Source: an uncultured Granulosicoccaceae bacterium (lineage in GTDB: Bacteria > Pseudomonadota > Gammaproteobacteria > Granulosicoccales > Granulosicoccaceae). Taken from it: DNA of 64,000 nucleotides. Under the pieces are notes generated by a model, which saw only the letters and a list, made by a program, of their open reading frames with translations, made no database searches and was not told the DNA's origin. The position numbers and the translations under genes were made by a program. The DNA lies in the NCBI GenBank assembly GCA_937981955.1, contig CALJNA010000044.1:1-64000 (forward strand), read 5' to 3'. Position 1 is the stretch's first letter. Every line of letters starts with the position of its first letter. Shown in pieces: positions 1 to 64,000 of this stretch.

Positions 1-123
1 GTAATGGAAGTGGCTTTGTCCAAGCGTGCCAGCCTGAACGTTACCGGTTCGCCCGAGATTGATTACGCTGGTTCACACAGCAACGCGGTTATGTTTTTCC
101 AACTGAAAGTTCAGTTGCGATAA
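1..123 (+). CDS. C-terminal fragment of an unidentified protein, truncated by the window edge
   Basis: Open frame 1 from base 1 to TAA at 121-123, translating ...VMEVALSKRASLNVTGSPEIDYAGSHSNAVMFFQLKVQLR*. Too short to assign. Confidence 0.4.
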   Translation, partial: VMEVALSKRASLNVTGSPEIDYAGSHSNAVMFFQLKVQLR

Positions 124-209
124 CACCGCATTAAACACAGCACGATACCAACAAACATAAAACGATTTACCCCCTTCGGCTGGTCGGCATCACTGCGGCC
201 AGCCGCATT

Positions 210-1154
210 TTACAAACTGGTTTTTAAACCAGCTTCAATTTGAACCGCGTACTCAACCAGTTCCTCTCGTGTTAATGCAAACACACCCGACCCACCATTC
301 TGAAATTGCAGCCATAAAAACGGAACGTCGGGATAGGCTTCTTCCAGCGCCTGCGCACTGTTACCAACTTCAACGACCAGTAAACCCCGAGCGTTAAGAA
401 ATCGGGCAGCGTCGGCCAACATTTGCCTCACTAAATCCAAGCCATCGTGGCCAGCAGCAAGTCCCATCAAAGGTTCATGCTCGAATTCTTCGCCCATTTG
501 TTGAATATCATTGGCATCGACATAAGGTGGGTTGGAGATAATCAGATCGTAAGAACCAGATACGTTTTCAAACAACGAGCTGTGCACCAGATTGACTCGC
601 TGCTGAAGCTTATGACTGGCCACATTTTCTGCGGCCAGATTCAATGCATCGAGTGAGAGGTCGCTAGCATCGACTGCTGCATGTGGTACCTGAACCGCAC
701 AGGCAATTCCAATACAACCACCTCCGGTACATAAATCCAGAATGCTGGCAACGCTTTCAACTTCAATTAACTCGAAAAAGTCGTGCAGTATAAATTCTGC
801 CAGCGGTGAACGAGGCACCAATGCGCGATCATCTGATTTAAACGACAAACCGGCAAACCAGGCAGTACCGGTAATGTAAGCCGCAGGAATACGTTCATTG
901 ATCCGACGACTTAAAATGGCATTGCAGCGCAGAATTTCTGAGTCGGTTAAAGCTTGCTGATAATCTGGCGCTGTCACAGGTGACAATCCCAAGGCATACA
1001 TAATTAGCCAGCTGGCCTCAGACACAGCATCGTCAGTGCCATGACCGTAAACCAGCGAGTGCTGATCAAACGCAGCGGCGGCTATATTGATGGCACCGCC
1101 AACATCCAGTGGTGATCCGGGCTGTAATACAGATATTTCAGGCATTGGCTGCAA
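210..1154 (-). CDS. prmB: 50S ribosomal protein L3 glutamine methyltransferase (PrmB/HemK family)
   Basis: SAM motif ILDLCTGGGCIGIA and catalytic NPPYVD; N-terminal region typical of PrmB. Confidence 0.9.
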   Translation of the reverse strand: MQPMPEISVLQPGSPLDVGGAINIAAAAFDQHSLVYGHGTDDAVSEASWLIMYALGLSPVTAPDYQQALTDSEILRCNAILSRRINERIPAAYITGTAWFAGLSFKSDDRALVPRSPLAEFILHDFFELIEVESVASILDLCTGGGCIGIACAVQVPHAAVDASDLSLDALNLAAENVASHKLQQRVNLVHSSLFENVSGSYDLIISNPPYVDANDIQQMGEEFEHEPLMGLAAGHDGLDLVRQMLADAARFLNARGLLVVEVGNSAQALEEAYPDVPFLWLQFQNGGSGVFALTREELVEYAVQIEAGLKTSL

Positions 1155-1426
1155 CCATTGACTCGTACTCTTCAGTATAATTGGAGCCGTGAATGAAAAT
1201 ACAGCCTCTTTTCAGAAACAGCCGGTTTTAAACATTGACGGGCGTTTTTCACCTCAGCAGCACTGTTTAGTTGATGGATGAAAGCAGAACGAATGATTTC
1301 AAGCTTCTCATTCGTTTAAAGCCTGACACCTTCAATTTCCGGCCTTTACCAATGTCGAGAATTCATCTCCTTGCATTGAAACCATCGGCTGTAACGGCAT
1401 TTACCGACGAGGCTAATTAGAAAACC

Positions 1427-2140
1427 GTGAAAAACATATCAAACGATAATCCAAAGCGTGCCAAAAACTGGGTGCCGATGTTGCTCATCGCCTGCGTAGC
1501 TATTGCAGCCGGCGTGTTCGCCGGAAGCCTGCGAATTGGCGACAAGAGCAACAATGCATCCAGCGATCAGCCCACTGAGCAACATGCACAATTAAGCAAA
1601 ATTGAATCACAGCTGGAAAATTCAACCTTGTTTCCGGACGACTTTAAAAGCGTCCCGCCGTTTTCCCTACTGCAAGCAGGTAACAAACCACTCACAGAAG
1701 CTGACTTGAAAGGCAAATGGACCGTGCTGTTTTTCGGTTTCACTAATTGCCCGGATATTTGTCCAATTACATTGGCAGAAATGAATGGCGTGGTAACTCA
1801 GTTCGCAAATGAAACCTTACCGATGCCACAAGTCTGGTTTATTACCGTTGACCCGGCACGCGACACAGTTGAAAAAATGACCGAGTATGTCGCTTATTTC
1901 AACGAAGAGTTTATTGGCGGGTCGGGCGATTTGACTGACATAACCGAACTCACCCGGTCACTAGGCATTGTTGCAAGCTATACCGCTTCCAGCTCCGGCG
2001 ATAACACGTACTCGGTTGACCACACTGCATCCATGCTGGTGATTGACCCTGAGCTGCGCGTTCGCGCCAAATTGAACGCGCCACACAAAGCCGATACGAT
2101 TGCGGCCGATTTGAAAACACTATTGACAAACTTTAATTAG
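1427..2140 (+). CDS. SCO1/SenC family copper chaperone / thioredoxin-fold protein
   Basis: N-terminal TM; LFFGFTNCPDICPITLAEM (CxxxC), ITVDPARDT, conserved His in YSVDHTASMLVIDP. Confidence 0.93.
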   Translation: MKNISNDNPKRAKNWVPMLLIACVAIAAGVFAGSLRIGDKSNNASSDQPTEQHAQLSKIESQLENSTLFPDDFKSVPPFSLLQAGNKPLTEADLKGKWTVLFFGFTNCPDICPITLAEMNGVVTQFANETLPMPQVWFITVDPARDTVEKMTEYVAYFNEEFIGGSGDLTDITELTRSLGIVASYTASSSGDNTYSVDHTASMLVIDPELRVRAKLNAPHKADTIAADLKTLLTNFN

Positions 2141-2263
2141 GTGGTTGCGTTGTCCAGTCGTTCCGACTTGTTATGCTTACAAGCACCTTTACGTGTTAAC
2201 GTCTCAGGCTGACACTCTCGACGTCACACGGCAACTTTAACAACCTGATTGCTACTGAACACA

Positions 2264-2806
2264 ATGCGAAATCTAATTATTTTTCTTGGCCTGTGGTCCG
2301 CTTCAGTCTTTGCGACTGACTTTCCAATGATTATCGACCCGGTAGTATCTGCAACACCGCCGGGTGCCAAAGTGACTGCCGGGTACTTAACATTGGTTAA
2401 TGAGTCTGACAAGGACATCATTATAAACGGTGCATACAGTCCGACTATCGCCAAAGTAGAAATCCACTTGTCCAGGATCAAGAATGATGTTGCTTCCATG
2501 GAAAAACTGGATTCAGTAACGGTTAAATCAGGAGAAAAACTTGAATTCAAACATGGCTCGTATCATCTCATGCTAATGGAGCTAACCGGCCCCCTTAAAG
2601 AAAATGACTTAGTCGATGTTATCTTGTCCACCTCTATTGGCGACATGCTTATCGAAATGCCTGTAAAAAAACCCGGAATGCATACCGAAGGTTCATCACA
2701 TGGTGAAATGTCCAAAGACGATAAGGCCAAGATGGCCATTGAAAGTCATGAAAACATGAAAAAAGACGGCGATATGCATACCGGACAAACTAAAACCGTT
2801 CATTGA
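2264..2806 (+). CDS. Periplasmic copper chaperone PCu(A)C family, with Met/His-rich C-terminal tail
   Basis: Signal peptide from ATG 2264 (MRNLIIFLGLWSASVFA); H...M...HGSYHLMLM copper-site pattern; directly downstream of the SCO1 gene. The ORF-track start at 2249 is TTG. Confidence 0.9.
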   Translation: MRNLIIFLGLWSASVFATDFPMIIDPVVSATPPGAKVTAGYLTLVNESDKDIIINGAYSPTIAKVEIHLSRIKNDVASMEKLDSVTVKSGEKLEFKHGSYHLMLMELTGPLKENDLVDVILSTSIGDMLIEMPVKKPGMHTEGSSHGEMSKDDKAKMAIESHENMKKDGDMHTGQTKTVH

Positions 2807-2848
2807 GCAAGTTGCCTGACTTTCGGTAATAACGCGGAGAATCCCAAG

Positions 2849-3700
2849 ATGCTGGCAGACTGGCTAAAGACGCTACCACTTTATCCCCTGCCACATCATC
2901 TGATATCACGGCTTGTCTTCTGGCTGACTCGACAGGAGTCAAGATTGACGCTGCCTGCGATCAAACGCTTCGCCCGTATATTTAATGTTGAGATGAACGA
3001 TGCGGTTGAGCCAGATCTTGCGCACTACCGTACATTCAATGCCTTTTTTACACGTGCCTTATCCTCTGATGCCAGGCCGATTACCGAAGGTGTGGGTGAA
3101 ATAGCTTGTCCGGCCGATGGTCGAATCTCAGCTATTGGCAACATTGATTCGGGCAGAATTTTTCAAGCCAAGAAACAAGACTATTCTCTGCTAACTCTGC
3201 TCGGTGGCGATCAGCAAGCTGCAGAGCGGCTAAACAATGGCAGATTTGCCACTATCTATCTTTCTCCACGAGACTATCACCGCCTGCATATGCCTGTTAG
3301 CGGACAATTAAAAAGTCAAACACATGTACCGGGGCGCCTTTTCAGTGTTGGACCGCACACAGTACGAACCCTCAATAATTTGTTTGCGCGCAATGAACGA
3401 GTTGTTGCACAGTTTGAAACCGAATACGGTCTCATGGCTCTGGTACTGGTTGGAGCCATTAATGTTGCTGCAATTGAGACCGTTTGGCACGGACTTGTTA
3501 CACCACCAAAAGGCAAACAGATATCGCGTATAGATTACGCTACAGAAGACGCGCTCAGTTTAAACCGGGGCGATGAGATGGGCCGCTTTAACATGGGCTC
3601 AACAATCATTGTTCTACTGGAAAATCCGGCCAAATGGCGTGTCGACATGGCTAGCGGGGATGCGGTTCGTATGGGTCAGTTTTTAGGAAATTGCACCTAG
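2849..3700 (+). CDS. psd: Phosphatidylserine decarboxylase proenzyme
   Basis: FNAFFTRAL, CPADGRIS, YLSPRDYHRLHMP, and MGSTIIVLLE (GST-type autocleavage motif). Confidence 0.95.
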   Translation: MLADWLKTLPLYPLPHHLISRLVFWLTRQESRLTLPAIKRFARIFNVEMNDAVEPDLAHYRTFNAFFTRALSSDARPITEGVGEIACPADGRISAIGNIDSGRIFQAKKQDYSLLTLLGGDQQAAERLNNGRFATIYLSPRDYHRLHMPVSGQLKSQTHVPGRLFSVGPHTVRTLNNLFARNERVVAQFETEYGLMALVLVGAINVAAIETVWHGLVTPPKGKQISRIDYATEDALSLNRGDEMGRFNMGSTIIVLLENPAKWRVDMASGDAVRMGQFLGNCT

Positions 3701-3787
3701 ATAAAGGAGTGGATTTAGTTTTTATCCGGCACATTTTTTGCCAGTAAACCCTTGACAGCCTTATCCGCTTTCATCAGACGCAATCAT

Positions 3788-4480
3788 ATGACTACCAATA
3801 GCGCATTCGCTGAAGCGTTACCCAACAATAATTCAGATTCGAGATTCCGTACGATTATCTATACCAGCGGTAGTGGCAGGCTCAAAGGATTCCAGCGTAC
3901 CTACACCATGGAGAGCGCAGATAACGAAGTCATGTTTACTGCTGATACGTTTGGCCACTATTTTGGTGAAAAAGTCGAATTGGAAGATATAAGGTCTGAC
4001 AAGCCAAGTGTCTATCTGATGAAGCCGAATCGAAAGTTGCTTAATAATGGTTTTACCCTGCTCGATGACAAAGACGAAGTTGTACTCACTATATTCTTGA
4101 GACAAAAGGCAGGAATACGCGTTGTCAATGAAAGCAATGGCACTGAACTCTCTACCAAAAGAGCGTTTGTGAAAAAAAGCGACAGCAAAATGGACAAGCT
4201 AGTAAACGCACTGGATGAGTATGATGCAGTAGACGAATACTATATTGTATTGAACGGTGAAAACCTGCTTTACGCAAATTACGGTTCGCGAGTTATAGAA
4301 CAAGCGGAAGAATCTCCACTTCCCAATACAAAACTTGGCCGGCTAAAAAAATGGTTTACTACCACCAGTGAACCAAGCATCCATATTGACTCGGTAACAG
4401 TTAGTAGCGACGTAGATGATTTGATGCTATTTACTATTGCGATGGTACAACATGAATTCACCTACGCCAGAAGCCGCTAA
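3788..4480 (+). CDS. LURP-one-related / tubby-C-like domain protein (tentative)
   Basis: 229-aa frame from ATG 3788; beta-rich pattern with LMKPNRKLLNNGFTLLDDKDEVVLTI and KAGIRVVNESNGTEL; no catalytic motif. Confidence 0.5.
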   Translation: MTTNSAFAEALPNNNSDSRFRTIIYTSGSGRLKGFQRTYTMESADNEVMFTADTFGHYFGEKVELEDIRSDKPSVYLMKPNRKLLNNGFTLLDDKDEVVLTIFLRQKAGIRVVNESNGTELSTKRAFVKKSDSKMDKLVNALDEYDAVDEYYIVLNGENLLYANYGSRVIEQAEESPLPNTKLGRLKKWFTTTSEPSIHIDSVTVSSDVDDLMLFTIAMVQHEFTYARSR

Positions 4481-4513
4481 TTCGATGCAGCAAGAGCTAT
4501 CCGGAATTTAAAA

Positions 4514-5374
4514 TCAAGAAATTGCACGACTCAACACTGCCGACACACCTGGGGTTGGCAACTCCAGCTCCTTTGCTCTGCGCATTACAACACGTAAATC
4601 GATCGGTAAACCGGCAATCCCAACACCGCTAACCGCTTCTAACCGATCGGCGTAGTCAATGTTCCAATGATCAAGCATTCGCACACCAAATTCGTATCGG
4701 CTCATGGATTCATCACCCACTATGTTCATGGTCCCGGATTCATTCAAATGATCAAGAGCCAGCGAACATATACTTTGCGACAGCGCAGTGCATTCCACAG
4801 GCTGCCTGATAACATCGGTAAATAATTTAAGTGTGTCACCAGCATTAAGGCGCTTAACGAACCCTTCGGTTCCTCTGTCCATCGTCTGCGTTCCGTAGAT
4901 CAACGAGGTACGCACAATTATGGCTGAAGGCATATAAGATCTGATTAAGGCTTCACCACGGGCTTTACTTACTGCATAAGCGTTTTCCGGCAGCGGCGAC
5001 GTAGGTGCATCATCAGCATACGGAGCCGCATGGCCATTAAAAACCGTGTCGGAAGAAACTGCTACGAGGCGACAATCTGTTTCACGAGACGCTTCAGCTA
5101 CATGGCCGGTGCCAATTTCGTTAATAGCAAACATATCTTCATCGCTTCCACCCGGATTACACGCCGCACAGTGAATGATCGCATCAGGCTGCTCAGTCTT
5201 TACTATATCCAGTAGCGCCCCACGATCGGTAATATCAACTGATATCGCATTGGCTTGGCTGTGTATTACATTGGCATTCCGGGCAAGACCGATTACATCA
5301 GCCCGTTTTGCGACAACCGGTATTAACGCTTGCGATAAGTAACCGCTTGCTCCTGTAATAATGACTTTTTTCAT
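4514..5374 (-). CDS. SDR / RmlD-like NAD(P)-dependent sugar-nucleotide reductase family protein
   Basis: GASGYLSQALIPV Rossmann motif, HCAACNPGGSDE, YAVSKARGE (YxxxK); start overlaps the stop of the upstream gene by ATGA. Confidence 0.8.
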   Translation of the reverse strand: MKKVIITGASGYLSQALIPVVAKRADVIGLARNANVIHSQANAISVDITDRGALLDIVKTEQPDAIIHCAACNPGGSDEDMFAINEIGTGHVAEASRETDCRLVAVSSDTVFNGHAAPYADDAPTSPLPENAYAVSKARGEALIRSYMPSAIIVRTSLIYGTQTMDRGTEGFVKRLNAGDTLKLFTDVIRQPVECTALSQSICSLALDHLNESGTMNIVGDESMSRYEFGVRMLDHWNIDYADRLEAVSGVGIAGLPIDLRVVMRRAKELELPTPGVSAVLSRAIS

Positions 5375-5829
5375 ACGTAGTCAATATTTTTTGCGCGTAA
5401 AAAATCCAAAGCATCGCTTGCATCGTTTTCGAACCATGCCTTGGTAGAACCAAGACGGAACGAGTATCCCCACGCGTCCATATCAGCCATGATTCGAGCA
5501 CTGCCCACGCCATTCAATTGATCGGCAAGCAGGATTTGCAGGTAGCACACACCATTTTCTTCCATGGCGCTACCGCCCGCATCGGTATGCAGTGTTTGCC
5601 TTCTTTGTTCATCCATTAACAACCAGTGACAACCCTCATGTAGCACAGAATGGATTGGTGTATCCAGTCTGGCGTATAGGGTGTTGGCAATCAGCCCGGC
5701 TTCATCATCCCCCCAATGGCTGCCTGGAATCTCACAACCAGCCTCAACCAATTCTATGAGTAAACCATGCTGTGAGAATAGTGCTTGCAAGTGTTCCATG
5801 CCAATGTCAATGACTCGGAGTACGTTCAT
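5371..5829 (-). CDS. Conserved-type protein of unknown function with HExxHW motif, translationally coupled to epmA
   Basis: ATGA overlaps at 5826-5829 (with epmA) and 5371-5374 (with the SDR gene); contains SVLHEGCHWLLMDEQRRQTL...AMEENGVCYLQILLAD. Confidence 0.8.
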   Translation of the reverse strand: MNVLRVIDIGMEHLQALFSQHGLLIELVEAGCEIPGSHWGDDEAGLIANTLYARLDTPIHSVLHEGCHWLLMDEQRRQTLHTDAGGSAMEENGVCYLQILLADQLNGVGSARIMADMDAWGYSFRLGSTKAWFENDASDALDFLRAKNIDYV

Positions 5830-6803
5830 GCGCGCGCGCTCGAAAAAGCCAGTACATCATCAATATGTTCGGCACCACTGATTAATAGCATTAAACGATC
5901 GAGGCCCAGGGCAACACCAGCACAATCCGGTAATCCATTAGACAAAGCATCGATTAAATGTTCGTCCAGCGGCACCGATTTTTCCTTGCGCTCTACACGA
6001 ATGCGCTGTTCGTTCTGGAATCTTTCCAGCTGCTCTTTAGGATCACACAGTTCGTGAAAGCCATTAGCAAGCTCCAACTTTCCCCAGTAAAGTTCAAAGC
6101 GCTCAGCTACTATTGTGTTGTCGTTGTTTTTGGCGATTTTAGCAAGGGCCGCTTGCGATGCGGGATAGTCAACAACGTAAGTTGGTTGACTATCAGAAAA
6201 TTCGGATACAACAAATTCATCCATCAGCAAGTCCATCGCTGCATCAAGATCAGAACCAATAGATACAGGGTAAGATCGATTGTTCTCTGAAAATACACGC
6301 TCAATATCAACCGGGCCAATTTTATCGAACGCTTTTCCACACACACCGGAAACCGCATCGGTATAGCGCACTGTTGCCGGAGTAAGACAGGACAGACCAA
6401 ACACACTTAACACTCTGCCAAGCAGCGCGCTTACATCGTCCATGAGTTCCACGTGATTCAATCCAACTCGGTACCATTCGAGCAAACTGAATTCGGCATT
6501 GTGGAATCGCCCTGCTTCACCATCACGAAAAACGGTAGCGATTTGATAGATATCGGTCGCATAAGCAGCAACCAGTCGTTTCATTGGGAATTCCGGCGAG
6601 GTATGCAAGTAACGATCGCCAACCTGAAAGCTATGTATGTTCGGATCGGTTGCAGCAGCTCGAGACAATGCAGGAGTGACCACTTCCAACACATCGCTCT
6701 CTTGCATGTAGCTTCGAATGCAATTCCGCAGCTTCGAAGCTTGTTGCAAAACAGCGAGCGACGCTCCAGGGCGCCAGGCCGTACTACTCACACGAACAGA
6801 CAA
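5826..6803 (-). CDS. epmA: Elongation factor P--(R)-beta-lysine ligase EpmA (GenX/PoxA)
   Basis: Class II lysyl-tRNA synthetase-like motifs: TSPEFPMKRLV, FRDGEAGRFHNAEFSLLEWYR, ELANGFHEL, GVALGLDRLMLL. The ORF-track start is TTG. Confidence 0.93.
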   Translation of the reverse strand: MSVRVSSTAWRPGASLAVLQQASKLRNCIRSYMQESDVLEVVTPALSRAAATDPNIHSFQVGDRYLHTSPEFPMKRLVAAYATDIYQIATVFRDGEAGRFHNAEFSLLEWYRVGLNHVELMDDVSALLGRVLSVFGLSCLTPATVRYTDAVSGVCGKAFDKIGPVDIERVFSENNRSYPVSIGSDLDAAMDLLMDEFVVSEFSDSQPTYVVDYPASQAALAKIAKNNDNTIVAERFELYWGKLELANGFHELCDPKEQLERFQNEQRIRVERKEKSVPLDEHLIDALSNGLPDCAGVALGLDRLMLLISGAEHIDDVLAFSSARA

Positions 6804-6815
6804 GCAATATCAGAT

Positions 6816-7385
6816 TTACGATTTAACACGCGAAACATACTCGCCAGTGCGAGTATCGATTTTGATCAACTCACCCTCTTCGATAAACAAGGGCACTTTG
6901 ACGACCGCACCCGTATCCATATAAGCCGGTTTCGTACCACCGGTTGCCGTATCACCGCGAAGACCGGGATCGGTTTGCTTGATAGCCATTTCTACAAAGT
7001 TGGGCGGCGACACTGCCAAAGGCTGACCATTGAACAAGGTTACTTCACACATGGCCTCCTCAATTAACCACAGGTGACTGTCGCCAATCGCTGTTTTATC
7101 AGCAGCCAGTTGCTCGAAAGATTTAGGATCCATGAAGTGCCACAGTTCACCGTCTGAATACAGGTATTGCATTTCCGTATCCATGACATCCGCACCCTCG
7201 ACCGATTCACCTGATTTGAAGGTTCGCTCTACCGTCCGCCCTGTTTTCAGATTACGGACTTTGGTACGCGTAAATGCCTGACCCTTCCCGGGTTTGACGA
7301 ACTCATTTTCCACAATGGTGTGCGGGTCGCCGTCGAGCATGATCTTCAGACCACCCTTGAATTCATTAGTGTTGTAATTGGCCAT
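6816..7385 (-). CDS. efp: Elongation factor P
   Basis: [37 protein letters not shown]; Lys at position 34 (beta-lysylation type); C-terminal [10 protein letters not shown]. Confidence 0.98.
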
Positions 7386-7423
7386 AAATACGTTTCTGAG
7401 GTTGCGTTGCCCGTCTTGACCAC

Positions 7424-7429
7424 ATTATA
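7424..7429 (-). promoter_or_regulatory. Candidate -10 hexamer (TATAAT) upstream of efp
   Basis: Exact TATAAT on the minus strand about 40 bp upstream of the efp ATG; no good -35 found at 17 bp. Confidence 0.35.
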
Positions 7430-7482
7430 GCGCGCTTAATCACCGCAGCGCACCAGCGCGCTAATTTCATACCACCAGAGAC

Positions 7483-8598
7483 GTGCAATTTCCGTGTAGA
7501 GAGCTACACTCCTTTTGGTGCTTGAGCGTTTCTCAAGCGCTCAAAAATAGCTGGCTTAAGGACAACAGAGTCTCCATTGTGAACCAAAATATCCCACCAT
7601 TAAGTTGCATGGTGCTGGCCCAACAGGATGAACACCACAAGCTGGTGAGCAGCTGGCTGGGGGTTAGCAAACGGGTGGGCAGTGTCACAGCCGTGCGAAA
7701 TGAGCAAAGCCTTCTCAGGCACCTAATTAGCGGTGCCGCCTGCCACCTGTGCATCGTTGTGGTAGAAAATCGCGAGCAAACCTTACCGGCTTGCACGCTC
7801 CATTATCCTGACATGCGACTGCTTGTGTTATCGGTTTCACGTAAAACCGGAAAACTCAGCAACTGGTTGCAACAAGGTGCAACCGATGCCATCAGCCTGC
7901 AAAGGCCAGTGGCAGCCCAGCATGCAATCGGTCGCCTGATCGACGAGTGCGTCACGCAGCTGACAACGAATTGGTACGCAGCGCGAGTTAATCAGCTCGA
8001 AAAGGAAATCACAAATTTAAAGTCCTCGCTAAAACACAACAAGCGCTCGTTTGCTATTACGGCAAGCAACGATACCGAGCACACATCAAGCGAGCTGAAC
8101 GAAGCCGACTTGAACTGCATTAAAGAACCCGTAATACAAAACATCCCTGCTGATCACACGCTGGAAGATTCTGAAACGGATACTCAATTTCAACCAACGG
8201 TCATGGCACGATTACAAAAATTGTTGCATACAGAAATTAAAGCACCTCGATTCACCGCCATGTTGGTACGCATCCTAACTGAGAAACCAAACCCGGATAT
8301 TCAGGATTCAGATACGAGTGTTCAGGAACTGACATTAAGTCGAGCCAAGGATGCACTGCGAAACCAGATGCAACAAGGCACAATTCTCGATCAGGTTAAT
8401 TCAAACGCGTTGTTGTTGATTCAATCCAGCGACATTGAACCCACCTCAAGAGATGCAGCAAATCGCGTTAGAGAATGGCTTGGTTCACTCGATGGATTAA
8501 TAGACTCCGACAAGGATGTTCGTATCAATACCATGTCGCTACCCGCCAAAACACGAATCAGTGTTGATGAAGTGGTAGCTCGATTAGAAGCACACTAG
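7483..8598 (+). CDS. Hypothetical protein with receiver-like N-terminus; start uncertain (GTG about 7579 or ATG 7609 are alternatives)
   Basis: Long plus-strand frame divergent from efp; MVLAQQDEHHKLVSSWL...CHLCIVVVENREQ...MRLLVLSVSRKTG resembles a response-regulator receiver without a clear phospho-Asp; C-terminal helical region. Confidence 0.65.
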   Translation: MQFPCRELHSFWCLSVSQALKNSWLKDNRVSIVNQNIPPLSCMVLAQQDEHHKLVSSWLGVSKRVGSVTAVRNEQSLLRHLISGAACHLCIVVVENREQTLPACTLHYPDMRLLVLSVSRKTGKLSNWLQQGATDAISLQRPVAAQHAIGRLIDECVTQLTTNWYAARVNQLEKEITNLKSSLKHNKRSFAITASNDTEHTSSELNEADLNCIKEPVIQNIPADHTLEDSETDTQFQPTVMARLQKLLHTEIKAPRFTAMLVRILTEKPNPDIQDSDTSVQELTLSRAKDALRNQMQQGTILDQVNSNALLLIQSSDIEPTSRDAANRVREWLGSLDGLIDSDKDVRINTMSLPAKTRISVDEVVARLEAH

Positions 8599-8657
8599 TG
8601 TTTCTGTTGATAACGTGAAAACCAGGCTGACCGATCGTATTGGAGCGCTGTGCCCCA

Positions 8658-9308
8658 TTAGTAATCTGATCGACCTTGCAACTCTTGAAAATCACTCATA
8701 ACCCATCGTTGGTATGCTGGTCGCTGAGACAACCGTTCATACCACGCGAGCACTGAGTCGGGAAATGTAATTTCCAGGTCAATGGACCAGGCGCGATGCA
8801 GATACACGCCAATGGCAATATCAGCAACGGATGGCCTGTCACTCAGTAGGTATTGCTTGTCAGATAACTGCGCGGCTATTTGCAATAAGCCCTGTTCAAA
8901 CTCATCAACACCCTCGCTAATAGCACTGTGGTCTCGTTTCTCTGGCAGGCAGCGATAATGCCCCCAGAACACTTTTACAAAAGCCGGTTCCAATTTCTCA
9001 ACAGACCAATCCATCCAGCGCTCGTGCAACGTTCTGTCAAACGTCGAAGACGCCATCCAGGTATCTTCAGCAAAACAGCTAGCAAGATAGCGAACGATGG
9101 TGTTGGACTCCCACACAATTTTATCGCCATGACGCAATACCGGTACTTTACCCATTGGATTCATTTGCAGGAATTCAGCACTGTCGTTTCCGCCAAACCG
9201 ACCGCCGACTTCAGTATGAGCATATTTCAGCTCAAGCTCATCTGCTAGCCAGAGTACTTTCTGAACGTTATAAGAAGTGTGACGGCCGAAAATTTCGATT
9301 TCGATCAT
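8658..9308 (-). CDS. Glutathione S-transferase family protein
   Basis: N-terminal thioredoxin-like half with MNPMGKVPVLRHGDKIVWESNTIVRYLA and C-terminal helical half with SVADIAIGVYLHR. Confidence 0.92.
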   Translation of the reverse strand: MIEIEIFGRHTSYNVQKVLWLADELELKYAHTEVGGRFGGNDSAEFLQMNPMGKVPVLRHGDKIVWESNTIVRYLASCFAEDTWMASSTFDRTLHERWMDWSVEKLEPAFVKVFWGHYRCLPEKRDHSAISEGVDEFEQGLLQIAAQLSDKQYLLSDRPSVADIAIGVYLHRAWSIDLEITFPDSVLAWYERLSQRPAYQRWVMSDFQELQGRSDY

Positions 9309-9354
9309 GCGGTCTCATCAACACACTTGCACGTGAACAGGCGAATAAACACAG

Positions 9355-9681
9355 CTAAGGTACAGCTTTTGGACGCCATAGAATCATCATGGCGCATGCG
9401 GCAACAATGACATTGAGCACAGCCAACGCATAGAAAACATTCTCAGGGGCATGGCTACCGGAATTAACTGACAGTATGGAAACGATTAAACCTGCCAATG
9501 CAACAAAAAATGTGGACCAGGCTGCCAGTCGCTTTTGCGAGAACAGAAGAAATGCGAGTACAAGGTAGAATACGGCAAACACCAGTTGTATCTGTACATC
9601 GGCCACGAATTTTCCTAACGCAAAGGCCACACCGTGGAGCAAAGTCGCAAATGCGGCGGCGACCGCAGTTAATCTGTACAT
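9355..9681 (-). CDS. Small integral membrane protein, unknown function
   Basis: 108 aa with about four hydrophobic segments; follows the GST gene region. Confidence 0.6.
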   Translation of the reverse strand: MYRLTAVAAAFATLLHGVAFALGKFVADVQIQLVFAVFYLVLAFLLFSQKRLAAWSTFFVALAGLIVSILSVNSGSHAPENVFYALAVLNVIVAACAMMILWRPKAVP

Positions 9682-9729
9682 ACTTGTATTATACTTTTTC
9701 GAATAAGCCGCATTTTAACATCTGCCACT

Positions 9730-10353
9730 ATGATTACTTTCACCGATATCGTGGCTTACGTATTGGCTCTGGGCGTAGCTGCAGCAATTCCCGGACCGGG
9801 AATGACTGCGTTGGTTGCCCGTAGTGTCGGTTCTGGCGCCCGAGCCGGATTTGCCATGCTGGGCGGTCTAATTGTGGGAGACTTGTTGTATTTATCATTC
9901 GCAGTATTTGGCCTTGCCATTATCGCCAATAGCTTTAGCGCGCTGTTCACGTTCATCCGTTGGGGATCAATTGCCTATTTGTTGTATCTCGCCTGGCAAT
10001 TCTGGACGGCTGAGCATCATGATATGTCGACAAATAACAAAACAAGACAACAGCTGGGCACCGCTGGCTTATCGGGTTTGGCAATCACGTTGGGCAACCC
10101 TAAAACCATTGCATTTTATCTGGCATTGTTGCCGCTGGTGCTTGACCTGAACACAATCTCTTTCGCAAGCTGGGCAGGTGTGCTCGTACCGGTCACCATT
10201 ATGGTGTTGTTGGCTGTTGGCGCTGTATTTATTCTTGGCGCAATTGCCATCCGGCAATTATTGTCGAGTTCTGCGGCGCAGAAGCGCTTACATCGAGGCG
10301 CTGCTCTAACAATGGCTGGAGCTGCCGGCACCATGATTTATCGGGAAGTGTAG
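9730..10353 (+). CDS. LysE family translocator (RhtB-like exporter)
   Basis: ALGVAAAIPGPGMTALVARS, AYLLYLAWQFW, GLAITLGNPKTIAFYLALLP. Confidence 0.93.
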   Translation: MITFTDIVAYVLALGVAAAIPGPGMTALVARSVGSGARAGFAMLGGLIVGDLLYLSFAVFGLAIIANSFSALFTFIRWGSIAYLLYLAWQFWTAEHHDMSTNNKTRQQLGTAGLSGLAITLGNPKTIAFYLALLPLVLDLNTISFASWAGVLVPVTIMVLLAVGAVFILGAIAIRQLLSSSAAQKRLHRGAALTMAGAAGTMIYREV

Positions 10354-10418
10354 ACTTTTTCGACCTGCTTCAACATTTCCCAGTTAATACAAGCCTTATT
10401 CAGTCTGCCAAACGCAAA

Positions 10419-11189
10419 CTAATCAAAATACGATAAGTCGTAAGGCTGCTCATCAATAATGGCAAGCTCAGGTGACAGGGTTATCCAAACCGTTTTCTGA
10501 CGACGCTGATCCGGCAATGCAATGTCGATAACACCATCGTTATTATGGTCCACCAGTTTGGCCGTGGATACCCGACTCGAGCCAATTCCGTGGTTGGAAA
10601 AACCTCTTCGCTCAGCTATCAGTTCAAAACCATTATTGGTTATTGACCACACCTTTAATATGCCACCAATGTGCGGAGTTTGTACGTAGGCCACATCGAG
10701 TCGGCCATCGTTGTTAAAGTCGCTAATGCCGACCGGTGCGAGCCAGCGAAAGGCCGTTCCAATCGGTGGTGTGGCAGCCAACTGTTCCACAGCGTTGTTA
10801 TTGAGGGTATAAATGGCCAGTGCCGCACCGCTACTTGCATCGCTTCGAACAACCACGACATCGTTAATACCGTTACCATCCACATCGGCGATTCGGGGAA
10901 TTAGATCTTCAAACACTTGCGATTCTGGTAGTTCAAGCAAATGAAAGGCGCCTGAATCATCTTCCACAACCAGACAACCAGCCTCTATTGCATCGCCTAA
11001 TACAGCGTGCGCATACCGGCTGGTTGCACACGAGAGCATCGCCTTTACCACGCCCTGTCCATCCGCCTCAGCAACGATGCTGTGCGGTATGGCCACTCTG
11101 CCGTTTAACGTTGTTTGTGCTGATACATTCCCAAAAGCGATCAGCAGCAATAGTAGCGGTAAAGTTGATTTTATTGTTTTTATCCTCAT
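10419..11189 (-). CDS. Secreted FG-GAP/VCBS-repeat protein
   Basis: Signal peptide MRIKTIKSTLPLLLLLIAFGNVSAQ; repeated Ca-binding-like loops DVDGNGINDV, DFNNDGRLDV, DHNNDGVIDIA. Confidence 0.75.
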   Translation of the reverse strand: MRIKTIKSTLPLLLLLIAFGNVSAQTTLNGRVAIPHSIVAEADGQGVVKAMLSCATSRYAHAVLGDAIEAGCLVVEDDSGAFHLLELPESQVFEDLIPRIADVDGNGINDVVVVRSDASSGAALAIYTLNNNAVEQLAATPPIGTAFRWLAPVGISDFNNDGRLDVAYVQTPHIGGILKVWSITNNGFELIAERRGFSNHGIGSSRVSTAKLVDHNNDGVIDIALPDQRRQKTVWITLSPELAIIDEQPYDLSYFD

Positions 11190-11234
11190 TCGATTTCCTG
11201 GCTAAACACTGTTTATTCAGGCAATCCGTTGGGC

Positions 11235-13556
11235 TTACTCCAGTTCAGCACGAGCAACATTCTGAAAGCCTCTGGGCAACTTGCGACCGCGTTGACCACG
11301 GGTACCTGTGTAATTATCCAGTTCAGAAAACTTGATCGTGGTATGTCGTTTACCGCTGGTAATACGGAGTTTGCCTTTGGGAGGCACAACACTCAGTGCA
11401 ACCATCGATTCTTCACCGGCTTTGAATTTCTTAGACGGTATATTGAATATTTTGTTCCCCTTGCCCTTCGCCATTTCCGGCAATTCACCGACCGGGAACA
11501 CCAGCATGCTCCCGCCGCTGTTGATTGATGCGACCATGTCGTCAGTTAACGAATTCACCTTAATCGCTGGCAACACGGACGCACCGGCAGGTACCGATAT
11601 AACTGCCTTGCCTGCTTTGTTGCGGCTGATCAGGTCGCCAAGCCGGGCCACAAATCCGTAGCCAGCGCTGGTGGAGAATAGATAACGATCGTCATCCGCA
11701 CCCATCATCACGCTAACAAATTTGGCACCATCGGGTGGCTTCAGGCGCCCACTAATGGGCTCACCAAGACCACGCGCAGATGGAAAACCGTGTGCCGGTA
11801 CGCAGTAAACTCTACCAGTGGAATCGAGGAACATCGCAGTCCCATTAGTACGACCGATGGCGGCACTTTGAAATTCATCACCCGCCTTATAATTTAATGT
11901 AGTTGGATCAACTTCCTGACCTTTGGCAGCCCGTACCCAACCACGTTGCGACAGCACAACCGTTATCGGTTCACTCGGAATTAGATCAGCTTCTGATATT
12001 GCCTGTGCTGCGTCACGTTGAACAATGGGCGAGCGGCGCTCATCACCGTAGGTTTCGATATCTTCCTGAAGCTCTTTTTTAATCAGCGTTTTCATTCGGC
12101 GATCTGAACCAAGCGTGGTTTGCAAGTTGTCGCGTTCCTGCTCAAGCTCATCCTGCTCACCCCGAATTTTCATCTCTTCAAGTTGGGCAAGGTTTCTTAG
12201 CTTGAGTTCAAGAATGGCTTCGGCTTGAATATCAGAAATTTTGAACCTCTTCATCAGAACCGGTTTTGGTTCGTCATTGTTTCGAATAATACGAATGACT
12301 TCATCGATGTTCAGGTACGCAACCAGTAAACCGGCCAATATATGCAGCCGCTTCTCTACTTTATCCAAACGCCACTGCAAGCGCCGGCGAACGGTTTCAA
12401 GCCTGAAACTCAACCATTCCTTAAGAATTTTGAGAAGGCTTTTGACTTGTGGTCGACCATCAAGCCCGATCATATTCATGTTGACACGATAGGTTCGCTC
12501 AAGATCGGTTGTGGCGAACAGATGCTGCATGAGGCTCTCGACATCTACCCGATTGCTTCGCGGTGTAATGACCAGGCGTGTTGGATTTTCGTGATCTGAC
12601 TCATCACGTAAATCCTCGACCATGGGCAACTTCTTGGCCTGCATTTGTGCCGCAATCTGTTCCAGCACCTTCGAACCGGATACCTGATAAGGCAATGCGG
12701 TCACGATAATATCGCTGTCCTCCTTTTCATACACCGCCCTGGCCCGCAAACCACCATGACCGGTTTCATAAATGCTGCGAATATCTTCGGGCGTCGAAAT
12801 GATTTCTGCCAAAGTCGGGTAATCCGGGCCCTTTATATAAGTGAGTAAATCTTCAAGTTTGGCTTTGGGCTTATCCAGCAAATGAATACAGGCTTTGCCC
12901 ACTTCCACCAGATTGTGCGACGGAATATCAGTTGCCATACCGACCGCTATGCCGGTAGTGTTGTTTAACAAAATGTGTGGCAAACGCGACGGCAAGAGCT
13001 TTGGCTCTTCCATTGTGCCGTCAAAGTTGGGGGCCCAGTCAACGGTGCCCTGACCAAGTTCCTGTAATAATGATTTAGAGAAACGAGTAAGCTTGGATTC
13101 GGTATAGCGCATTGCGGCAAACGACTTCGGATCATCCTGAGAACCCCAGTTACCCTGCCCATCAACCAGCGTATATCGATACGTGAAGGGTTGTGCCATT
13201 AGCACCATGGCTTCGTAGCAGGCACTATCGCCATGCGGATGATACTTACCCAGCACATCACCAACTGTTCGAGCCGATTTTTTGTGCTTGGAGGTTGCCG
13301 ACAATCCCAGCTCGGACATGGCATAGATTATTCGGCGCTGGACCGGCTTTAATCCATCTCCAATATGCGGCAAAGCTCGATCGAGAATGACATACATGGA
13401 GTAGTCGAGATACGCTTTTTCAGTGTAAGCGCTGAGCGAGAGCTCTTCGACCTCCATCGCTCCGAATGTGTCAGCAGAAACTGCTTTGGCGGCGCGCTTT
13501 TTCGACGTCTTTTTATTCGACGTTTTCTTTTTGGACTTGGTTTTTTTACTGGCCAT
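11235..13556 (-). CDS. parC: DNA topoisomerase IV subunit A, with Lys-rich N-terminal extension
   Basis: [55 protein letters not shown]; start from ATG 13556 ([20 protein letters not shown]), shorter than the ORF-track start at 13604. Confidence 0.95.
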
Positions 13557-13611
13557 TTTTCTTTTACCCAATGTAAGGGCGTCTGTATTAGTCGTTAAAA
13601 GCAATCATGCT

Positions 13612-15264
13612 TTACGCATGCAGATTTCGCATTTTCAAAGTACGGTTTATCAATCCATTGGTTGAAGCATCATGCCCGGTGACGCTCTTCCCGCCTGCCA
13701 ACTCGGTTTGAATTGCACTGGCAAGCTGCTTCCCGAGCTCGACTCCCCACTGATCAAACGGGTTGATATCCCATATTGCTGATTCAACAAACACCTTGTG
13801 TTCATAACAGGCGATCAGCGCACCTAAAGCACGTGCATCCAGACGCTGCATCATAATTGTGTTGCTGGGTCGATTACCCGCAAATGTTCTGTGTCCGGTC
13901 AATCGGTCAATTTCATCAGGGCCAGCTCCCGCAGATTGCATCTCTAGCGTAAGCTCTTCGCTGTTCTTACCCATCATTAATGCTTCTGATTGTGCAAAGC
14001 AATTCGCCATTAGCAGTTCATGGTGGTTTCCAATCGGGTTAAGACTTTCCATGGGTAATATAAAATCAGTCGGTATAATGTGCGTACCTTGATGGACCAA
14101 CTGAAAATACGCATGTTGTCCGTTAGTACCCGGCTCGCCCCAAACAATAGGACCGGTATCACAACTGATCGGGCTTCCATCGACGTGCACAGACTTACCG
14201 TTACTCTCCATGGTTAGCTGTTGAAGGTAGGCTGGAAAGCGATGCAAGTATTGATCGTAGGGTGCGATAAGATGACTGTGTGCCGAATGGAAATTGTTGT
14301 ACCAGATAGTCAGTAACGCCATTGTTACCGGCATGTTCGAGGCCAGTGGCGCTGTTCTGAAATGCTCATCCATGGCGTGCGCGCCTTCAAGAAACTGAAC
14401 GAAGCGCTCGGCACCAATGCACAGCATAACCGGCAGTCCGATAGCTGACCACAATGAGTAACGGCCACCCACCCAGTCCCAGAATTCAAACATGTTGACA
14501 GAGTCAATCCCAAACTCAGTTACACGTTCAGTGTTGGTCGACAAGGCGACGAAGTGCTTTGCCACATCACCTTGCTCAGCATCAGATTCGAGAAACCATT
14601 GTTTCGCCGAATTGGCGTTTGCCAGTGTTTCCTGAGTGGTGAAGGTTTTTGAAGCGATGATAAACAGAGTTGATTGAGGGTTAAGGTGTTTGATTGTCGA
14701 CGCGAGGTGCGAGCCATCAACGTTCGATACAAAATGCAGCTTTAACCTGTCATGTGCGAATGCATCCAGTGCTTCACAAGCCATCAGCGGGCCGAGATCG
14801 GAACCGCCAATACCAATATTGACAACATCAGTTATCGCCTGTCCGGTATGGCCTTTCCACTCACCGTTTCGTACTCGATCTGAAAACGCCCGCATGCGAT
14901 CGATAACGTTATTAATCCCAGGCATAACATCTGAACCATCAACCAGAACGGGTTTGTCAGATCGATTGCGCAAGGCAGTGTGGAGTGCAGGCCGACCCTC
15001 GGTTGGGTTAACAACGTCACCGGAGAACATCGCTTCAATTTTGTTTTGTAGTTGCGATTGATCGGCTAACTGGACCAGCAATGAAGTGGTTTCTTTGGTT
15101 ATGTGATTTTTAGAATAATCCAGAAACAAACCGGCCGCATTGAGTTGGAACTGATCAAATCGACCATTGTCCGCGGCAAACAGGTCCCGCAGTGTCGTTT
15201 TCGAGGAGGCCTGAAAGTGCTGGCCTAAAGCCTGCCACGCTGGCAGATCAACAGGTTGCGTCAT
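13612..15264 (-). CDS. pgi: Glucose-6-phosphate isomerase
   Basis: DVVNIGIGGSDLGP, FIIASKTFTTQET, GGRYSLWSAIGLP, NGKSVHVDG; likely start MTQPVDLPAWQALGQHF at 15264. Confidence 0.96.
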   Translation of the reverse strand: MTQPVDLPAWQALGQHFQASSKTTLRDLFAADNGRFDQFQLNAAGLFLDYSKNHITKETTSLLVQLADQSQLQNKIEAMFSGDVVNPTEGRPALHTALRNRSDKPVLVDGSDVMPGINNVIDRMRAFSDRVRNGEWKGHTGQAITDVVNIGIGGSDLGPLMACEALDAFAHDRLKLHFVSNVDGSHLASTIKHLNPQSTLFIIASKTFTTQETLANANSAKQWFLESDAEQGDVAKHFVALSTNTERVTEFGIDSVNMFEFWDWVGGRYSLWSAIGLPVMLCIGAERFVQFLEGAHAMDEHFRTAPLASNMPVTMALLTIWYNNFHSAHSHLIAPYDQYLHRFPAYLQQLTMESNGKSVHVDGSPISCDTGPIVWGEPGTNGQHAYFQLVHQGTHIIPTDFILPMESLNPIGNHHELLMANCFAQSEALMMGKNSEELTLEMQSAGAGPDEIDRLTGHRTFAGNRPSNTIMMQRLDARALGALIACYEHKVFVESAIWDINPFDQWGVELGKQLASAIQTELAGGKSVTGHDASTNGLINRTLKMRNLHA

Positions 15265-15460
15265 TTTGAAATCCGAATTGAGAAAATTGCCGCGGCTTAG
15301 CTGTGTAAAGTTGCGCGAACACTGCGAATTGTAGCTGGTTTCCCACCCGTTGGCGGTGCGGAGGCGTGCTGCCGCTTGATCATGCATTTGCACCCGCTTT
15401 GTACGACATGCGACACTGCCCGACCCAGTCCGTCAAATCAGACTAAAAAATGGTCATTTT

Positions 15461-16912
15461 ATGAGCAGTACTGTTCAAGTCCCGTTCTGGATGGTGATTG
15501 TGCTGGGCGTGTTCACCGCGTTGTGGTTGTTGCAGCATTTTCTGCTGCCATCCGCCAAATGGTTCTTTCGGCGTCGCGCCAATAATCTTATCGACGAAGT
15601 CAACAACAAGCTTGCGCTTCGCATTCCCTCGTTCAAATTAACTCGCCGAGAAGTGCTAATTGACCGACTGGTTTATCACGACCGGGTTATGGACGTGGTT
15701 GACGAACTGGCTGACGAACGGGACATGCCGCGCCAGGCATTAATGCGTGACGTGCAGACTTATGCGCGCGAAATTGTCCCCGCGTTCAATGCCATCGTGT
15801 ATTTCAAGGCCGCTTACTGGACGGCTAAACGTCTGGTCCACGCACTGTATCGAGTGCGATTGGGATTTGCTGACGACAAAGCGCTTGCAGAATTAGCTGA
15901 CCACAGCAGCGTGGTGTTTGTTATGAACCACCGAAGCAACATGGACTATATTCTGGCAACCTACCTTGCCGCCGAGCGAACCGCACTTTCTTATGCAGTG
16001 GGTGAATGGGCTCGTATTTGGCCGCTGCAGCAACTCATTCGCGCCATGGGCGGCTACTTCGTCAGACGTGACTCTGGCGATCCTTTGTATCGCAGAGTGC
16101 TCGAAGTCTATGTGCAAATGGCTGCGCAAGGTGGAGTGCCGCAGGCCATTTTTCCTGAAGGCAAGCTCTCCCGTGATGGTGTGCTTGGGCCTCCCAAGCT
16201 TGGACTACTTGGCTATCTGGTGCGCGGCTTTGATCCGAATACCGAGCGCGACATCGTGTTCATACCTGTAGGCATTAATTACGATCGCGTACTTGAAGAT
16301 CGCAGTTTGCTCAGGTACGCAAAAAAGCTGCCGCGCCGGGGCCTTGGTTATACATTTCGCAAATCGGCCGCCTTTCTCGGCAAAAATATTTGGCAGGCTA
16401 TTACTGGGCAACGTTATCGTTATGGTTATGCCTGTGTTAATTTCGGAGAACCCGTATCGTTAACAAAATGGATACAGGATGCGAACGGTAGTAAATCAGA
16501 ACTGCCTTACCTTCAAGATGTAGAACCTCTGGCCAATGATCTGATGGAGCGCATTGGAAACATCACACCCATTTTGCCTGTAGCGCTCGTGGCCACTGTA
16601 TTCGCACGTGATCCAGAGGCAAAACATAACGAACTCTCGCTAAAAAGTGAGGTATTCAATTTATTGCAACAACTCGAAGACGCTGGCTTCCGCGCGTATA
16701 TTCCAAGAGCTGACAGGGACTATGCAGTAACGGTGGGTGTTCGAATGCTCACACTCAGGCATATCTTGAACGATGTTAACGGCGAATTCAGTGTTAATCA
16801 AAAAGAGCTGCCGTTACTCGAATACTATTCGAACTCCATCAAACATCTGGTTGCAAAAATGGATTCTAGAGCGAATAAGCGCAGTTTGGAGATTGCATCG
16901 CAAACACAATGA
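15461..16912 (+). CDS. 1-acyl-sn-glycerol-3-phosphate / glycerol-3-phosphate acyltransferase (PlsB/PlsC superfamily)
   Basis: HX4D motif NHRSNMDYILATY, GGYFVRRDSGDPLYRRVL, FPEGKLSRDG, FIPVGINYDR. Confidence 0.9.
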   Translation: MSSTVQVPFWMVIVLGVFTALWLLQHFLLPSAKWFFRRRANNLIDEVNNKLALRIPSFKLTRREVLIDRLVYHDRVMDVVDELADERDMPRQALMRDVQTYAREIVPAFNAIVYFKAAYWTAKRLVHALYRVRLGFADDKALAELADHSSVVFVMNHRSNMDYILATYLAAERTALSYAVGEWARIWPLQQLIRAMGGYFVRRDSGDPLYRRVLEVYVQMAAQGGVPQAIFPEGKLSRDGVLGPPKLGLLGYLVRGFDPNTERDIVFIPVGINYDRVLEDRSLLRYAKKLPRRGLGYTFRKSAAFLGKNIWQAITGQRYRYGYACVNFGEPVSLTKWIQDANGSKSELPYLQDVEPLANDLMERIGNITPILPVALVATVFARDPEAKHNELSLKSEVFNLLQQLEDAGFRAYIPRADRDYAVTVGVRMLTLRHILNDVNGEFSVNQKELPLLEYYSNSIKHLVAKMDSRANKRSLEIASQTQ

Positions 16913-16919
16913 CAATAAT

Positions 16920-17348
16920 TTAAAACCGATCATTGTCAGCAATACCCAGATTGTTTATTTTCGTTTTTCGCATTAGCTTTAAGAGAATCGCCCGCCCGAA
17001 ACGCAGCATGGGGTAAAGCACATGCGAGGCACGCCTGGATTTAAACATCCAGTAGTTAAGCCGATTAAACAATCCGGACCGACTACTGATCAAAGACAGG
17101 GCATGTATTGCATCCGACCCATAGTAAAGCTGATCACCTGTCTTTAACACCATGCCGTCATCGATATCGAGACCAGCGGCAGTAATCTCTTGCATGATAG
17201 GCGAGTCTTCGCGCGCGTCAACCAGTTCTAATCTACCAACCGATTCTTTAATGCGAACCATCTGACAGTAGTTATTGCACGCTGGGCACTCCTTGTCGTA
17301 TACCAATAACAACGGTGCTGCATCGAGTAGTGGAGTTGAACTACTCAT
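16920..17348 (-). CDS. DCC family thiol-disulfide oxidoreductase-like (DUF393)
   Basis: LLVYDKECPACNNYCQMVRIKE (DxxCxxC) and YYGSDAIHALSLIS. Confidence 0.85.
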   Translation of the reverse strand: MSSSTPLLDAAPLLLVYDKECPACNNYCQMVRIKESVGRLELVDAREDSPIMQEITAAGLDIDDGMVLKTGDQLYYGSDAIHALSLISSRSGLFNRLNYWMFKSRRASHVLYPMLRFGRAILLKLMRKTKINNLGIADNDRF

Positions 17349-17901
17349 GGTTTATGACCTCACCGCTTACTAAAGATTCGAGTTGCGCTGCATCCATTGC
17401 ACGTAGCCGGTCGATATTGCGTTGCGGGATGCCAGCCGTATCAGGGTGCATTTGAACGGCCTGCTCCACCGCCGACTCCTGTAATAAATGAAGCACAGGG
17501 TATGGTGATCGATTGGTGCAGTTGGCTGCATCATCGACCTCACTATCGCTAAATTGATAATGGGGGTGGAAGGTAGCCATTTGCAAGTGGCCTTCAAACC
17601 CCAGATCGACCAGCAAAGCATTGGCAAGGTCCACCAGGTCGAGGTAATCATCGAATGACTCGAATCCGTCTGGCAGCACGAACATGATCGTCGCCTGTTT
17701 GGAGGCTGCCTGAAGCGAATAGAACTGGTGTGCCAACGACATAAGAACAGTCTCCACATCGGAGCTGGTTTCCGTGACAACGCTCAGGTCACCGGATTTC
17801 ACTACAGCCTGTGCAAAAGGGCACAAATTCAACCCGATCACCACCCGCTGCACCCAGTCCAGCGTGCGCGATTCAATCGCATTTGTGTCGTTGCTATGCA
17901 T
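17341..17901 (-). CDS. DUF1415 family protein
   Basis: LDWVQRVVIGLNLCPFAQAVV; FHPHYQFSDSEVDDAANCTNRSPYPVLHLL; start overlaps the downstream gene. Confidence 0.85.
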   Translation of the reverse strand: MHSNDTNAIESRTLDWVQRVVIGLNLCPFAQAVVKSGDLSVVTETSSDVETVLMSLAHQFYSLQAASKQATIMFVLPDGFESFDDYLDLVDLANALLVDLGFEGHLQMATFHPHYQFSDSEVDDAANCTNRSPYPVLHLLQESAVEQAVQMHPDTAGIPQRNIDRLRAMDAAQLESLVSGEVINHE

Positions 17902-17954
17902 CTAATCCGCAGGTTCCGTATACTTTGCGACTACTGCAACCAAGCCAGCCACAG

Positions 17955-19142
17955 ATGAACCCGGAACTCGCCCTATTACAGCCCTACCCGTTTGAGAAAA
18001 TTCGGGTCCTGTTAGACGGTATCACGCCTGCGGATAAAACGCGCATTGCGTTATCGGTTGGTGAGCCCAAACACGCTGCACCGCAATTTGTACTCGATGC
18101 ACTGGCAGAAAAACTGCGAGGTGTTGAGAACTACCCCAGTACACGCGGTAGTGAAGAGCTACGAGGCAGCATCGCGACCTGGCTGACGCAACGATTCTCG
18201 CTGAACAATGTGGAAAAGCTCTCAGCCTCGCAGATTCTGCCGGTAAATGGTACGCGTGAAGCACTGTTCGCCATTGCGCAGTGTGTGCTGGACAGGACGG
18301 CCAAATCGCGCGATGTACTCATGCCTAACCCGTTCTATCAGATTTACGAAGGAGCGACCTTACTAGCCGGTTGCAAACCGGTTTTCTACAGTATTTCTGC
18401 AAGCGGTGATGAAGACATCAACGCCATAACCGATGAGCAATTCCAGTCGTGCCAGTTGTTTTATTTGTGCAACCCTGGAAACCCGACGGGCAGTGTTCTA
18501 TCCGCAAAAACATTAAAGCACCTTATTGAAAAAGCGCATCGGCACCAGTTTTATATTGTTAGTGATGAATGCTATAGCGAAATATACCGAGCCAGCGCAG
18601 GTGCGCCAGTGGGCTTACTCGAGGTGGCGCATACTATGGGAAACACCGACTACAAGCAGTGTCTGGTATTTCATAGTCTTTCAAAGCGCTCCAACCTGCC
18701 CGGATTACGCTCCGGTTTTATTGCAGGTGATGAAAGCGTTATTGAACAATTTCTTCTGTACCGGACTTACCACGGATGTTCTATGGCTCCACCGGTGCAG
18801 CATGCCAGTGCAATTGCGTGGCAAGATGAACTGCATGTGGAAGCAAATCGCCAGGCGTACGATGAAAAATATGACGCGGTCTTACCGCTATTGGAAAGCG
18901 TCATGAAGGTAGAAAAGCCTGATGCCGGGTTTTACTTATGGCCGTCTCTTCCCGTTGAGGACACCAGCTTCACGCAATCAATGCTGGAACATCAAAATGT
19001 TGCTGTGGTACCCGGAAGCTATCTTGGCCGCGAAGTGGCTGGTGTAAACCCGGGGGCAGGACATGTCCGACTGGCGCTGGTGGCTGAACTGGACGAGTGC
19101 ATTGATGCCGCTCACAGACTGGTCAGCGTGCTAGAAAGATAA
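17955..19142 (+). CDS. dapC: Succinyldiaminopimelate transaminase (class I/II aminotransferase)
   Basis: ATG 17955 (MNPELALLQPYPFEKIRVLLDG); LCNPGNPTGSVL, SLSKRSNLPGLRSGF; directly upstream of dapD. The ORF-track start at 17811 overlaps the divergent gene. Confidence 0.9.
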   Translation: MNPELALLQPYPFEKIRVLLDGITPADKTRIALSVGEPKHAAPQFVLDALAEKLRGVENYPSTRGSEELRGSIATWLTQRFSLNNVEKLSASQILPVNGTREALFAIAQCVLDRTAKSRDVLMPNPFYQIYEGATLLAGCKPVFYSISASGDEDINAITDEQFQSCQLFYLCNPGNPTGSVLSAKTLKHLIEKAHRHQFYIVSDECYSEIYRASAGAPVGLLEVAHTMGNTDYKQCLVFHSLSKRSNLPGLRSGFIAGDESVIEQFLLYRTYHGCSMAPPVQHASAIAWQDELHVEANRQAYDEKYDAVLPLLESVMKVEKPDAGFYLWPSLPVEDTSFTQSMLEHQNVAVVPGSYLGREVAGVNPGAGHVRLALVAELDECIDAAHRLVSVLER

Positions 19143-19246
19143 AGATACCAACATAAAACCACGGCAAGCGTTGTATCGAGCAAGCAGCTCGGAATACAAT
19201 AACCACAAAGTTAAATCAACAACACACTATTCAGGAGTTAATAAGC

Positions 19247-20077
19247 ATGAGTGATCTGGAAGCTACCATCAACGCAGCATGGGAAGCACGTGCCGATATC
19301 TCTCCCGGTAGCGCCGGAGACGATGTGAAACACGCGGTCAATTCAGCTATTGCCATGCTCGATAGCGGAGAAGCACGCGTTGCGGAACCTCAGGGTGTGG
19401 GGCAATGGCAGGTTAACGAATGGCTGAAAAAAGCGGTGCTTCTCTCTTTCCGATTGCGAGACAACGAAATAATGCCAGCTGGTGGTTTTACGCAGTTTTA
19501 CGACAAGGTTCCGTCAAAATTCACTGACATGACAGCAGCCGAATTCGCATCTTCCGGCGTGAGAGTCGTGCCGCCAGCGGTTGCCAGAAAAGGCAGCTTT
19601 GTTGCACCCAACACGGTACTCATGCCGTCTTATGTGAACATCGGCGCTTATGTTGATTCAGGCACCATGGTAGACACATGGGCAACTGTTGGTTCATGTG
19701 CCCAAATTGGAAAAAACGTGCATCTGTCAGGTGGTGTGGGCATTGGAGGTGTACTCGAGCCATTGCAGGCGTCGCCAACCATTATCGAAGACAACTGCTT
19801 TATCGGCGCACGTTCAGAGATCGTCGAAGGCGTTATTGTCGAAGCTGGCGCTGTTATTTCCATGGGCGTGTATATCGGTCAAAGTACTCGAATCTATGAT
19901 CGTGAAAAAGACGAGGTCAGCTACGGTCGTGTACCGGCTGGTTCGGTTGTTGTCTCCGGTAATCTGCCTTCAGACAATGGCAAGTACAGTCTTTACTGCG
20001 CAGTAATCGTTAAACGTGTTGATGAGAAGACACGCAGTAAAGTTGGCATAAATGAGCTACTCCGAGTGGTGGACTAA
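19247..20077 (+). CDS. dapD: 2,3,4,5-tetrahydropyridine-2,6-dicarboxylate N-succinyltransferase
   Basis: Hexapeptide-repeat region [46 protein letters not shown]. Confidence 0.97.
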
Positions 20078-20425
20078 ATGACAACACGGGTATATGGCAT
20101 CCCAAATTGCGACACGGTAAAAAAGACACGACGCTGGCTTGATGAAAACGGCGTGGAATATGAGTTCCATGACTATAAAAAGCTCGGCATCAGTCGCGAC
20201 ACGCTCGAAAAGTGGTGCGACGAACACGGGTTTGAGGCATTGATCAACAAGCGCGGAACTACCTGGCGGCGTCTGGATGAATCAGATAAAGAAAAGCTGA
20301 CACAAAAAAAAGCCGTCGCACTTATGCATACCAACACCAGCCTGATCAAACGCCCAGTGACTGAACGGGGCAAAACCCGGCTGATCGGTTTTGATGAACC
20401 ACAATATGCAGAAGTCTTTGAGTGA
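20078..20425 (+). CDS. ArsC/Spx/YffB family reductase-like protein
   Basis: VYGIPNCDTVKKTRRWLDENGVEYEFHDYKK; ATG abuts the dapD stop codon. Confidence 0.92.
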   Translation: MTTRVYGIPNCDTVKKTRRWLDENGVEYEFHDYKKLGISRDTLEKWCDEHGFEALINKRGTTWRRLDESDKEKLTQKKAVALMHTNTSLIKRPVTERGKTRLIGFDEPQYAEVFE

Positions 20426-20431
20426 GATTGA

Positions 20432-21490
20432 CTAAAGTTCAATATCAACCGTTGAAAACAGCAAAACACCGCTTGGTAAGTTAACACGCCGGCTGGTTAG
20501 CGCTGCCGCGCGATTGGTATTTTTGAACCCGAATTGCTTTGCTCTGCGATGCTGAGGCGCAGGTATAATTGCCTTTTTGCCCTTTCGAGCACGCTTGGCT
20601 TTGCTACCTCGGGCAATCATCAATACCGCCACAAACGCAACACATAAACCGATTCCATCTACCGTACTGAAGCTTTCGCGAAACCACACCCAACCCATAA
20701 TCATCGTAACCGGTGGTGTCAGGTATCCCAGGCTGGCCACTTTAACCGCGCACAACTCTCTGAGTAATGCGAAGTATAAGAAATAGGAACCAATCGATAC
20801 CGCTACTGACATATAGACCAGTGATAAAACCATTCCTGGCTCTATGGCCATCGTGAAGCTGCCGAATACCCACGCCAACAAGCAAAAACCGATACAGGCA
20901 ATACTACTCTGTATCAGCAGTATTAACAGTAGTGGCGTAGTTGGTTTTCCAGCACTGGTTTGACGACGATCACTGTAGCGACAGAACACAGATGCCAGTG
21001 TAAGAGAGAGTACCGAAAACAGTGGCAAGGAATAGCTGAACAAGGAGCCGCCGAGTGAAATTTTTTCTCCAACGACCAGAAAGACAGACAGTAATCCCAG
21101 TGTGATGCCGATTGTCTGGAGAAAATTTACTCGCTCATTTAGCACCGGGTAAGCTAAGGCGAGCGTTAGCAGGGGTTGCATGGCCGTTATAAGAGCAACG
21201 ATTCCCGCGCTAACTCCCGACTCTATTGCAGCCACGCCAAGTGAAAGATATGCGGTGTGCGACAGCAAACCAATCGTTGCCTGATGCCACACCTCTCTGC
21301 GCTCCACCACCCTCCACAAGCGAAACACCGTAACCAGTATAAGCAGTACTAAAACAACAAGCATATAGCGCCAGGCTAAAGCGCCAAGCGCACCAGCATA
21401 ATTCAGCAGATATTTCGATCCGATCCACCCTGAACTCCAAACAACAACAAACAGCAAGCTCAGTACTGGCAAACGTAAAGCTGAATACAT
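20432..21490 (-). CDS. EamA/DMT family transporter
   Basis: Ten hydrophobic segments in two similar halves; VVVWSSGWIGSKY and LGYLTPPVTMIMGWVWFRE. Confidence 0.87.
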   Translation of the reverse strand: MYSALRLPVLSLLFVVVWSSGWIGSKYLLNYAGALGALAWRYMLVVLVLLILVTVFRLWRVVERREVWHQATIGLLSHTAYLSLGVAAIESGVSAGIVALITAMQPLLTLALAYPVLNERVNFLQTIGITLGLLSVFLVVGEKISLGGSLFSYSLPLFSVLSLTLASVFCRYSDRRQTSAGKPTTPLLLILLIQSSIACIGFCLLAWVFGSFTMAIEPGMVLSLVYMSVAVSIGSYFLYFALLRELCAVKVASLGYLTPPVTMIMGWVWFRESFSTVDGIGLCVAFVAVLMIARGSKAKRARKGKKAIIPAPQHRRAKQFGFKNTNRAAALTSRRVNLPSGVLLFSTVDIEL

Positions 21491-21710
21491 CTTTAGCCCG
21501 TTCGATAAATGTCAATTCCCTCGACATTGTTTTCGCAACATCGACACCTTTTTCGCGAGGAGATTGTCGTACAACTTCAACTGGTAAAATATCACCTGAA
21601 TAGAGGAAAAATGAATTCATTTGGGTGATATAAAATGGAGCCAATGCCGCTTATGAGTGCAGGCTAACCCAATATGATGAGAAACGCTTACAAATCAGGG
21701 TACCGTTCAG

Positions 21711-22526
21711 TTATGTAGTTCTCAAAGACTGTATGAAAACCGAACGGCCCCATAAAGAAGAAATGATTTTAGTAACATCGCCCACTTCACCGGTTGAATA
21801 AAAGCTCGTGCGACTTTCTTCGTTACAAGGGTTCATGGTCGATGAAAGCTGTAACTCATCCAAGCGACGACTCAGTTGTTTTGCTACCGCAGCACCCGGC
21901 TCAATAACCGTCACCGAATCACCAACAATGCTTTGAATGACATCACGTACAAACGGATAGTGGGTACAACCAAGAACGATAGTGTCTGCACCTGCATCCA
22001 GTAGTGGAGACAGATAGGTGATCAACATTTGACGAGTTTCAGCTGTATTTAATTCAGCGCGTTCGATGCGATCTACCAGACCCGGGCAAGGCTTTAAAAT
22101 AACTTCAACATCCTTACCATATAGTTCACAGAGCTTTTTCACACCGTCACTTGCGGTGGTTTGGCTAGTGGCCAAAACCCCAACTACCCCGGAGCGTGTT
22201 GCTTGAGCGGCCGGTTTGATCGCCGGCTCAATACCGACTATGGGTACAGAACAAGATTCGCGTAGCTGTTTTATCGCGATCACTGATGCTGTGTTACAGG
22301 CGACAACCATTGCCTTGACAGGTTGTTTCTGTAAAAACCTCGCAATATCAAGACATCGGCTTGTTATGTAATCTGCATTGCGCTCGCCATAGGGAGCATG
22401 CCCGGAATCGGCTACGTACAATAAACGCTCGGAAGGGAGCTGATGATGGACAGCTCGCAGTACGGTTAGTCCACCAACACCTGAATCAAATACACCGATA
22501 GGGGCATTGGCAATGTTGGAATTCAT
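21711..22526 (-). CDS. murI: Glutamate racemase
   Basis: GVFDSGVGGLTVLRAV, VVACNTASVIA, VLGCTHYPF. Confidence 0.97.
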   Translation of the reverse strand: MNSNIANAPIGVFDSGVGGLTVLRAVHHQLPSERLLYVADSGHAPYGERNADYITSRCLDIARFLQKQPVKAMVVACNTASVIAIKQLRESCSVPIVGIEPAIKPAAQATRSGVVGVLATSQTTASDGVKKLCELYGKDVEVILKPCPGLVDRIERAELNTAETRQMLITYLSPLLDAGADTIVLGCTHYPFVRDVIQSIVGDSVTVIEPGAAVAKQLSRRLDELQLSSTMNPCNEESRTSFYSTGEVGDVTKIISSLWGRSVFIQSLRTT

Positions 22527-22583
22527 TGTGCCTGCTAATCGATAAAAGTCTGATCAGCAGTGTACAAAACTTCTCCGACGAAT

Positions 22584-22604
22584 ACAGCACCCATAAGGTG
22601 CTGT
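22584..22604. terminator. Hairpin between the kelch gene and murI (8-bp stem, weak)
   Basis: ACAGCACC-CATAA-GGTGCTGT inverted repeat; no strong T tract on either strand. Confidence 0.3.
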
Positions 22605-22613
22605 GAATAAAAT

Positions 22614-24533
22614 TCAATCGAGATTCAATTTTTCATGCGCTTGCGTTTCATTGCCACCACCTGTTGTTACATTGCCAGAAACAACATGTATAGCACCATC
22701 AACAATGGCCGCTCCGCCGCTGTGACGCTCTGTGTTAAGTGAGTTCAGTGTGCGCCATGAGTTGGTTTTAACGTTGTACGCAAGAACTGAGCTGAGCGAC
22801 TGAATGCCGGTGTCTTTTTCTCCACCGATAAGAATGACTTCATCCCCGTGACTTACTGTCATAGCACCTGCCCTTTGGGTAGGAATATTCACACCAGAAG
22901 TCCATTCGCCGGTACCAAAATCGTAAATATCGATGGATGAAACCAGGTTCTTGAACGTGGCCGGATGATCTGTCTGGCGACCTCCAGCAGCGACCAGCTT
23001 GTTACCTACCATGGCTGCAGAGAAGTGATCGCGCTTGGTTGGTGCATCGGGCAATGTTTTCCAGGTATTGTTTGCCGGGTTATATTCATCGAACCAGCTA
23101 ACCATGCCACCGTCATGCCCATTCGTTGAGCCACCAACGATATAAATTTTATTGTTATGCAGCACAACACCAGCTGAACCACGCCGACGGTTTTGAGGAA
23201 TGCTGGCACCTTTACTCCACCTTTTAGTGGATGGATCAAAAATCTGAATATCCGGTATAACGGTTTCACTTGGAAAACAGCAGTCCAGTGAACCAATAAC
23301 GTATATTTTTCCACCGTAAACCACTGGCTGAAAATGACTCAGTTCAAAACCCGGCGAACCCAGGTTTTCCCAGCTATTCGCACTCGGATCGTAACGGTTG
23401 ACCTGGCGAATACCTCGCCCACCCATCAAGTACAGCTTGTTCTGATATGTCACTGCAGCAGATTCATGGCGTGCCTGAGGCTTGCTACCATTAGCGGTAT
23501 TCACCGTTTGCCATTGATTGCTCGCGTTCACGTTATCTTCGGGGTTTGATACAGGCTCTGCGTTGAGTACTTCAACCGCCAATTCATCGCTGGTACTCAG
23601 CTCGCCATCGGTCGCAGTGTATTGCAACTCGTACTTCCCCGTCGCACTGAAAGATGCTGTTGTATTCGTATCACTCAGTTCGCCAAATGTCACATCCCCC
23701 GGACCAACTTCCTTACTCCATGTACCACTTAGTGTATTAGCGGGTAATCCATCATCGCTAATTTGCGCAGACAAAGTCAGTACTTGATCGATAGTCACAG
23801 ACTCATCACCACCTGCATCTACTACGGGTGGCTGATTAACCGTTACCGCTGTAACCACTATGGTAATCTGGTCCGAGCCAATGAATTCACCGTTCGATGC
23901 GGTTAACTCAAGCACATACGTACCAGCCTCATCAAAGGTCACTGTCGTATTGGCAGCGTTTTCATCGCTAAATACAGCATTGCCTGGGCCAGACAGTTTC
24001 ACCCATTGGGTCACTGGAATATCGATCGGCATGCCAGTGAATGTGATCGAACCGTTTAACGAAAGCTCGTCGGTTATTAATATCTGCGTATCTGCTGGCA
24101 CCCGAACGATTGGTGTCGGGTCCACTTCTTGAGGCAGGCCGCCATTTGTTACCCCGGAAGTATCACCATCGGTGTCCATGCCGGCATCAGCATCCATAGG
24201 GTTAGCATCAGCATTACCGGACGGTGCGCTGTCGACGTTACCCGTATCGTTTGTACCCGCTGTTGTGCCTCCACCCGTACTGCCTTCACTGCCATTAGTG
24301 TCGGATGAACCTTCATCTGTTGATTCTGCGCCTGTACCGGATAAACCTTCATCTGCTGATTCCGCGTCTGTACCGGATGCAGCATTATCAGTAACACCCT
24401 CACTGTCACCGTCGGTTATCTCTGAGGTTGCAGGAGTTGAGCTACCACTACTACATGCTGTTAAAACAACGGCAGTGAGAAATGCAGCAAGCAGGTTACA
24501 GAGTTTGGTATCGGGAGCAATTTTGTGTGACAT
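22614..24533 (-). CDS. Lipoprotein with PKD/Ig-like domains and C-terminal kelch repeats
   Basis: Lipobox VVLTACSSG; two PKD-like segments (ANTTVTFDEAGTYVLELTASNGE; TTASFSATGKYELQYTATDGE); repeated kelch motifs (YLMGGRG, YVIGSLD, YIVGGSTNG, VAAGGRQ, ILIGGEKD). Confidence 0.85.
   Translation of the reverse strand: MSHKIAPDTKLCNLLAAFLTAVVLTACSSGSSTPATSEITDGDSEGVTDNAASGTDAESADEGLSGTGAESTDEGSSDTNGSEGSTGGGTTAGTNDTGNVDSAPSGNADANPMDADAGMDTDGDTSGVTNGGLPQEVDPTPIVRVPADTQILITDELSLNGSITFTGMPIDIPVTQWVKLSGPGNAVFSDENAANTTVTFDEAGTYVLELTASNGEFIGSDQITIVVTAVTVNQPPVVDAGGDESVTIDQVLTLSAQISDDGLPANTLSGTWSKEVGPGDVTFGELSDTNTTASFSATGKYELQYTATDGELSTSDELAVEVLNAEPVSNPEDNVNASNQWQTVNTANGSKPQARHESAAVTYQNKLYLMGGRGIRQVNRYDPSANSWENLGSPGFELSHFQPVVYGGKIYVIGSLDCCFPSETVIPDIQIFDPSTKRWSKGASIPQNRRRGSAGVVLHNNKIYIVGGSTNGHDGGMVSWFDEYNPANNTWKTLPDAPTKRDHFSAAMVGNKLVAAGGRQTDHPATFKNLVSSIDIYDFGTGEWTSGVNIPTQRAGAMTVSHGDEVILIGGEKDTGIQSLSSVLAYNVKTNSWRTLNSLNTERHSGGAAIVDGAIHVVSGNVTTGGGNETQAHEKLNLD
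24310..24381 (-). repeat. Two tandem 36-bp units in the Ser/Glu/Asp-rich linker of the kelch lipoprotein
   Basis: 24310-24345 and 24346-24381 differ at only a few positions; they encode the SGT(D/G)AES(A/T)DEG repeats. Confidence 0.75.
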
Positions 24534-24641
24534 GAATTTTCAGACTAGCACTGACCTAACTTCCCTGTTATCGGCTGATTGTCGCCATCATGGGAGCAAA
24601 GCCGGGAATTAGTTTTGCTAACTGGTTAACGTTTCAGCCAG

Positions 24642-25070
24642 TCATTTACGAACTGGCAAGTTGAACGCAAGCTCAGCACCCTTTCTGGCAAGATCAACCA
24701 TGTGCAGATCGGTAAGCTGAGAATGTGTGAACCATTCGCACCTGTCAGTCGTCCCGTCTTGTTCCGGACGAAGCTTGCCGTCAATATAATGTGCATCGTA
24801 TAAGATACGAATACTGTGATTATGAAACTGTTTTACTTGATCGCATAAAGAATCGACTGCTCGCAACGGACCAGAACCAACCCTCAGTCCGGTTTCTTCG
24901 TGTACTTCACGAATCATCGCTTCTTCAGGACTTTCGCCAAAATCAATCCCACCTCCTGGCAAAGTCCACAAACCAGCGTTCACCGAAACGCGGGGTGATA
25001 ATCGGCACAGTAGCAACCGGTCGTCCTGCAGCAATAGCCCGTAGGCTGATATTCGAATTGACTGACTCAT
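24642..25070 (-). CDS. NUDIX hydrolase
   Basis: Nudix box GGGIDFGESPEEAMIREVHEETGL. Confidence 0.95.
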   Translation of the reverse strand: MSQSIRISAYGLLLQDDRLLLCRLSPRVSVNAGLWTLPGGGIDFGESPEEAMIREVHEETGLRVGSGPLRAVDSLCDQVKQFHNHSIRILYDAHYIDGKLRPEQDGTTDRCEWFTHSQLTDLHMVDLARKGAELAFNLPVRK

Positions 25071-25115
25071 TAACGAACGAACCTTCTGTGTTTAGTTTTT
25101 ATTATGCGTTGAAGA

Positions 25116-25841
25116 TTAAAGATAACCGACAAAGCTGACCACATGACTATCCAGGATGGCCAGACGTATCTCAATACGTTGTTCCTGACAACACGCCTTT
25201 AACTCTGGAAGTAACAGGCTTACCATTGGTGAGTACAAAGCAGGAGCATTGAGCGCTTGCTTACTCGAGCTATTTGACTGAAGCGGTCTTTCCAATTCGC
25301 TTAGCTGCACATCTTTAAAGCGTATAAACTTGCCATAGATTGGTCTTAGGCACTTATACAGACTTTCCTTGATACTAAACAGTGCAACACGCCCCCATCT
25401 GAGTGTGTGCTCGTTATCGAGATACTCACGTTCCTTTTCAGTCGCAATGAGTTTTAAAACCGACGGTTCTACACGGTCAATTTTTTCAATATCTATTCCG
25501 ACAGATTGATACCGTTCACCCGCTTTCATGACCACCGCTATGGCCCAGTCGTTAGTGTGGGAGATACTTCCAATGACATTTTCAGGCCACAGCACCGAAC
25601 CATCTTCCTGTCTAAGAAGTCCACGGGTATCGTTTGGCAGGTTGATGCCGGCCTGAGACAAAGCAAGTCTTGCGCATTGTCTGCCTGTAGAAAACGTATG
25701 TTGGCGTACGGCAACGGCATTTGCCACTAATTGCAACTCATGCGGTGTCAATTGACTGGTAAAGTCTTCCACCGGTAGTGCACAAACGTGCGCATGATTT
25801 CCGACCAGCGCGTTTTCCCATTGATGTATCGTTGAAATCAC
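25116..25841 (-). CDS. 4'-phosphopantetheinyl transferase superfamily protein
   Basis: IGSISHTNDWAIAVV, VGIDIEKIDRV, ALFSIKESLYKCL. Confidence 0.92.
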   Translation of the reverse strand: MISTIHQWENALVGNHAHVCALPVEDFTSQLTPHELQLVANAVAVRQHTFSTGRQCARLALSQAGINLPNDTRGLLRQEDGSVLWPENVIGSISHTNDWAIAVVMKAGERYQSVGIDIEKIDRVEPSVLKLIATEKEREYLDNEHTLRWGRVALFSIKESLYKCLRPIYGKFIRFKDVQLSELERPLQSNSSSKQALNAPALYSPMVSLLLPELKACCQEQRIEIRLAILDSHVVSFVGYL

Positions 25842-25969
25842 AGATTGTTTGGTCGTATTGGTATTGGATTATTTGAGGTGTACGCTAATTATCTGGACAG
25901 GCAATGTATAATCCGGACTTCCACATGCTCTAACTAATTCGAGAGCTAATCATTCGAGCCAATCCATCA

Positions 25970-26809
25970 ATGACGGAATCGCAAAACAGCGTTATTGTTC
26001 GACTCAAAGGCGGATTGGGCAATCAGTTATTTCAGTATGCCACAGCCCGCGCACTGGCAATTGATACACGTCGAACTTTGCACATTGATACCGGTTGGTA
26101 CGACAGGAAAAGCCGTCCGCGCAAATACAGACTCAATGAGTTCAATATAGAGCAACGTACAGTTAGCTACTCCAAGGCGCAATTGCGACTTGCCAGGTTT
26201 AAATCGAAGTTGGTTCAGATGAAGCTTGCCTCCGGTGCAATAGTGACGACTGAGCCAAAAGACCTCAGCTTCCACCCGTTTGAACAGAAACAGAATGTCG
26301 ATCTGTTGTTAGAGGGGTACTGGCAATCGTATCGGTATTTTTCTCATCATTCACAGACCCTGCTTGAGGATTTTAAACTGGCCGATTTCGTTGATACCAG
26401 CACTTTACATCAGCCCCCTGAACAAACTGTGGCTGTGCATATCCGTCGCGGTGATTACATCACAACAAAATCAGCGCACATTGTCACAGCGCAATACATC
26501 CAAAACGCTGTCGCTGAATTCGGTAACAATCATGACTTTCTGTTTTTCTCAGATGATATTGCGTGGTGTAAACAGACCTTTAAGGGCAGCAACTTTGCTT
26601 TTTCAAACCAACCCAGCGATCTAATGGATTTGGTGCAAATGAGTATGTGCAGTCACAATATCATTGCCAACAGCTCGTTTTCCTGGTGGAGTGCGTGGTT
26701 GAATGATAACCCGGACAAAAGAGTAATCGCGCCGGCACCGTGGACCGAAGGCGGAGCCACGCACCGGGATATCTTGCCCGAGAATTGGAATACATTACCA
26801 ATTAAGTGA
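25970..26809 (+). CDS. Alpha-1,2-fucosyltransferase-like glycosyltransferase (GT11)
   Basis: LKGGLGNQLFQYATARALA, VAVHIRRGDYI, NSSFSWWSAWLN. Confidence 0.92.
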   Translation: MTESQNSVIVRLKGGLGNQLFQYATARALAIDTRRTLHIDTGWYDRKSRPRKYRLNEFNIEQRTVSYSKAQLRLARFKSKLVQMKLASGAIVTTEPKDLSFHPFEQKQNVDLLLEGYWQSYRYFSHHSQTLLEDFKLADFVDTSTLHQPPEQTVAVHIRRGDYITTKSAHIVTAQYIQNAVAEFGNNHDFLFFSDDIAWCKQTFKGSNFAFSNQPSDLMDLVQMSMCSHNIIANSSFSWWSAWLNDNPDKRVIAPAPWTEGGATHRDILPENWNTLPIK

Positions 26810-26880
26810 ACACGGCACTTTGCGGCTCACATAGCGCGGTGATACCAGATAAGCGATAAAGTTAAGATCAATACTCAATG

Positions 26881-27339
26881 CTAAAGCGGTACTGCAGTCG
26901 TGTATTTCAGGCATTCCATAGCAAAGCTTGAACTGACATCGGTTAACCGAATATCATCAATCAGTCGTCTGTAAAATTGATCGTAAGCATCGATATCAGC
27001 AACAACGACACGCATCAGGTAGTCGATTTCACCACTCATGCGATAACACTCGACAACCTCGTTGAATTCGGTAATTGTTTTAGCAAAGGCATCCAGCCAC
27101 GCTGCATCGTGTTCGCTGGTTTTCACCGCAACGAAAACATCGACACCAAGGCCGAGTCGGTCGCGATCTAACAAAGCCACGTTTGCGCGAATAACACCGT
27201 CGTGTTCCAGCTTTTGAATCCGGCGCCAGCACGGTGTTGTTGTTAGCCCAACTTCGCTCGCGATATCGGCAGCAGAACGCGATGAATCCGCTTGCAATAT
27301 GGCCAGAATTCGTCGATCAATTTTATCCAGTTTGTTCAC
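26881..27339 (-). CDS. Lrp/AsnC family transcriptional regulator
   Basis: LDKIDRRILAILQADSSRSAADIASEVGLTTTPCWRRIQKLEHDGVI. Confidence 0.95.
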   Translation of the reverse strand: MNKLDKIDRRILAILQADSSRSAADIASEVGLTTTPCWRRIQKLEHDGVIRANVALLDRDRLGLGVDVFVAVKTSEHDAAWLDAFAKTITEFNEVVECYRMSGEIDYLMRVVVADIDAYDQFYRRLIDDIRLTDVSSSFAMECLKYTTAVPL

Positions 27340-27471
27340 GCTAATATATTCTAAATTTTGTTAATTTAATAAAAATTATTTTCAATATATAGCAATTATT
27401 CAACCTATTTAGACAAATATTCTCACATTAACAGCATAAGATGTGTCTAAATCGATCTGGATACTAAACTG

Positions 27472-27681
27472 ATGTCAAATTCGAAGGAACACTTACATAG
27501 CGTCGAAGAAAGCTATTTCGAGCACATGGGGCATGCACTGAGTTATAGCACTCGATTATTAAAAGCTGCAGCAGCTTGTTTAATCCATGCAATTGTCCCC
27601 GCCTATTGCACCAATACAGCCAGTAAGACAATCAGGACAATGCACGAGGAAATCACCCACAGACAAAATCGCAGCGCTTAG
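27472..27681 (+). CDS. Small protein, DUF6356-like
   Basis: 69 aa, SVEESYFEHMGHALSYSTRLLKAAAACLIHAIVPAYCTNTASKTI; pattern recalled for the DUF6356 family; precedes the likely GATase start at 27710. Confidence 0.6.
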   Translation: MSNSKEHLHSVEESYFEHMGHALSYSTRLLKAAAACLIHAIVPAYCTNTASKTIRTMHEEITHRQNRSA

Positions 27682-27709
27682 CGGCAGAACACGGACAAAC
27701 ACCAACGAA

Positions 27710-28429
27710 ATGGATTTATCTTCCCCGCAGCGCTGGCTGTTAATCCGGCATTCCACCAAATTATCTGAAGACCGTTGTACCAACTGGCTACGCTCTCGAA
27801 AAATCGCGTTCGACGAACGAGTGCCTATCCACGGGGAAGAGCTACCATCAGTAGACTACTACAGTAGAATTGTGGTGTTTGGTGGTGTTCCGCAGGTTTA
27901 TACAAAAATACAACCACAATGGATGCGTAGGGAACTGCAATTCATCAACTCAGCTTTAAGCAACGATGTCCCCTGCCTTGGTATTTGCCTTGGTGCTCAG
28001 CTTTTGGCGCATGCGCTGGGCGCTAAGGTGCAAGCTCACCCTGATCGATTAAGAGAAGTTGGATATCACTGGATCTACCCCTGCAAATCAGGCACGTTTT
28101 TAAAGCGGCCAACACGTTTTCTGCAATGGCATTCAGCTGGCTTTGACTTACCGAATGAGTGCGAACATTTAGCTCGCAGCCAGTTGTTTGAAATTCAGGC
28201 ATTTCGCCACCCGTCCAATTCATATGGCTTTCAGTTTCACCCGGAAGTAACCAGTGATCTACTTCGACATTGGCAAATGAGACACCGAGATGCGAAAGCG
28301 GACTGGTTAGGACCATTTGATCGCTGCCTTCACAGGCTGGAATCCTACCGGCACAGCAGAACGGTTAGCAGCTGGTTTGATGGGTTTCTTGACAGCTGGA
28401 ATGGCCCAGCAGATCGGGATATGAAATAA
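27710..28429 (+). CDS. Type 1 glutamine amidotransferase-like protein
   Basis: VPCLGICLGAQLLAHALGAKV (nucleophile elbow), FQFHPEVT; likely start MDLSSPQRW at 27710. Confidence 0.88.
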   Translation: MDLSSPQRWLLIRHSTKLSEDRCTNWLRSRKIAFDERVPIHGEELPSVDYYSRIVVFGGVPQVYTKIQPQWMRRELQFINSALSNDVPCLGICLGAQLLAHALGAKVQAHPDRLREVGYHWIYPCKSGTFLKRPTRFLQWHSAGFDLPNECEHLARSQLFEIQAFRHPSNSYGFQFHPEVTSDLLRHWQMRHRDAKADWLGPFDRCLHRLESYRHSRTVSSWFDGFLDSWNGPADRDMK

Positions 28430-28514
28430 ATCAGAGGTACGCTGAAAAGTTCAAACGCAAAAATAACAGCATAATCGTGAACTCAAAAAAGCTATGGCTT
28501 CAGACTAAAACGAC

Positions 28515-28832
28515 TTACTTGATAAAACCAATTACGCTGATTATCAAAGCAATACTTGCCACAAGCAAAGCACTGCAAGCAATTAGATAGGTTTTACGGC
28601 CGGTGTCAGCTGCTTCGGTATGTGCAAAATCCTGTTTCCGCTGTTCGGTCTTCTTGACCTTATTGGCTTTTACATCCTGCCCTTTGTGATATTCAACCAT
28701 AGCCATTTGAATGGCTTTGGCTTCTGGTGTACCAAGCTTCGATACAAGCATGGACGAAACGGCATCCGAGCCCTTGGTTTCAATTTCTCTTAACCAAAAA
28801 CTGACATCGGTGCTGTTGTATTCAGAGGACAT
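28515..28832 (-). CDS. Small C-terminally membrane-anchored protein, unknown function
   Basis: 105 aa with one C-terminal TM segment (YLIACSALLVASIALIISVIGFI). Confidence 0.6.
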   Translation of the reverse strand: MSSEYNSTDVSFWLREIETKGSDAVSSMLVSKLGTPEAKAIQMAMVEYHKGQDVKANKVKKTEQRKQDFAHTEAADTGRKTYLIACSALLVASIALIISVIGFIK

Positions 28833-28896
28833 TGGGTCACAAACAAAAACGATAATTTCAAGTTTAAGTATAACGTAACTTTACGGAGTTATTTCA

Positions 28897-29622
28897 TTAT
28901 AAACGCTGTCCTGCCGCCCTTTCCTGTTCTGTTAGCGCAACTTTATCGCGCAGGTAAACCGGTAATGCATCCACCGCGGGGAGAAAGCCATTACGATTCA
29001 CAGCCGCTGTGGCAATGGTCAGTATGTCCTGCGCATCTGGCCAGGGCTGCTTCAGATGGCGGAGCTGAATGAGCTTATCGTTCTTGTGCAAGGCCGCGAA
29101 CAACGTCTTTTCGTACTGATCGGCACCGGAGCCCAATAAACACCATTCGTGTTCTCCATCATGATCGGGAACCAATACAGTCTCAGGTGCACAGACACAG
29201 TCAGCTACCAGTGGTTCAACCAGTCCGGTCTCACCCAATACATACACGCCTGAATACACTTCACCCATACGAGCATCGAAGGTTGGCAGTATGTGAGTTG
29301 CACCATTTTCACGCACCGCGCCTTGAGCAAGCGCTTGCAAACTCGACACCGGCAAAACGCCAAGGTCTGCACCGAATGCAATACCCTGGGTTGCAGCGGC
29401 AGCAATGCGAACACCGGTAAAGCTTCCAGGACCGCTGCCAAACGCAATACCGTCAAGTTTGTCGACCGATGTTCCGGCTTTGGCCAAAACCTCTTGAATC
29501 ATGGGCAACAATAATTTTGCATGTTGTTGCGGTGCAACGCGGTGATCTATCAGCTGATCTCCGTCATACTCAAGCGCAACAGAACAGGCATCAGTGGATG
29601 TATCCAATGCAAGCAGTTTCAT
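28897..29622 (-). CDS. tsaB: tRNA threonylcarbamoyladenosine biosynthesis protein TsaB
   Basis: LLALDTSTDACSVAL, FGSGPGSFTGVRIA; 4-bp overlap with the upstream helicase gene. Confidence 0.95.
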   Translation of the reverse strand: MKLLALDTSTDACSVALEYDGDQLIDHRVAPQQHAKLLLPMIQEVLAKAGTSVDKLDGIAFGSGPGSFTGVRIAAAATQGIAFGADLGVLPVSSLQALAQGAVRENGATHILPTFDARMGEVYSGVYVLGETGLVEPLVADCVCAPETVLVPDHDGEHEWCLLGSGADQYEKTLFAALHKNDKLIQLRHLKQPWPDAQDILTIATAAVNRNGFLPAVDALPVYLRDKVALTEQERAAGQRL

Positions 29623-31592
29623 TCGTCTGATTCATCCTCTTCGACAACTTCTTCGCGATAAGATTCGCGCTCTCGTCGAAAAAACTGCTCGATCTCGGTT
29701 ATGTCACGCGATATTGGCATAGGTGGCAAACTGTTGATAAACACCTCGCCATAATGCTTGGTACGAATCCGTGGATCACAAAGCACAAGCACACCTGTAT
29801 CGGTGACATCTCTGATCAGCCGACCTACTCCTTGCTTTAGTGCGATGGCGGCTTGCGGCAATTGATACTCAAAAAACGGATTGCCTCCGGCCTGTTTCAT
29901 GTGATCAATTCTGGCACCCATTACAGGATCTCCGGGAGAACCAAATGGAAGTTTGTCGATAACAACCACTGACAATGCTTCACCACGAACATCCACCCCC
30001 TCCCAAAAACTACTCGTACCCAGCAGCACGGCATTTCCAAGCGACTGAAACGCTTCAAGTAACTCTCGCTTAGGCATTTGCCCCTGGGTTAATATCGGAT
30101 AATCAAATTGTCCCTCGAGAAAACGCCCGGCCTCATGCAACGCCCGATAACTGGTGAACAGTAAAAATGTACGCCCACTACTGGCCTCGATAACCGGTAA
30201 AACCGATTCCATAGCGGCTTTGGTGTAACTTGAATGTTGCGGTTCCGGCAAGCCTTCAGGTAAGAACAACATGGCGTTGTGCCGATAATCAAAAGGACTG
30301 TCAACCAACAGCTCATCGGCAGCTTCAATACCAAGATTGGTTTTAAAGTGACTGAAGTCGCCGCCAACGGCAAGCGTTGCTGACGTGAATATCCAGCTTG
30401 CCGGCATTGCCTCCATGGCGCGCTTAAACGGCACCGCTACAGTCATGGGAGTCATATTCAAACTGAAACCAGAGCGATAAGTTTCGAACCAGTGGACGTA
30501 TTCATTGTTCGGCTCGTTCGCCGTAAACCTGTTTAGTGATGCAGCATGCTGAACAGCGCGCCGGTAACAACTCTCCAAACCTTTACCGCGACTGGCAACC
30601 TCCTCAAGCATGTCGCGAAGCGAACCGAGTAACAACGACATACGTTCAAGCTCGCGATCTATTGAAGGCCGCTCGGCAATCTCCACCCACGCTCCGCGAG
30701 TGGGTTCTATATCGAAGGCCAGTCGAAAATGCCTTACACCGGTTTCAAGCTGCCCTGCCAGATCGCGCAGTTCTGCCATATCGGGCGCTTCATGCAACTG
30801 TTCACCGACCGTATCTCTGGCAAGATCAAGCAATTGCCGGCTACTGAGTTTACGTCCAAAAAACTGCGCTGCAATATCTGGCAGCTGATGTGCTTCATCA
30901 ATAATGAAGGCATTCGCGCTGGGTAACAGTTCGCCGAAGCCTTCTTCTTTTAATGCAAGGTCGGCGCATAACAAATGATGGTTTACTACCACCACGTCCG
31001 ACTCTTGAGCTTTTTTTCTGGCGCGGTGAATGAAACAGTCTTCGAGTTCGTCGAACTCATGTTCGGAGCAGAAGTCGTCACTTGATGTGATAAAGCTCCA
31101 TACCATGGAATCTTCGGGCACGTTCAATACTTCCGCTATATCACCCGTTTCCGTACTGCGCGCCCAATCATTAACAATGCGAAGGTGGCCAGCATGTTCG
31201 GCATTATTTAATGCCGGATGTCGCAGCGCACGAGCGAGACGGTGTTTACACAGATAATTGGCCCGGCCTTTGAGTAAGCTGACAGTGGCACCGGTGTTCA
31301 GGGCTTTCTTCACCATCGGCATATCGGAATAGAACAGTTGATCTTGCAGGTGGCGCGTGCCGGTCGAAATAATGATGCGCTGACCCGAGAACAAAGCCGG
31401 TACCAGATAGGCGAAGGTTTTTCCGGTACCCGTGCCTGCCTCTCCAACCAGAACGGAGGTGTTTTCCAACGCGGAAAAAATGGCCTCGGCCAGGTGTTGT
31501 TGTTCTTTTCGAGGGGCAAAACCGGGCAACAGCTCAGCGACGGGGCCGTTATCGCCGAGAATGTCTGAAATGGAATCCATGGGTTCAAGCAT
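29619..31592 (-). CDS. ATP-dependent DNA helicase, DinG/YoaA (XPD-like) family
   Basis: VGEAGTGTGKTFAYLVPAL, four-Cys FeS region (CKHRL...CSEHEFDELEDC), IDEAHQL (DEAH), QGVGRLIRD. Confidence 0.93.
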   Translation of the reverse strand: MLEPMDSISDILGDNGPVAELLPGFAPRKEQQHLAEAIFSALENTSVLVGEAGTGTGKTFAYLVPALFSGQRIIISTGTRHLQDQLFYSDMPMVKKALNTGATVSLLKGRANYLCKHRLARALRHPALNNAEHAGHLRIVNDWARSTETGDIAEVLNVPEDSMVWSFITSSDDFCSEHEFDELEDCFIHRARKKAQESDVVVVNHHLLCADLALKEEGFGELLPSANAFIIDEAHQLPDIAAQFFGRKLSSRQLLDLARDTVGEQLHEAPDMAELRDLAGQLETGVRHFRLAFDIEPTRGAWVEIAERPSIDRELERMSLLLGSLRDMLEEVASRGKGLESCYRRAVQHAASLNRFTANEPNNEYVHWFETYRSGFSLNMTPMTVAVPFKRAMEAMPASWIFTSATLAVGGDFSHFKTNLGIEAADELLVDSPFDYRHNAMLFLPEGLPEPQHSSYTKAAMESVLPVIEASSGRTFLLFTSYRALHEAGRFLEGQFDYPILTQGQMPKRELLEAFQSLGNAVLLGTSSFWEGVDVRGEALSVVVIDKLPFGSPGDPVMGARIDHMKQAGGNPFFEYQLPQAAIALKQGVGRLIRDVTDTGVLVLCDPRIRTKHYGEVFINSLPPMPISRDITEIEQFFRRERESYREEVVEEDESDE

Positions 31593-31645
31593 CGGAGCCT
31601 CCTTGCGCCGAGAGCGTTTCTGTGCGCGCCGTACGCGCCACAGCT

Positions 31646-32182
31646 TTACTGATACTGATATTCCTGTACTTTCTTATGAGCACTTCTTACACCGAGCAAG
31701 TCACCGCGCAGGCTGCGCGCATGTTCGATGATAAGCCAGTTACGGTGCAACAGGGATGCATTATTGCCTGCAAATGTATTCGATTTGGTAGCAAAGTTCT
31801 CAGCCAGCGAGCCCTGCTCATTGATGAGCTGGATTTCAGCCGCTCGGCTCCACAATAAACTGTTCTGTGGCGTTATTTCGAGTGCTTCGAATAAACGCCG
31901 CAGCGCCAGATCATTGTTCCCTTCTATTCGCGCCTGCTCGGCAGCAGACCAAAGTTGAGCAATTCGGGCGTTGTCGGTGTCGTAACGAATACTGCCCTTT
32001 GGCAGAGTCACCGCGCTCACTTTCGGGCCTGGCTCCGGTTCTGGCTGTTGATCTACGGCCGCGCAACCAGCCACAATTGCCATGCTACCAAGCAGCAGCA
32101 ATGGTCGCATTATCGCAGTAAAAAGCCGCTGAACTGATGACAGGGGCGCTTTGTTGATTTTATTTTGCATAAGGGCTATCAC
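31646..32182 (-). CDS. TPR-like lipoprotein, unknown function
   Basis: Lipobox AIVAGCAAVDQ; TPR-like AALEQARIEGNNDLALRRLFEALEITPQNS region. Confidence 0.75.
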   Translation of the reverse strand: MIALMQNKINKAPLSSVQRLFTAIMRPLLLLGSMAIVAGCAAVDQQPEPEPGPKVSAVTLPKGSIRYDTDNARIAQLWSAAEQARIEGNNDLALRRLFEALEITPQNSLLWSRAAEIQLINEQGSLAENFATKSNTFAGNNASLLHRNWLIIEHARSLRGDLLGVRSAHKKVQEYQYQ

Positions 32183-32268
32183 CCAGGTCCTGTTTCATTT
32201 GCCTGTACCTATTGACAATACATCTATAGCACACCAGACAAGGATACTGATTCATTGGAAAAGTTCTG

Positions 32269-32841
32269 TTACTGAGTGACCACACTCATTTCAATGCGCC
32301 GGTTTTCACTGCGACCAGCAGCCGTCGCGTTGCTCATGACTGGCCGATTTTCCCCGATTCCGAAGGGTTTTAATCGGTTCCCGTCAATTCCATTTGCAAC
32401 CAGGTACTTCACCACCGACATGACGCGGCGTTTCGACAAGGCCAGATTTTCTCGCGCCTCGCCCCGGTTGTCAGTGTGCCCTTCCAGCTGCAACACAACT
32501 TCCGGATACGTATTGAGCATCTTCACCAGATTCGCCAGTGAATCACGGCTGGCCGAGTCAAGACGATGATCGCCGGGTTCAAAGTCAACCGACTGAATCG
32601 AGCCACGAAAAAGGCTGCAACCGTTTTCGTCTACCGGGCTGCCAGAAACCGTATTCGGGCAACCATCCAAAGCATCGGCGACAGAGTCGTTATCACCATC
32701 AGGGACTGAGCGATTCAAAGGCAATGCACTGCACGCACCGAGCATGATGCTCATGATTAGCAGTGCCGTACATCTGCCAACAGCACCGATTCTCAAATCA
32801 CTTGCAAATGCCACCAATTTTTTGTGTTTTTCGTTTATCAA
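32269..32841 (-). CDS. OmpA-family peptidoglycan-binding lipoprotein
   Basis: Lipobox IMLGACSAL; DGDNDSVADALDGCPNT; OmpA domain VVLQLEGHTDNRGEARENLALSKRRVMSVVKYL...RRIEM. Confidence 0.92.
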   Translation of the reverse strand: MINEKHKKLVAFASDLRIGAVGRCTALLIMSIMLGACSALPLNRSVPDGDNDSVADALDGCPNTVSGSPVDENGCSLFRGSIQSVDFEPGDHRLDSASRDSLANLVKMLNTYPEVVLQLEGHTDNRGEARENLALSKRRVMSVVKYLVANGIDGNRLKPFGIGENRPVMSNATAAGRSENRRIEMSVVTQ

Positions 32842-32860
32842 CTTGCGATCGTTCCGATAA

Positions 32861-34075
32861 TTAATGTCGCATGCGCCTGATGGTGTACCGCCAACCCAGC
32901 ACAGTCATAGATAATACCGACAGCAACAGCAGAAGCAAATCAAAACCAGCGGATTGAACGGAACAACCCGACGCATTAAGACCGGTCTGTATTAAACCAC
33001 CGGCCGGATCATCCTCTGCCGGTTGATTGCTATCAGTGGGCAGAATGTTCGTGCCGGGACGCGTCGCAGGTGTCCGCTCTGCCGTGCCCGCATCAGGGTT
33101 CGTGACAACAATGGGTGATCCGACTTCAGTGTTGCCATTGTTGTTACCTGCGGGAACCCCGGTTCCTACGCCGCCGGATTGCGCAAACTCATCTATGTGA
33201 TCTGGCACCGCATTGCCGTTGTTATCGGTCGATACCAATGGAATGGATAAAATAGTGTCATCCATGCCATCGAGCACCGGTGAATCGAAAAAGTTATCGA
33301 CCCTGCCATTCCCGTCGAAATCGAGTCCACCAGTCTCAATCAGATCAAATACGCCATCGTTGTCGCTGTCCAAATCCTGAAAATCGGGATAGTCCGTAAA
33401 ATCCGTGTTGCGCGGAACGATGTCTTCAATTCCGTCACCGGTGACATCACAACAGGTTTCGTCATTCGTGTTCTGTATACGATCAGCAATGCCATCATTG
33501 CCAACGCTGCCCGTATCGATATCAATTCGCGCATCCCGGTCATTATCAAGAGATGCATCAACGCCTGCTTCCTGCAAATCCGGCAAGCCGTCGTTGTCCG
33601 AATCCAGATCGATGGCATCTGGCAGATCATCTTCGGGGTAATCGGTGTTGGCCAATGAATAAGCCATTTGACCATTGTCCAGGCTGGTTTCAAGCGCGTC
33701 GATAAATCCATTTTCACCCACAGGACCCAACAACCGTCCTGAAACGACGCGAAGCGAGGAAAAGTCGATCGAGAGAACCGCTCCGGATTCCTGCCAGTCA
33801 AGTATCCCGTCGTTATCGGAATCGAGATCAAGCCGATCGGGAATACCATCTTTGTCAGTGTCTACATCCTGGCCATTGCTGGCTATTTCAAAAATATCCG
33901 TTATGCCATCGTTGTCATCATCTACATCCACCGTGTCAACAACCCGATCACCGTCAGCATCATTGGTGGTCACCACGTTTTCACTGCCGCGCGCAAAAAC
34001 CTGCGATGAAGCCATGGTCATCATGGCTATAACAAATGGGGTGCACCACTTGAGCCAAGCGTTTTCAACGTTCAT
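32861..34075 (-). CDS. Thrombospondin type 3 repeat surface protein with CTERM-like sorting tail
   Basis: Many DxDxDG(I/V)xD repeats (DVDDDNDGITD, DTDKDGIPDRLDLDSDNDGILDW); C-terminus GCSVQSAGFDLLLLLLSVLSMTVLGWRYTIRRMRH. Confidence 0.85.
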   Translation of the reverse strand: MNVENAWLKWCTPFVIAMMTMASSQVFARGSENVVTTNDADGDRVVDTVDVDDDNDGITDIFEIASNGQDVDTDKDGIPDRLDLDSDNDGILDWQESGAVLSIDFSSLRVVSGRLLGPVGENGFIDALETSLDNGQMAYSLANTDYPEDDLPDAIDLDSDNDGLPDLQEAGVDASLDNDRDARIDIDTGSVGNDGIADRIQNTNDETCCDVTGDGIEDIVPRNTDFTDYPDFQDLDSDNDGVFDLIETGGLDFDGNGRVDNFFDSPVLDGMDDTILSIPLVSTDNNGNAVPDHIDEFAQSGGVGTGVPAGNNNGNTEVGSPIVVTNPDAGTAERTPATRPGTNILPTDSNQPAEDDPAGGLIQTGLNASGCSVQSAGFDLLLLLLSVLSMTVLGWRYTIRRMRH

Positions 34076-34092
34076 ATTATTTGCCGGAATCC

Positions 34093-34131
34093 CGGGCGTA
34101 CTCGCCCGCTATTAGTCTTTAAAAAAGACTA
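34093..34131. repeat. Two adjacent hairpins between guaA and the TSP3 gene
   Basis: CGGGCG-TACT-CGCCCG (34093-34108) and TAGTCTTT-AAA-AAAGACTA (34113-34131); downstream of guaA on the minus strand, so possible terminator/leader. Confidence 0.45.
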
Positions 34132-34175
34132 GCAGAGGATTTCAATCGCACAATGCCATTGGCGGCAATATAACG

Positions 34176-35753
34176 TCACTCCCACTCGATCGTGGCTGGA
34201 GGCTTACTGGATATGTCGTATGTAACACGTGATATGGACGGGATGCTATTGCAAATATTACGTGACACTTCGTCAAGAAAGTCATAAGGCAAGTGAGCAG
34301 CGCGTGCTGTCATGAAGTCGATTGTTTCAACCGCCCGTAACGACACCACGTAGTTGTAGCGTCGACCGTCTCCTGTCACCCCGACTGATTTCACCGGCAG
34401 AAACACAGTGAACGCCTGAGACACGGAGTTGTATAAATCGTGCTTGATCAGCGCTTCAATAAAAATATTGTCGGCCAGCCGCAAAATATCGGCGTATTCT
34501 TTTTTAACTTCGCCAAGTATGCGTACGCCCAAACCGGGGCCGGGAAACGGATGACGATACACCATGGATCCGGGCAGGCCAAGATCGACACCAATGCGGC
34601 GCACTTCGTCTTTAAACAATTCGCGCAGTGGCTCAATTAGCTTAAGTCGCATGCTGCTGGGCAGGCCGCCAACATTATGGTGAGACTTAATAAGATGGGC
34701 TGAACCTGTGCTCGATGCTGCCGATTCGATAACGTCCGGGTATATGGTTCCCTGAGCAAGCCATTTAACGTTCTGTAGCTTGTCGGCCTCTTCTTCAAAC
34801 AATTCGACGAACAGGTTGCCAATAACTTTACGTTTGGCTTCAGGGTCTTCAACACCGGCAAGCTTTGTCAAAAAGCGCTCTTCAGCGTTTACCCTGATGA
34901 CTTTGACACCCATGTTTTCGGCGAAGGTTTCCATGACGCGATCACCCTCGTTTAACCGAAGCAATCCGTTGTCGACAAACACACAGGTTAATTGACTGCC
35001 TATGGCTTTGTGCATTAATGCCGCAACCACCGATGAATCAACCCCACCGGACAAGGCAAGTAGCACGTCGTCGTTACCGACGGTATCGCGGATGGAATTA
35101 ACCGCGTTGTCTATGATGTTGCCCGGTGTCCAAAGCCCTTCACAACCGCAAATGTCCAGGACAAACCGTTCGATGATTGCAGCACCTTGCAAGGTATGGG
35201 TCACTTCAGGATGAAACTGAATGCCAAAACAATTTTTATCCGTGTGCGCCATTGCAGCAATTGGTGCGTTCTCACTGGTGCCAACAATTTCAAATCCGTC
35301 GGGAAGCTTCTCCACACGATCACCATGACTCATCCAGACATCAAGCGCAGGAGCACCGCTTTTATCATCACTATCATTCAGGCCGTCGAGTAAAGCGTTA
35401 TTACCTTGCACACTTACCGATGCATAGCCAAACTCACTGTGGTTCTGCTGCGCTCGAACTTCACCGCCTAACTGATTTACCAATGCTTGCATGCCATAGC
35501 AAATACCGAGCACCGGCACATTCAGTTTTAAAATTTCGTCTGGAATACGTGGCGCATTGTCGGCTATTGTTGATTCAGGACCGCCAGAGAGAATAATGCC
35601 GGTGGCATTAAACTCGATAAGAGCATCGGCTTGTAAATCCCAGGGATGTATTTCGCAGTAAACGCCACACTCGCGAACTCGGCGTGCAATGAGTTGTGTG
35701 GTTTGACCACCAAAATCCAGAATGAGAATACGTTGTGCGTGGATATCGTGCAT
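34176..35753 (-). CDS. guaA: GMP synthase (glutamine-hydrolysing)
   Basis: [41 protein letters not shown]-terminal [10 protein letters not shown]. Confidence 0.98.
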
Positions 35754-35782
35754 GTTTGCAGTAGATTAAATAGGTATACGAA

Positions 35783-37249
<1,467 letters not shown>

Positions 37250-37398
37250 CTAACTCCTAGCGTGGACAGGATGCGTCTCAATTATACAGTGAAGCGAAGT
37301 AAAACGGTTCCTTAATCCAGTAGTAATTTGCCTGAAACAACTTTATTCAAGGATTTTCATTCGTGATCAGATATCCTAGATAAATATGAAAATCTGCA

Positions 37399-38766
37399 AT
37401 GGCTGTCATGTCGGTGTCTGAATCCAAAAGACGCATATACACCGTTTCACGTTTGAATCAGGAGGTCCAGTCTGCACTGGAATCCGGTTTCGGCATGATC
37501 TGGTTGCAAGGCGAGTTGTCCAATTTCAGCCGCCCGGCCAGTGGGCACTTCTACTTCTCCCTAAAAGACAGCCGAAGTCAGATTCGCTGTGCCATGTTCA
37601 AAGGTCGAAACCGCTACATCGATTTTGAACCGCAAAGCGGAGATGAAGTGCTGGTTCGGGGAAAGCTTGGACTGTATGCCGCGCGCGGTGATTTCCAGCT
37701 TATTGTCGAGCACATGGAGCCCGCTGGCTCTGGCAAGCTGCAAATGCAGTTCGAGGCGACCAAGAAAAAGCTGGATGAACTTGGTTGGTTCGAAACTGAA
37801 AATAAACAACCTTTGCCAGATATGCCACAACGCATTGGCGTTGTAACTTCAGGCACAGGGGCAGCCATAAGAGATGTATTGAAAGTGTTGGCACGCCGCT
37901 GCCCGCAAGCACAAATCATTGTTTATCCCACATTAGTACAGGGTGCTGCGGCAGCACCGAACATCGTATCAGCCATACAGGCGGCAGATCGGCGTAATGA
38001 GGTTGATGTGCTTTTGCTGGTCCGTGGCGGAGGTTCACTCGAGGATTTATGGGCCTTCAACGAAGAGACCGTTGCTCGAGCTGTGCATGAGTGCTCGCTG
38101 CCGCTGGTTTGCGGCGTTGGGCATGAAGTCGATGTCACCATTTGTGATTTTGTTGCTGATCTTCGCGCACCAACACCATCTGCGGCTGCTGAAATGGCCA
38201 CTCCGGACGGTGAAATTATGGAACAGCGAGTGCTGTCAGCCAGAGCGGCATTGCGCCGCCTGCTCGGTACAAAGCTGTCTTTGCACCAGTCTCAACTGCA
38301 TTCACTGAGTGAGCGTCTGCAAATGCGTCACCCGCAACGACTCATTGAAGACCGCGAACAACGCATCGATGAACTCGACAACCGATTGCAGCTCACGATG
38401 CAATCTCTTACCCGGACCAAGCGGGTGCATCTGCAAAATCTGACTGACCGACTGAACACTCATTCCCCCACCTTGCAGTTGTCTCGCCTGAGCGCAGCTT
38501 TGACTAACACTGAATTAAGATTGAACAGCGCAATAGAGAAACAACTGACCTCATCTCGCAATCGCTGGACTCTGGCCTCACGCGCTCTGGATACGGTAAG
38601 CCCGTTGGCCACGCTTGATCGCGGATTTGCGGTGGTAAAACATAAACAAAAAGTGGTGTCCAATGCGGCCAAACTAGCCCCTGGTGACCAAATCACGACA
38701 CAGGTAGCGCATGGCCTGATTCACAGTAAAGTGCAGAAAGTTGAACTAGACGAGGAAAATACTTGA
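37399..38766 (+). CDS. xseA: Exodeoxyribonuclease VII large subunit
   Basis: IWLQGELSNFSRPASGHFYFSLKD, RGGGSLEDLWAFNEE, GVGHEVDVTICDFVADLRAPTPSAAAE. Confidence 0.97.
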   Translation: MAVMSVSESKRRIYTVSRLNQEVQSALESGFGMIWLQGELSNFSRPASGHFYFSLKDSRSQIRCAMFKGRNRYIDFEPQSGDEVLVRGKLGLYAARGDFQLIVEHMEPAGSGKLQMQFEATKKKLDELGWFETENKQPLPDMPQRIGVVTSGTGAAIRDVLKVLARRCPQAQIIVYPTLVQGAAAAPNIVSAIQAADRRNEVDVLLLVRGGGSLEDLWAFNEETVARAVHECSLPLVCGVGHEVDVTICDFVADLRAPTPSAAAEMATPDGEIMEQRVLSARAALRRLLGTKLSLHQSQLHSLSERLQMRHPQRLIEDREQRIDELDNRLQLTMQSLTRTKRVHLQNLTDRLNTHSPTLQLSRLSAALTNTELRLNSAIEKQLTSSRNRWTLASRALDTVSPLATLDRGFAVVKHKQKVVSNAAKLAPGDQITTQVAHGLIHSKVQKVELDEENT

Positions 38767-38917
38767 ATTTCGCTGAGAGGCCCATAAAATAAGCCTCTTA
38801 GCGGGTCGCCGCAGGTTTGATCCGGCGAAAGTAGCGTAAATTCTGTTGCAATCTGCGTGTGATTTTGCTAAAACACCGCGCTGCACCATATGGCGACCTA
38901 CTGAAGAGGGCCACACT

Positions 38918-39886
38918 ATGGCTAAGGCAGCATCGAAGAAGAAAGCCGCCTCATCGGCGAAGGCAAAGACTGCCGCCCAGGCCAAAACCGGCGGTGCAAA
39001 AAGGGTCGCGAAAAAGACAGCGGCCAGCCAATCAGCAACATCAAAACAAAAGGTATTGAAAAGCTCAGTGGCAAGTAAAACAACAGCAAAGAAAAAAGCG
39101 ACCAGCAAGGCATCTGCAAAATCAGACAGCTCAGCCAGTAAAAAAACGGCAGCCAAGAAAACCGCAGCTAAAAAAGCCAGCAAGAAAGTGGCAGCCAAGA
39201 AAACCGCTGCAGCGAAAGACACGACGGTAGCAAAGAAAACCGCCGCAAAGAAAGTTGCTGCGAAGAAGAAAGAAGCAGTTGTCGAAAAACCAGCAGCGAA
39301 AAAAACCGCCACTAAAAAAACAGCTGCCAAGAAAGTGGTAGCGAAAAAAGCAGCAGCAAAAAAAGTGACCAATAAAAAGACGACAGCCAAAGCCACCGAA
39401 GTGACTGAAACAGTCGAGAAGAAATCAAAAAAGAAAACCGCTGCCAAGACTGCACCAAGCATCGCTGTTGGTGAACCGGTTGTAACCACCGTTGTGCCCT
39501 ATGAAAGAGAAAAAAACAGCCACTACATGGATAAAGATCAGCTGATCCACTTCAGTCAAAAACTGGCCGAGTGGAAACAGCAACTAATGGAAGAAGTTGA
39601 TCGCACAGTTGGACATATGAAAGACGATGCTACTAACTTCCCTGACCCGAATGACCGGGCTACTCAGGAAGAAGAATTCAGCCTGGAACTTCGAACTCGC
39701 GATCGCGAACGCAAATTGATCAAGAAAATCAACGAAGCGCAGAAACGAATAGAAGAAAACGAATATGGCTACTGCGAAACCTGTGGAGTAGAAATTGGTG
39801 TAGGCCGCTTGGAAGCCCGTCCAACAGCCGAGCTGTGCATTGACTGTAAAACGCTGGAAGAAATCCGCGAAAAACAAATCGCCTGA
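38918..39886 (+). CDS. dksA: DksA-family RNA polymerase-binding protein with long Lys/Ala-rich N-terminal extension
   Basis: C-terminal [60 protein letters not shown]...[29 protein letters not shown]; start ATG 38918 ([13 protein letters not shown]). Confidence 0.95.
38930..39450 (+). repeat. Low-complexity AAG/GCN-rich repeat region coding for KKTAAKK-type repeats
   Basis: Repeated aagaaaac-cgcagc / gccaagaaa units encoding K/A/T heptad-like repeats. Confidence 0.85.
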
Positions 39887-39929
39887 GCTCATCTGTTTGC
39901 TGTCGGCCCGGCGGCAAGGCAGCTAATCA

Positions 39930-40847
39930 ATGACTTCGGCGAGGTACACTGGCCGGTTTGCACCCTCACCCACCGGACCACTGCATTTCGGCTCTTTGCT
40001 CGCAGCAATGGCAAGCTACTGCGAAGCCCGGCACCACGACGGGTTCTGGCTTTTACGCATTGACGATATCGACCCCCCTCGCGAAGTAGCAGGTGCCAGT
40101 TCCGGCATTCAGAAAACCTTGAACGCCTACGGATTTGAATGGGATGGCAATGTCATCTTTCAATCTCAGCGGACTGAATTCTATCGCGACAAACTAACAA
40201 TGCTAAACGAGCAGCACATGCTATACCCGTGCAACTGCTCCAGATCAAGACTGGCAAACCATTCCGTTTATCCTGGTTTTTGCGACCCAGCAACTGAAGA
40301 ACCCATACGTACGCAACACAGTGCGGCCAAATTAGTTCAACAGAAAATTCTGCATGGCGATCTCGATCATTCAATAAGAATCAGCATAAATGAATCGATC
40401 AGCTTTCATGACACGGTGCAGGGTTTTCAAACGTATGGCGACGGCGAACCCGGTGACATTATCGTGGTCAGACGGGATGATCTATTTGCCTACTCCCTGG
40501 CCTGTGCTGTAGATGACGCCGATGGTATAAGCCATGTTGTCCGAGGCAGTGACTTGCTCAGCACAACAGCCAGTCAAATCGCTATTATGAAAAGCTTAAA
40601 TATGCACCAACCTGTTTACTCACATATTCCCGTTGCGTTAAACAGTAAGCTACAAAAATTGAGTAAACAGACGCGTGCGATGGCACTGGATTCCATGCCA
40701 ACACTTGCAACATTGCTACAGGCATGGCAGTTTCTGGGACAGGTTGAATTGAACGTCTCCTCGATAGATACGTTCTGGCAATCGGCTATTGAGACGTGGT
40801 GCCTTGACAGTGTGCCAAAGCAATCACAGCAAGCCACACCAATATGA
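39930..40847 (+). CDS. gluQ: Glutamyl-Q tRNA(Asp) synthetase
   Basis: GRFAPSPTGPLHFGSLLAAMASY, RIDDIDPPRE, C-terminal KLSKQTRA; follows dksA as in many gammaproteobacteria. Confidence 0.95.
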   Translation: MTSARYTGRFAPSPTGPLHFGSLLAAMASYCEARHHDGFWLLRIDDIDPPREVAGASSGIQKTLNAYGFEWDGNVIFQSQRTEFYRDKLTMLNEQHMLYPCNCSRSRLANHSVYPGFCDPATEEPIRTQHSAAKLVQQKILHGDLDHSIRISINESISFHDTVQGFQTYGDGEPGDIIVVRRDDLFAYSLACAVDDADGISHVVRGSDLLSTTASQIAIMKSLNMHQPVYSHIPVALNSKLQKLSKQTRAMALDSMPTLATLLQAWQFLGQVELNVSSIDTFWQSAIETWCLDSVPKQSQQATPI

Positions 40848-40916
40848 ATATTCGCTTGCCGAGTAACCCACCAGCGCGCATTATGAAGCATCAGTTTTGT
40901 TTCAGGTCAGGCACCA

Positions 40917-41105
40917 ATGAGTGACAAAACCCGTCACGATCATACCTTGCTGATTTTCTTTGCAGCTGTTTTCGTCTTCAATTCACCACTAACGAATTGG
41001 TGGTCTTTGATCGGCTTGCCCTGGTATGCCATTTTTGTTGTGTGGGCATTATTCATTCTTATTGCAGCTGTAAACCTGACTAGAGACACCAACGATGGGC
41101 GTTGA
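40917..41105 (+). CDS. Small two-TM membrane protein upstream of the SSF histidine kinase
   Basis: 62 aa, two hydrophobic segments; overlaps the next start by 11 bp. Confidence 0.7.
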   Translation: MSDKTRHDHTLLIFFAAVFVFNSPLTNWWSLIGLPWYAIFVVWALFILIAAVNLTRDTNDGR

Positions 41106-44052
41106 ACTGTGGTGGTTGTTTGCAGCAGCCATCGTTTATTTAATCGTATTGTTTCTGGTCGCCTACTCGGCCGATAGCGGTCTGATCTCAAAACGACTGA
41201 TCAGCAATCCGGTAGTCTACTCACTGTCACTTGGTGTTTATGCAACATCGTGGACATACTATGGCAGTGTCGGTCTTGCAGACACCAGTGGTTATGCTTT
41301 TCTGAATATCTATCTGGGCGTTACCGGGGCTTTTTTGCTTGGCCCTTACATTCTCAAGCCCATACTAACTCTGTGCAGAGAATACCAGCTCACCTCCATC
41401 GCCGACTTACTGGCCTTTCGTTACGGTGGCAGAGGAACCGGCTTTGTTGTCACGCTATTTATGCTCATCGGCATACTGCCGTATATTTCCCTGCAAATCA
41501 GGGCCGTTACCGAATCCATTCAGGTACTGAGCAGACAGGTACCACCGGTGATCCTTGCACTTGTGTTCTGCCTGATGATAACGGTGTTTGCCATTTTGTT
41601 CGGTGCCAGACACCTTTCACCTCGAGAAAAGCACCATGGCCTGGTAGTCGCTATAGCGTTTGAATCAGCAATAAAACTACTGGCGTTACTGGTTGCGGGT
41701 GTGTTCGTCATTACCCAGGTTTTCGACTCACCGGCTGCCATGGGGGAATGGATTGCAACTAACGAGAACGCTGTCGCCGATTTATACACCCCAGCTCAAT
41801 CCGGCTTATGGTCAACCTTGCTATTGCTTGCGTTTTGTGCTGCGTTCCTGTTGCCTCGCCAATACCACATGACGTTTGTCGAAAACGAAAATCCAAAACA
41901 CTTAAAAACTGCTTATTGGTTATTTCCACTTTATCTACTGCTGCTAAATCTTCCGGTCATTCCAATCCTGTTCGCTGGCCGATATCTGGAGCTGAATATC
42001 GCACCCGATTTCTATGTGTTAGGCATGACCTTAAGTCTTGGTAAAGAATGGCTGGCAGTGCTGGTTTTTCTGGGTGGGCTATCCGCAGCCAGCGCAATGA
42101 TGATTGTGACATCACTTGCTCTATCGTACATGTGTCTTAATCACATATTGCTGCCAGCATCCTTATCAGGCACGCAGCCGACTGATTTCTACCGTCGTTT
42201 ACTGTGGAGCAAGAGAATCATCATTGCACTGATTATCGCTGCCGGTTACGGTTTCTATATTGTTATTGAACTCAATGAAGGTTTAGCCAGCCTCGGGCTC
42301 ATTTCGTTTGTCGCTGCGGCACAATTACTACCCGGCATGATTGGCGTGCTGTTTTGGCAGAGAGCCACGCAGGTCGGCTTTTTGGCCGGACTCATTGGTG
42401 GAGCACTTGTCTGGTTTACCCTGCTAATTTTGCCACTACTGGTTAGCGATGCGAACATTACTGAACTCATTCCAATCGATACAGACATATGGAGCTTGTC
42501 GACGTTCTGCACGCTGACAACAAACGCGCTTTTATTTGTGTTGGGATCGCTACTGAGTAAACCCACACTCGATGAGGTAACAGCAAGCCAGGCCGCCATA
42601 GAACAAACCAGCTTCGCCTTAAGCGCACCCTATACGGCACGTTCTGCCGGCCAGTATCTCTACGCCATGCAACAGGTGCTGGGCAACAAGGTTGCTCATC
42701 AGGAAATGAAAAGAGCTCTCGATGAAACCAGCCTTGATATGGATGAAACGCGAGCACCTGAATTAAGAGTGCTGCATGAAAGACTGGAACGAAACATCAG
42801 TGGACTTGTCGGGCCAACGCTTGCCCGTTCCATTGTTCGACAAAACCGCCACGGCCTCGATTCAGATGCGGATTCGCAAGATACCCGATTGCTGGAAATG
42901 CGCCTTGAAGCATCACGCGAACAAATGCGCGGTATGACCAAGCAGCTGGATGATCTGCGTCGTTACCTTCGCGATGTACTGCACCAATTGCCTCTGGGCG
43001 CATGTTCTATTTCGTCTGATGGCAGTGTTTATTTATGGAACTCTGCCATGCAATCGTTAACCGGGATAAGTGAACGCGTAGCTCAGGGCTCCGTCATCTC
43101 CGATTTGCCCGCTCCATGGAATACCTTGCTTGGAGAATTCACTGAATCAGCTGAAAATCACCGCTTCAGCTATCAGGTCTCAAGACACGGCAAGCTTGCT
43201 TCGGTTAATCTTCATAAGGCTGACATAGGCACACCGGCAAACACAGACGATGCGTTCGCCGGCCAGGTCATTTTAATGGAAGACCGAACAGACTATGACA
43301 CTCTTGAAGCCGAGTTAGCACACAGCGAACGTCTCGCCTCCATTGGTCGACTCGCCGCTGGGGTCGCACACGAAATTGGTAATCCGCTAACCGGCATTGC
43401 CAGCATCGCACAAAATCTGGTGCACGATGCCGGCCAGGCTTTGGAAAATAACGACGACGAAGAAGTCGGCGAGCAAGCGACCGACATTTTGAATCAGGTC
43501 GGCCGAATAAACAGCATTGTTCACTCACTGTTGACGTTCTCTCACGAAGATAAAATCTCTGGCTCTTCATTTGATAGCGTGCTGATTAACCAAAGCGTGC
43601 AAGAGGCCGTAAGGCTGGTCAAGCTCTCTGACCAGTCTAAATCGATCGACTTTGATGTATCAGTGCCTTCTGACATTGAAGTATCCGGCGACGCTAACCA
43701 GTTGGTTCAGGTATTTGTAAATCTGCTCAACAATGCCTGCGATGCGTCGCCCCCAAAAGCGACAATTCGCATCACCGGTTCAGTACTGGACGAGCAGCTT
43801 ACGATTGCAGTTGAAGATAGTGGCGCAGGTATTGACCCATCTATCAGCGAACAGATATTTGAACCTTTCTTCACAACAAAATCCGTTGGCAGCGGAACGG
43901 GCTTGGGATTGTCTTTGGTTTACAGCATTATGTCCAGACACGGTGGTCGTGTCCGTATTGATGAGCAATACGAGCATGGAACTCGAATCGTGCTGACGTT
44001 GCCTGTCGCAGACTCCAATGATCAACCATCAGCTCAGGCTCATAGCTTATGA
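41095..44052 (+). CDS. Hybrid sodium:solute symporter-domain sensor histidine kinase (CbrA-like)
   Basis: N-terminal SSF region of about 12 TM (YATSWTYYGSVGLADTSGYAFLNIYLG); PAS-like segment; H-box SIGRLAAGVAHEIGNPLTGIA; ATPase NLLNNACDA, GSGTGLGLSLVYSI. Confidence 0.93.
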   Translation: MGVELWWLFAAAIVYLIVLFLVAYSADSGLISKRLISNPVVYSLSLGVYATSWTYYGSVGLADTSGYAFLNIYLGVTGAFLLGPYILKPILTLCREYQLTSIADLLAFRYGGRGTGFVVTLFMLIGILPYISLQIRAVTESIQVLSRQVPPVILALVFCLMITVFAILFGARHLSPREKHHGLVVAIAFESAIKLLALLVAGVFVITQVFDSPAAMGEWIATNENAVADLYTPAQSGLWSTLLLLAFCAAFLLPRQYHMTFVENENPKHLKTAYWLFPLYLLLLNLPVIPILFAGRYLELNIAPDFYVLGMTLSLGKEWLAVLVFLGGLSAASAMMIVTSLALSYMCLNHILLPASLSGTQPTDFYRRLLWSKRIIIALIIAAGYGFYIVIELNEGLASLGLISFVAAAQLLPGMIGVLFWQRATQVGFLAGLIGGALVWFTLLILPLLVSDANITELIPIDTDIWSLSTFCTLTTNALLFVLGSLLSKPTLDEVTASQAAIEQTSFALSAPYTARSAGQYLYAMQQVLGNKVAHQEMKRALDETSLDMDETRAPELRVLHERLERNISGLVGPTLARSIVRQNRHGLDSDADSQDTRLLEMRLEASREQMRGMTKQLDDLRRYLRDVLHQLPLGACSISSDGSVYLWNSAMQSLTGISERVAQGSVISDLPAPWNTLLGEFTESAENHRFSYQVSRHGKLASVNLHKADIGTPANTDDAFAGQVILMEDRTDYDTLEAELAHSERLASIGRLAAGVAHEIGNPLTGIASIAQNLVHDAGQALENNDDEEVGEQATDILNQVGRINSIVHSLLTFSHEDKISGSSFDSVLINQSVQEAVRLVKLSDQSKSIDFDVSVPSDIEVSGDANQLVQVFVNLLNNACDASPPKATIRITGSVLDEQLTIAVEDSGAGIDPSISEQIFEPFFTTKSVGSGTGLGLSLVYSIMSRHGGRVRIDEQYEHGTRIVLTLPVADSNDQPSAQAHSL

Positions 44053-45350
44053 ACAGAATACTGGTGATTGACGATGAGGAGATAATCCTCAAAGCGTTAA
44101 CAAAGCTCCTGGAACGCAATCACTTCGATGTGACCACTGCGCGAACGGTAGAGGAAGCCCTTGCATCACACCCACAATCGTTCGACCTGATTCTTGCAGA
44201 CTTACGCTTACCCGGCGTTGAAGGTACGGATATTATTCCACTGGCCGATCCGATTCCCGTGGTTATCATGACCAGCCACGCAAGCGTCAGGTCTGCCGTT
44301 ACTGCCATGCGTTTCGGTGCAATCGACTACATTGCCAAGCCGTTTGATCACAATGAATTACTACTGATCATTGAGCGTTCATTAATGCAAAATCGCATGA
44401 GAGCGCAGAACCAATCGTTAAAGCAAGACCTTAAAAGACTTGTACCATCAGACAATATTGGCCAGTGTCGAGGGTTGAACAATATTGTTGAACAGCTTAC
44501 CGCTCTGGACAAGGACAATCTTTTTGTTGCGCTGTATGGAGAGCCTGGTACCGGAAAAGAGTTACTCGCACGTGTGGCACACAATAACAGTGAGCGTTGC
44601 GATGCACCATTCGTGGTTGCAGACCTGCCAGCGATGCAACCGGAGCGCATTCACACAACGCTATTAGGTGGTGAAGCACCAAAACCTGATGAGGATTTCA
44701 TGCCGGGTGGTTTATTGCATACCGCACATAATGGCACGTTGATCATCCGCCACCCTGCTGTTATTCCTAAGCAAGTACAACTTGCTCTTGCGCAGGTACT
44801 CGAAGAACGGACTGTGCCCGGCAATGCCGGGGGTCGTTCTATTAATGTCAGAACCATTCTTGTTAGTGAAGAAAGTTTGCAGCAACAAGGCGACAACGGC
44901 TCACTGCAACCTGAGTTTGCAAACCTGTTTAATACCAGCGAATACAGCATACCGTCACTACGCCAAATACCAGAAGATATTGTTACTCTGGCCGAGCACT
45001 ATTTGCACTACTACGGTTTGCATCATCATCGGCCGAACATCAAGTATTCTCTCGATGCAAAAGCTGCTTTAACTGCCTATCGCTGGCCCGGCAATAACGA
45101 TGAATTGAAATCTCTGGTGCAGCGGGCCGTTCTTCTATCATCAGATAATCAAATTAGCCCAAGCGATCTTGGATTAACGACAGACTCCGGTGAAACCTAT
45201 CAACACGATTTAAGTCTGGACGAGTATTTTCGCTTTTTCGTTACCAGGCATCAGGCGAAACTATCCGAAACCGAACTCGCAAGTCGACTTGGGATTAGCC
45301 GCAAAGCGCTGTGGGAACGGCGTCAAAAAATGCAATTAGTGCGCGAATAG
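44049..45350 (+). CDS. NtrC-like response regulator with degenerate AAA+ domain and Fis-type HTH
   Basis: Receiver ILVIDDEEI...DLILADLRLPG...MTSHAS...KPF; Walker A YGEPGTGKELLARVAH; C-terminal ELASRLGISRKALWERRQKM; 4-bp overlap with the kinase gene. Confidence 0.9.
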   Translation: MNRILVIDDEEIILKALTKLLERNHFDVTTARTVEEALASHPQSFDLILADLRLPGVEGTDIIPLADPIPVVIMTSHASVRSAVTAMRFGAIDYIAKPFDHNELLLIIERSLMQNRMRAQNQSLKQDLKRLVPSDNIGQCRGLNNIVEQLTALDKDNLFVALYGEPGTGKELLARVAHNNSERCDAPFVVADLPAMQPERIHTTLLGGEAPKPDEDFMPGGLLHTAHNGTLIIRHPAVIPKQVQLALAQVLEERTVPGNAGGRSINVRTILVSEESLQQQGDNGSLQPEFANLFNTSEYSIPSLRQIPEDIVTLAEHYLHYYGLHHHRPNIKYSLDAKAALTAYRWPGNNDELKSLVQRAVLLSSDNQISPSDLGLTTDSGETYQHDLSLDEYFRFFVTRHQAKLSETELASRLGISRKALWERRQKMQLVRE

Positions 45351-45472
45351 TCATAAATTGACGTGCTATTTGTTCTTATATTTCAATAGTTTATTTACCC
45401 AGCCACAGGGTATTTGACACACATTACGGTGCAGGTAAACTGCGCACATCCAATGACGAGATTAGCTTTAAT

Positions 45473-47410
45473 ATGTCCGAAGGTAAAACCTACCCGGTTT
45501 CCACAGAGTTTGCAGAATCAGCCCATGCCGACAAGGCGAAGTACGACGAAATGTATGCCCAATCAGTCGATAATCCCGACGAGTTCTGGGCGCAACAGGC
45601 TGAAGAATTTATAGACTGGTTCAAGCCCTGGGATAAGGTTCAGGAATGGGATTTTCACAAAGCCGATATTGCCTGGTTCAAAGGCGCCAAGTTAAACATC
45701 TCCTACAACTGCCTTGATCGACATCTTGAATCAAGAGCAGATCAAACTGCCATTATCTGGGAAGGCGATAACCCGGAAGAAGATCGCCACATCACATACA
45801 AAGAACTACACGATGAAGTCTGCCGTTTCTCAAATGCGTTAAAAGGTATCGGTGTAAAGAAAGGCGATCGCGTCTGTATTTACATGCCCATGATTCCAGA
45901 AGCTGCTGTCGCCATGCTCTCTTGCACGCGCATCGGTGCAATACATTCAATTGTGTTTGGTGGTTTTTCACCTGATGCGCTCAAAGATCGAATCAACGAT
46001 TCTGAATGCTCGGTCGTGATTACAGCCGACCAGGGTTTGCGTGGTGGTCGCACAGTACCTTTAAAAGCGAATGCAGACACTGCGTGTGAACAAACTGACA
46101 GCGTCAAGCGCATGGTTGTTGTCAAGCGCGGTGGCGAACCGGTTGAATGGAAAGAAGGTCGCGACTTGTGGTATCACGAACTGGTTGAAGCTGCATCGAA
46201 CGACTGCCCTGCTGCAGAGATGGATGCAGAAGATCCACTGTTTATTCTTTACACATCTGGCTCTACCGGCAAACCAAAAGGTGTACAGCACACCAGTGGC
46301 GGATATATTCTTCAAGCTGCGATGACGCACAAATATATATTCGATTACAAAGACGGCGACATCTATTGGTGTACCGCTGACGTTGGCTGGGTTACCGGTC
46401 ACTCTTATATTGTGTATGGACCGCTGGCCAATGGTGCAACCACCATGATGTTTGAAGGCATTCCAACCTACCCCAGTGTTAGTCGCTTCTGGGAAATTAT
46501 TGACAAACACAAAGTCAACACATTCTATACCGCACCTACAGCGATTCGCGCGCTCATGGCGCAAGGCGACGAGCCGGTCAAGTCAACAGACAGAAGCTCA
46601 TTAAAACTGCTGGGTACCGTTGGCGAACCCATCAATCCGGAAGCCTGGGAGTGGTACAACAATGTGGTTGGTGACGGACGCTGCCCTATTGTTGATACCT
46701 GGTGGCAGACAGAAACCGGTGGCATTCTAATCTCACCTCTACCAGGCGCTACAGATCTGAAACCCGGCTCGGCAACCAAACCGTTTTTTGGCGTGGTACC
46801 GGCACTCGTCGATGAAGAAGGCAATATTCTTGAAGGCGCCACATCCGGTAATCTGGTTATTACTCGCCCATGGCCTGGCATTATGCGCACGGTCTATGGC
46901 GATCATAAGCGTTTTTACGAAACTTACTTTCAAATGTACCCGGGCTACTATTTCACTGGTGACGGTGCACGGCGAGACGAAGATGGCTACTACTGGATAA
47001 CCGGTCGAGTTGATGATGTACTCAATGTTTCCGGTCACCGACTGGGAACTGCAGAAATCGAAAGTGCATTAGTGCTGCACGACGCCGTTGCCGAAGCGGC
47101 AGTTGTCGGCTATCAGCACGACATTAAAGGACAAGGCATTTACGCCTACGTCACGTTAATGAGCGATCAGGAACCAACTGATGAATTGCGTGCTGAGTTG
47201 GTAAAACACGTACGATCAGAAATAGGCCCAATTGCCACACCGGAAGTTATTCAGTGGGCACCTGGCCTGCCGAAAACCCGTTCGGGCAAAATCATGCGAC
47301 GCATATTAAGAAAAATTGCCGAGAACGATGTCAGTAATCTGGGGGACACTTCAACGCTTGCCGACCCGGGCGTTGTTGACGGGCTTGTTGAGAATCGCGC
47401 TAACACCTAG
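45473..47410 (+). CDS. acs: Acetyl-CoA synthetase
   Basis: [74 protein letters not shown]. Confidence 0.98.
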
Positions 47411-47442
47411 CGACTATTCTTAAAAAATAAACCTGGCTACAA

Positions 47443-47469
47443 GGTTCGGCAGCAATCGGTTGCCGAACC
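47443..47469. terminator. Candidate bidirectional terminator hairpin between convergent acs and VOC genes
   Basis: GGTTCGGCA-gcaatcggt-TGCCGAACC, 9-bp perfect stem extendable with a G-T pair; no strong T tract immediately after on the plus strand. Confidence 0.5.
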
Positions 47470-47541
47470 AAGTCAGGCAAGCTTCCTATCCAATTTTCTG
47501 TTCAGCACTTCTTGGCACTACTCAGCATTGCCAAGTGCTGA

Positions 47542-48207
47542 TCAACGAACCGGCACTGTGCTATTCAATACGGCCATACCACTAGGCGTCTCAATTTCTG
47601 CACTCAGATAAGCCGCCTCTGCGTCTGTTAGCGACTTCAAATTGACAAGATGGGTGGCCTGCATGCCATCGAGCACTGAGCTCAACCAATCCTTGTAAGG
47701 GTGATGGATTGTCAGGCTAACCAGCCTGCAGCCTAAATCAGACATACCACTTGCGGGGTGTGTACTGGTCTGCCATTGCATGATGTTTGGCACCATGCCA
47801 CCTGCGAGCAATCGGCCGTCTGCCGGAACCGCAAACAACCAATTAAGCCCGTTTCGCGAAAGCGGCGTTACATCACCCAACTCAAATTCTGAGCGCATAC
47901 AAGTATCAGATAGAGAACTATTGTTGACAACCCACGTAAGCAAGCGCGGCTGCACACGAAGGCTTGACTGCACGGCTGGGTCATCCAGCCCGAACCAGCG
48001 TGGCCGAACGGGAGGGGTTGCATCAGGGTTTATTGCAATGACTTCAAGGAACGTATCATCTCCGAGCTGCATAACATGATTATGCGTTCCCATGGTGACG
48101 TGCTCACCACCTTTAGGGATGTCCACCCCGAGTAGTTCATGAACGTAAGCAACACCTTGTGAGAGCGTATGCGCTCCTATGACCAGATGATCAAATCGGG
48201 TAGACAC
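47542..48207 (-). CDS. VOC/glyoxalase-like domain protein
   Basis: DHLVIGAHTLSQGVAYVHELLGVDIPKGGEHVTMGTHNHVMQLGDDTFLEVIAI. Confidence 0.87.
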   Translation of the reverse strand: MSTRFDHLVIGAHTLSQGVAYVHELLGVDIPKGGEHVTMGTHNHVMQLGDDTFLEVIAINPDATPPVRPRWFGLDDPAVQSSLRVQPRLLTWVVNNSSLSDTCMRSEFELGDVTPLSRNGLNWLFAVPADGRLLAGGMVPNIMQWQTSTHPASGMSDLGCRLVSLTIHHPYKDWLSSVLDGMQATHLVNLKSLTDAEAAYLSAEIETPSGMAVLNSTVPVR

Positions 48208-48746
48208 TATTGCGTTTTTGAACTCGGGCTGTTCAGAGCCACTATCGCATCAATTATGCGTTGATCGTCCCATTCACGTGGGCCGATTGCCTCATAGACC
48301 ACTTTGCCTTCCGGACTCACAACAACCGTATGCGGTAAAGCGCGGGCAGACCAATTACCCAACGTTCGAATTTTGTCGCCGATGACGATTGGAAAATCTA
48401 TCTGTAAATCATTATCTGCCAGAAACTTTTCGATTTTCTCAGCGTCTTCACCGATGTTGATTGCCAGCATACCGACATCCTGTTTTTGCAATTTCTCCCA
48501 GGCTTTGTTCAACGATGGCAATTCTTCCAGACAGGGTGCACACCATACTGCCCAGAAATTGATAAGCCAGGTCTTGCCTTTCAATTCTTCAGGATTGTAA
48601 ATCTCGCCTTCCACACCACTGAGGCTAAACGGTGGAACCTCTCTGTCAACCGCCGTAAGCGTTTGATCAAAAGCAGAAACACTTCCGATAAACAATGTGC
48701 TGATCAAACTTGCCGCCATCAGGCAACGCAGACAACGTAGACGCAT
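48207..48746 (-). CDS. TlpA-like thiol:disulfide oxidoreductase
   Basis: Signal peptide; WLINFWAVWCAPCLEELPSLNK (CxxC), ALPHTVVVSPEGKVV (cis-Pro). Confidence 0.93.
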   Translation of the reverse strand: MRLRCLRCLMAASLISTLFIGSVSAFDQTLTAVDREVPPFSLSGVEGEIYNPEELKGKTWLINFWAVWCAPCLEELPSLNKAWEKLQKQDVGMLAINIGEDAEKIEKFLADNDLQIDFPIVIGDKIRTLGNWSARALPHTVVVSPEGKVVYEAIGPREWDDQRIIDAIVALNSPSSKTQ

Positions 48747-49153
48747 TACTTAACCTCTTTTCTATCAACAAAATCCAGCGACGCAGAATTAATGCAGTAA
48801 CGTAAGCCGGTCGGCTGAGGTCCATCGGGAAAAACGTGCCCCAGATGTGCGCCACATGATTGGCATAACACCTCCGTGCGCACCATCCCATGCGACTGAT
48901 CAGTTTCTTCTTCAATATTCTCTGCTGCGGCAGGTTGAAAGAAGCTCGGCCACCCACTGCCGGAGTCATACTTGGCAGAAGAATCGAAAAGCACTTCTTC
49001 GCAGCAGACGCAAACGTATTGACCATCGCCTTTATGGTCATTGTATTTTCCGGTAAACGCAGGCTCGGTGCCTTTGTTACGCGCCACGGCAAATTGCTCA
49101 GCGCTGAGTTTGCGGGCCCAGTCACTGTCAGTCTTATCGGTTTTTCTGCTCAT
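48746..49153 (-). CDS. msrB: Peptide-methionine (R)-S-oxide reductase
   Basis: [54 protein letters not shown]; start ATG 49153. Confidence 0.95.
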
Positions 49154-49255
49154 ATTAATTGCCTCATTTGTGCAATATCGCTTATTGCTCCACAGACTAG
49201 TAGGTTTGACCGTCTGTGCTGGTTGAGTTCCCGGCAACGCCTCGTATAATGAACT

Positions 49256-49804
49256 GTGAACGAGAAAAAAACACTCAGCGATGACGATAAGGCTCTGTTT
49301 CGAGACGCTGTTGGCGATGTCAAGAGCGTGGCGAACGACAAAGCGCCGGACACTACCTCCAAACCAGCCGCTCGCGTCCAGTCCACTCAGAAGGATAATC
49401 GCTCTGTCATGGAGTCTTTGCTCTCCGAATTAAGCGAATCCGACCTGCTTGAAACAGGGGAACATTTGTCCTACACCGCCCCTGGAGTGCAACGGGCGGT
49501 TTTGCGAAAGCTTAAATCAGGTAAATACGCCATTCAAGCAGAAATAGATCTGCACGGCATGACGCTGGCCATCGCCAAAGCTGAATTGGGCGAGTTTCTG
49601 GCCGAGTGCCAACACCGTCGTCTGCTGTGCGTCCGCATCATTCACGGCAAAGGGCGCAAGCAGGCTGATAAAGCGCCGCGAATGAAGCCTGCTGTTAATC
49701 AATGGCTTCAAAGCAATAAAAAGATTTTGGCGTTTTGTTCTGCACCTTCGAATGATGGTGGGACCGGTGCAGTGTATGCATTGCTGAAGCGTCTTTCCGA
49801 TTAA
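49256..49804 (+). CDS. Smr domain protein (SmrA/YfcN-like)
   Basis: [44 protein letters not shown] start. Confidence 0.92.
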
Positions 49805-50148
49805 TTCTGCTCCAGTTGCGTCATGCTGATTAGACGCTAAGCTGCATGCGCCGATCTGTCACTAACCGATTGCAGCGCGATCACCATCCTTCATTAATTT
49901 TCCATCAACATTAATCTGGATCCCATCCGCACTCTTCCGCTTTTGCACATCAGCAGAATTTTCCAAGTTGTCTAACGACGCATGCAATCTCAAAATTTCA
50001 AACCCCACGGTGTACCGTGACGTTAAGTTACCAAGTGCGAAGCACATCCACCTACATCGGCTAGTAAAAACAATCCAAACGACTAGCGATATTTCTAAGG
50101 CTTACGATTAATTATAAATGGATTAACAATTATGTCTGATGCGGCACT

Positions 50149-50982
50149 TTACAATGGCTCACTGACTTTTGTGTATGCTCTCGAACTTATCACGGGTCCG
50201 GTTGGCGCTGCACTGGTTGTCCCCCCTGCTGGTTCGACGCTGACCGCGAATGCCGCACCTGATCTGAGTTTTGACAAAGACTCGTCCTGGTCCATATCAA
50301 ATGTTTGCATGGTTCCATTTTCGTAGGGCAGCAATCCAATGGATTCAACACCTTGATTATCCGGCAATACAACCCACAGCTGGTGCGATTGATCGGGTAG
50401 TGCATCGGGCGCGTCGATTGCTATGGCGCGTACTTGGCCATTTTTTTCATCAGCGACAATCGCCCATAGTTGTGTACCATCCTCCGCACTCAATACCGAA
50501 ACAATGGTGTAAGCGTTTGTTGTTCCTATCGTGGTGTCTTTATCATGTATCAGAGTGGTCCATTGCGTGATCAATACAGTTGCCAAAGCAAAACAGGCCA
50601 CCAATGACAAGGCACCGATGGTTTCCCACCATACTAATTTACGCTTCAAGGGTTCCAATATTGAATCGGATTCCCTGTTCTCTCGGGTAGTATCATTAGC
50701 GAGCGTAGTGTCATTGTCACTTGCTAGCATCGCCATATTGGCATGTTCCCGATTAATTCTCGCTTCGATGTTTTTCCAAATACCGGGCGGTAAGGCTTCG
50801 GAGGCATCAGGACTTGCAGCCAGAACGGCATCCAGCGCACCAAACTGTTTTTCCCAATACATGACCAGCTTTTGAGCTTCCGGGTCACTTTTAAGTAACT
50901 TCTCAAATAGTTCACGCTCTGAACCACGCAGCGTTCCCAGTACATACTCCCCTGCCTCAACCAACCACCATTCTTTACTCAT
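50149..50982 (-). CDS. Anti-sigma factor (RskA-like C-terminal domain)
   Basis: N-terminal zinc-less anti-sigma helix region (AGEYVLGTLRGSERELFEKLLKSDPEAQ), one TM, SHQLWVVLPDNQGVESIGLLP; start MSKEWW overlaps the sigma gene stop. Confidence 0.92.
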   Translation of the reverse strand: MSKEWWLVEAGEYVLGTLRGSERELFEKLLKSDPEAQKLVMYWEKQFGALDAVLAASPDASEALPPGIWKNIEARINREHANMAMLASDNDTTLANDTTRENRESDSILEPLKRKLVWWETIGALSLVACFALATVLITQWTTLIHDKDTTIGTTNAYTIVSVLSAEDGTQLWAIVADEKNGQVRAIAIDAPDALPDQSHQLWVVLPDNQGVESIGLLPYENGTMQTFDMDQDESLSKLRSGAAFAVSVEPAGGTTSAAPTGPVISSRAYTKVSEPL

Positions 50983-51541
50983 CGAGACCGTCCAGGCATT
51001 GTCGCAATGCAATCAGACTTCGCCGTATCCAACTCTTTACCGTTCCCAGCGGCGCTCCAGTTTGTTTGCTGAGCTCTTCCTGCGAGTATCCCTCGCAGTA
51101 AGCACGAATAACACACAGACGTGGTTTGGGTTCGAGTGTTTCCAGGCAATGCAACAGCGATGATGCATTATCAGTCATTGTCCATGCGTTAGGACTTTCA
51201 TCAGCGAGCTCCGCAAGCACGTCGTCACCACTCGCCAAATCCAGATCTACTCGCACCTGTTGAGATCTCAGCATATCAATAGCCTGATTTCTGGCAATAC
51301 GGCTCATCCACGTCATGGGGTCCGCCAGTGTGTGGTCGTATTGGTCTGCTCTCTGCCATATCTTCACAAATACATCCTGCAGCGCATCTTGCGCAAGCGT
51401 ATCTACTTTCAACATACGCTTTAATATCCGGTATAGAGGCAAACTACAGCGCTCGTAGAGCGACTTTATCGCTGACTGATCACCAATCGAAGCTGCGTCT
51501 AACAATGAGCGTAGCTCTGTTTTGTCCTGTTTCTCAATCAC
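50975..51541 (-). CDS. ECF RNA polymerase sigma factor
   Basis: DALQDVFVKIWQRADQYD (region 2), MTWMSRIARNQAIDMLRS, VIRAYCEGYSQEELSKQTGAPLGTVKSWIRRSLIALRQCL (region 4). Confidence 0.95.
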   Translation of the reverse strand: MIEKQDKTELRSLLDAASIGDQSAIKSLYERCSLPLYRILKRMLKVDTLAQDALQDVFVKIWQRADQYDHTLADPMTWMSRIARNQAIDMLRSQQVRVDLDLASGDDVLAELADESPNAWTMTDNASSLLHCLETLEPKPRLCVIRAYCEGYSQEELSKQTGAPLGTVKSWIRRSLIALRQCLDGLDE

Positions 51542-51696
51542 TCGCTTCTTATTCCTGCTGCCTTATATATCGAATCTGTCGCATAGATCTGACTGATCAA
51601 AGGAGAGTAGTTTAATACGGTCCGAAAAATTTCCACTAATTTTTTCGATTTGCATCTTTTTTGTCTGACCTATCGTACCCGCTACTGCCACCGAAG

Positions 51697-51754
51697 GTAC
51701 GTAGTTTTTATATCCCTTTAATGCATCTCAGCTCTGACCCTGTTCGTACGTAGT
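51697..51754 (+). repeat. Direct repeat GTACGTAGT (two copies, 49 bp apart) in the sigma/CHRD intergenic region
   Basis: GTACGTAGT at 51697-51705 and 51746-51754; TCTGACC also occurs upstream of each (51664-51670, 51733-51739). Confidence 0.6.
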
Positions 51755-51853
51755 AATAAGGGCCTGTTCTTTCAAACGTTTCGAAGCACTATGAACATGT
51801 CAGAACTAAATTTGAGCAGCCTTACTAGAAACTGCGTTATTGGAGATCACGCT

Positions 51854-52669
51854 ATGAAAATCATTTTTAAAACAACAGTTACTTCCGCTATTACGCTCGC
51901 GGCTGGTATCACACTCGCCACAGAGGCCTACGCTGGACACACCAATGCGTTATTGATTGCTGAGATGGATGGTCGTGAGGAAGTTGGCGATGACCCAGCA
52001 CAACGCTTGGCTGGCGACCCCAATGGAAAAGGCATTGGTTATGTCTTCGGAATCGATGGCGATGACACCACACTCTGCTATTCAATGACCGTGAATAAAA
52101 TTCAGTTGGTCCCTGTTGGAGAAGGCATGGCAGCCCATATTCACGAAGGCCAGCGTGATACGAACGGACCAGTCGTTGCCGTATTGGCGGGCCCGGAAGA
52201 TGGTAACGCCGCTGATTGCCTCACTGAAGGTGAAACTGGAAAATTTCCAACCGGGGAAACAGGAATTGTTCAACGCATTCTAAATAACCCCGCTAACTTT
52301 TATATCAACATTCATAACCCAGAGTATCCAGCTGGTGCTATTCGGGGAAATTTAAGCAATACTCTGATGGAAGATGGTCATGAGCATGACCATGGCGATG
52401 AAAGTTCACCAAGTATTCCAGAGAACGCTTCAGTCAGGGTGTATTCACGATCTGCGGTTGAAATTTTCTGGGACCGATCCTCGGATGATGGCCAAGTGTT
52501 GATGTACGAAGTGTATCGTGACGATGTGCTTGTTGCCAGCGTCGAGGGCAATAGTTTTTTCGACGACACACTGAACGGCGGTACCACTTACCGTTACGAA
52601 ATTGTGGCAGTGGACAATGACAATCAACGTTCAGCTCGGTCTGCCGCAGTTGATGCCACAACATTCTAG
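51854..52669 (+). CDS. Secreted CHRD-domain protein with His-rich linker and C-terminal fibronectin type III-like domain
   Basis: Signal peptide from ATG 51854; HTNALLIAEMDGREEVGDDP...AAHIHEGQRDTNGPVVAVL...NFYINIHNPEYPAGAIRGNLS; linker DGHEHDHGDE; VEIFWDRSSDDGQVLMYEVYRDDVLVA. Confidence 0.88.
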   Translation: MKIIFKTTVTSAITLAAGITLATEAYAGHTNALLIAEMDGREEVGDDPAQRLAGDPNGKGIGYVFGIDGDDTTLCYSMTVNKIQLVPVGEGMAAHIHEGQRDTNGPVVAVLAGPEDGNAADCLTEGETGKFPTGETGIVQRILNNPANFYINIHNPEYPAGAIRGNLSNTLMEDGHEHDHGDESSPSIPENASVRVYSRSAVEIFWDRSSDDGQVLMYEVYRDDVLVASVEGNSFFDDTLNGGTTYRYEIVAVDNDNQRSARSAAVDATTF

Positions 52670-52740
52670 CGTTTCATTCAATTTGTTAAACACAAGCCCA
52701 AACCAACAATCACATTTAATATCTGTAGGAACTTAAAACT

Positions 52741-53364
52741 ATGAAAAACCGATATGCCAAGCCTCTACAACAAGGCTTAAGGCGTTTGTCTTTACTGCTA
52801 CTACTCACTCCGTTTTTAGCCCATGCGGCCGATCATCAGGAGGCACCTCGTGCCAGCGCTCAGTTATCAGCAGATATTGGTGATTACTACGCCTGGCACA
52901 GCGATTCTCAGCTTAATTTGATACTCACCTTCGGCACGTTTAACGCACCCGGAATGCCTGCAAGTTACGATTCCAATCTACTTTATGGATTTCACTTTGA
53001 TACGTCGGAAACGGCTGATGGAGAGTCTGATATGGATCTCTACGTTCGGTTCGCTCAAGACGATCAAGGTGCTTGGGGGTTTCGCGTATCAGATTCGTCT
53101 GACAATGCATTGATACAAGGCGCTGTGGAGACCGTTCTAGCCAATAATGATATATCCGCTTGGGCTGGATTAGCCGATGATCCGTTCTTCTTCGATCAGA
53201 CAGGATTCGTTTCAACCGTATCTACAGGGACCATTTCGTTCGACCCCGCAAGAGACGACGTTGCCGGGCTGAACATAACAGCAATAGTTATTCAGGTGCC
53301 GCTTGACTCAGTTGTTGCTTCTGGCAGTTCACTACAAACATGGGCCACAACGGCTTCACAGTGA
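52741..53364 (+). CDS. Exported DUF4331-like protein, N-terminal-half homologue
   Basis: Signal peptide; DHQEAPRASAQLSADIGDYYAWHSDSQLNLILTFGTFNAP resembles the SSHREAP..D.TDLYAF start of DUF4331 proteins. Confidence 0.7.
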   Translation: MKNRYAKPLQQGLRRLSLLLLLTPFLAHAADHQEAPRASAQLSADIGDYYAWHSDSQLNLILTFGTFNAPGMPASYDSNLLYGFHFDTSETADGESDMDLYVRFAQDDQGAWGFRVSDSSDNALIQGAVETVLANNDISAWAGLADDPFFFDQTGFVSTVSTGTISFDPARDDVAGLNITAIVIQVPLDSVVASGSSLQTWATTASQ

Positions 53365-53372
53365 GGAAAAAC

Positions 53373-53972
53373 ATGAATAATTTACTCAAAAAAAGTCTGG
53401 GTACGGCCGTGATATCAACACTTTTGCTTACAGCTTGCAGCAGTAGCGACGATGATACTACGACCACAGCCAGTTTTGATTTCGCATCTGCTGACATCGC
53501 GTCATACACGCGCATAGATCGAATGGGGATGCCTGCTATAGCAACTGCATTGATCAGCAGTAAAGATGCCTACAACAATGCGAACCCCACAAATGACAGT
53601 GCCGGTGAGTTTGTACCCGAAATCCTTGGCAGTCTTCAAACCCTTCACGGAGCACTGGATGGGCAACTGACTCAACTTGGTCTAACCCCTTGCACTGTGG
53701 TTGGGGATGGCACCGGGACCTGTGCGCAGTTTGCGGTGCCCTTGATATTGCCAGACACGCTTAAAATCGATACGGCTGCCTCAAGCGGCTTTCCGAATGG
53801 AAGAATGCTTAGCGACCCTGTTATCGACGTAACTTTGGCTGTGGCATTGTTAGAGCTAACGGGAGATCCAGCGCCGCATGCACCAGACGCCTTGGTTGGT
53901 GTACTGAACCCACCAGCGAATGACAAAGCATTCGGTGATGCGTTTCCGTTCTTGGCTACGCCCCACCAATAA
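53373..53972 (+). CDS. DUF4331-like lipoprotein, C-terminal-half homologue
   Basis: ATG 53373 with lipobox LLLTACSSSDDD; RIDRMGMPAIATALISSKDAYNNANPTND and SGFPNGRMLSDPVIDVTLAVALL...GDAFPFLATPHQ resemble the DUF4331 C-terminal half. Confidence 0.72.
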   Translation: MNNLLKKSLGTAVISTLLLTACSSSDDDTTTTASFDFASADIASYTRIDRMGMPAIATALISSKDAYNNANPTNDSAGEFVPEILGSLQTLHGALDGQLTQLGLTPCTVVGDGTGTCAQFAVPLILPDTLKIDTAASSGFPNGRMLSDPVIDVTLAVALLELTGDPAPHAPDALVGVLNPPANDKAFGDAFPFLATPHQ

Positions 53973-53974
53973 CG

Positions 53975-54985
53975 ATGGCAATGCAGTTTGAAAAACAAAC
54001 AACAGTATGGAAACTGTTGTTTGTTGTGGCGATAATGGGTTCAGCAAGCTATTTTGCTGGACGCGTTCATCACGATAGAAGTCATGTTCCCGGCCAGCCC
54101 AGCCACACATACATGAATGAATTGGCTAGCGTCAACTCACGAGTTCAGTCACTTAGCACATTCATTAGCAACAATGCCCACTCTTGGCCACACTTTGAAC
54201 AGCTTGCACTCGCGTATTTGGACCGTGCACGCTTAAGCGGTGAATTCACAGACTATCAAAAAGCAGATAATGCTATTCAGCAGGCGTTTGACATCAGTGG
54301 AACCCATGCTGGTCCGTATTTAACACGTGCATACATTCATCTTGCGCTACATCGAACAGACTCTGCGTTAAACGACTTGAATCAAGTCAAGAATATGCTA
54401 CTCGTCCAACGCGAGACCGCATTGGCCGTAGAAGGATTAGTTGGAGACGCCCTGATACAGTTGGGCGAAACAGAGGCAGCGTTGGAGAAATTTGAACTAA
54501 CTGAAAAACAGAATCCTTCATTTAAAACTGCAGCAAGGCTATCTCAAGCTCTGGCGCTAAACGGGAACTACCCTCTGGCCGGGCACTGGCTCAGTATTGG
54601 AGAAAAACGAGTTTCAAGCCAATCGGCTTACCTTAGCGCGTGGCTGGAACTACAACACGGCATACTCGCACTTGAACAAGATCTGTTAGACGAGGCATAC
54701 GAACATTTCAGCAAGGCCGATCAGACTTTCCCTGGATACTGGCTGATTGAGGAGCATCTTGCTGAAGTGGATGCATTATCAGGAAGAACTGCATTAGCGG
54801 AAGATCGGTACAGAGCAATTGTTGATCGAGCGCCAATACCACAGATGAAATTAGCACTCGCCGATGTTCTGGATTCCCGTGATAGCGCGGGTAATCGCAA
54901 TGAAGTCGAGTTATTGCGACGTCAGGCCGATCAACAATTTACGATTATTCGTGCAGTCTATCCTGCGCTTACTTCCGCGCATTGA
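53975..54985 (+). CDS. Membrane-anchored TPR protein
   Basis: N-terminal TM (LLFVVAIMGSASYFAG) then TPR-like helices; starts 3 nt after the preceding stop. Confidence 0.82.
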   Translation: MAMQFEKQTTVWKLLFVVAIMGSASYFAGRVHHDRSHVPGQPSHTYMNELASVNSRVQSLSTFISNNAHSWPHFEQLALAYLDRARLSGEFTDYQKADNAIQQAFDISGTHAGPYLTRAYIHLALHRTDSALNDLNQVKNMLLVQRETALAVEGLVGDALIQLGETEAALEKFELTEKQNPSFKTAARLSQALALNGNYPLAGHWLSIGEKRVSSQSAYLSAWLELQHGILALEQDLLDEAYEHFSKADQTFPGYWLIEEHLAEVDALSGRTALAEDRYRAIVDRAPIPQMKLALADVLDSRDSAGNRNEVELLRRQADQQFTIIRAVYPALTSAH

Positions 54986-55151
54986 AAACCGAGGAACCTG
55001 GCCCGCGGCAAAAGGCATGTCGCTTTTTTGCTGAGTTCGTCACAACGGTCTACGTCTGATCTCTCAAAAACACAGGATACGCAGTCATTGGTCCACTCGT
55101 TGCAAAACTCCATTCAGGAAGAACAAATGCAACATGACCTGGTAAAAGCCG

Positions 55152-56396
55152 ATGAAAACACCGCCAGTACCTGAAAACGAAAAAGCACGGTTAGAAGCGG
55201 TTATAAGAACAAGGCTATTGGACACACCGCCCGAGGAAGACTTCGATCGCGTCACCGAGCTGATGTCTTTGATTAGCGGTGCGCCTATCTGCCTTATTAC
55301 CCTTCTCGATAGTGAGCGAAATTTTCTGAAGTCACATCACGGCATTCCTTTCAACGAAAGTCCACGCGATATCTCATTCTGTGGACACGCGATAATTGAA
55401 GACGAACCTATCATGGTTGTAGCGGACGCCCGAGAAGATGATCGGTTTCACGATAACCCGTTGGTCACTGAGCACGACGCAATATTTTACGCTGGTGTAC
55501 CAGTGAAGAGTGCAGACGGCTTCAATTTGGGAACCTTGTGCTTATTCGACAATAAACCTCGCCTTTTGGATGATAAAACGAGAACAGCTTTGTTAACACT
55601 GGCAAAGCACGTAGAAAAACTGTACGAGCTCAGATGGCTTTCTATAACGCTTCACGAAAACCATACCCTGCTAAACACCACCTACCGTCAACTGTGCACC
55701 AAGCATGATGAACTCTCCGATTTCTCAAGGATTCTCGCACACGATATAAAAACGCCGGTGGCTTCACTTGCGGTGATGGCACATCTGCTTACGGAAGAGC
55801 TACACGACATACAGGATACAGAAACAATCAAACTGGCTCAAAAAATAAGCGCATCATCAGAGACACTGGGACAATACGTTGATGAGTTATTGCAAAGCAA
55901 ACAGCAATCACCAACCAAACCAGCAAAATCGCATAACTATTCTTTGTTGACTACTCTAAACGAGGTTAAAACACTAGCGGTGTTGCGTCCAAATGTGCGA
56001 TTAACCCTACCAGAATGTGACGCGTTCGTTTCAATCGAAAAAAATCTGCTTGTGCAGATTCTTCTTAACCTGGTAACTAATTCGATTAAATATAATGATA
56101 AACCAATAGTAGAAGTTGAAATTGCTTTTAGGAAGCAAGCTGGTAATTATGTATTCACCGTATCAGACAACGGTATGGGAATGAAAAAAAACGATCTCTT
56201 AGCATTATCTACAAACCGCCGCTTCTCACCGCAAACAGATCAGTTTGGAAATGTGGGAACTGGAACTGGTCTGACGACAATTAAACACTTGATTGAGGAA
56301 CACGGCGGACGGTTGTATTGTGAATCTACAATCGGTGTGGGCACACATTTTACACTTCACTTACCCAGCCAGAACGCACACAAACGAGCCGCATAA
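55152..56396 (+). CDS. GAF-domain sensor histidine kinase
   Basis: GAF region ICLITLLDSERNFLKSHHGIPFNESPRDISFCGHAI; H-box DFSRILAHDIKTPVASL; N-box NLVTNSIKYNDKP; GTGTGLTTIKHLIEEHGGRL. Confidence 0.93.
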   Translation: MKTPPVPENEKARLEAVIRTRLLDTPPEEDFDRVTELMSLISGAPICLITLLDSERNFLKSHHGIPFNESPRDISFCGHAIIEDEPIMVVADAREDDRFHDNPLVTEHDAIFYAGVPVKSADGFNLGTLCLFDNKPRLLDDKTRTALLTLAKHVEKLYELRWLSITLHENHTLLNTTYRQLCTKHDELSDFSRILAHDIKTPVASLAVMAHLLTEELHDIQDTETIKLAQKISASSETLGQYVDELLQSKQQSPTKPAKSHNYSLLTTLNEVKTLAVLRPNVRLTLPECDAFVSIEKNLLVQILLNLVTNSIKYNDKPIVEVEIAFRKQAGNYVFTVSDNGMGMKKNDLLALSTNRRFSPQTDQFGNVGTGTGLTTIKHLIEEHGGRLYCESTIGVGTHFTLHLPSQNAHKRAA

Positions 56397-56452
56397 CACC
56401 AGATAATCTTCCTTTTAAAAAATCCGCACACAAGAAATCTTACAATATTTTT

Positions 56453-58099
56453 TCACTGGTTATGAATAGTCAATTGTGGAAATGGAATATCCCATTGCTC
56501 TTTCGTACAAGTATCAACGCATGTTTGTTGAATAATTCTACTAATCTTAAAATACGAGCGCACAGCGTCGCTTGACATGGTTACGCACACCCAATAGTCA
56601 AGCGAAGAAGCACCGGCCTCCTTTAATTCTACGGCGACAGAAATTACATGCTCTGAGATATCTGTTTTAGTTAAAGCATCGGCTACCGCATCTCTTAGCT
56701 GGGCTGGAATATTGTTATTGCTAATACTCTGGTGAGAGTAGCCCACCCCAAAAGTACCCACGATGGAAAATTTATCGCCTCTGGTAAGGTTATCAAAAGT
56801 CATGTTGTAAAAATCCGACGCTGGTATCGATGTTTTAGTGCCTGCTAAATTTTGCAACTGTATTAGTTCAGTTGTTAATTCGATAACTTCCAACAGTTTT
56901 CCATCGGACAACATAATGTAATCGCCTTTTGAAGCTGGAAACCAAACCTCTTTTCCTGCAGGCCGAGAAACCATACCCATCATGTTTTCTAGCGGCAATC
57001 TGACAACACCGGTTAACTCAGGGTTTTTGAGAATTGAATACATATTTAGTGCCGCAACACGATACGGCAACCCATTGTAGACTACACGCTCATCTTCTCT
57101 TATCGACCCTAGGTTAAGCAGTAATCTTGCTTCTGAGATAAATCTTGGTATGGCATGTCGGAGACCGAGCAACGTGGCACCAGCGACTAAAAAAGAAACA
57201 CCCAATAAAAGTACGTCGCCACGAATATAAAAAACCACAATGACTGCGATCGTCATCAGGAGAGCTGTGAGAACACTAAATGTGTACTGCACTAACCGCT
57301 GACGAGTTCGAAATGTTTTAACCTCCTCGCCTTTCGACCTGGTTGTGAGCAATTTCGTTAGGTACTTAGCTATGTACCAAACAGCAAGCGCAACCGCGAT
57401 GGCGAGAGCTAAAGTGAGACCTCTGCCTTTTGTAAATTCGACTAAGCCAGTCTTAAGAGATTGGAAAAAACTGCCGTTGCTGGTTTGCAGGTTATTTAAT
57501 CTTACATTCGCTATATCGATATTTCTCGAAAATTCCTGCGCTCTGTCTTTCCAGGTAGTTTGCAGATCGTTGAGTGTCTGTTTGGTAGCTACGTTATTCG
57601 CGGCTGCTAAACTCTCGTCAATTGCTGCAATAGCTTCATTCGCAGCCGTCAATTTCTCATTGTTTGATCGTATACTGGAACGTAAAGCCTCTATTTTACG
57701 CGGCTTCTCGGTCAGTGCCTGCAGGTTTCGAATGATCGGCATTAACACCTCGGTCATCTCGGTTCGCCAGTCAAACTCTCCACTATCGTTGTTAAAAATC
57801 CCTAAATCGACAGACCCCACGGCCAATTGCTCAAAGGAATCGCGTGCATCAGCTATTTCGCCATTGATTTCTTTAAGTTCTGCTTCCAGTTCCTCAACTT
57901 CATCTTTTCCAGCTACAAGAATCTGCTCTCGTAGTATTTTACGTTCAGCGAATTTTGCGTCCAGCACTGACTGAATAACATTCATTTGTGTCGCGCGATC
58001 ACCTGACTGCGCATCAAGCTGACTCTGAGCAAAAACCGAGCTAGTAAAGAGGACGATCGATAAAGTAATGCCAAAGCGAACCAGGTGAATAATATTCAT
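56453..58099 (-). CDS. MscS-family mechanosensitive ion channel-like protein with periplasmic coiled coil
   Basis: Signal peptide, coiled-coil N-terminal region, multiple TM, MscS-like GLRHAIPRFISEARLLLNLGSIREDERVVYNG...WFPASKGDYI. Confidence 0.82.
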   Translation of the reverse strand: MNIIHLVRFGITLSIVLFTSSVFAQSQLDAQSGDRATQMNVIQSVLDAKFAERKILREQILVAGKDEVEELEAELKEINGEIADARDSFEQLAVGSVDLGIFNNDSGEFDWRTEMTEVLMPIIRNLQALTEKPRKIEALRSSIRSNNEKLTAANEAIAAIDESLAAANNVATKQTLNDLQTTWKDRAQEFSRNIDIANVRLNNLQTSNGSFFQSLKTGLVEFTKGRGLTLALAIAVALAVWYIAKYLTKLLTTRSKGEEVKTFRTRQRLVQYTFSVLTALLMTIAVIVVFYIRGDVLLLGVSFLVAGATLLGLRHAIPRFISEARLLLNLGSIREDERVVYNGLPYRVAALNMYSILKNPELTGVVRLPLENMMGMVSRPAGKEVWFPASKGDYIMLSDGKLLEVIELTTELIQLQNLAGTKTSIPASDFYNMTFDNLTRGDKFSIVGTFGVGYSHQSISNNNIPAQLRDAVADALTKTDISEHVISVAVELKEAGASSLDYWVCVTMSSDAVRSYFKISRIIQQTCVDTCTKEQWDIPFPQLTIHNQ

Positions 58100-58626
58100 A
58101 ATGAATTAATTTAATGTTTAACAAACAATAGATTTGAACTCTGAATAGCTAGATCATACAAACGACCTTTTTAAAGAAAGATAACAAACCCTTTGAATAA
58201 TAACTGAGTTTTTTGTTTATTTTCTGCATTCTGAATCGAATTACTTAAAATATGAAATAAAGACTCAGACACACGAAATATCCGTATTATCCGAATATAA
58301 TTTATGCTCTGTGCATCGTGAAGGCACAACTCATCGTACCAATGTAATCTGCAAGCGTAAGATAGAAACGGCGAGTTGGCCGAATCCGTACTTGAAGGCC
58401 TACTGTTATCGCAGAACCTGCCTTTGACCAAGACACAAAAAACGATGCCAATTTCGAACTTTAAAAAGCCAAACTGAAGGCAAATTGACGTATATTTTTA
58501 TTCTAACTATAAGTTGTGAGATACTTCTCGCGCTATCCACGCTCGTTATTTTTATTATTTTGCTATGAATTTCATAAGCTTAGTTATTGTCACGTGGCCA
58601 AGCTGGCCATTTAGATCTGCAAAGCA

Positions 58627-59703
58627 ATGACCCTACTCTTACAAATTATTGCCCTGCTTTTTTTCGTATGCACCGCATTACCAATCTTGACACACAAAGT
58701 CTGGTGGATTCGAGCCTGGGATTTTCCGCGCCTGCAAATGGTAATTATTGCGATACTTTGGCTATGCATGGCAGTAGTATCGAGTTATTTTCAGGCAAGC
58801 CCTTCATTTTTTTGGTGGACAGGTGTTGTCGTTTGTTTGTTATATCAATTGTGGTGGGTATGGCCTTATTTACAGCGATATAGAGTCGAAATTCCAAACA
58901 GCGGAATTGAAAATACGGCTCCATCTCTCTCACTATTGACCAGCAATGTGCTAATGGACAACCGCAACACGACTGCGTTGCTACGTCTTATTCGTGAAAA
59001 AAATCCTGACATCGTCGCAACGCTTGAAACCAATAACTGGTGGCAGAAGAATTTAGACTCGCTCGACCAATATCCTCATAGATTAGCTTGTGCGCTGGAG
59101 AACAAATATGGAATGCACCTGTATTCAAAAATTCCGTTAGAAAATGCAGCGGTTGAATTCCTTGTTGAATACAATATTCCTTCTATGAATGTTGAGTTTC
59201 TCCTGAACGATAGTAAAGTACGGCTTCATGTAGTACACCCAACACCTCCCGCACCAAACGAAAACGTTCAATCAACCGAGCGCGATGTAGAATTACTCAT
59301 TCTGGCAAAACACTTGGAGAACATCGAGAATCCAATCATTGTCACAGGCGATCTTAATGATGTTGCATGGTCTAAAACCACGCGTTTGTTCCGTAAAGTG
59401 AGTGGACTGCTGGATCCTCGTGTCGGTCGCGGTATGTTTAACACCTTTCACGTGAACTTCCCCTTTATCCGATGGCCTCTCGATCACGTATTTCTATCGC
59501 ATCACTGGAGGATTAAAAAAATAGAACGACTAGGAGATATTGGTTCAGATCATTTTCCAGTTTTTGTTGATCTTACACTCGATGGCTCGGCTGATTTTGA
59601 CAATGCAATGATAAAAGACCGATCCGACAAAGAATTGGAATACGAAACGCTGAATACTGATATTGCTGAAAAGGCGAACAAACCTACTAACCATAGAACT
59701 TAG
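58627..59703 (+). CDS. Endonuclease/exonuclease/phosphatase family membrane protein
   Basis: Three N-terminal TMs; LLTSNVLMDNRNTTALLRLIREKNPDIVATLETN, IIVTGDLNDVAWS, GSDHFPVFVDL. Confidence 0.92.
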   Translation: MTLLLQIIALLFFVCTALPILTHKVWWIRAWDFPRLQMVIIAILWLCMAVVSSYFQASPSFFWWTGVVVCLLYQLWWVWPYLQRYRVEIPNSGIENTAPSLSLLTSNVLMDNRNTTALLRLIREKNPDIVATLETNNWWQKNLDSLDQYPHRLACALENKYGMHLYSKIPLENAAVEFLVEYNIPSMNVEFLLNDSKVRLHVVHPTPPAPNENVQSTERDVELLILAKHLENIENPIIVTGDLNDVAWSKTTRLFRKVSGLLDPRVGRGMFNTFHVNFPFIRWPLDHVFLSHHWRIKKIERLGDIGSDHFPVFVDLTLDGSADFDNAMIKDRSDKELEYETLNTDIAEKANKPTNHRT

Positions 59704-59750
59704 TTTTACACTAACCCATTTGGTATTCATGTAGATGTGACATTGTCCTA

Positions 59751-60191
59751 CTAACCATCGTGACGCACAATAAACGCCGTCTTCGAGCCTGTAGTCATTC
59801 CACATGACTCGTAAAATGTCTGAACGCCTCGATCTCGCCCTGTCAGCAGCATGACTTTGTAACAACCAAGATTTTTCGCTGTTTCAAGTGCATGTGCCAT
59901 AAGCGCTTTTCCAACCCCATGCCTACGGAAATCTGGGTGTGTAACCACGTTTTCGATTACCGCGTATGGTGATACGTTCCTTGTTAGATTGGGGGTGACG
60001 TTTAAGTAATACGACCCGATTATGGCATCGTTTTTCTCCGCTACCGTAATAATGAGGTGATCAGACTCCAGTATATTTGCAAAAACAGGAAAGCTCTTCG
60101 ACTCGGGTACCCGCGGATCATCAGGATTCAGATGCATCATTAGCGCAAGAACTGCTTCAAAATCGGTCTTTTTCGCTGAGCGCAGTTGCAT
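59751..60191 (-). CDS. GNAT family N-acetyltransferase
   Basis: VIENVVTHPDFRRHGVGKALMAHALETAKNLGCYKVMLLTG; likely start MQLRSAKK at 60191. Confidence 0.92.
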   Translation of the reverse strand: MQLRSAKKTDFEAVLALMMHLNPDDPRVPESKSFPVFANILESDHLIITVAEKNDAIIGSYYLNVTPNLTRNVSPYAVIENVVTHPDFRRHGVGKALMAHALETAKNLGCYKVMLLTGRDRGVQTFYESCGMTTGSKTAFIVRHDG

Positions 60192-60224
60192 AAAACCTCC
60201 AACATGTTCCGTAACTAAATCCAA

Positions 60225-61394
60225 TTATGCTTTAGATGAGTTGGTAAATAGTTTCGAATAGATCCAAATGACGATGATGTTACTCGACAAACCAAAAATC
60301 ATCGCATGTACTGGTGTCGCAATATCTGCAATATAGCCTAGTAAAACTGAAATAACGGAAAAAAACAGACTACCTGTCAGCGATACCATAGAACCCATCG
60401 TGGCGCGCTGCTGATCTGAAAATTCACGTTGCATCAACCCACTTTTAGCCGTAGATGAGTGACCATACTCTATATTAATGGCGGCCATCACAAAGGGAGA
60501 CAATGCAGTGGGAATGAGCAACATGATCAAGCTAATCAAACTGGCTATAGTCCTGCCACCAAGTAACAGCGTTTTATAGCCGAAGTGCTGGATCATTCGA
60601 CCCGCAGTCCAAAAACCTATTGCTCCGCATAGATGATTTAATCCTCGTACAATGCCAATTAGCCATTGAGGTATTAGCAAGTTGAAAAAAACCGCTTGAA
60701 AGTAAAAGGTGGCCTCCCCAAAACCAAAATCCAGCACTTCGGCCATACTTACCAGGCGTAAACGTCTGTTTACTACCAGACCATTGAAAGCATTATTGAG
60801 CACCTTATAGACAGATTGATGATGTTGGGATTTTCGATTTATATCAACAAAATAAAACGCACAAATAAAACTCAACACTGCAGGTATCACAGCTACCCAC
60901 ATGACAAACTGCAACGAAATAAAAGCTAATAAGCCGCCAGCAACTGCTGAAACACCTAATGAAATTTGCTCCACAGAGCTAACCTTGCCAAATAGGGTTT
61001 CAAATCGTTTTGTCTGTTTCTGCTCCTGCAAGGTTTCGTATAACAGTGCTTTATCGGTACCACTAAACAATGATCGACCTAGACCTTCACAAATCGCACC
61101 TACAAACAAAAACCATATATTTAATCCGGCTGCATATAGAACGAGAGCAATAAGACTAAACAGGGATCCTATGATCATTGTTTTTCTTCTACCCAACAAA
61201 TCCGATGCTAATCCTGTTGGCACTTCCAATACTGCCTGGGACAGGAAGATAATAGAGAAAACCATCATCGCACTTGCGTAAGAATCGGTTATCGATTGAT
61301 AGTAAATTACAGCAATAGGCCAGTGCGGACGAAAGCAGGCAAAAAAATTGAATACAAAAAATACTTTGATGTTCTTAATAGAGGAAAAATACAT
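60225..61394 (-). CDS. MFS transporter
   Basis: About 12 hydrophobic segments; EVPTGLASDLLGRRKTMIIGS. Confidence 0.9.
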   Translation of the reverse strand: MYFSSIKNIKVFFVFNFFACFRPHWPIAVIYYQSITDSYASAMMVFSIIFLSQAVLEVPTGLASDLLGRRKTMIIGSLFSLIALVLYAAGLNIWFLFVGAICEGLGRSLFSGTDKALLYETLQEQKQTKRFETLFGKVSSVEQISLGVSAVAGGLLAFISLQFVMWVAVIPAVLSFICAFYFVDINRKSQHHQSVYKVLNNAFNGLVVNRRLRLVSMAEVLDFGFGEATFYFQAVFFNLLIPQWLIGIVRGLNHLCGAIGFWTAGRMIQHFGYKTLLLGGRTIASLISLIMLLIPTALSPFVMAAINIEYGHSSTAKSGLMQREFSDQQRATMGSMVSLTGSLFFSVISVLLGYIADIATPVHAMIFGLSSNIIVIWIYSKLFTNSSKA

Positions 61395-61504
61395 TAACGG
61401 GTAAACCGCTTTAAAGGTTAGTTATACTTTGCTCCAACTGGCTGAGCGCAGATTATATTTTGAGTATAACGAAAAGCAATGAAGTCTCCCCATCAGAACC
61501 GGTA

Positions 61505-62395
61505 TCACTGATCAATTGCTTTTTCTATGTGTTTAACAATGTGTTTCGTGGCTATTCTTGCTTCAGGAAAATCTGCCCAGGTTGGCCAAACATGCCACAA
61601 GCCATAACCAATCAACACCTGAATCTCCCCACCAGCCGACTTCACTGCAGCTTCAAGCCGAAGAGTATCATCGAGAAGAATCTCGGAATTATCGACAAAA
61701 ACAAGGATGTTTGGCAGACCGTTTAGCTTCGCGTAAAGTGGTGAAATTTCCTTTGAAGCAAGATCGTGATTACCTGCGTACAAACTGGCATAGTACTTCA
61801 GTACATCTTTGGATACCACCGCATCCCCAGCGGCGTTAGAATCTATGCTCATCCCTTGGAATGCAAGATCTATTGAAGGAGACAACAAAAAACAGCTTGC
61901 CGGTAACTCGCTTGGCGTATCTCGTAGTTTGATCAGTAGCTGCAAGGCAAGAATACACCCTGTTGAATCAGCTCCAATACTCGTTACAAAAACTCTGGAG
62001 GGTCCGAGATGAAGCTTCCGATAGACCCGCATGGCATCATTAATAGCGGCCGGGTAAGGATGTTCCGGCGCTAGTCTGTAATCCACTGAAACCACGGTTT
62101 GCCTTGCCGCTTTGGCTAAGCGAGAGCACCATTCACGCGACGTGTTCACAGAACCTTCGACCAAACCACCACCGTGCAAATATAAAATCACGCTATCTGA
62201 TCGGTGCTGCTTGTCTGGTGTATGGCACATGCAACGCACACCGTCAATTAGTTGCATGCTGACTTGAACATCAGTAGCAATCGGTAACTGCTTTGCATGA
62301 TTTTCCCAGGTGCGCCGCTTTTCCTCAATTGGTTGGTCATTCAACGAATCACGAACCAATGAAGATTTTATTTGTTGAGCTTGTTTGCTGATCAT
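61505..62395 (-). CDS. Alpha/beta hydrolase, HSL-type
   Basis: LYLHGGGLVEGS (HGGG), VDYRLAPEHPYPAAINDAMRVYRKL, SIGADSTGC nucleophile region, GLWHVWP; start MISKQAQQIKS at 62395 avoids overlap with the aldolase gene. Confidence 0.85.
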   Translation of the reverse strand: MISKQAQQIKSSLVRDSLNDQPIEEKRRTWENHAKQLPIATDVQVSMQLIDGVRCMCHTPDKQHRSDSVILYLHGGGLVEGSVNTSREWCSRLAKAARQTVVSVDYRLAPEHPYPAAINDAMRVYRKLHLGPSRVFVTSIGADSTGCILALQLLIKLRDTPSELPASCFLLSPSIDLAFQGMSIDSNAAGDAVVSKDVLKYYASLYAGNHDLASKEISPLYAKLNGLPNILVFVDNSEILLDDTLRLEAAVKSAGGEIQVLIGYGLWHVWPTWADFPEARIATKHIVKHIEKAIDQ

Positions 62396-62456
62396 GGTAG
62401 CTGCGGCATTATCTGTCTGCTCTATCCTACCAAGCTTATCGGATAATACTCTAAGG

Positions 62457-63293
62457 CTAAGACTTTGTACGTCCCATGGAACGTAGAACTGCAGTCGTTG
62501 AAACTGCCAGTGGGGCAATCGTCTCTTTCAGTATTTCAACTCTGTCAAAGCGTTCAGAGTCACTACCAACGGCATCACGCAACGCCTGACCAAATGCCAT
62601 GCGAAGCTCGGTGCCAATATTAAACTTGCAAATACTGGTTTCATTGGCCAAGGCTTTACGCTGCTCTGCCGGAACGCCAGAACCACCATGAATTACCAAC
62701 GGAACATTGGTTTTTGCGTCTATCTCACCAATTCGCTTAACATCAAGCCCCTGGCCATCCTGCTGCTGCAAATGAACGTTGCCAACCGATATCGCCATTG
62801 CATCAACGGAAGTATCTTGCGCGAACCGGGCGGCCTCATCCGGGTCAGTGCCTTTCGACTCCTCACCGCCATCGTAACCAACAAAGCCTATCTCGCCTTC
62901 ACATGACACATTGGCGGCATGAGCCAGTTCCACAATGGCAGCGGTTTCATCAATATTTTGCTGCAATGGATGCCGAGAGCCATCGTACATTACCGAGGTA
63001 AAGCCCGATTCGATTGCCTGTTTACATTCATCAAACGAGTAACCATGATCGAGATGTGCGACAACAGGCACTGACGCTTGCTCTGCAAGATGCCGGAACA
63101 TCGAGCCCAGCACCGGCAAAGGAGTATAGGCTCTGCATCCCGGACCGGCCTGCAGTATGACAGCGCACCCCTCAGCCTCAGCGGCAGCAACATAGGCTTG
63201 CATATCTTCCCAGCCAAGACAAACGAGACCGGCAACCGCATACCCTTCTTTTAACGCTGGCCGCAGCACATCTGATAAAGATGCTACGGTCAT
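62457..63293 (-). CDS. Class II fructose-bisphosphate aldolase family, probably IolJ-like
   Basis: VPVVAHLDHGYSFDECKQAIESGFTSVMYDGS, EGEIG, VPLVIHGGSGVP, CKFNIGTELR; adjacent to iolB. Confidence 0.9.
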   Translation of the reverse strand: MTVASLSDVLRPALKEGYAVAGLVCLGWEDMQAYVAAAEAEGCAVILQAGPGCRAYTPLPVLGSMFRHLAEQASVPVVAHLDHGYSFDECKQAIESGFTSVMYDGSRHPLQQNIDETAAIVELAHAANVSCEGEIGFVGYDGGEESKGTDPDEAARFAQDTSVDAMAISVGNVHLQQQDGQGLDVKRIGEIDAKTNVPLVIHGGSGVPAEQRKALANETSICKFNIGTELRMAFGQALRDAVGSDSERFDRVEILKETIAPLAVSTTAVLRSMGRTKS

Positions 63294-64000
63294 TTAAATT
63301 TCGCGATCATATCTTTAATGCCTGGAATGGTTTCGATCTGATAGGCATGAGTGGGTTGAAAGTACTGCACGAGTGATCGCTGTGTTAATCCACCAAGAAT
63401 GGTGAAGTAATACATTTCGTAGCCCGGTAAAACAGCGCACGGGTGATAGCCCTTATCAAGACAAATAGTCGAACCATCAACAATGTGGTAAGCATCACCT
63501 GATTCGTTGTCTACTCGTTGCAACATTTGCACGCCTGAACCGTGGTTAGGCTTAAACCGGAAATTATAAGTTTCGTCGTGTCGGGTTTCATCTGGCAGTC
63601 GATCTGTATCGTGTTTGTGAGATGGAAAACCAGACCATCCGCCTTGTCCAACCGTAAACAATTCGCTGACTAACAAACGCCCGACTTTGTCATGATGCTT
63701 TTGACCAAGAATATGCTTGATTTTGCGATGTGTCTTGGTGTCATCAGAGCCGTACTGCACCAGGTCCAGTCCATCCGCACGCACATCAAACGGTTCGAGC
63801 ACTTTGTCAAATTTTGCACCAGCAACAAACACCTCGGTGTTGTCAGACTGGCATACCATGGTGACTTTAGCACCAACGGGCGCGTAAACGCCTTCAGGCT
63901 CACCATCCCAGACATCTTCCCCACGATTGCCCAATGAGGTAAACGATACGCCCTCGACTTCAACATCTACTGTTCCCGTTGCAGGCACAATGCAGGTTTC
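63290..64000 (-). CDS. iolB: 5-deoxy-glucuronate isomerase (N-terminus beyond window)
   Basis: Frame open to the window edge (ETCIVPATGTVDVEVEGVSFTSLGNRGEDVWDG); SGFPSHKHDTDRLPDETRHDETYNFRFKPNHGSGVQMLQ, HPCAVLPGYEMYYFTILGG. Confidence 0.92.
   Translation of the reverse strand, partial: ETCIVPATGTVDVEVEGVSFTSLGNRGEDVWDGEPEGVYAPVGAKVTMVCQSDNTEVFVAGAKFDKVLEPFDVRADGLDLVQYGSDDTKTHRKIKHILGQKHHDKVGRLLVSELFTVGQGGWSGFPSHKHDTDRLPDETRHDETYNFRFKPNHGSGVQMLQRVDNESGDAYHIVDGSTICLDKGYHPCAVLPGYEMYYFTILGGLTQRSLVQYFQPTHAYQIETIPGIKDMIAKFK

Follow-up and report, generated by a model that had tools for sequence, protein, structure and literature searches.

What business does an ECF sigma factor have with a run of exported proteins encoded on the opposite strand, two of which belong to a family, DUF4331, that no paper found in our search of a 5.39-million-paper library so much as names? 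The same search turned up no paper linking CHRD domains, also present here, with sigma factors. The locus lies in the first 64,000 nucleotides of contig CALJNA010000044.1 (the window), part of the 4.34-Mb MAG of an uncultured Granulosicoccaceae bacterium. Two questions follow from it: whether the sigma factor controls its divergent neighbors, and what those neighbors might be for.

The cast is quickly introduced. On the minus strand sit an RskA_C-type membrane anti-sigma factor (50149..50982; Pfam PF10099, E 1e-16) and a SigK-like ECF sigma factor (50975..51541; Sigma70_r2 1e-15, Sigma70_r4_2 1e-11), which share 8 nt (ATGAGTAA), the anti-sigma ATG at 50982 overlapping the sigma stop. The plus strand carries a secreted protein with a CHRD domain (SOD-like fold), a His-rich linker and a weak Fn3-like match (51854..52669; PF07452, E 4e-18). 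It is followed by D1, an exported N-terminal half of DUF4331 (52741..53364; PF14224, 2e-16, profile positions 2-241), D2, a lipoprotein forming the C-terminal half (53373..53972; 8e-14, positions 242-421), and a TPR protein with an N-terminal membrane anchor (53975..54985; TPR_19, E 4e-6). A terminator-like hairpin with a T6 run (55005..55030, plus strand) marks the end of the unit by consensus match only, such hairpins being no more numerous than in shuffles. The longest CHRD open reading frame begins at 51791; the ATG at 51854, with GGAG about 10 nt upstream and a signal peptide directly after, is the more likely start judging from these signals. D2 begins at ATG 53373, preceded by an AGGA box. 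ORF and Pfam checks bore out the original prediction of six genes with this overlap and with gaps of 71, 8 and 2 nt, which are correct if D2 begins at that ATG; so, too, the spacing of about 310 nt between sigma and CHRD, given the start at 51854.

The closest solved relative of the sigma factor is Mycobacterium tuberculosis SigK (4nqw, E 2e-19); RpoE, the partner of ChrR, also matches (2q1z, E 9e-19). Both SigK cysteines have counterparts, in region 4 and near the C terminus (RLC/RQC and RQCLD/RNCLD against 4nqw), and the pair, an ECF sigma with regions 2 and 4 whose gene overlaps that of an RskA_C anti-sigma, looks to be of the SigK/RskA kind. A close known counterpart is the mpt83-sigK-rskA cassette, SigK/RskA of M. 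tuberculosis and Yersinia enterocolitica, with FAS1 targets (PMC7509140). The window resembles it in the sigma factor with both cysteine positions, in the RskA-type anti-sigma, and in neighboring genes for exported and lipoprotein targets behind a conserved promoter. It differs in having the DUF4331 halves, CHRD and TPR where the cassette has FAS1 targets, and in the promoter itself, TGCATCT-N16-CGTA. FAS1 is absent from the window's operon, the MAG's FAS1 genes lying on other contigs. One relative (G011) comes closer to the cassette, with a FAS1 gene adjoining the same type of sigma/anti-sigma pair in the order FAS1-DUF4198-HupE/UreJ, behind TGCATCC-N16-CGTA.

The MAG has a single RskA_C gene and a single DUF4331 locus, and they are side by side, which suggests more than chance. 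Among Granulosicoccaceae genomes, RskA is found in 18 of the 20 with DUF4331 vs 6 of the 28 without (Fisher p 5e-6, the genomes not being independent). By tree, several distinct ECF lineages adjoin DUF4331, one of them with a ChrR-cupin partner. Among Myxococcota, most D1 loci lack a sigma gene next door.

The promoter also bears on control. Two exact copies of TGCATCT-N16-CGTA lie between sigma and CHRD on the plus strand, at 51651..51677 and, closer to CHRD, 51722..51748; the whole MAG has five, and the other three fall within or behind open reading frames. TGCATCT or TGCAACT forms precede D1 in four relatives (G002, G003, G018 and G020) and several long DUF4331 genes, and the motif stands upstream of seven of nine CHRD orthologues that are unlinked to the sigma locus. 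More broadly, ATCY-N16/17-CGTA precedes 35 of 77 D1 genes vs 0.63 in shuffles, and ATCC-N16-CGTA is the top dyad among all those enumerated upstream of D1 across phyla; the motif was first noticed by eye, in a few relatives, and then tested elsewhere, on related sequences whose counts are not independent. ATCC-N16-CGTA resembles a measured promoter, the experimentally supported TGATCC-N16-CGTA of RpoE-ChrR (ECF11 type), whose layout is nearly identical to the window's (PMC5507510, PMC4336711). Some D1 promoters match that consensus outright, and ChrR-cupin partners occur in some DUF4331 relatives, whereas the window's own anti-sigma is RskA_C and not a cupin ChrR. DUF4331 was not seen among the entries of the RpoE-ChrR regulon tables consulted (PMC5507510, PMC4336711). 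Given the motif at the locus, in relatives and at unlinked CHRD genes, together with the likeness to RpoE-ChrR, the sigma factor very probably drives CHRD-D1-D2-TPR, and the predicted control of the plus-strand genes is well supported by conservation and the common promoter. We looked for a larger regulon in the MAG and rejected it: other exact TGCATCT/TGCAACT-N16-CGTA copies are mostly within or behind open reading frames, with no obvious extra target. Nor is autoregulation supported, since no matching site precedes the window's own sigma gene; in four relatives, TGCCTCT-N16-CGTA lies 36 nt upstream of sigma.

By their profile matches, D1 and D2 are two halves of one DUF4331 architecture. D1 scores 60.8 bits against PF14224 (with a gap at about 85-146 in the profile) and D2 52.1 bits, against a gathering cut-off of 27, and together they match the whole profile. 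D2 has the lipobox LLTAC; 70 of 84 relatives match the lipobox pattern, and among the others some are truncated. We considered whether a frameshift or an assembly error had produced the split and rejected this, because different phyla keep it and both halves come with a start and an export signal of their own. The AlphaFold model of D1 is mostly beta (pLDDT 87.6), that of D2 reaches a pLDDT of only 75, and neither half has a PDB sequence relative or a confident fold match (best Foldseek E for D1, 0.05). The two probably reassemble outside the cytoplasmic membrane.

The original prediction had staked itself in part on the arrangement recurring in relatives, and it does, with a core kept across phyla. 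D1-D2-TPR runs uninterrupted in 60 of the 81 loci, which come from Granulosicoccaceae, Sphingomonadales, Phenylobacterium, Myxococcota, Gemmatimonadota and Eisenbacteria; TPR lies directly downstream of D2 in most relatives, and HupE/UreJ follows TPR in 27. Such loci often carry an ECF sigma/anti-sigma pair and the transporter. Of culturable relatives, Granulosicoccus antarcticus shares the window's layout, and Croceicoccus marinus has the order D1-D2-TPR-HupE-sigma-anti-sigma. DUF4331 itself is present in Pseudomonadota, Myxococcota, Gemmatimonadota, Actinomycetota, Bacteroidota and Nostoc. By gene order, the conserved core is DUF4331-TPR(-HupE/UreJ) and CHRD an add-on; CHRD was rightly placed in this locus but fails as a core member, being adjacent only in the window and in some other Granulosicoccaceae (G011, G015 and G047). 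On plasmids of Marinobacter, Comamonadaceae, Lichenicola, Croceicoccus and Streptomyces, a DUF4331 gene leads into one for a TPR or hypothetical protein and one for HupE/UreJ or a 'nickel transporter'. These clusters are annotated but undescribed. Most of them have DUF4331 as a single gene. In the window DUF4331 is split and accompanied by CHRD, and the locus lacks HupE/UreJ; the one HupE_UreJ_2 gene detected in the MAG is on another contig.

What, then, might DUF4331 do? The effectors had been thought to be all of unknown role, which is too bleak: CHRD has its SOD-like fold, and DUF4331 has metal-transporter neighbors and a candidate metal-binding N terminus. Directly after the predicted signal-peptide cut (AHA|ADH), D1 has Ala-Asp-His (codons 52828..52836, plus strand), and all 80 of the split D1 proteins have Xaa-Asp-His just behind the predicted cleavage site. 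Long DUF4331s mostly have Ser-Ser-His at the corresponding predicted N terminus, with SSHREAP also in Streptomyces and Paracoccus. These could be Cu/Ni-binding (ATCUN) N termini; the invariant D1 histidine could also be structural. Neighbors in relatives include HupE/UreJ, DUF4198 and a 'nickel transporter'. We suggest, tentatively, that the DUF4331 unit uses its N-terminal Xaa-Xaa-His to bind Cu(II) or Ni(II) and serves envelope metal handling with a HupE/UreJ-type transporter, possibly during oxidative stress. As for the stress trigger in the original prediction, the one pointer to it is the ChrR-type partner of some relatives, with a promoter resembling that of the singlet-oxygen RpoE-ChrR system.

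Two other roles deserve a hearing. An extracellular antioxidant or photo-oxidative defense, with DUF4331 sacrificial or structural and metal binding incidental or absent, would suit the SOD-like fold of CHRD (PMC13382577), the ChrR-cupin pairs of some relatives, and the GTGATCC-N16-CGTA of several myxobacterial D1 promoters, which matches the singlet-oxygen/peroxide RpoE-ChrR consensus (PMC5507510, PMC4336711). We think it unlikely: chordin-type CHRD is missing the SOD metal ligands (PMC13382577), no redox cofactor motif was seen, and what is conserved alongside is a transporter family, HupE/UreJ, and not an oxidoreductase. A surface-assembly or adhesion module under an envelope-stress ECF, pairing a scaffold lipoprotein with an exported beta protein, strikes us as quite unlikely. 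The mostly beta D1, Fn3, TPR scaffold and lipoprotein partner fit it, as do a sortase and fasciclin neighbor in the Streptomyces plasmid and GspK/GspJ secretion genes beside DUF4331 in Sulfitobacter and Paracoccus, but it leaves the recurrent HupE/UreJ and DUF4198 partners unexplained, and DUF4331 has no recognized repeat or ligand-binding domain. That the sigma pair has its targets elsewhere and merely abuts an unrelated operon, as the sigma-less Myxococcota loci might hint, is highly improbable, since the adjacency recurs with several ECF lineages and in several arrangements, and a common promoter extends to unlinked CHRD genes.

We rather favor a SigK/RskA-type ECF regulon unit, with envelope metal handling as its tentative role. 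RskA, anchored in the inner membrane, would hold the sigma factor until a signal releases it to read TGCATCT-N16-CGTA, and CHRD-D1-D2-TPR would be transcribed as one unit. D1 would leave the cytoplasm by its Sec signal peptide and D2 as a lipoprotein, the halves joining beyond the membrane with the anchored TPR protein as scaffold, and the assembled unit may bind metal in concert with the transporter. A wider generalization is more doubtful: that DUF4331 is, all at once, a widespread secreted Cu/Ni-binding ATCUN family with TPR and a dedicated HupE/UreJ-type transporter, switched on by several ECF lineages via a common (T)(G)ATCY-N16-CGTA, its split halves exported separately to reassemble on a lipid anchor.

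For DUF4331, the gains are a conserved operon context (TPR and HupE/UreJ), a candidate regulator whose promoter signature lends itself to genome-wide searches, and a biochemical guess open to test, Cu or Ni at the mature N terminus. The SigK/RskA kind of regulator, known for FAS1 antigens, would extend to another class of exported target.

The locus stands much as the original prediction described it. The RskA_C anti-sigma gene (50149-50982) overlaps the ECF sigma gene (50975-51541) on the minus strand, and the plus strand carries a CHRD/Fn3 gene followed by D1, D2 and the gene for a membrane-anchored TPR protein. D1 matches positions 2-241 of the DUF4331 profile and D2 positions 242-421, so the pair makes up a single DUF4331 divided at 241/242; D1 is without positions ~85-146. 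Both halves bear separate predicted export signals, a signal peptide ending AHA↓ADH in D1 and the lipobox LLTAC in D2. A terminator-like hairpin at 55005 ends the unit, and the GAF-histidine kinase gene beyond it seems unrelated. Genes for a TlpA-like thioredoxin and for SelR, a methionine sulfoxide reductase B, sit ~1 kb from the anti-sigma gene; we saw no sign in this stretch (48207-49237) that they belong to the unit. The source MAG (4.34 Mb, 177 contigs, 76.7% complete) has its closest relatives in Granulosicoccaceae/Granulosicoccus.

A D2 profile search retrieved 80 named loci and, with the window included, D1-D2-TPR proved contiguous in 60 of 81. They come from Granulosicoccaceae, Sphingomonadales (Erythrobacter, Croceicoccus, Sphingopyxis, Qipengyuania and others), Phenylobacterium, Myxococcota (Enhygromyxa and MAGs), Gemmatimonadota and Eisenbacteria, and contiguity across such taxa tells us that the split is old and real. 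A HupE_UreJ_2 gene follows TPR at 27 of the 81 loci. An ECF sigma near D1 also recurs in relatives: of the 71 D1 genes whose available upstream sequence extends 2.5 kb or more, 25 have an ECF sigma within 2.5 kb upstream, mostly divergent and 27-240 bp away. At several other D1 loci a sigma-antisigma pair of the same orientation lies 3-4 kb downstream, and a Croceicoccus marinus plasmid runs DUF4331-DUF4331-hypothetical-HupE/UreJ-sigma-antisigma. At most Myxococcota loci our sigma-neighbour survey found no sigma near D1. Two Phenylobacterium MAGs (L083, 7986-13575; L084, 8780-15000) carry two adjacent, convergent D1-D2-TPR operons, of which the second has clearly diverged in sequence from its partner.

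The long, single-gene DUF4331 keeps the same company. In Granulosicoccaceae it adjoins sigma-RskA, several genomes adding DUF4198 and HupE/UreJ behind the anti-sigma, and RskA tracks DUF4331 (18/20 genomes with it vs 6/28 without). In other Gammaproteobacteria (L129-L131) DUF4331-TPR-HupE/UreJ lies divergent from an ECF sigma gene paired with a ChrR-cupin, and plasmids of Marinobacter, Comamonadaceae, Lichenicola and Streptomyces encode DUF4331 followed by a TPR or hypothetical protein and then by HupE/UreJ or a 'nickel transporter'. The Streptomyces anulatus plasmid NZ_CP109126.1 (L250) has DUF4331-TPR-nickel transporter and after it another DUF4331, a sortase and a fasciclin protein; here FAS1, the family that SigK targets in mycobacteria, comes close to DUF4331 in a different phylum. 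Sulfitobacter and Paracoccus plasmids (L248, L251) hold a lone long DUF4331 flanked by an A24 prepilin peptidase on one side and a GspK/GspJ type II secretion cluster on the other, and one genome (G132; L047, L048) has more divergent DUF4331 proteins that lack the sigma neighbourhood. On contig C65 of relative G015 (L038/L144), a long DUF4331 with sigma-RskA-DUF4198-HupE/UreJ lies ~10 kb from a split CHRD-D1-D2-TPR unit. The split unit is without a sigma of its own and has the same promoter as the long gene, so one sigma may serve both.

What of the sigma itself? Its nearest solved structure is Mycobacterium tuberculosis SigK (4nqw, 2e-19), with Rhodobacter RpoE (2q1z, 9e-19) nearly as close, and alignment shows both SigK cysteine positions kept. 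In a sigma tree several separate ECF lineages adjoin DUF4331; the window sigma groups with the sigmas of the split DUF4331 loci of G003 and G018 (100/97), and adjacent to this group is the G002 sigma, whose gene neighbours a long DUF4331 (100/99). In mycobacteria and Yersinia, RskA both inhibits and activates SigK, the cassette being mpt83-sigK-rskA (PMC7509140). Relative G011 likewise has a FAS1 (MPT83-like)-DUF4198-HupE/UreJ unit beside sigma-RskA (L242, 30-2850), preceded by TGCATCC-N16-CGTA, and on another contig a split DUF4331 unit with the TGCATCT form. The known cassette and that of the window are thus joined within one bacterial family.

We first saw TGCATCT-N16-CGTA on comparing regions upstream of CHRD (window, G015, G011) and D1 (G003, G018), and tested it on other sequences only afterward. 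The MAG has five exact copies, ~2 being expected by a simple base-counting estimate; two lie in the sigma-CHRD gap and three inside or behind ORFs. Forms in which position 5 is A or T precede D1 in G002 and G020 and long DUF4331 at L135, L141, L144 and L145; one-mismatch forms occur at L129, L131, L137 and L140. In a further test on nine genomes whose CHRD orthologue lies far from the sigma locus, the motif was directly upstream in 7/9. ATCY-N16/17-CGTA occurs in 35/77 D1 upstream regions (against a mean of 0.63 and at most 3 in shuffles, and 0 for control dyads), counts that overstate independence as the sequences are related; the motif also holds within Granulosicoccaceae, Sphingomonadales and Myxococcota each taken alone. 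ATCC-N16-CGTA is commoner than any other enumerated 4+4 dyad, in 27 of these 77 related sequences. The layout equals that of the experimentally supported Pseudomonas syringae RpoE-ChrR promoter, TGATCC-N16-CGTA (PMC5507510), and closely resembles its Shewanella counterpart (PMC4336711). No site of this kind was found upstream of the window's own sigma gene. Conserved neighbourhood and common motif make the predicted control of CHRD-D1-D2-TPR by the sigma pair well supported at the level of sequence.

A free N-terminus reading Xaa-Xaa-His, the ATCUN motif, binds Cu(II) and Ni(II). After the predicted cleavage site every one of the 80 split D1 proteins begins xDH, with His as third residue, and 75/80 have Ala at -1; in most long DUF4331s, Streptomyces and Paracoccus included, the corresponding sequence is A↓SSHREAP or A↓SSHAEAP. 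AlphaFold models D1 as mostly beta (pLDDT 87.6), and the low-confidence N-terminal residues of the model fit, rather than prove, a flexible end. Structure searches turned up neither a solved relative nor a convincing fold match for D1 or D2. Two recurrent neighbours point to metals: DUF4198, and HupE/UreJ, whose family includes Ni and Co transporters (PMC7689651). CHRD has a SOD-like fold, the SOD metal ligands being absent in chordin (PMC13382577); all four CHRD proteins linked to DUF4331 units have a His-rich linker after the domain. From the N-termini, neighbours and linker we propose that the DUF4331 unit would handle metals in the envelope, oxidative stress being the likeliest context. 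We read the locus as a variant form of the exported-protein cassette under ECF/anti-sigma control rather than as a system of a new category, and the function of the DUF4331 cassette is now a testable question.
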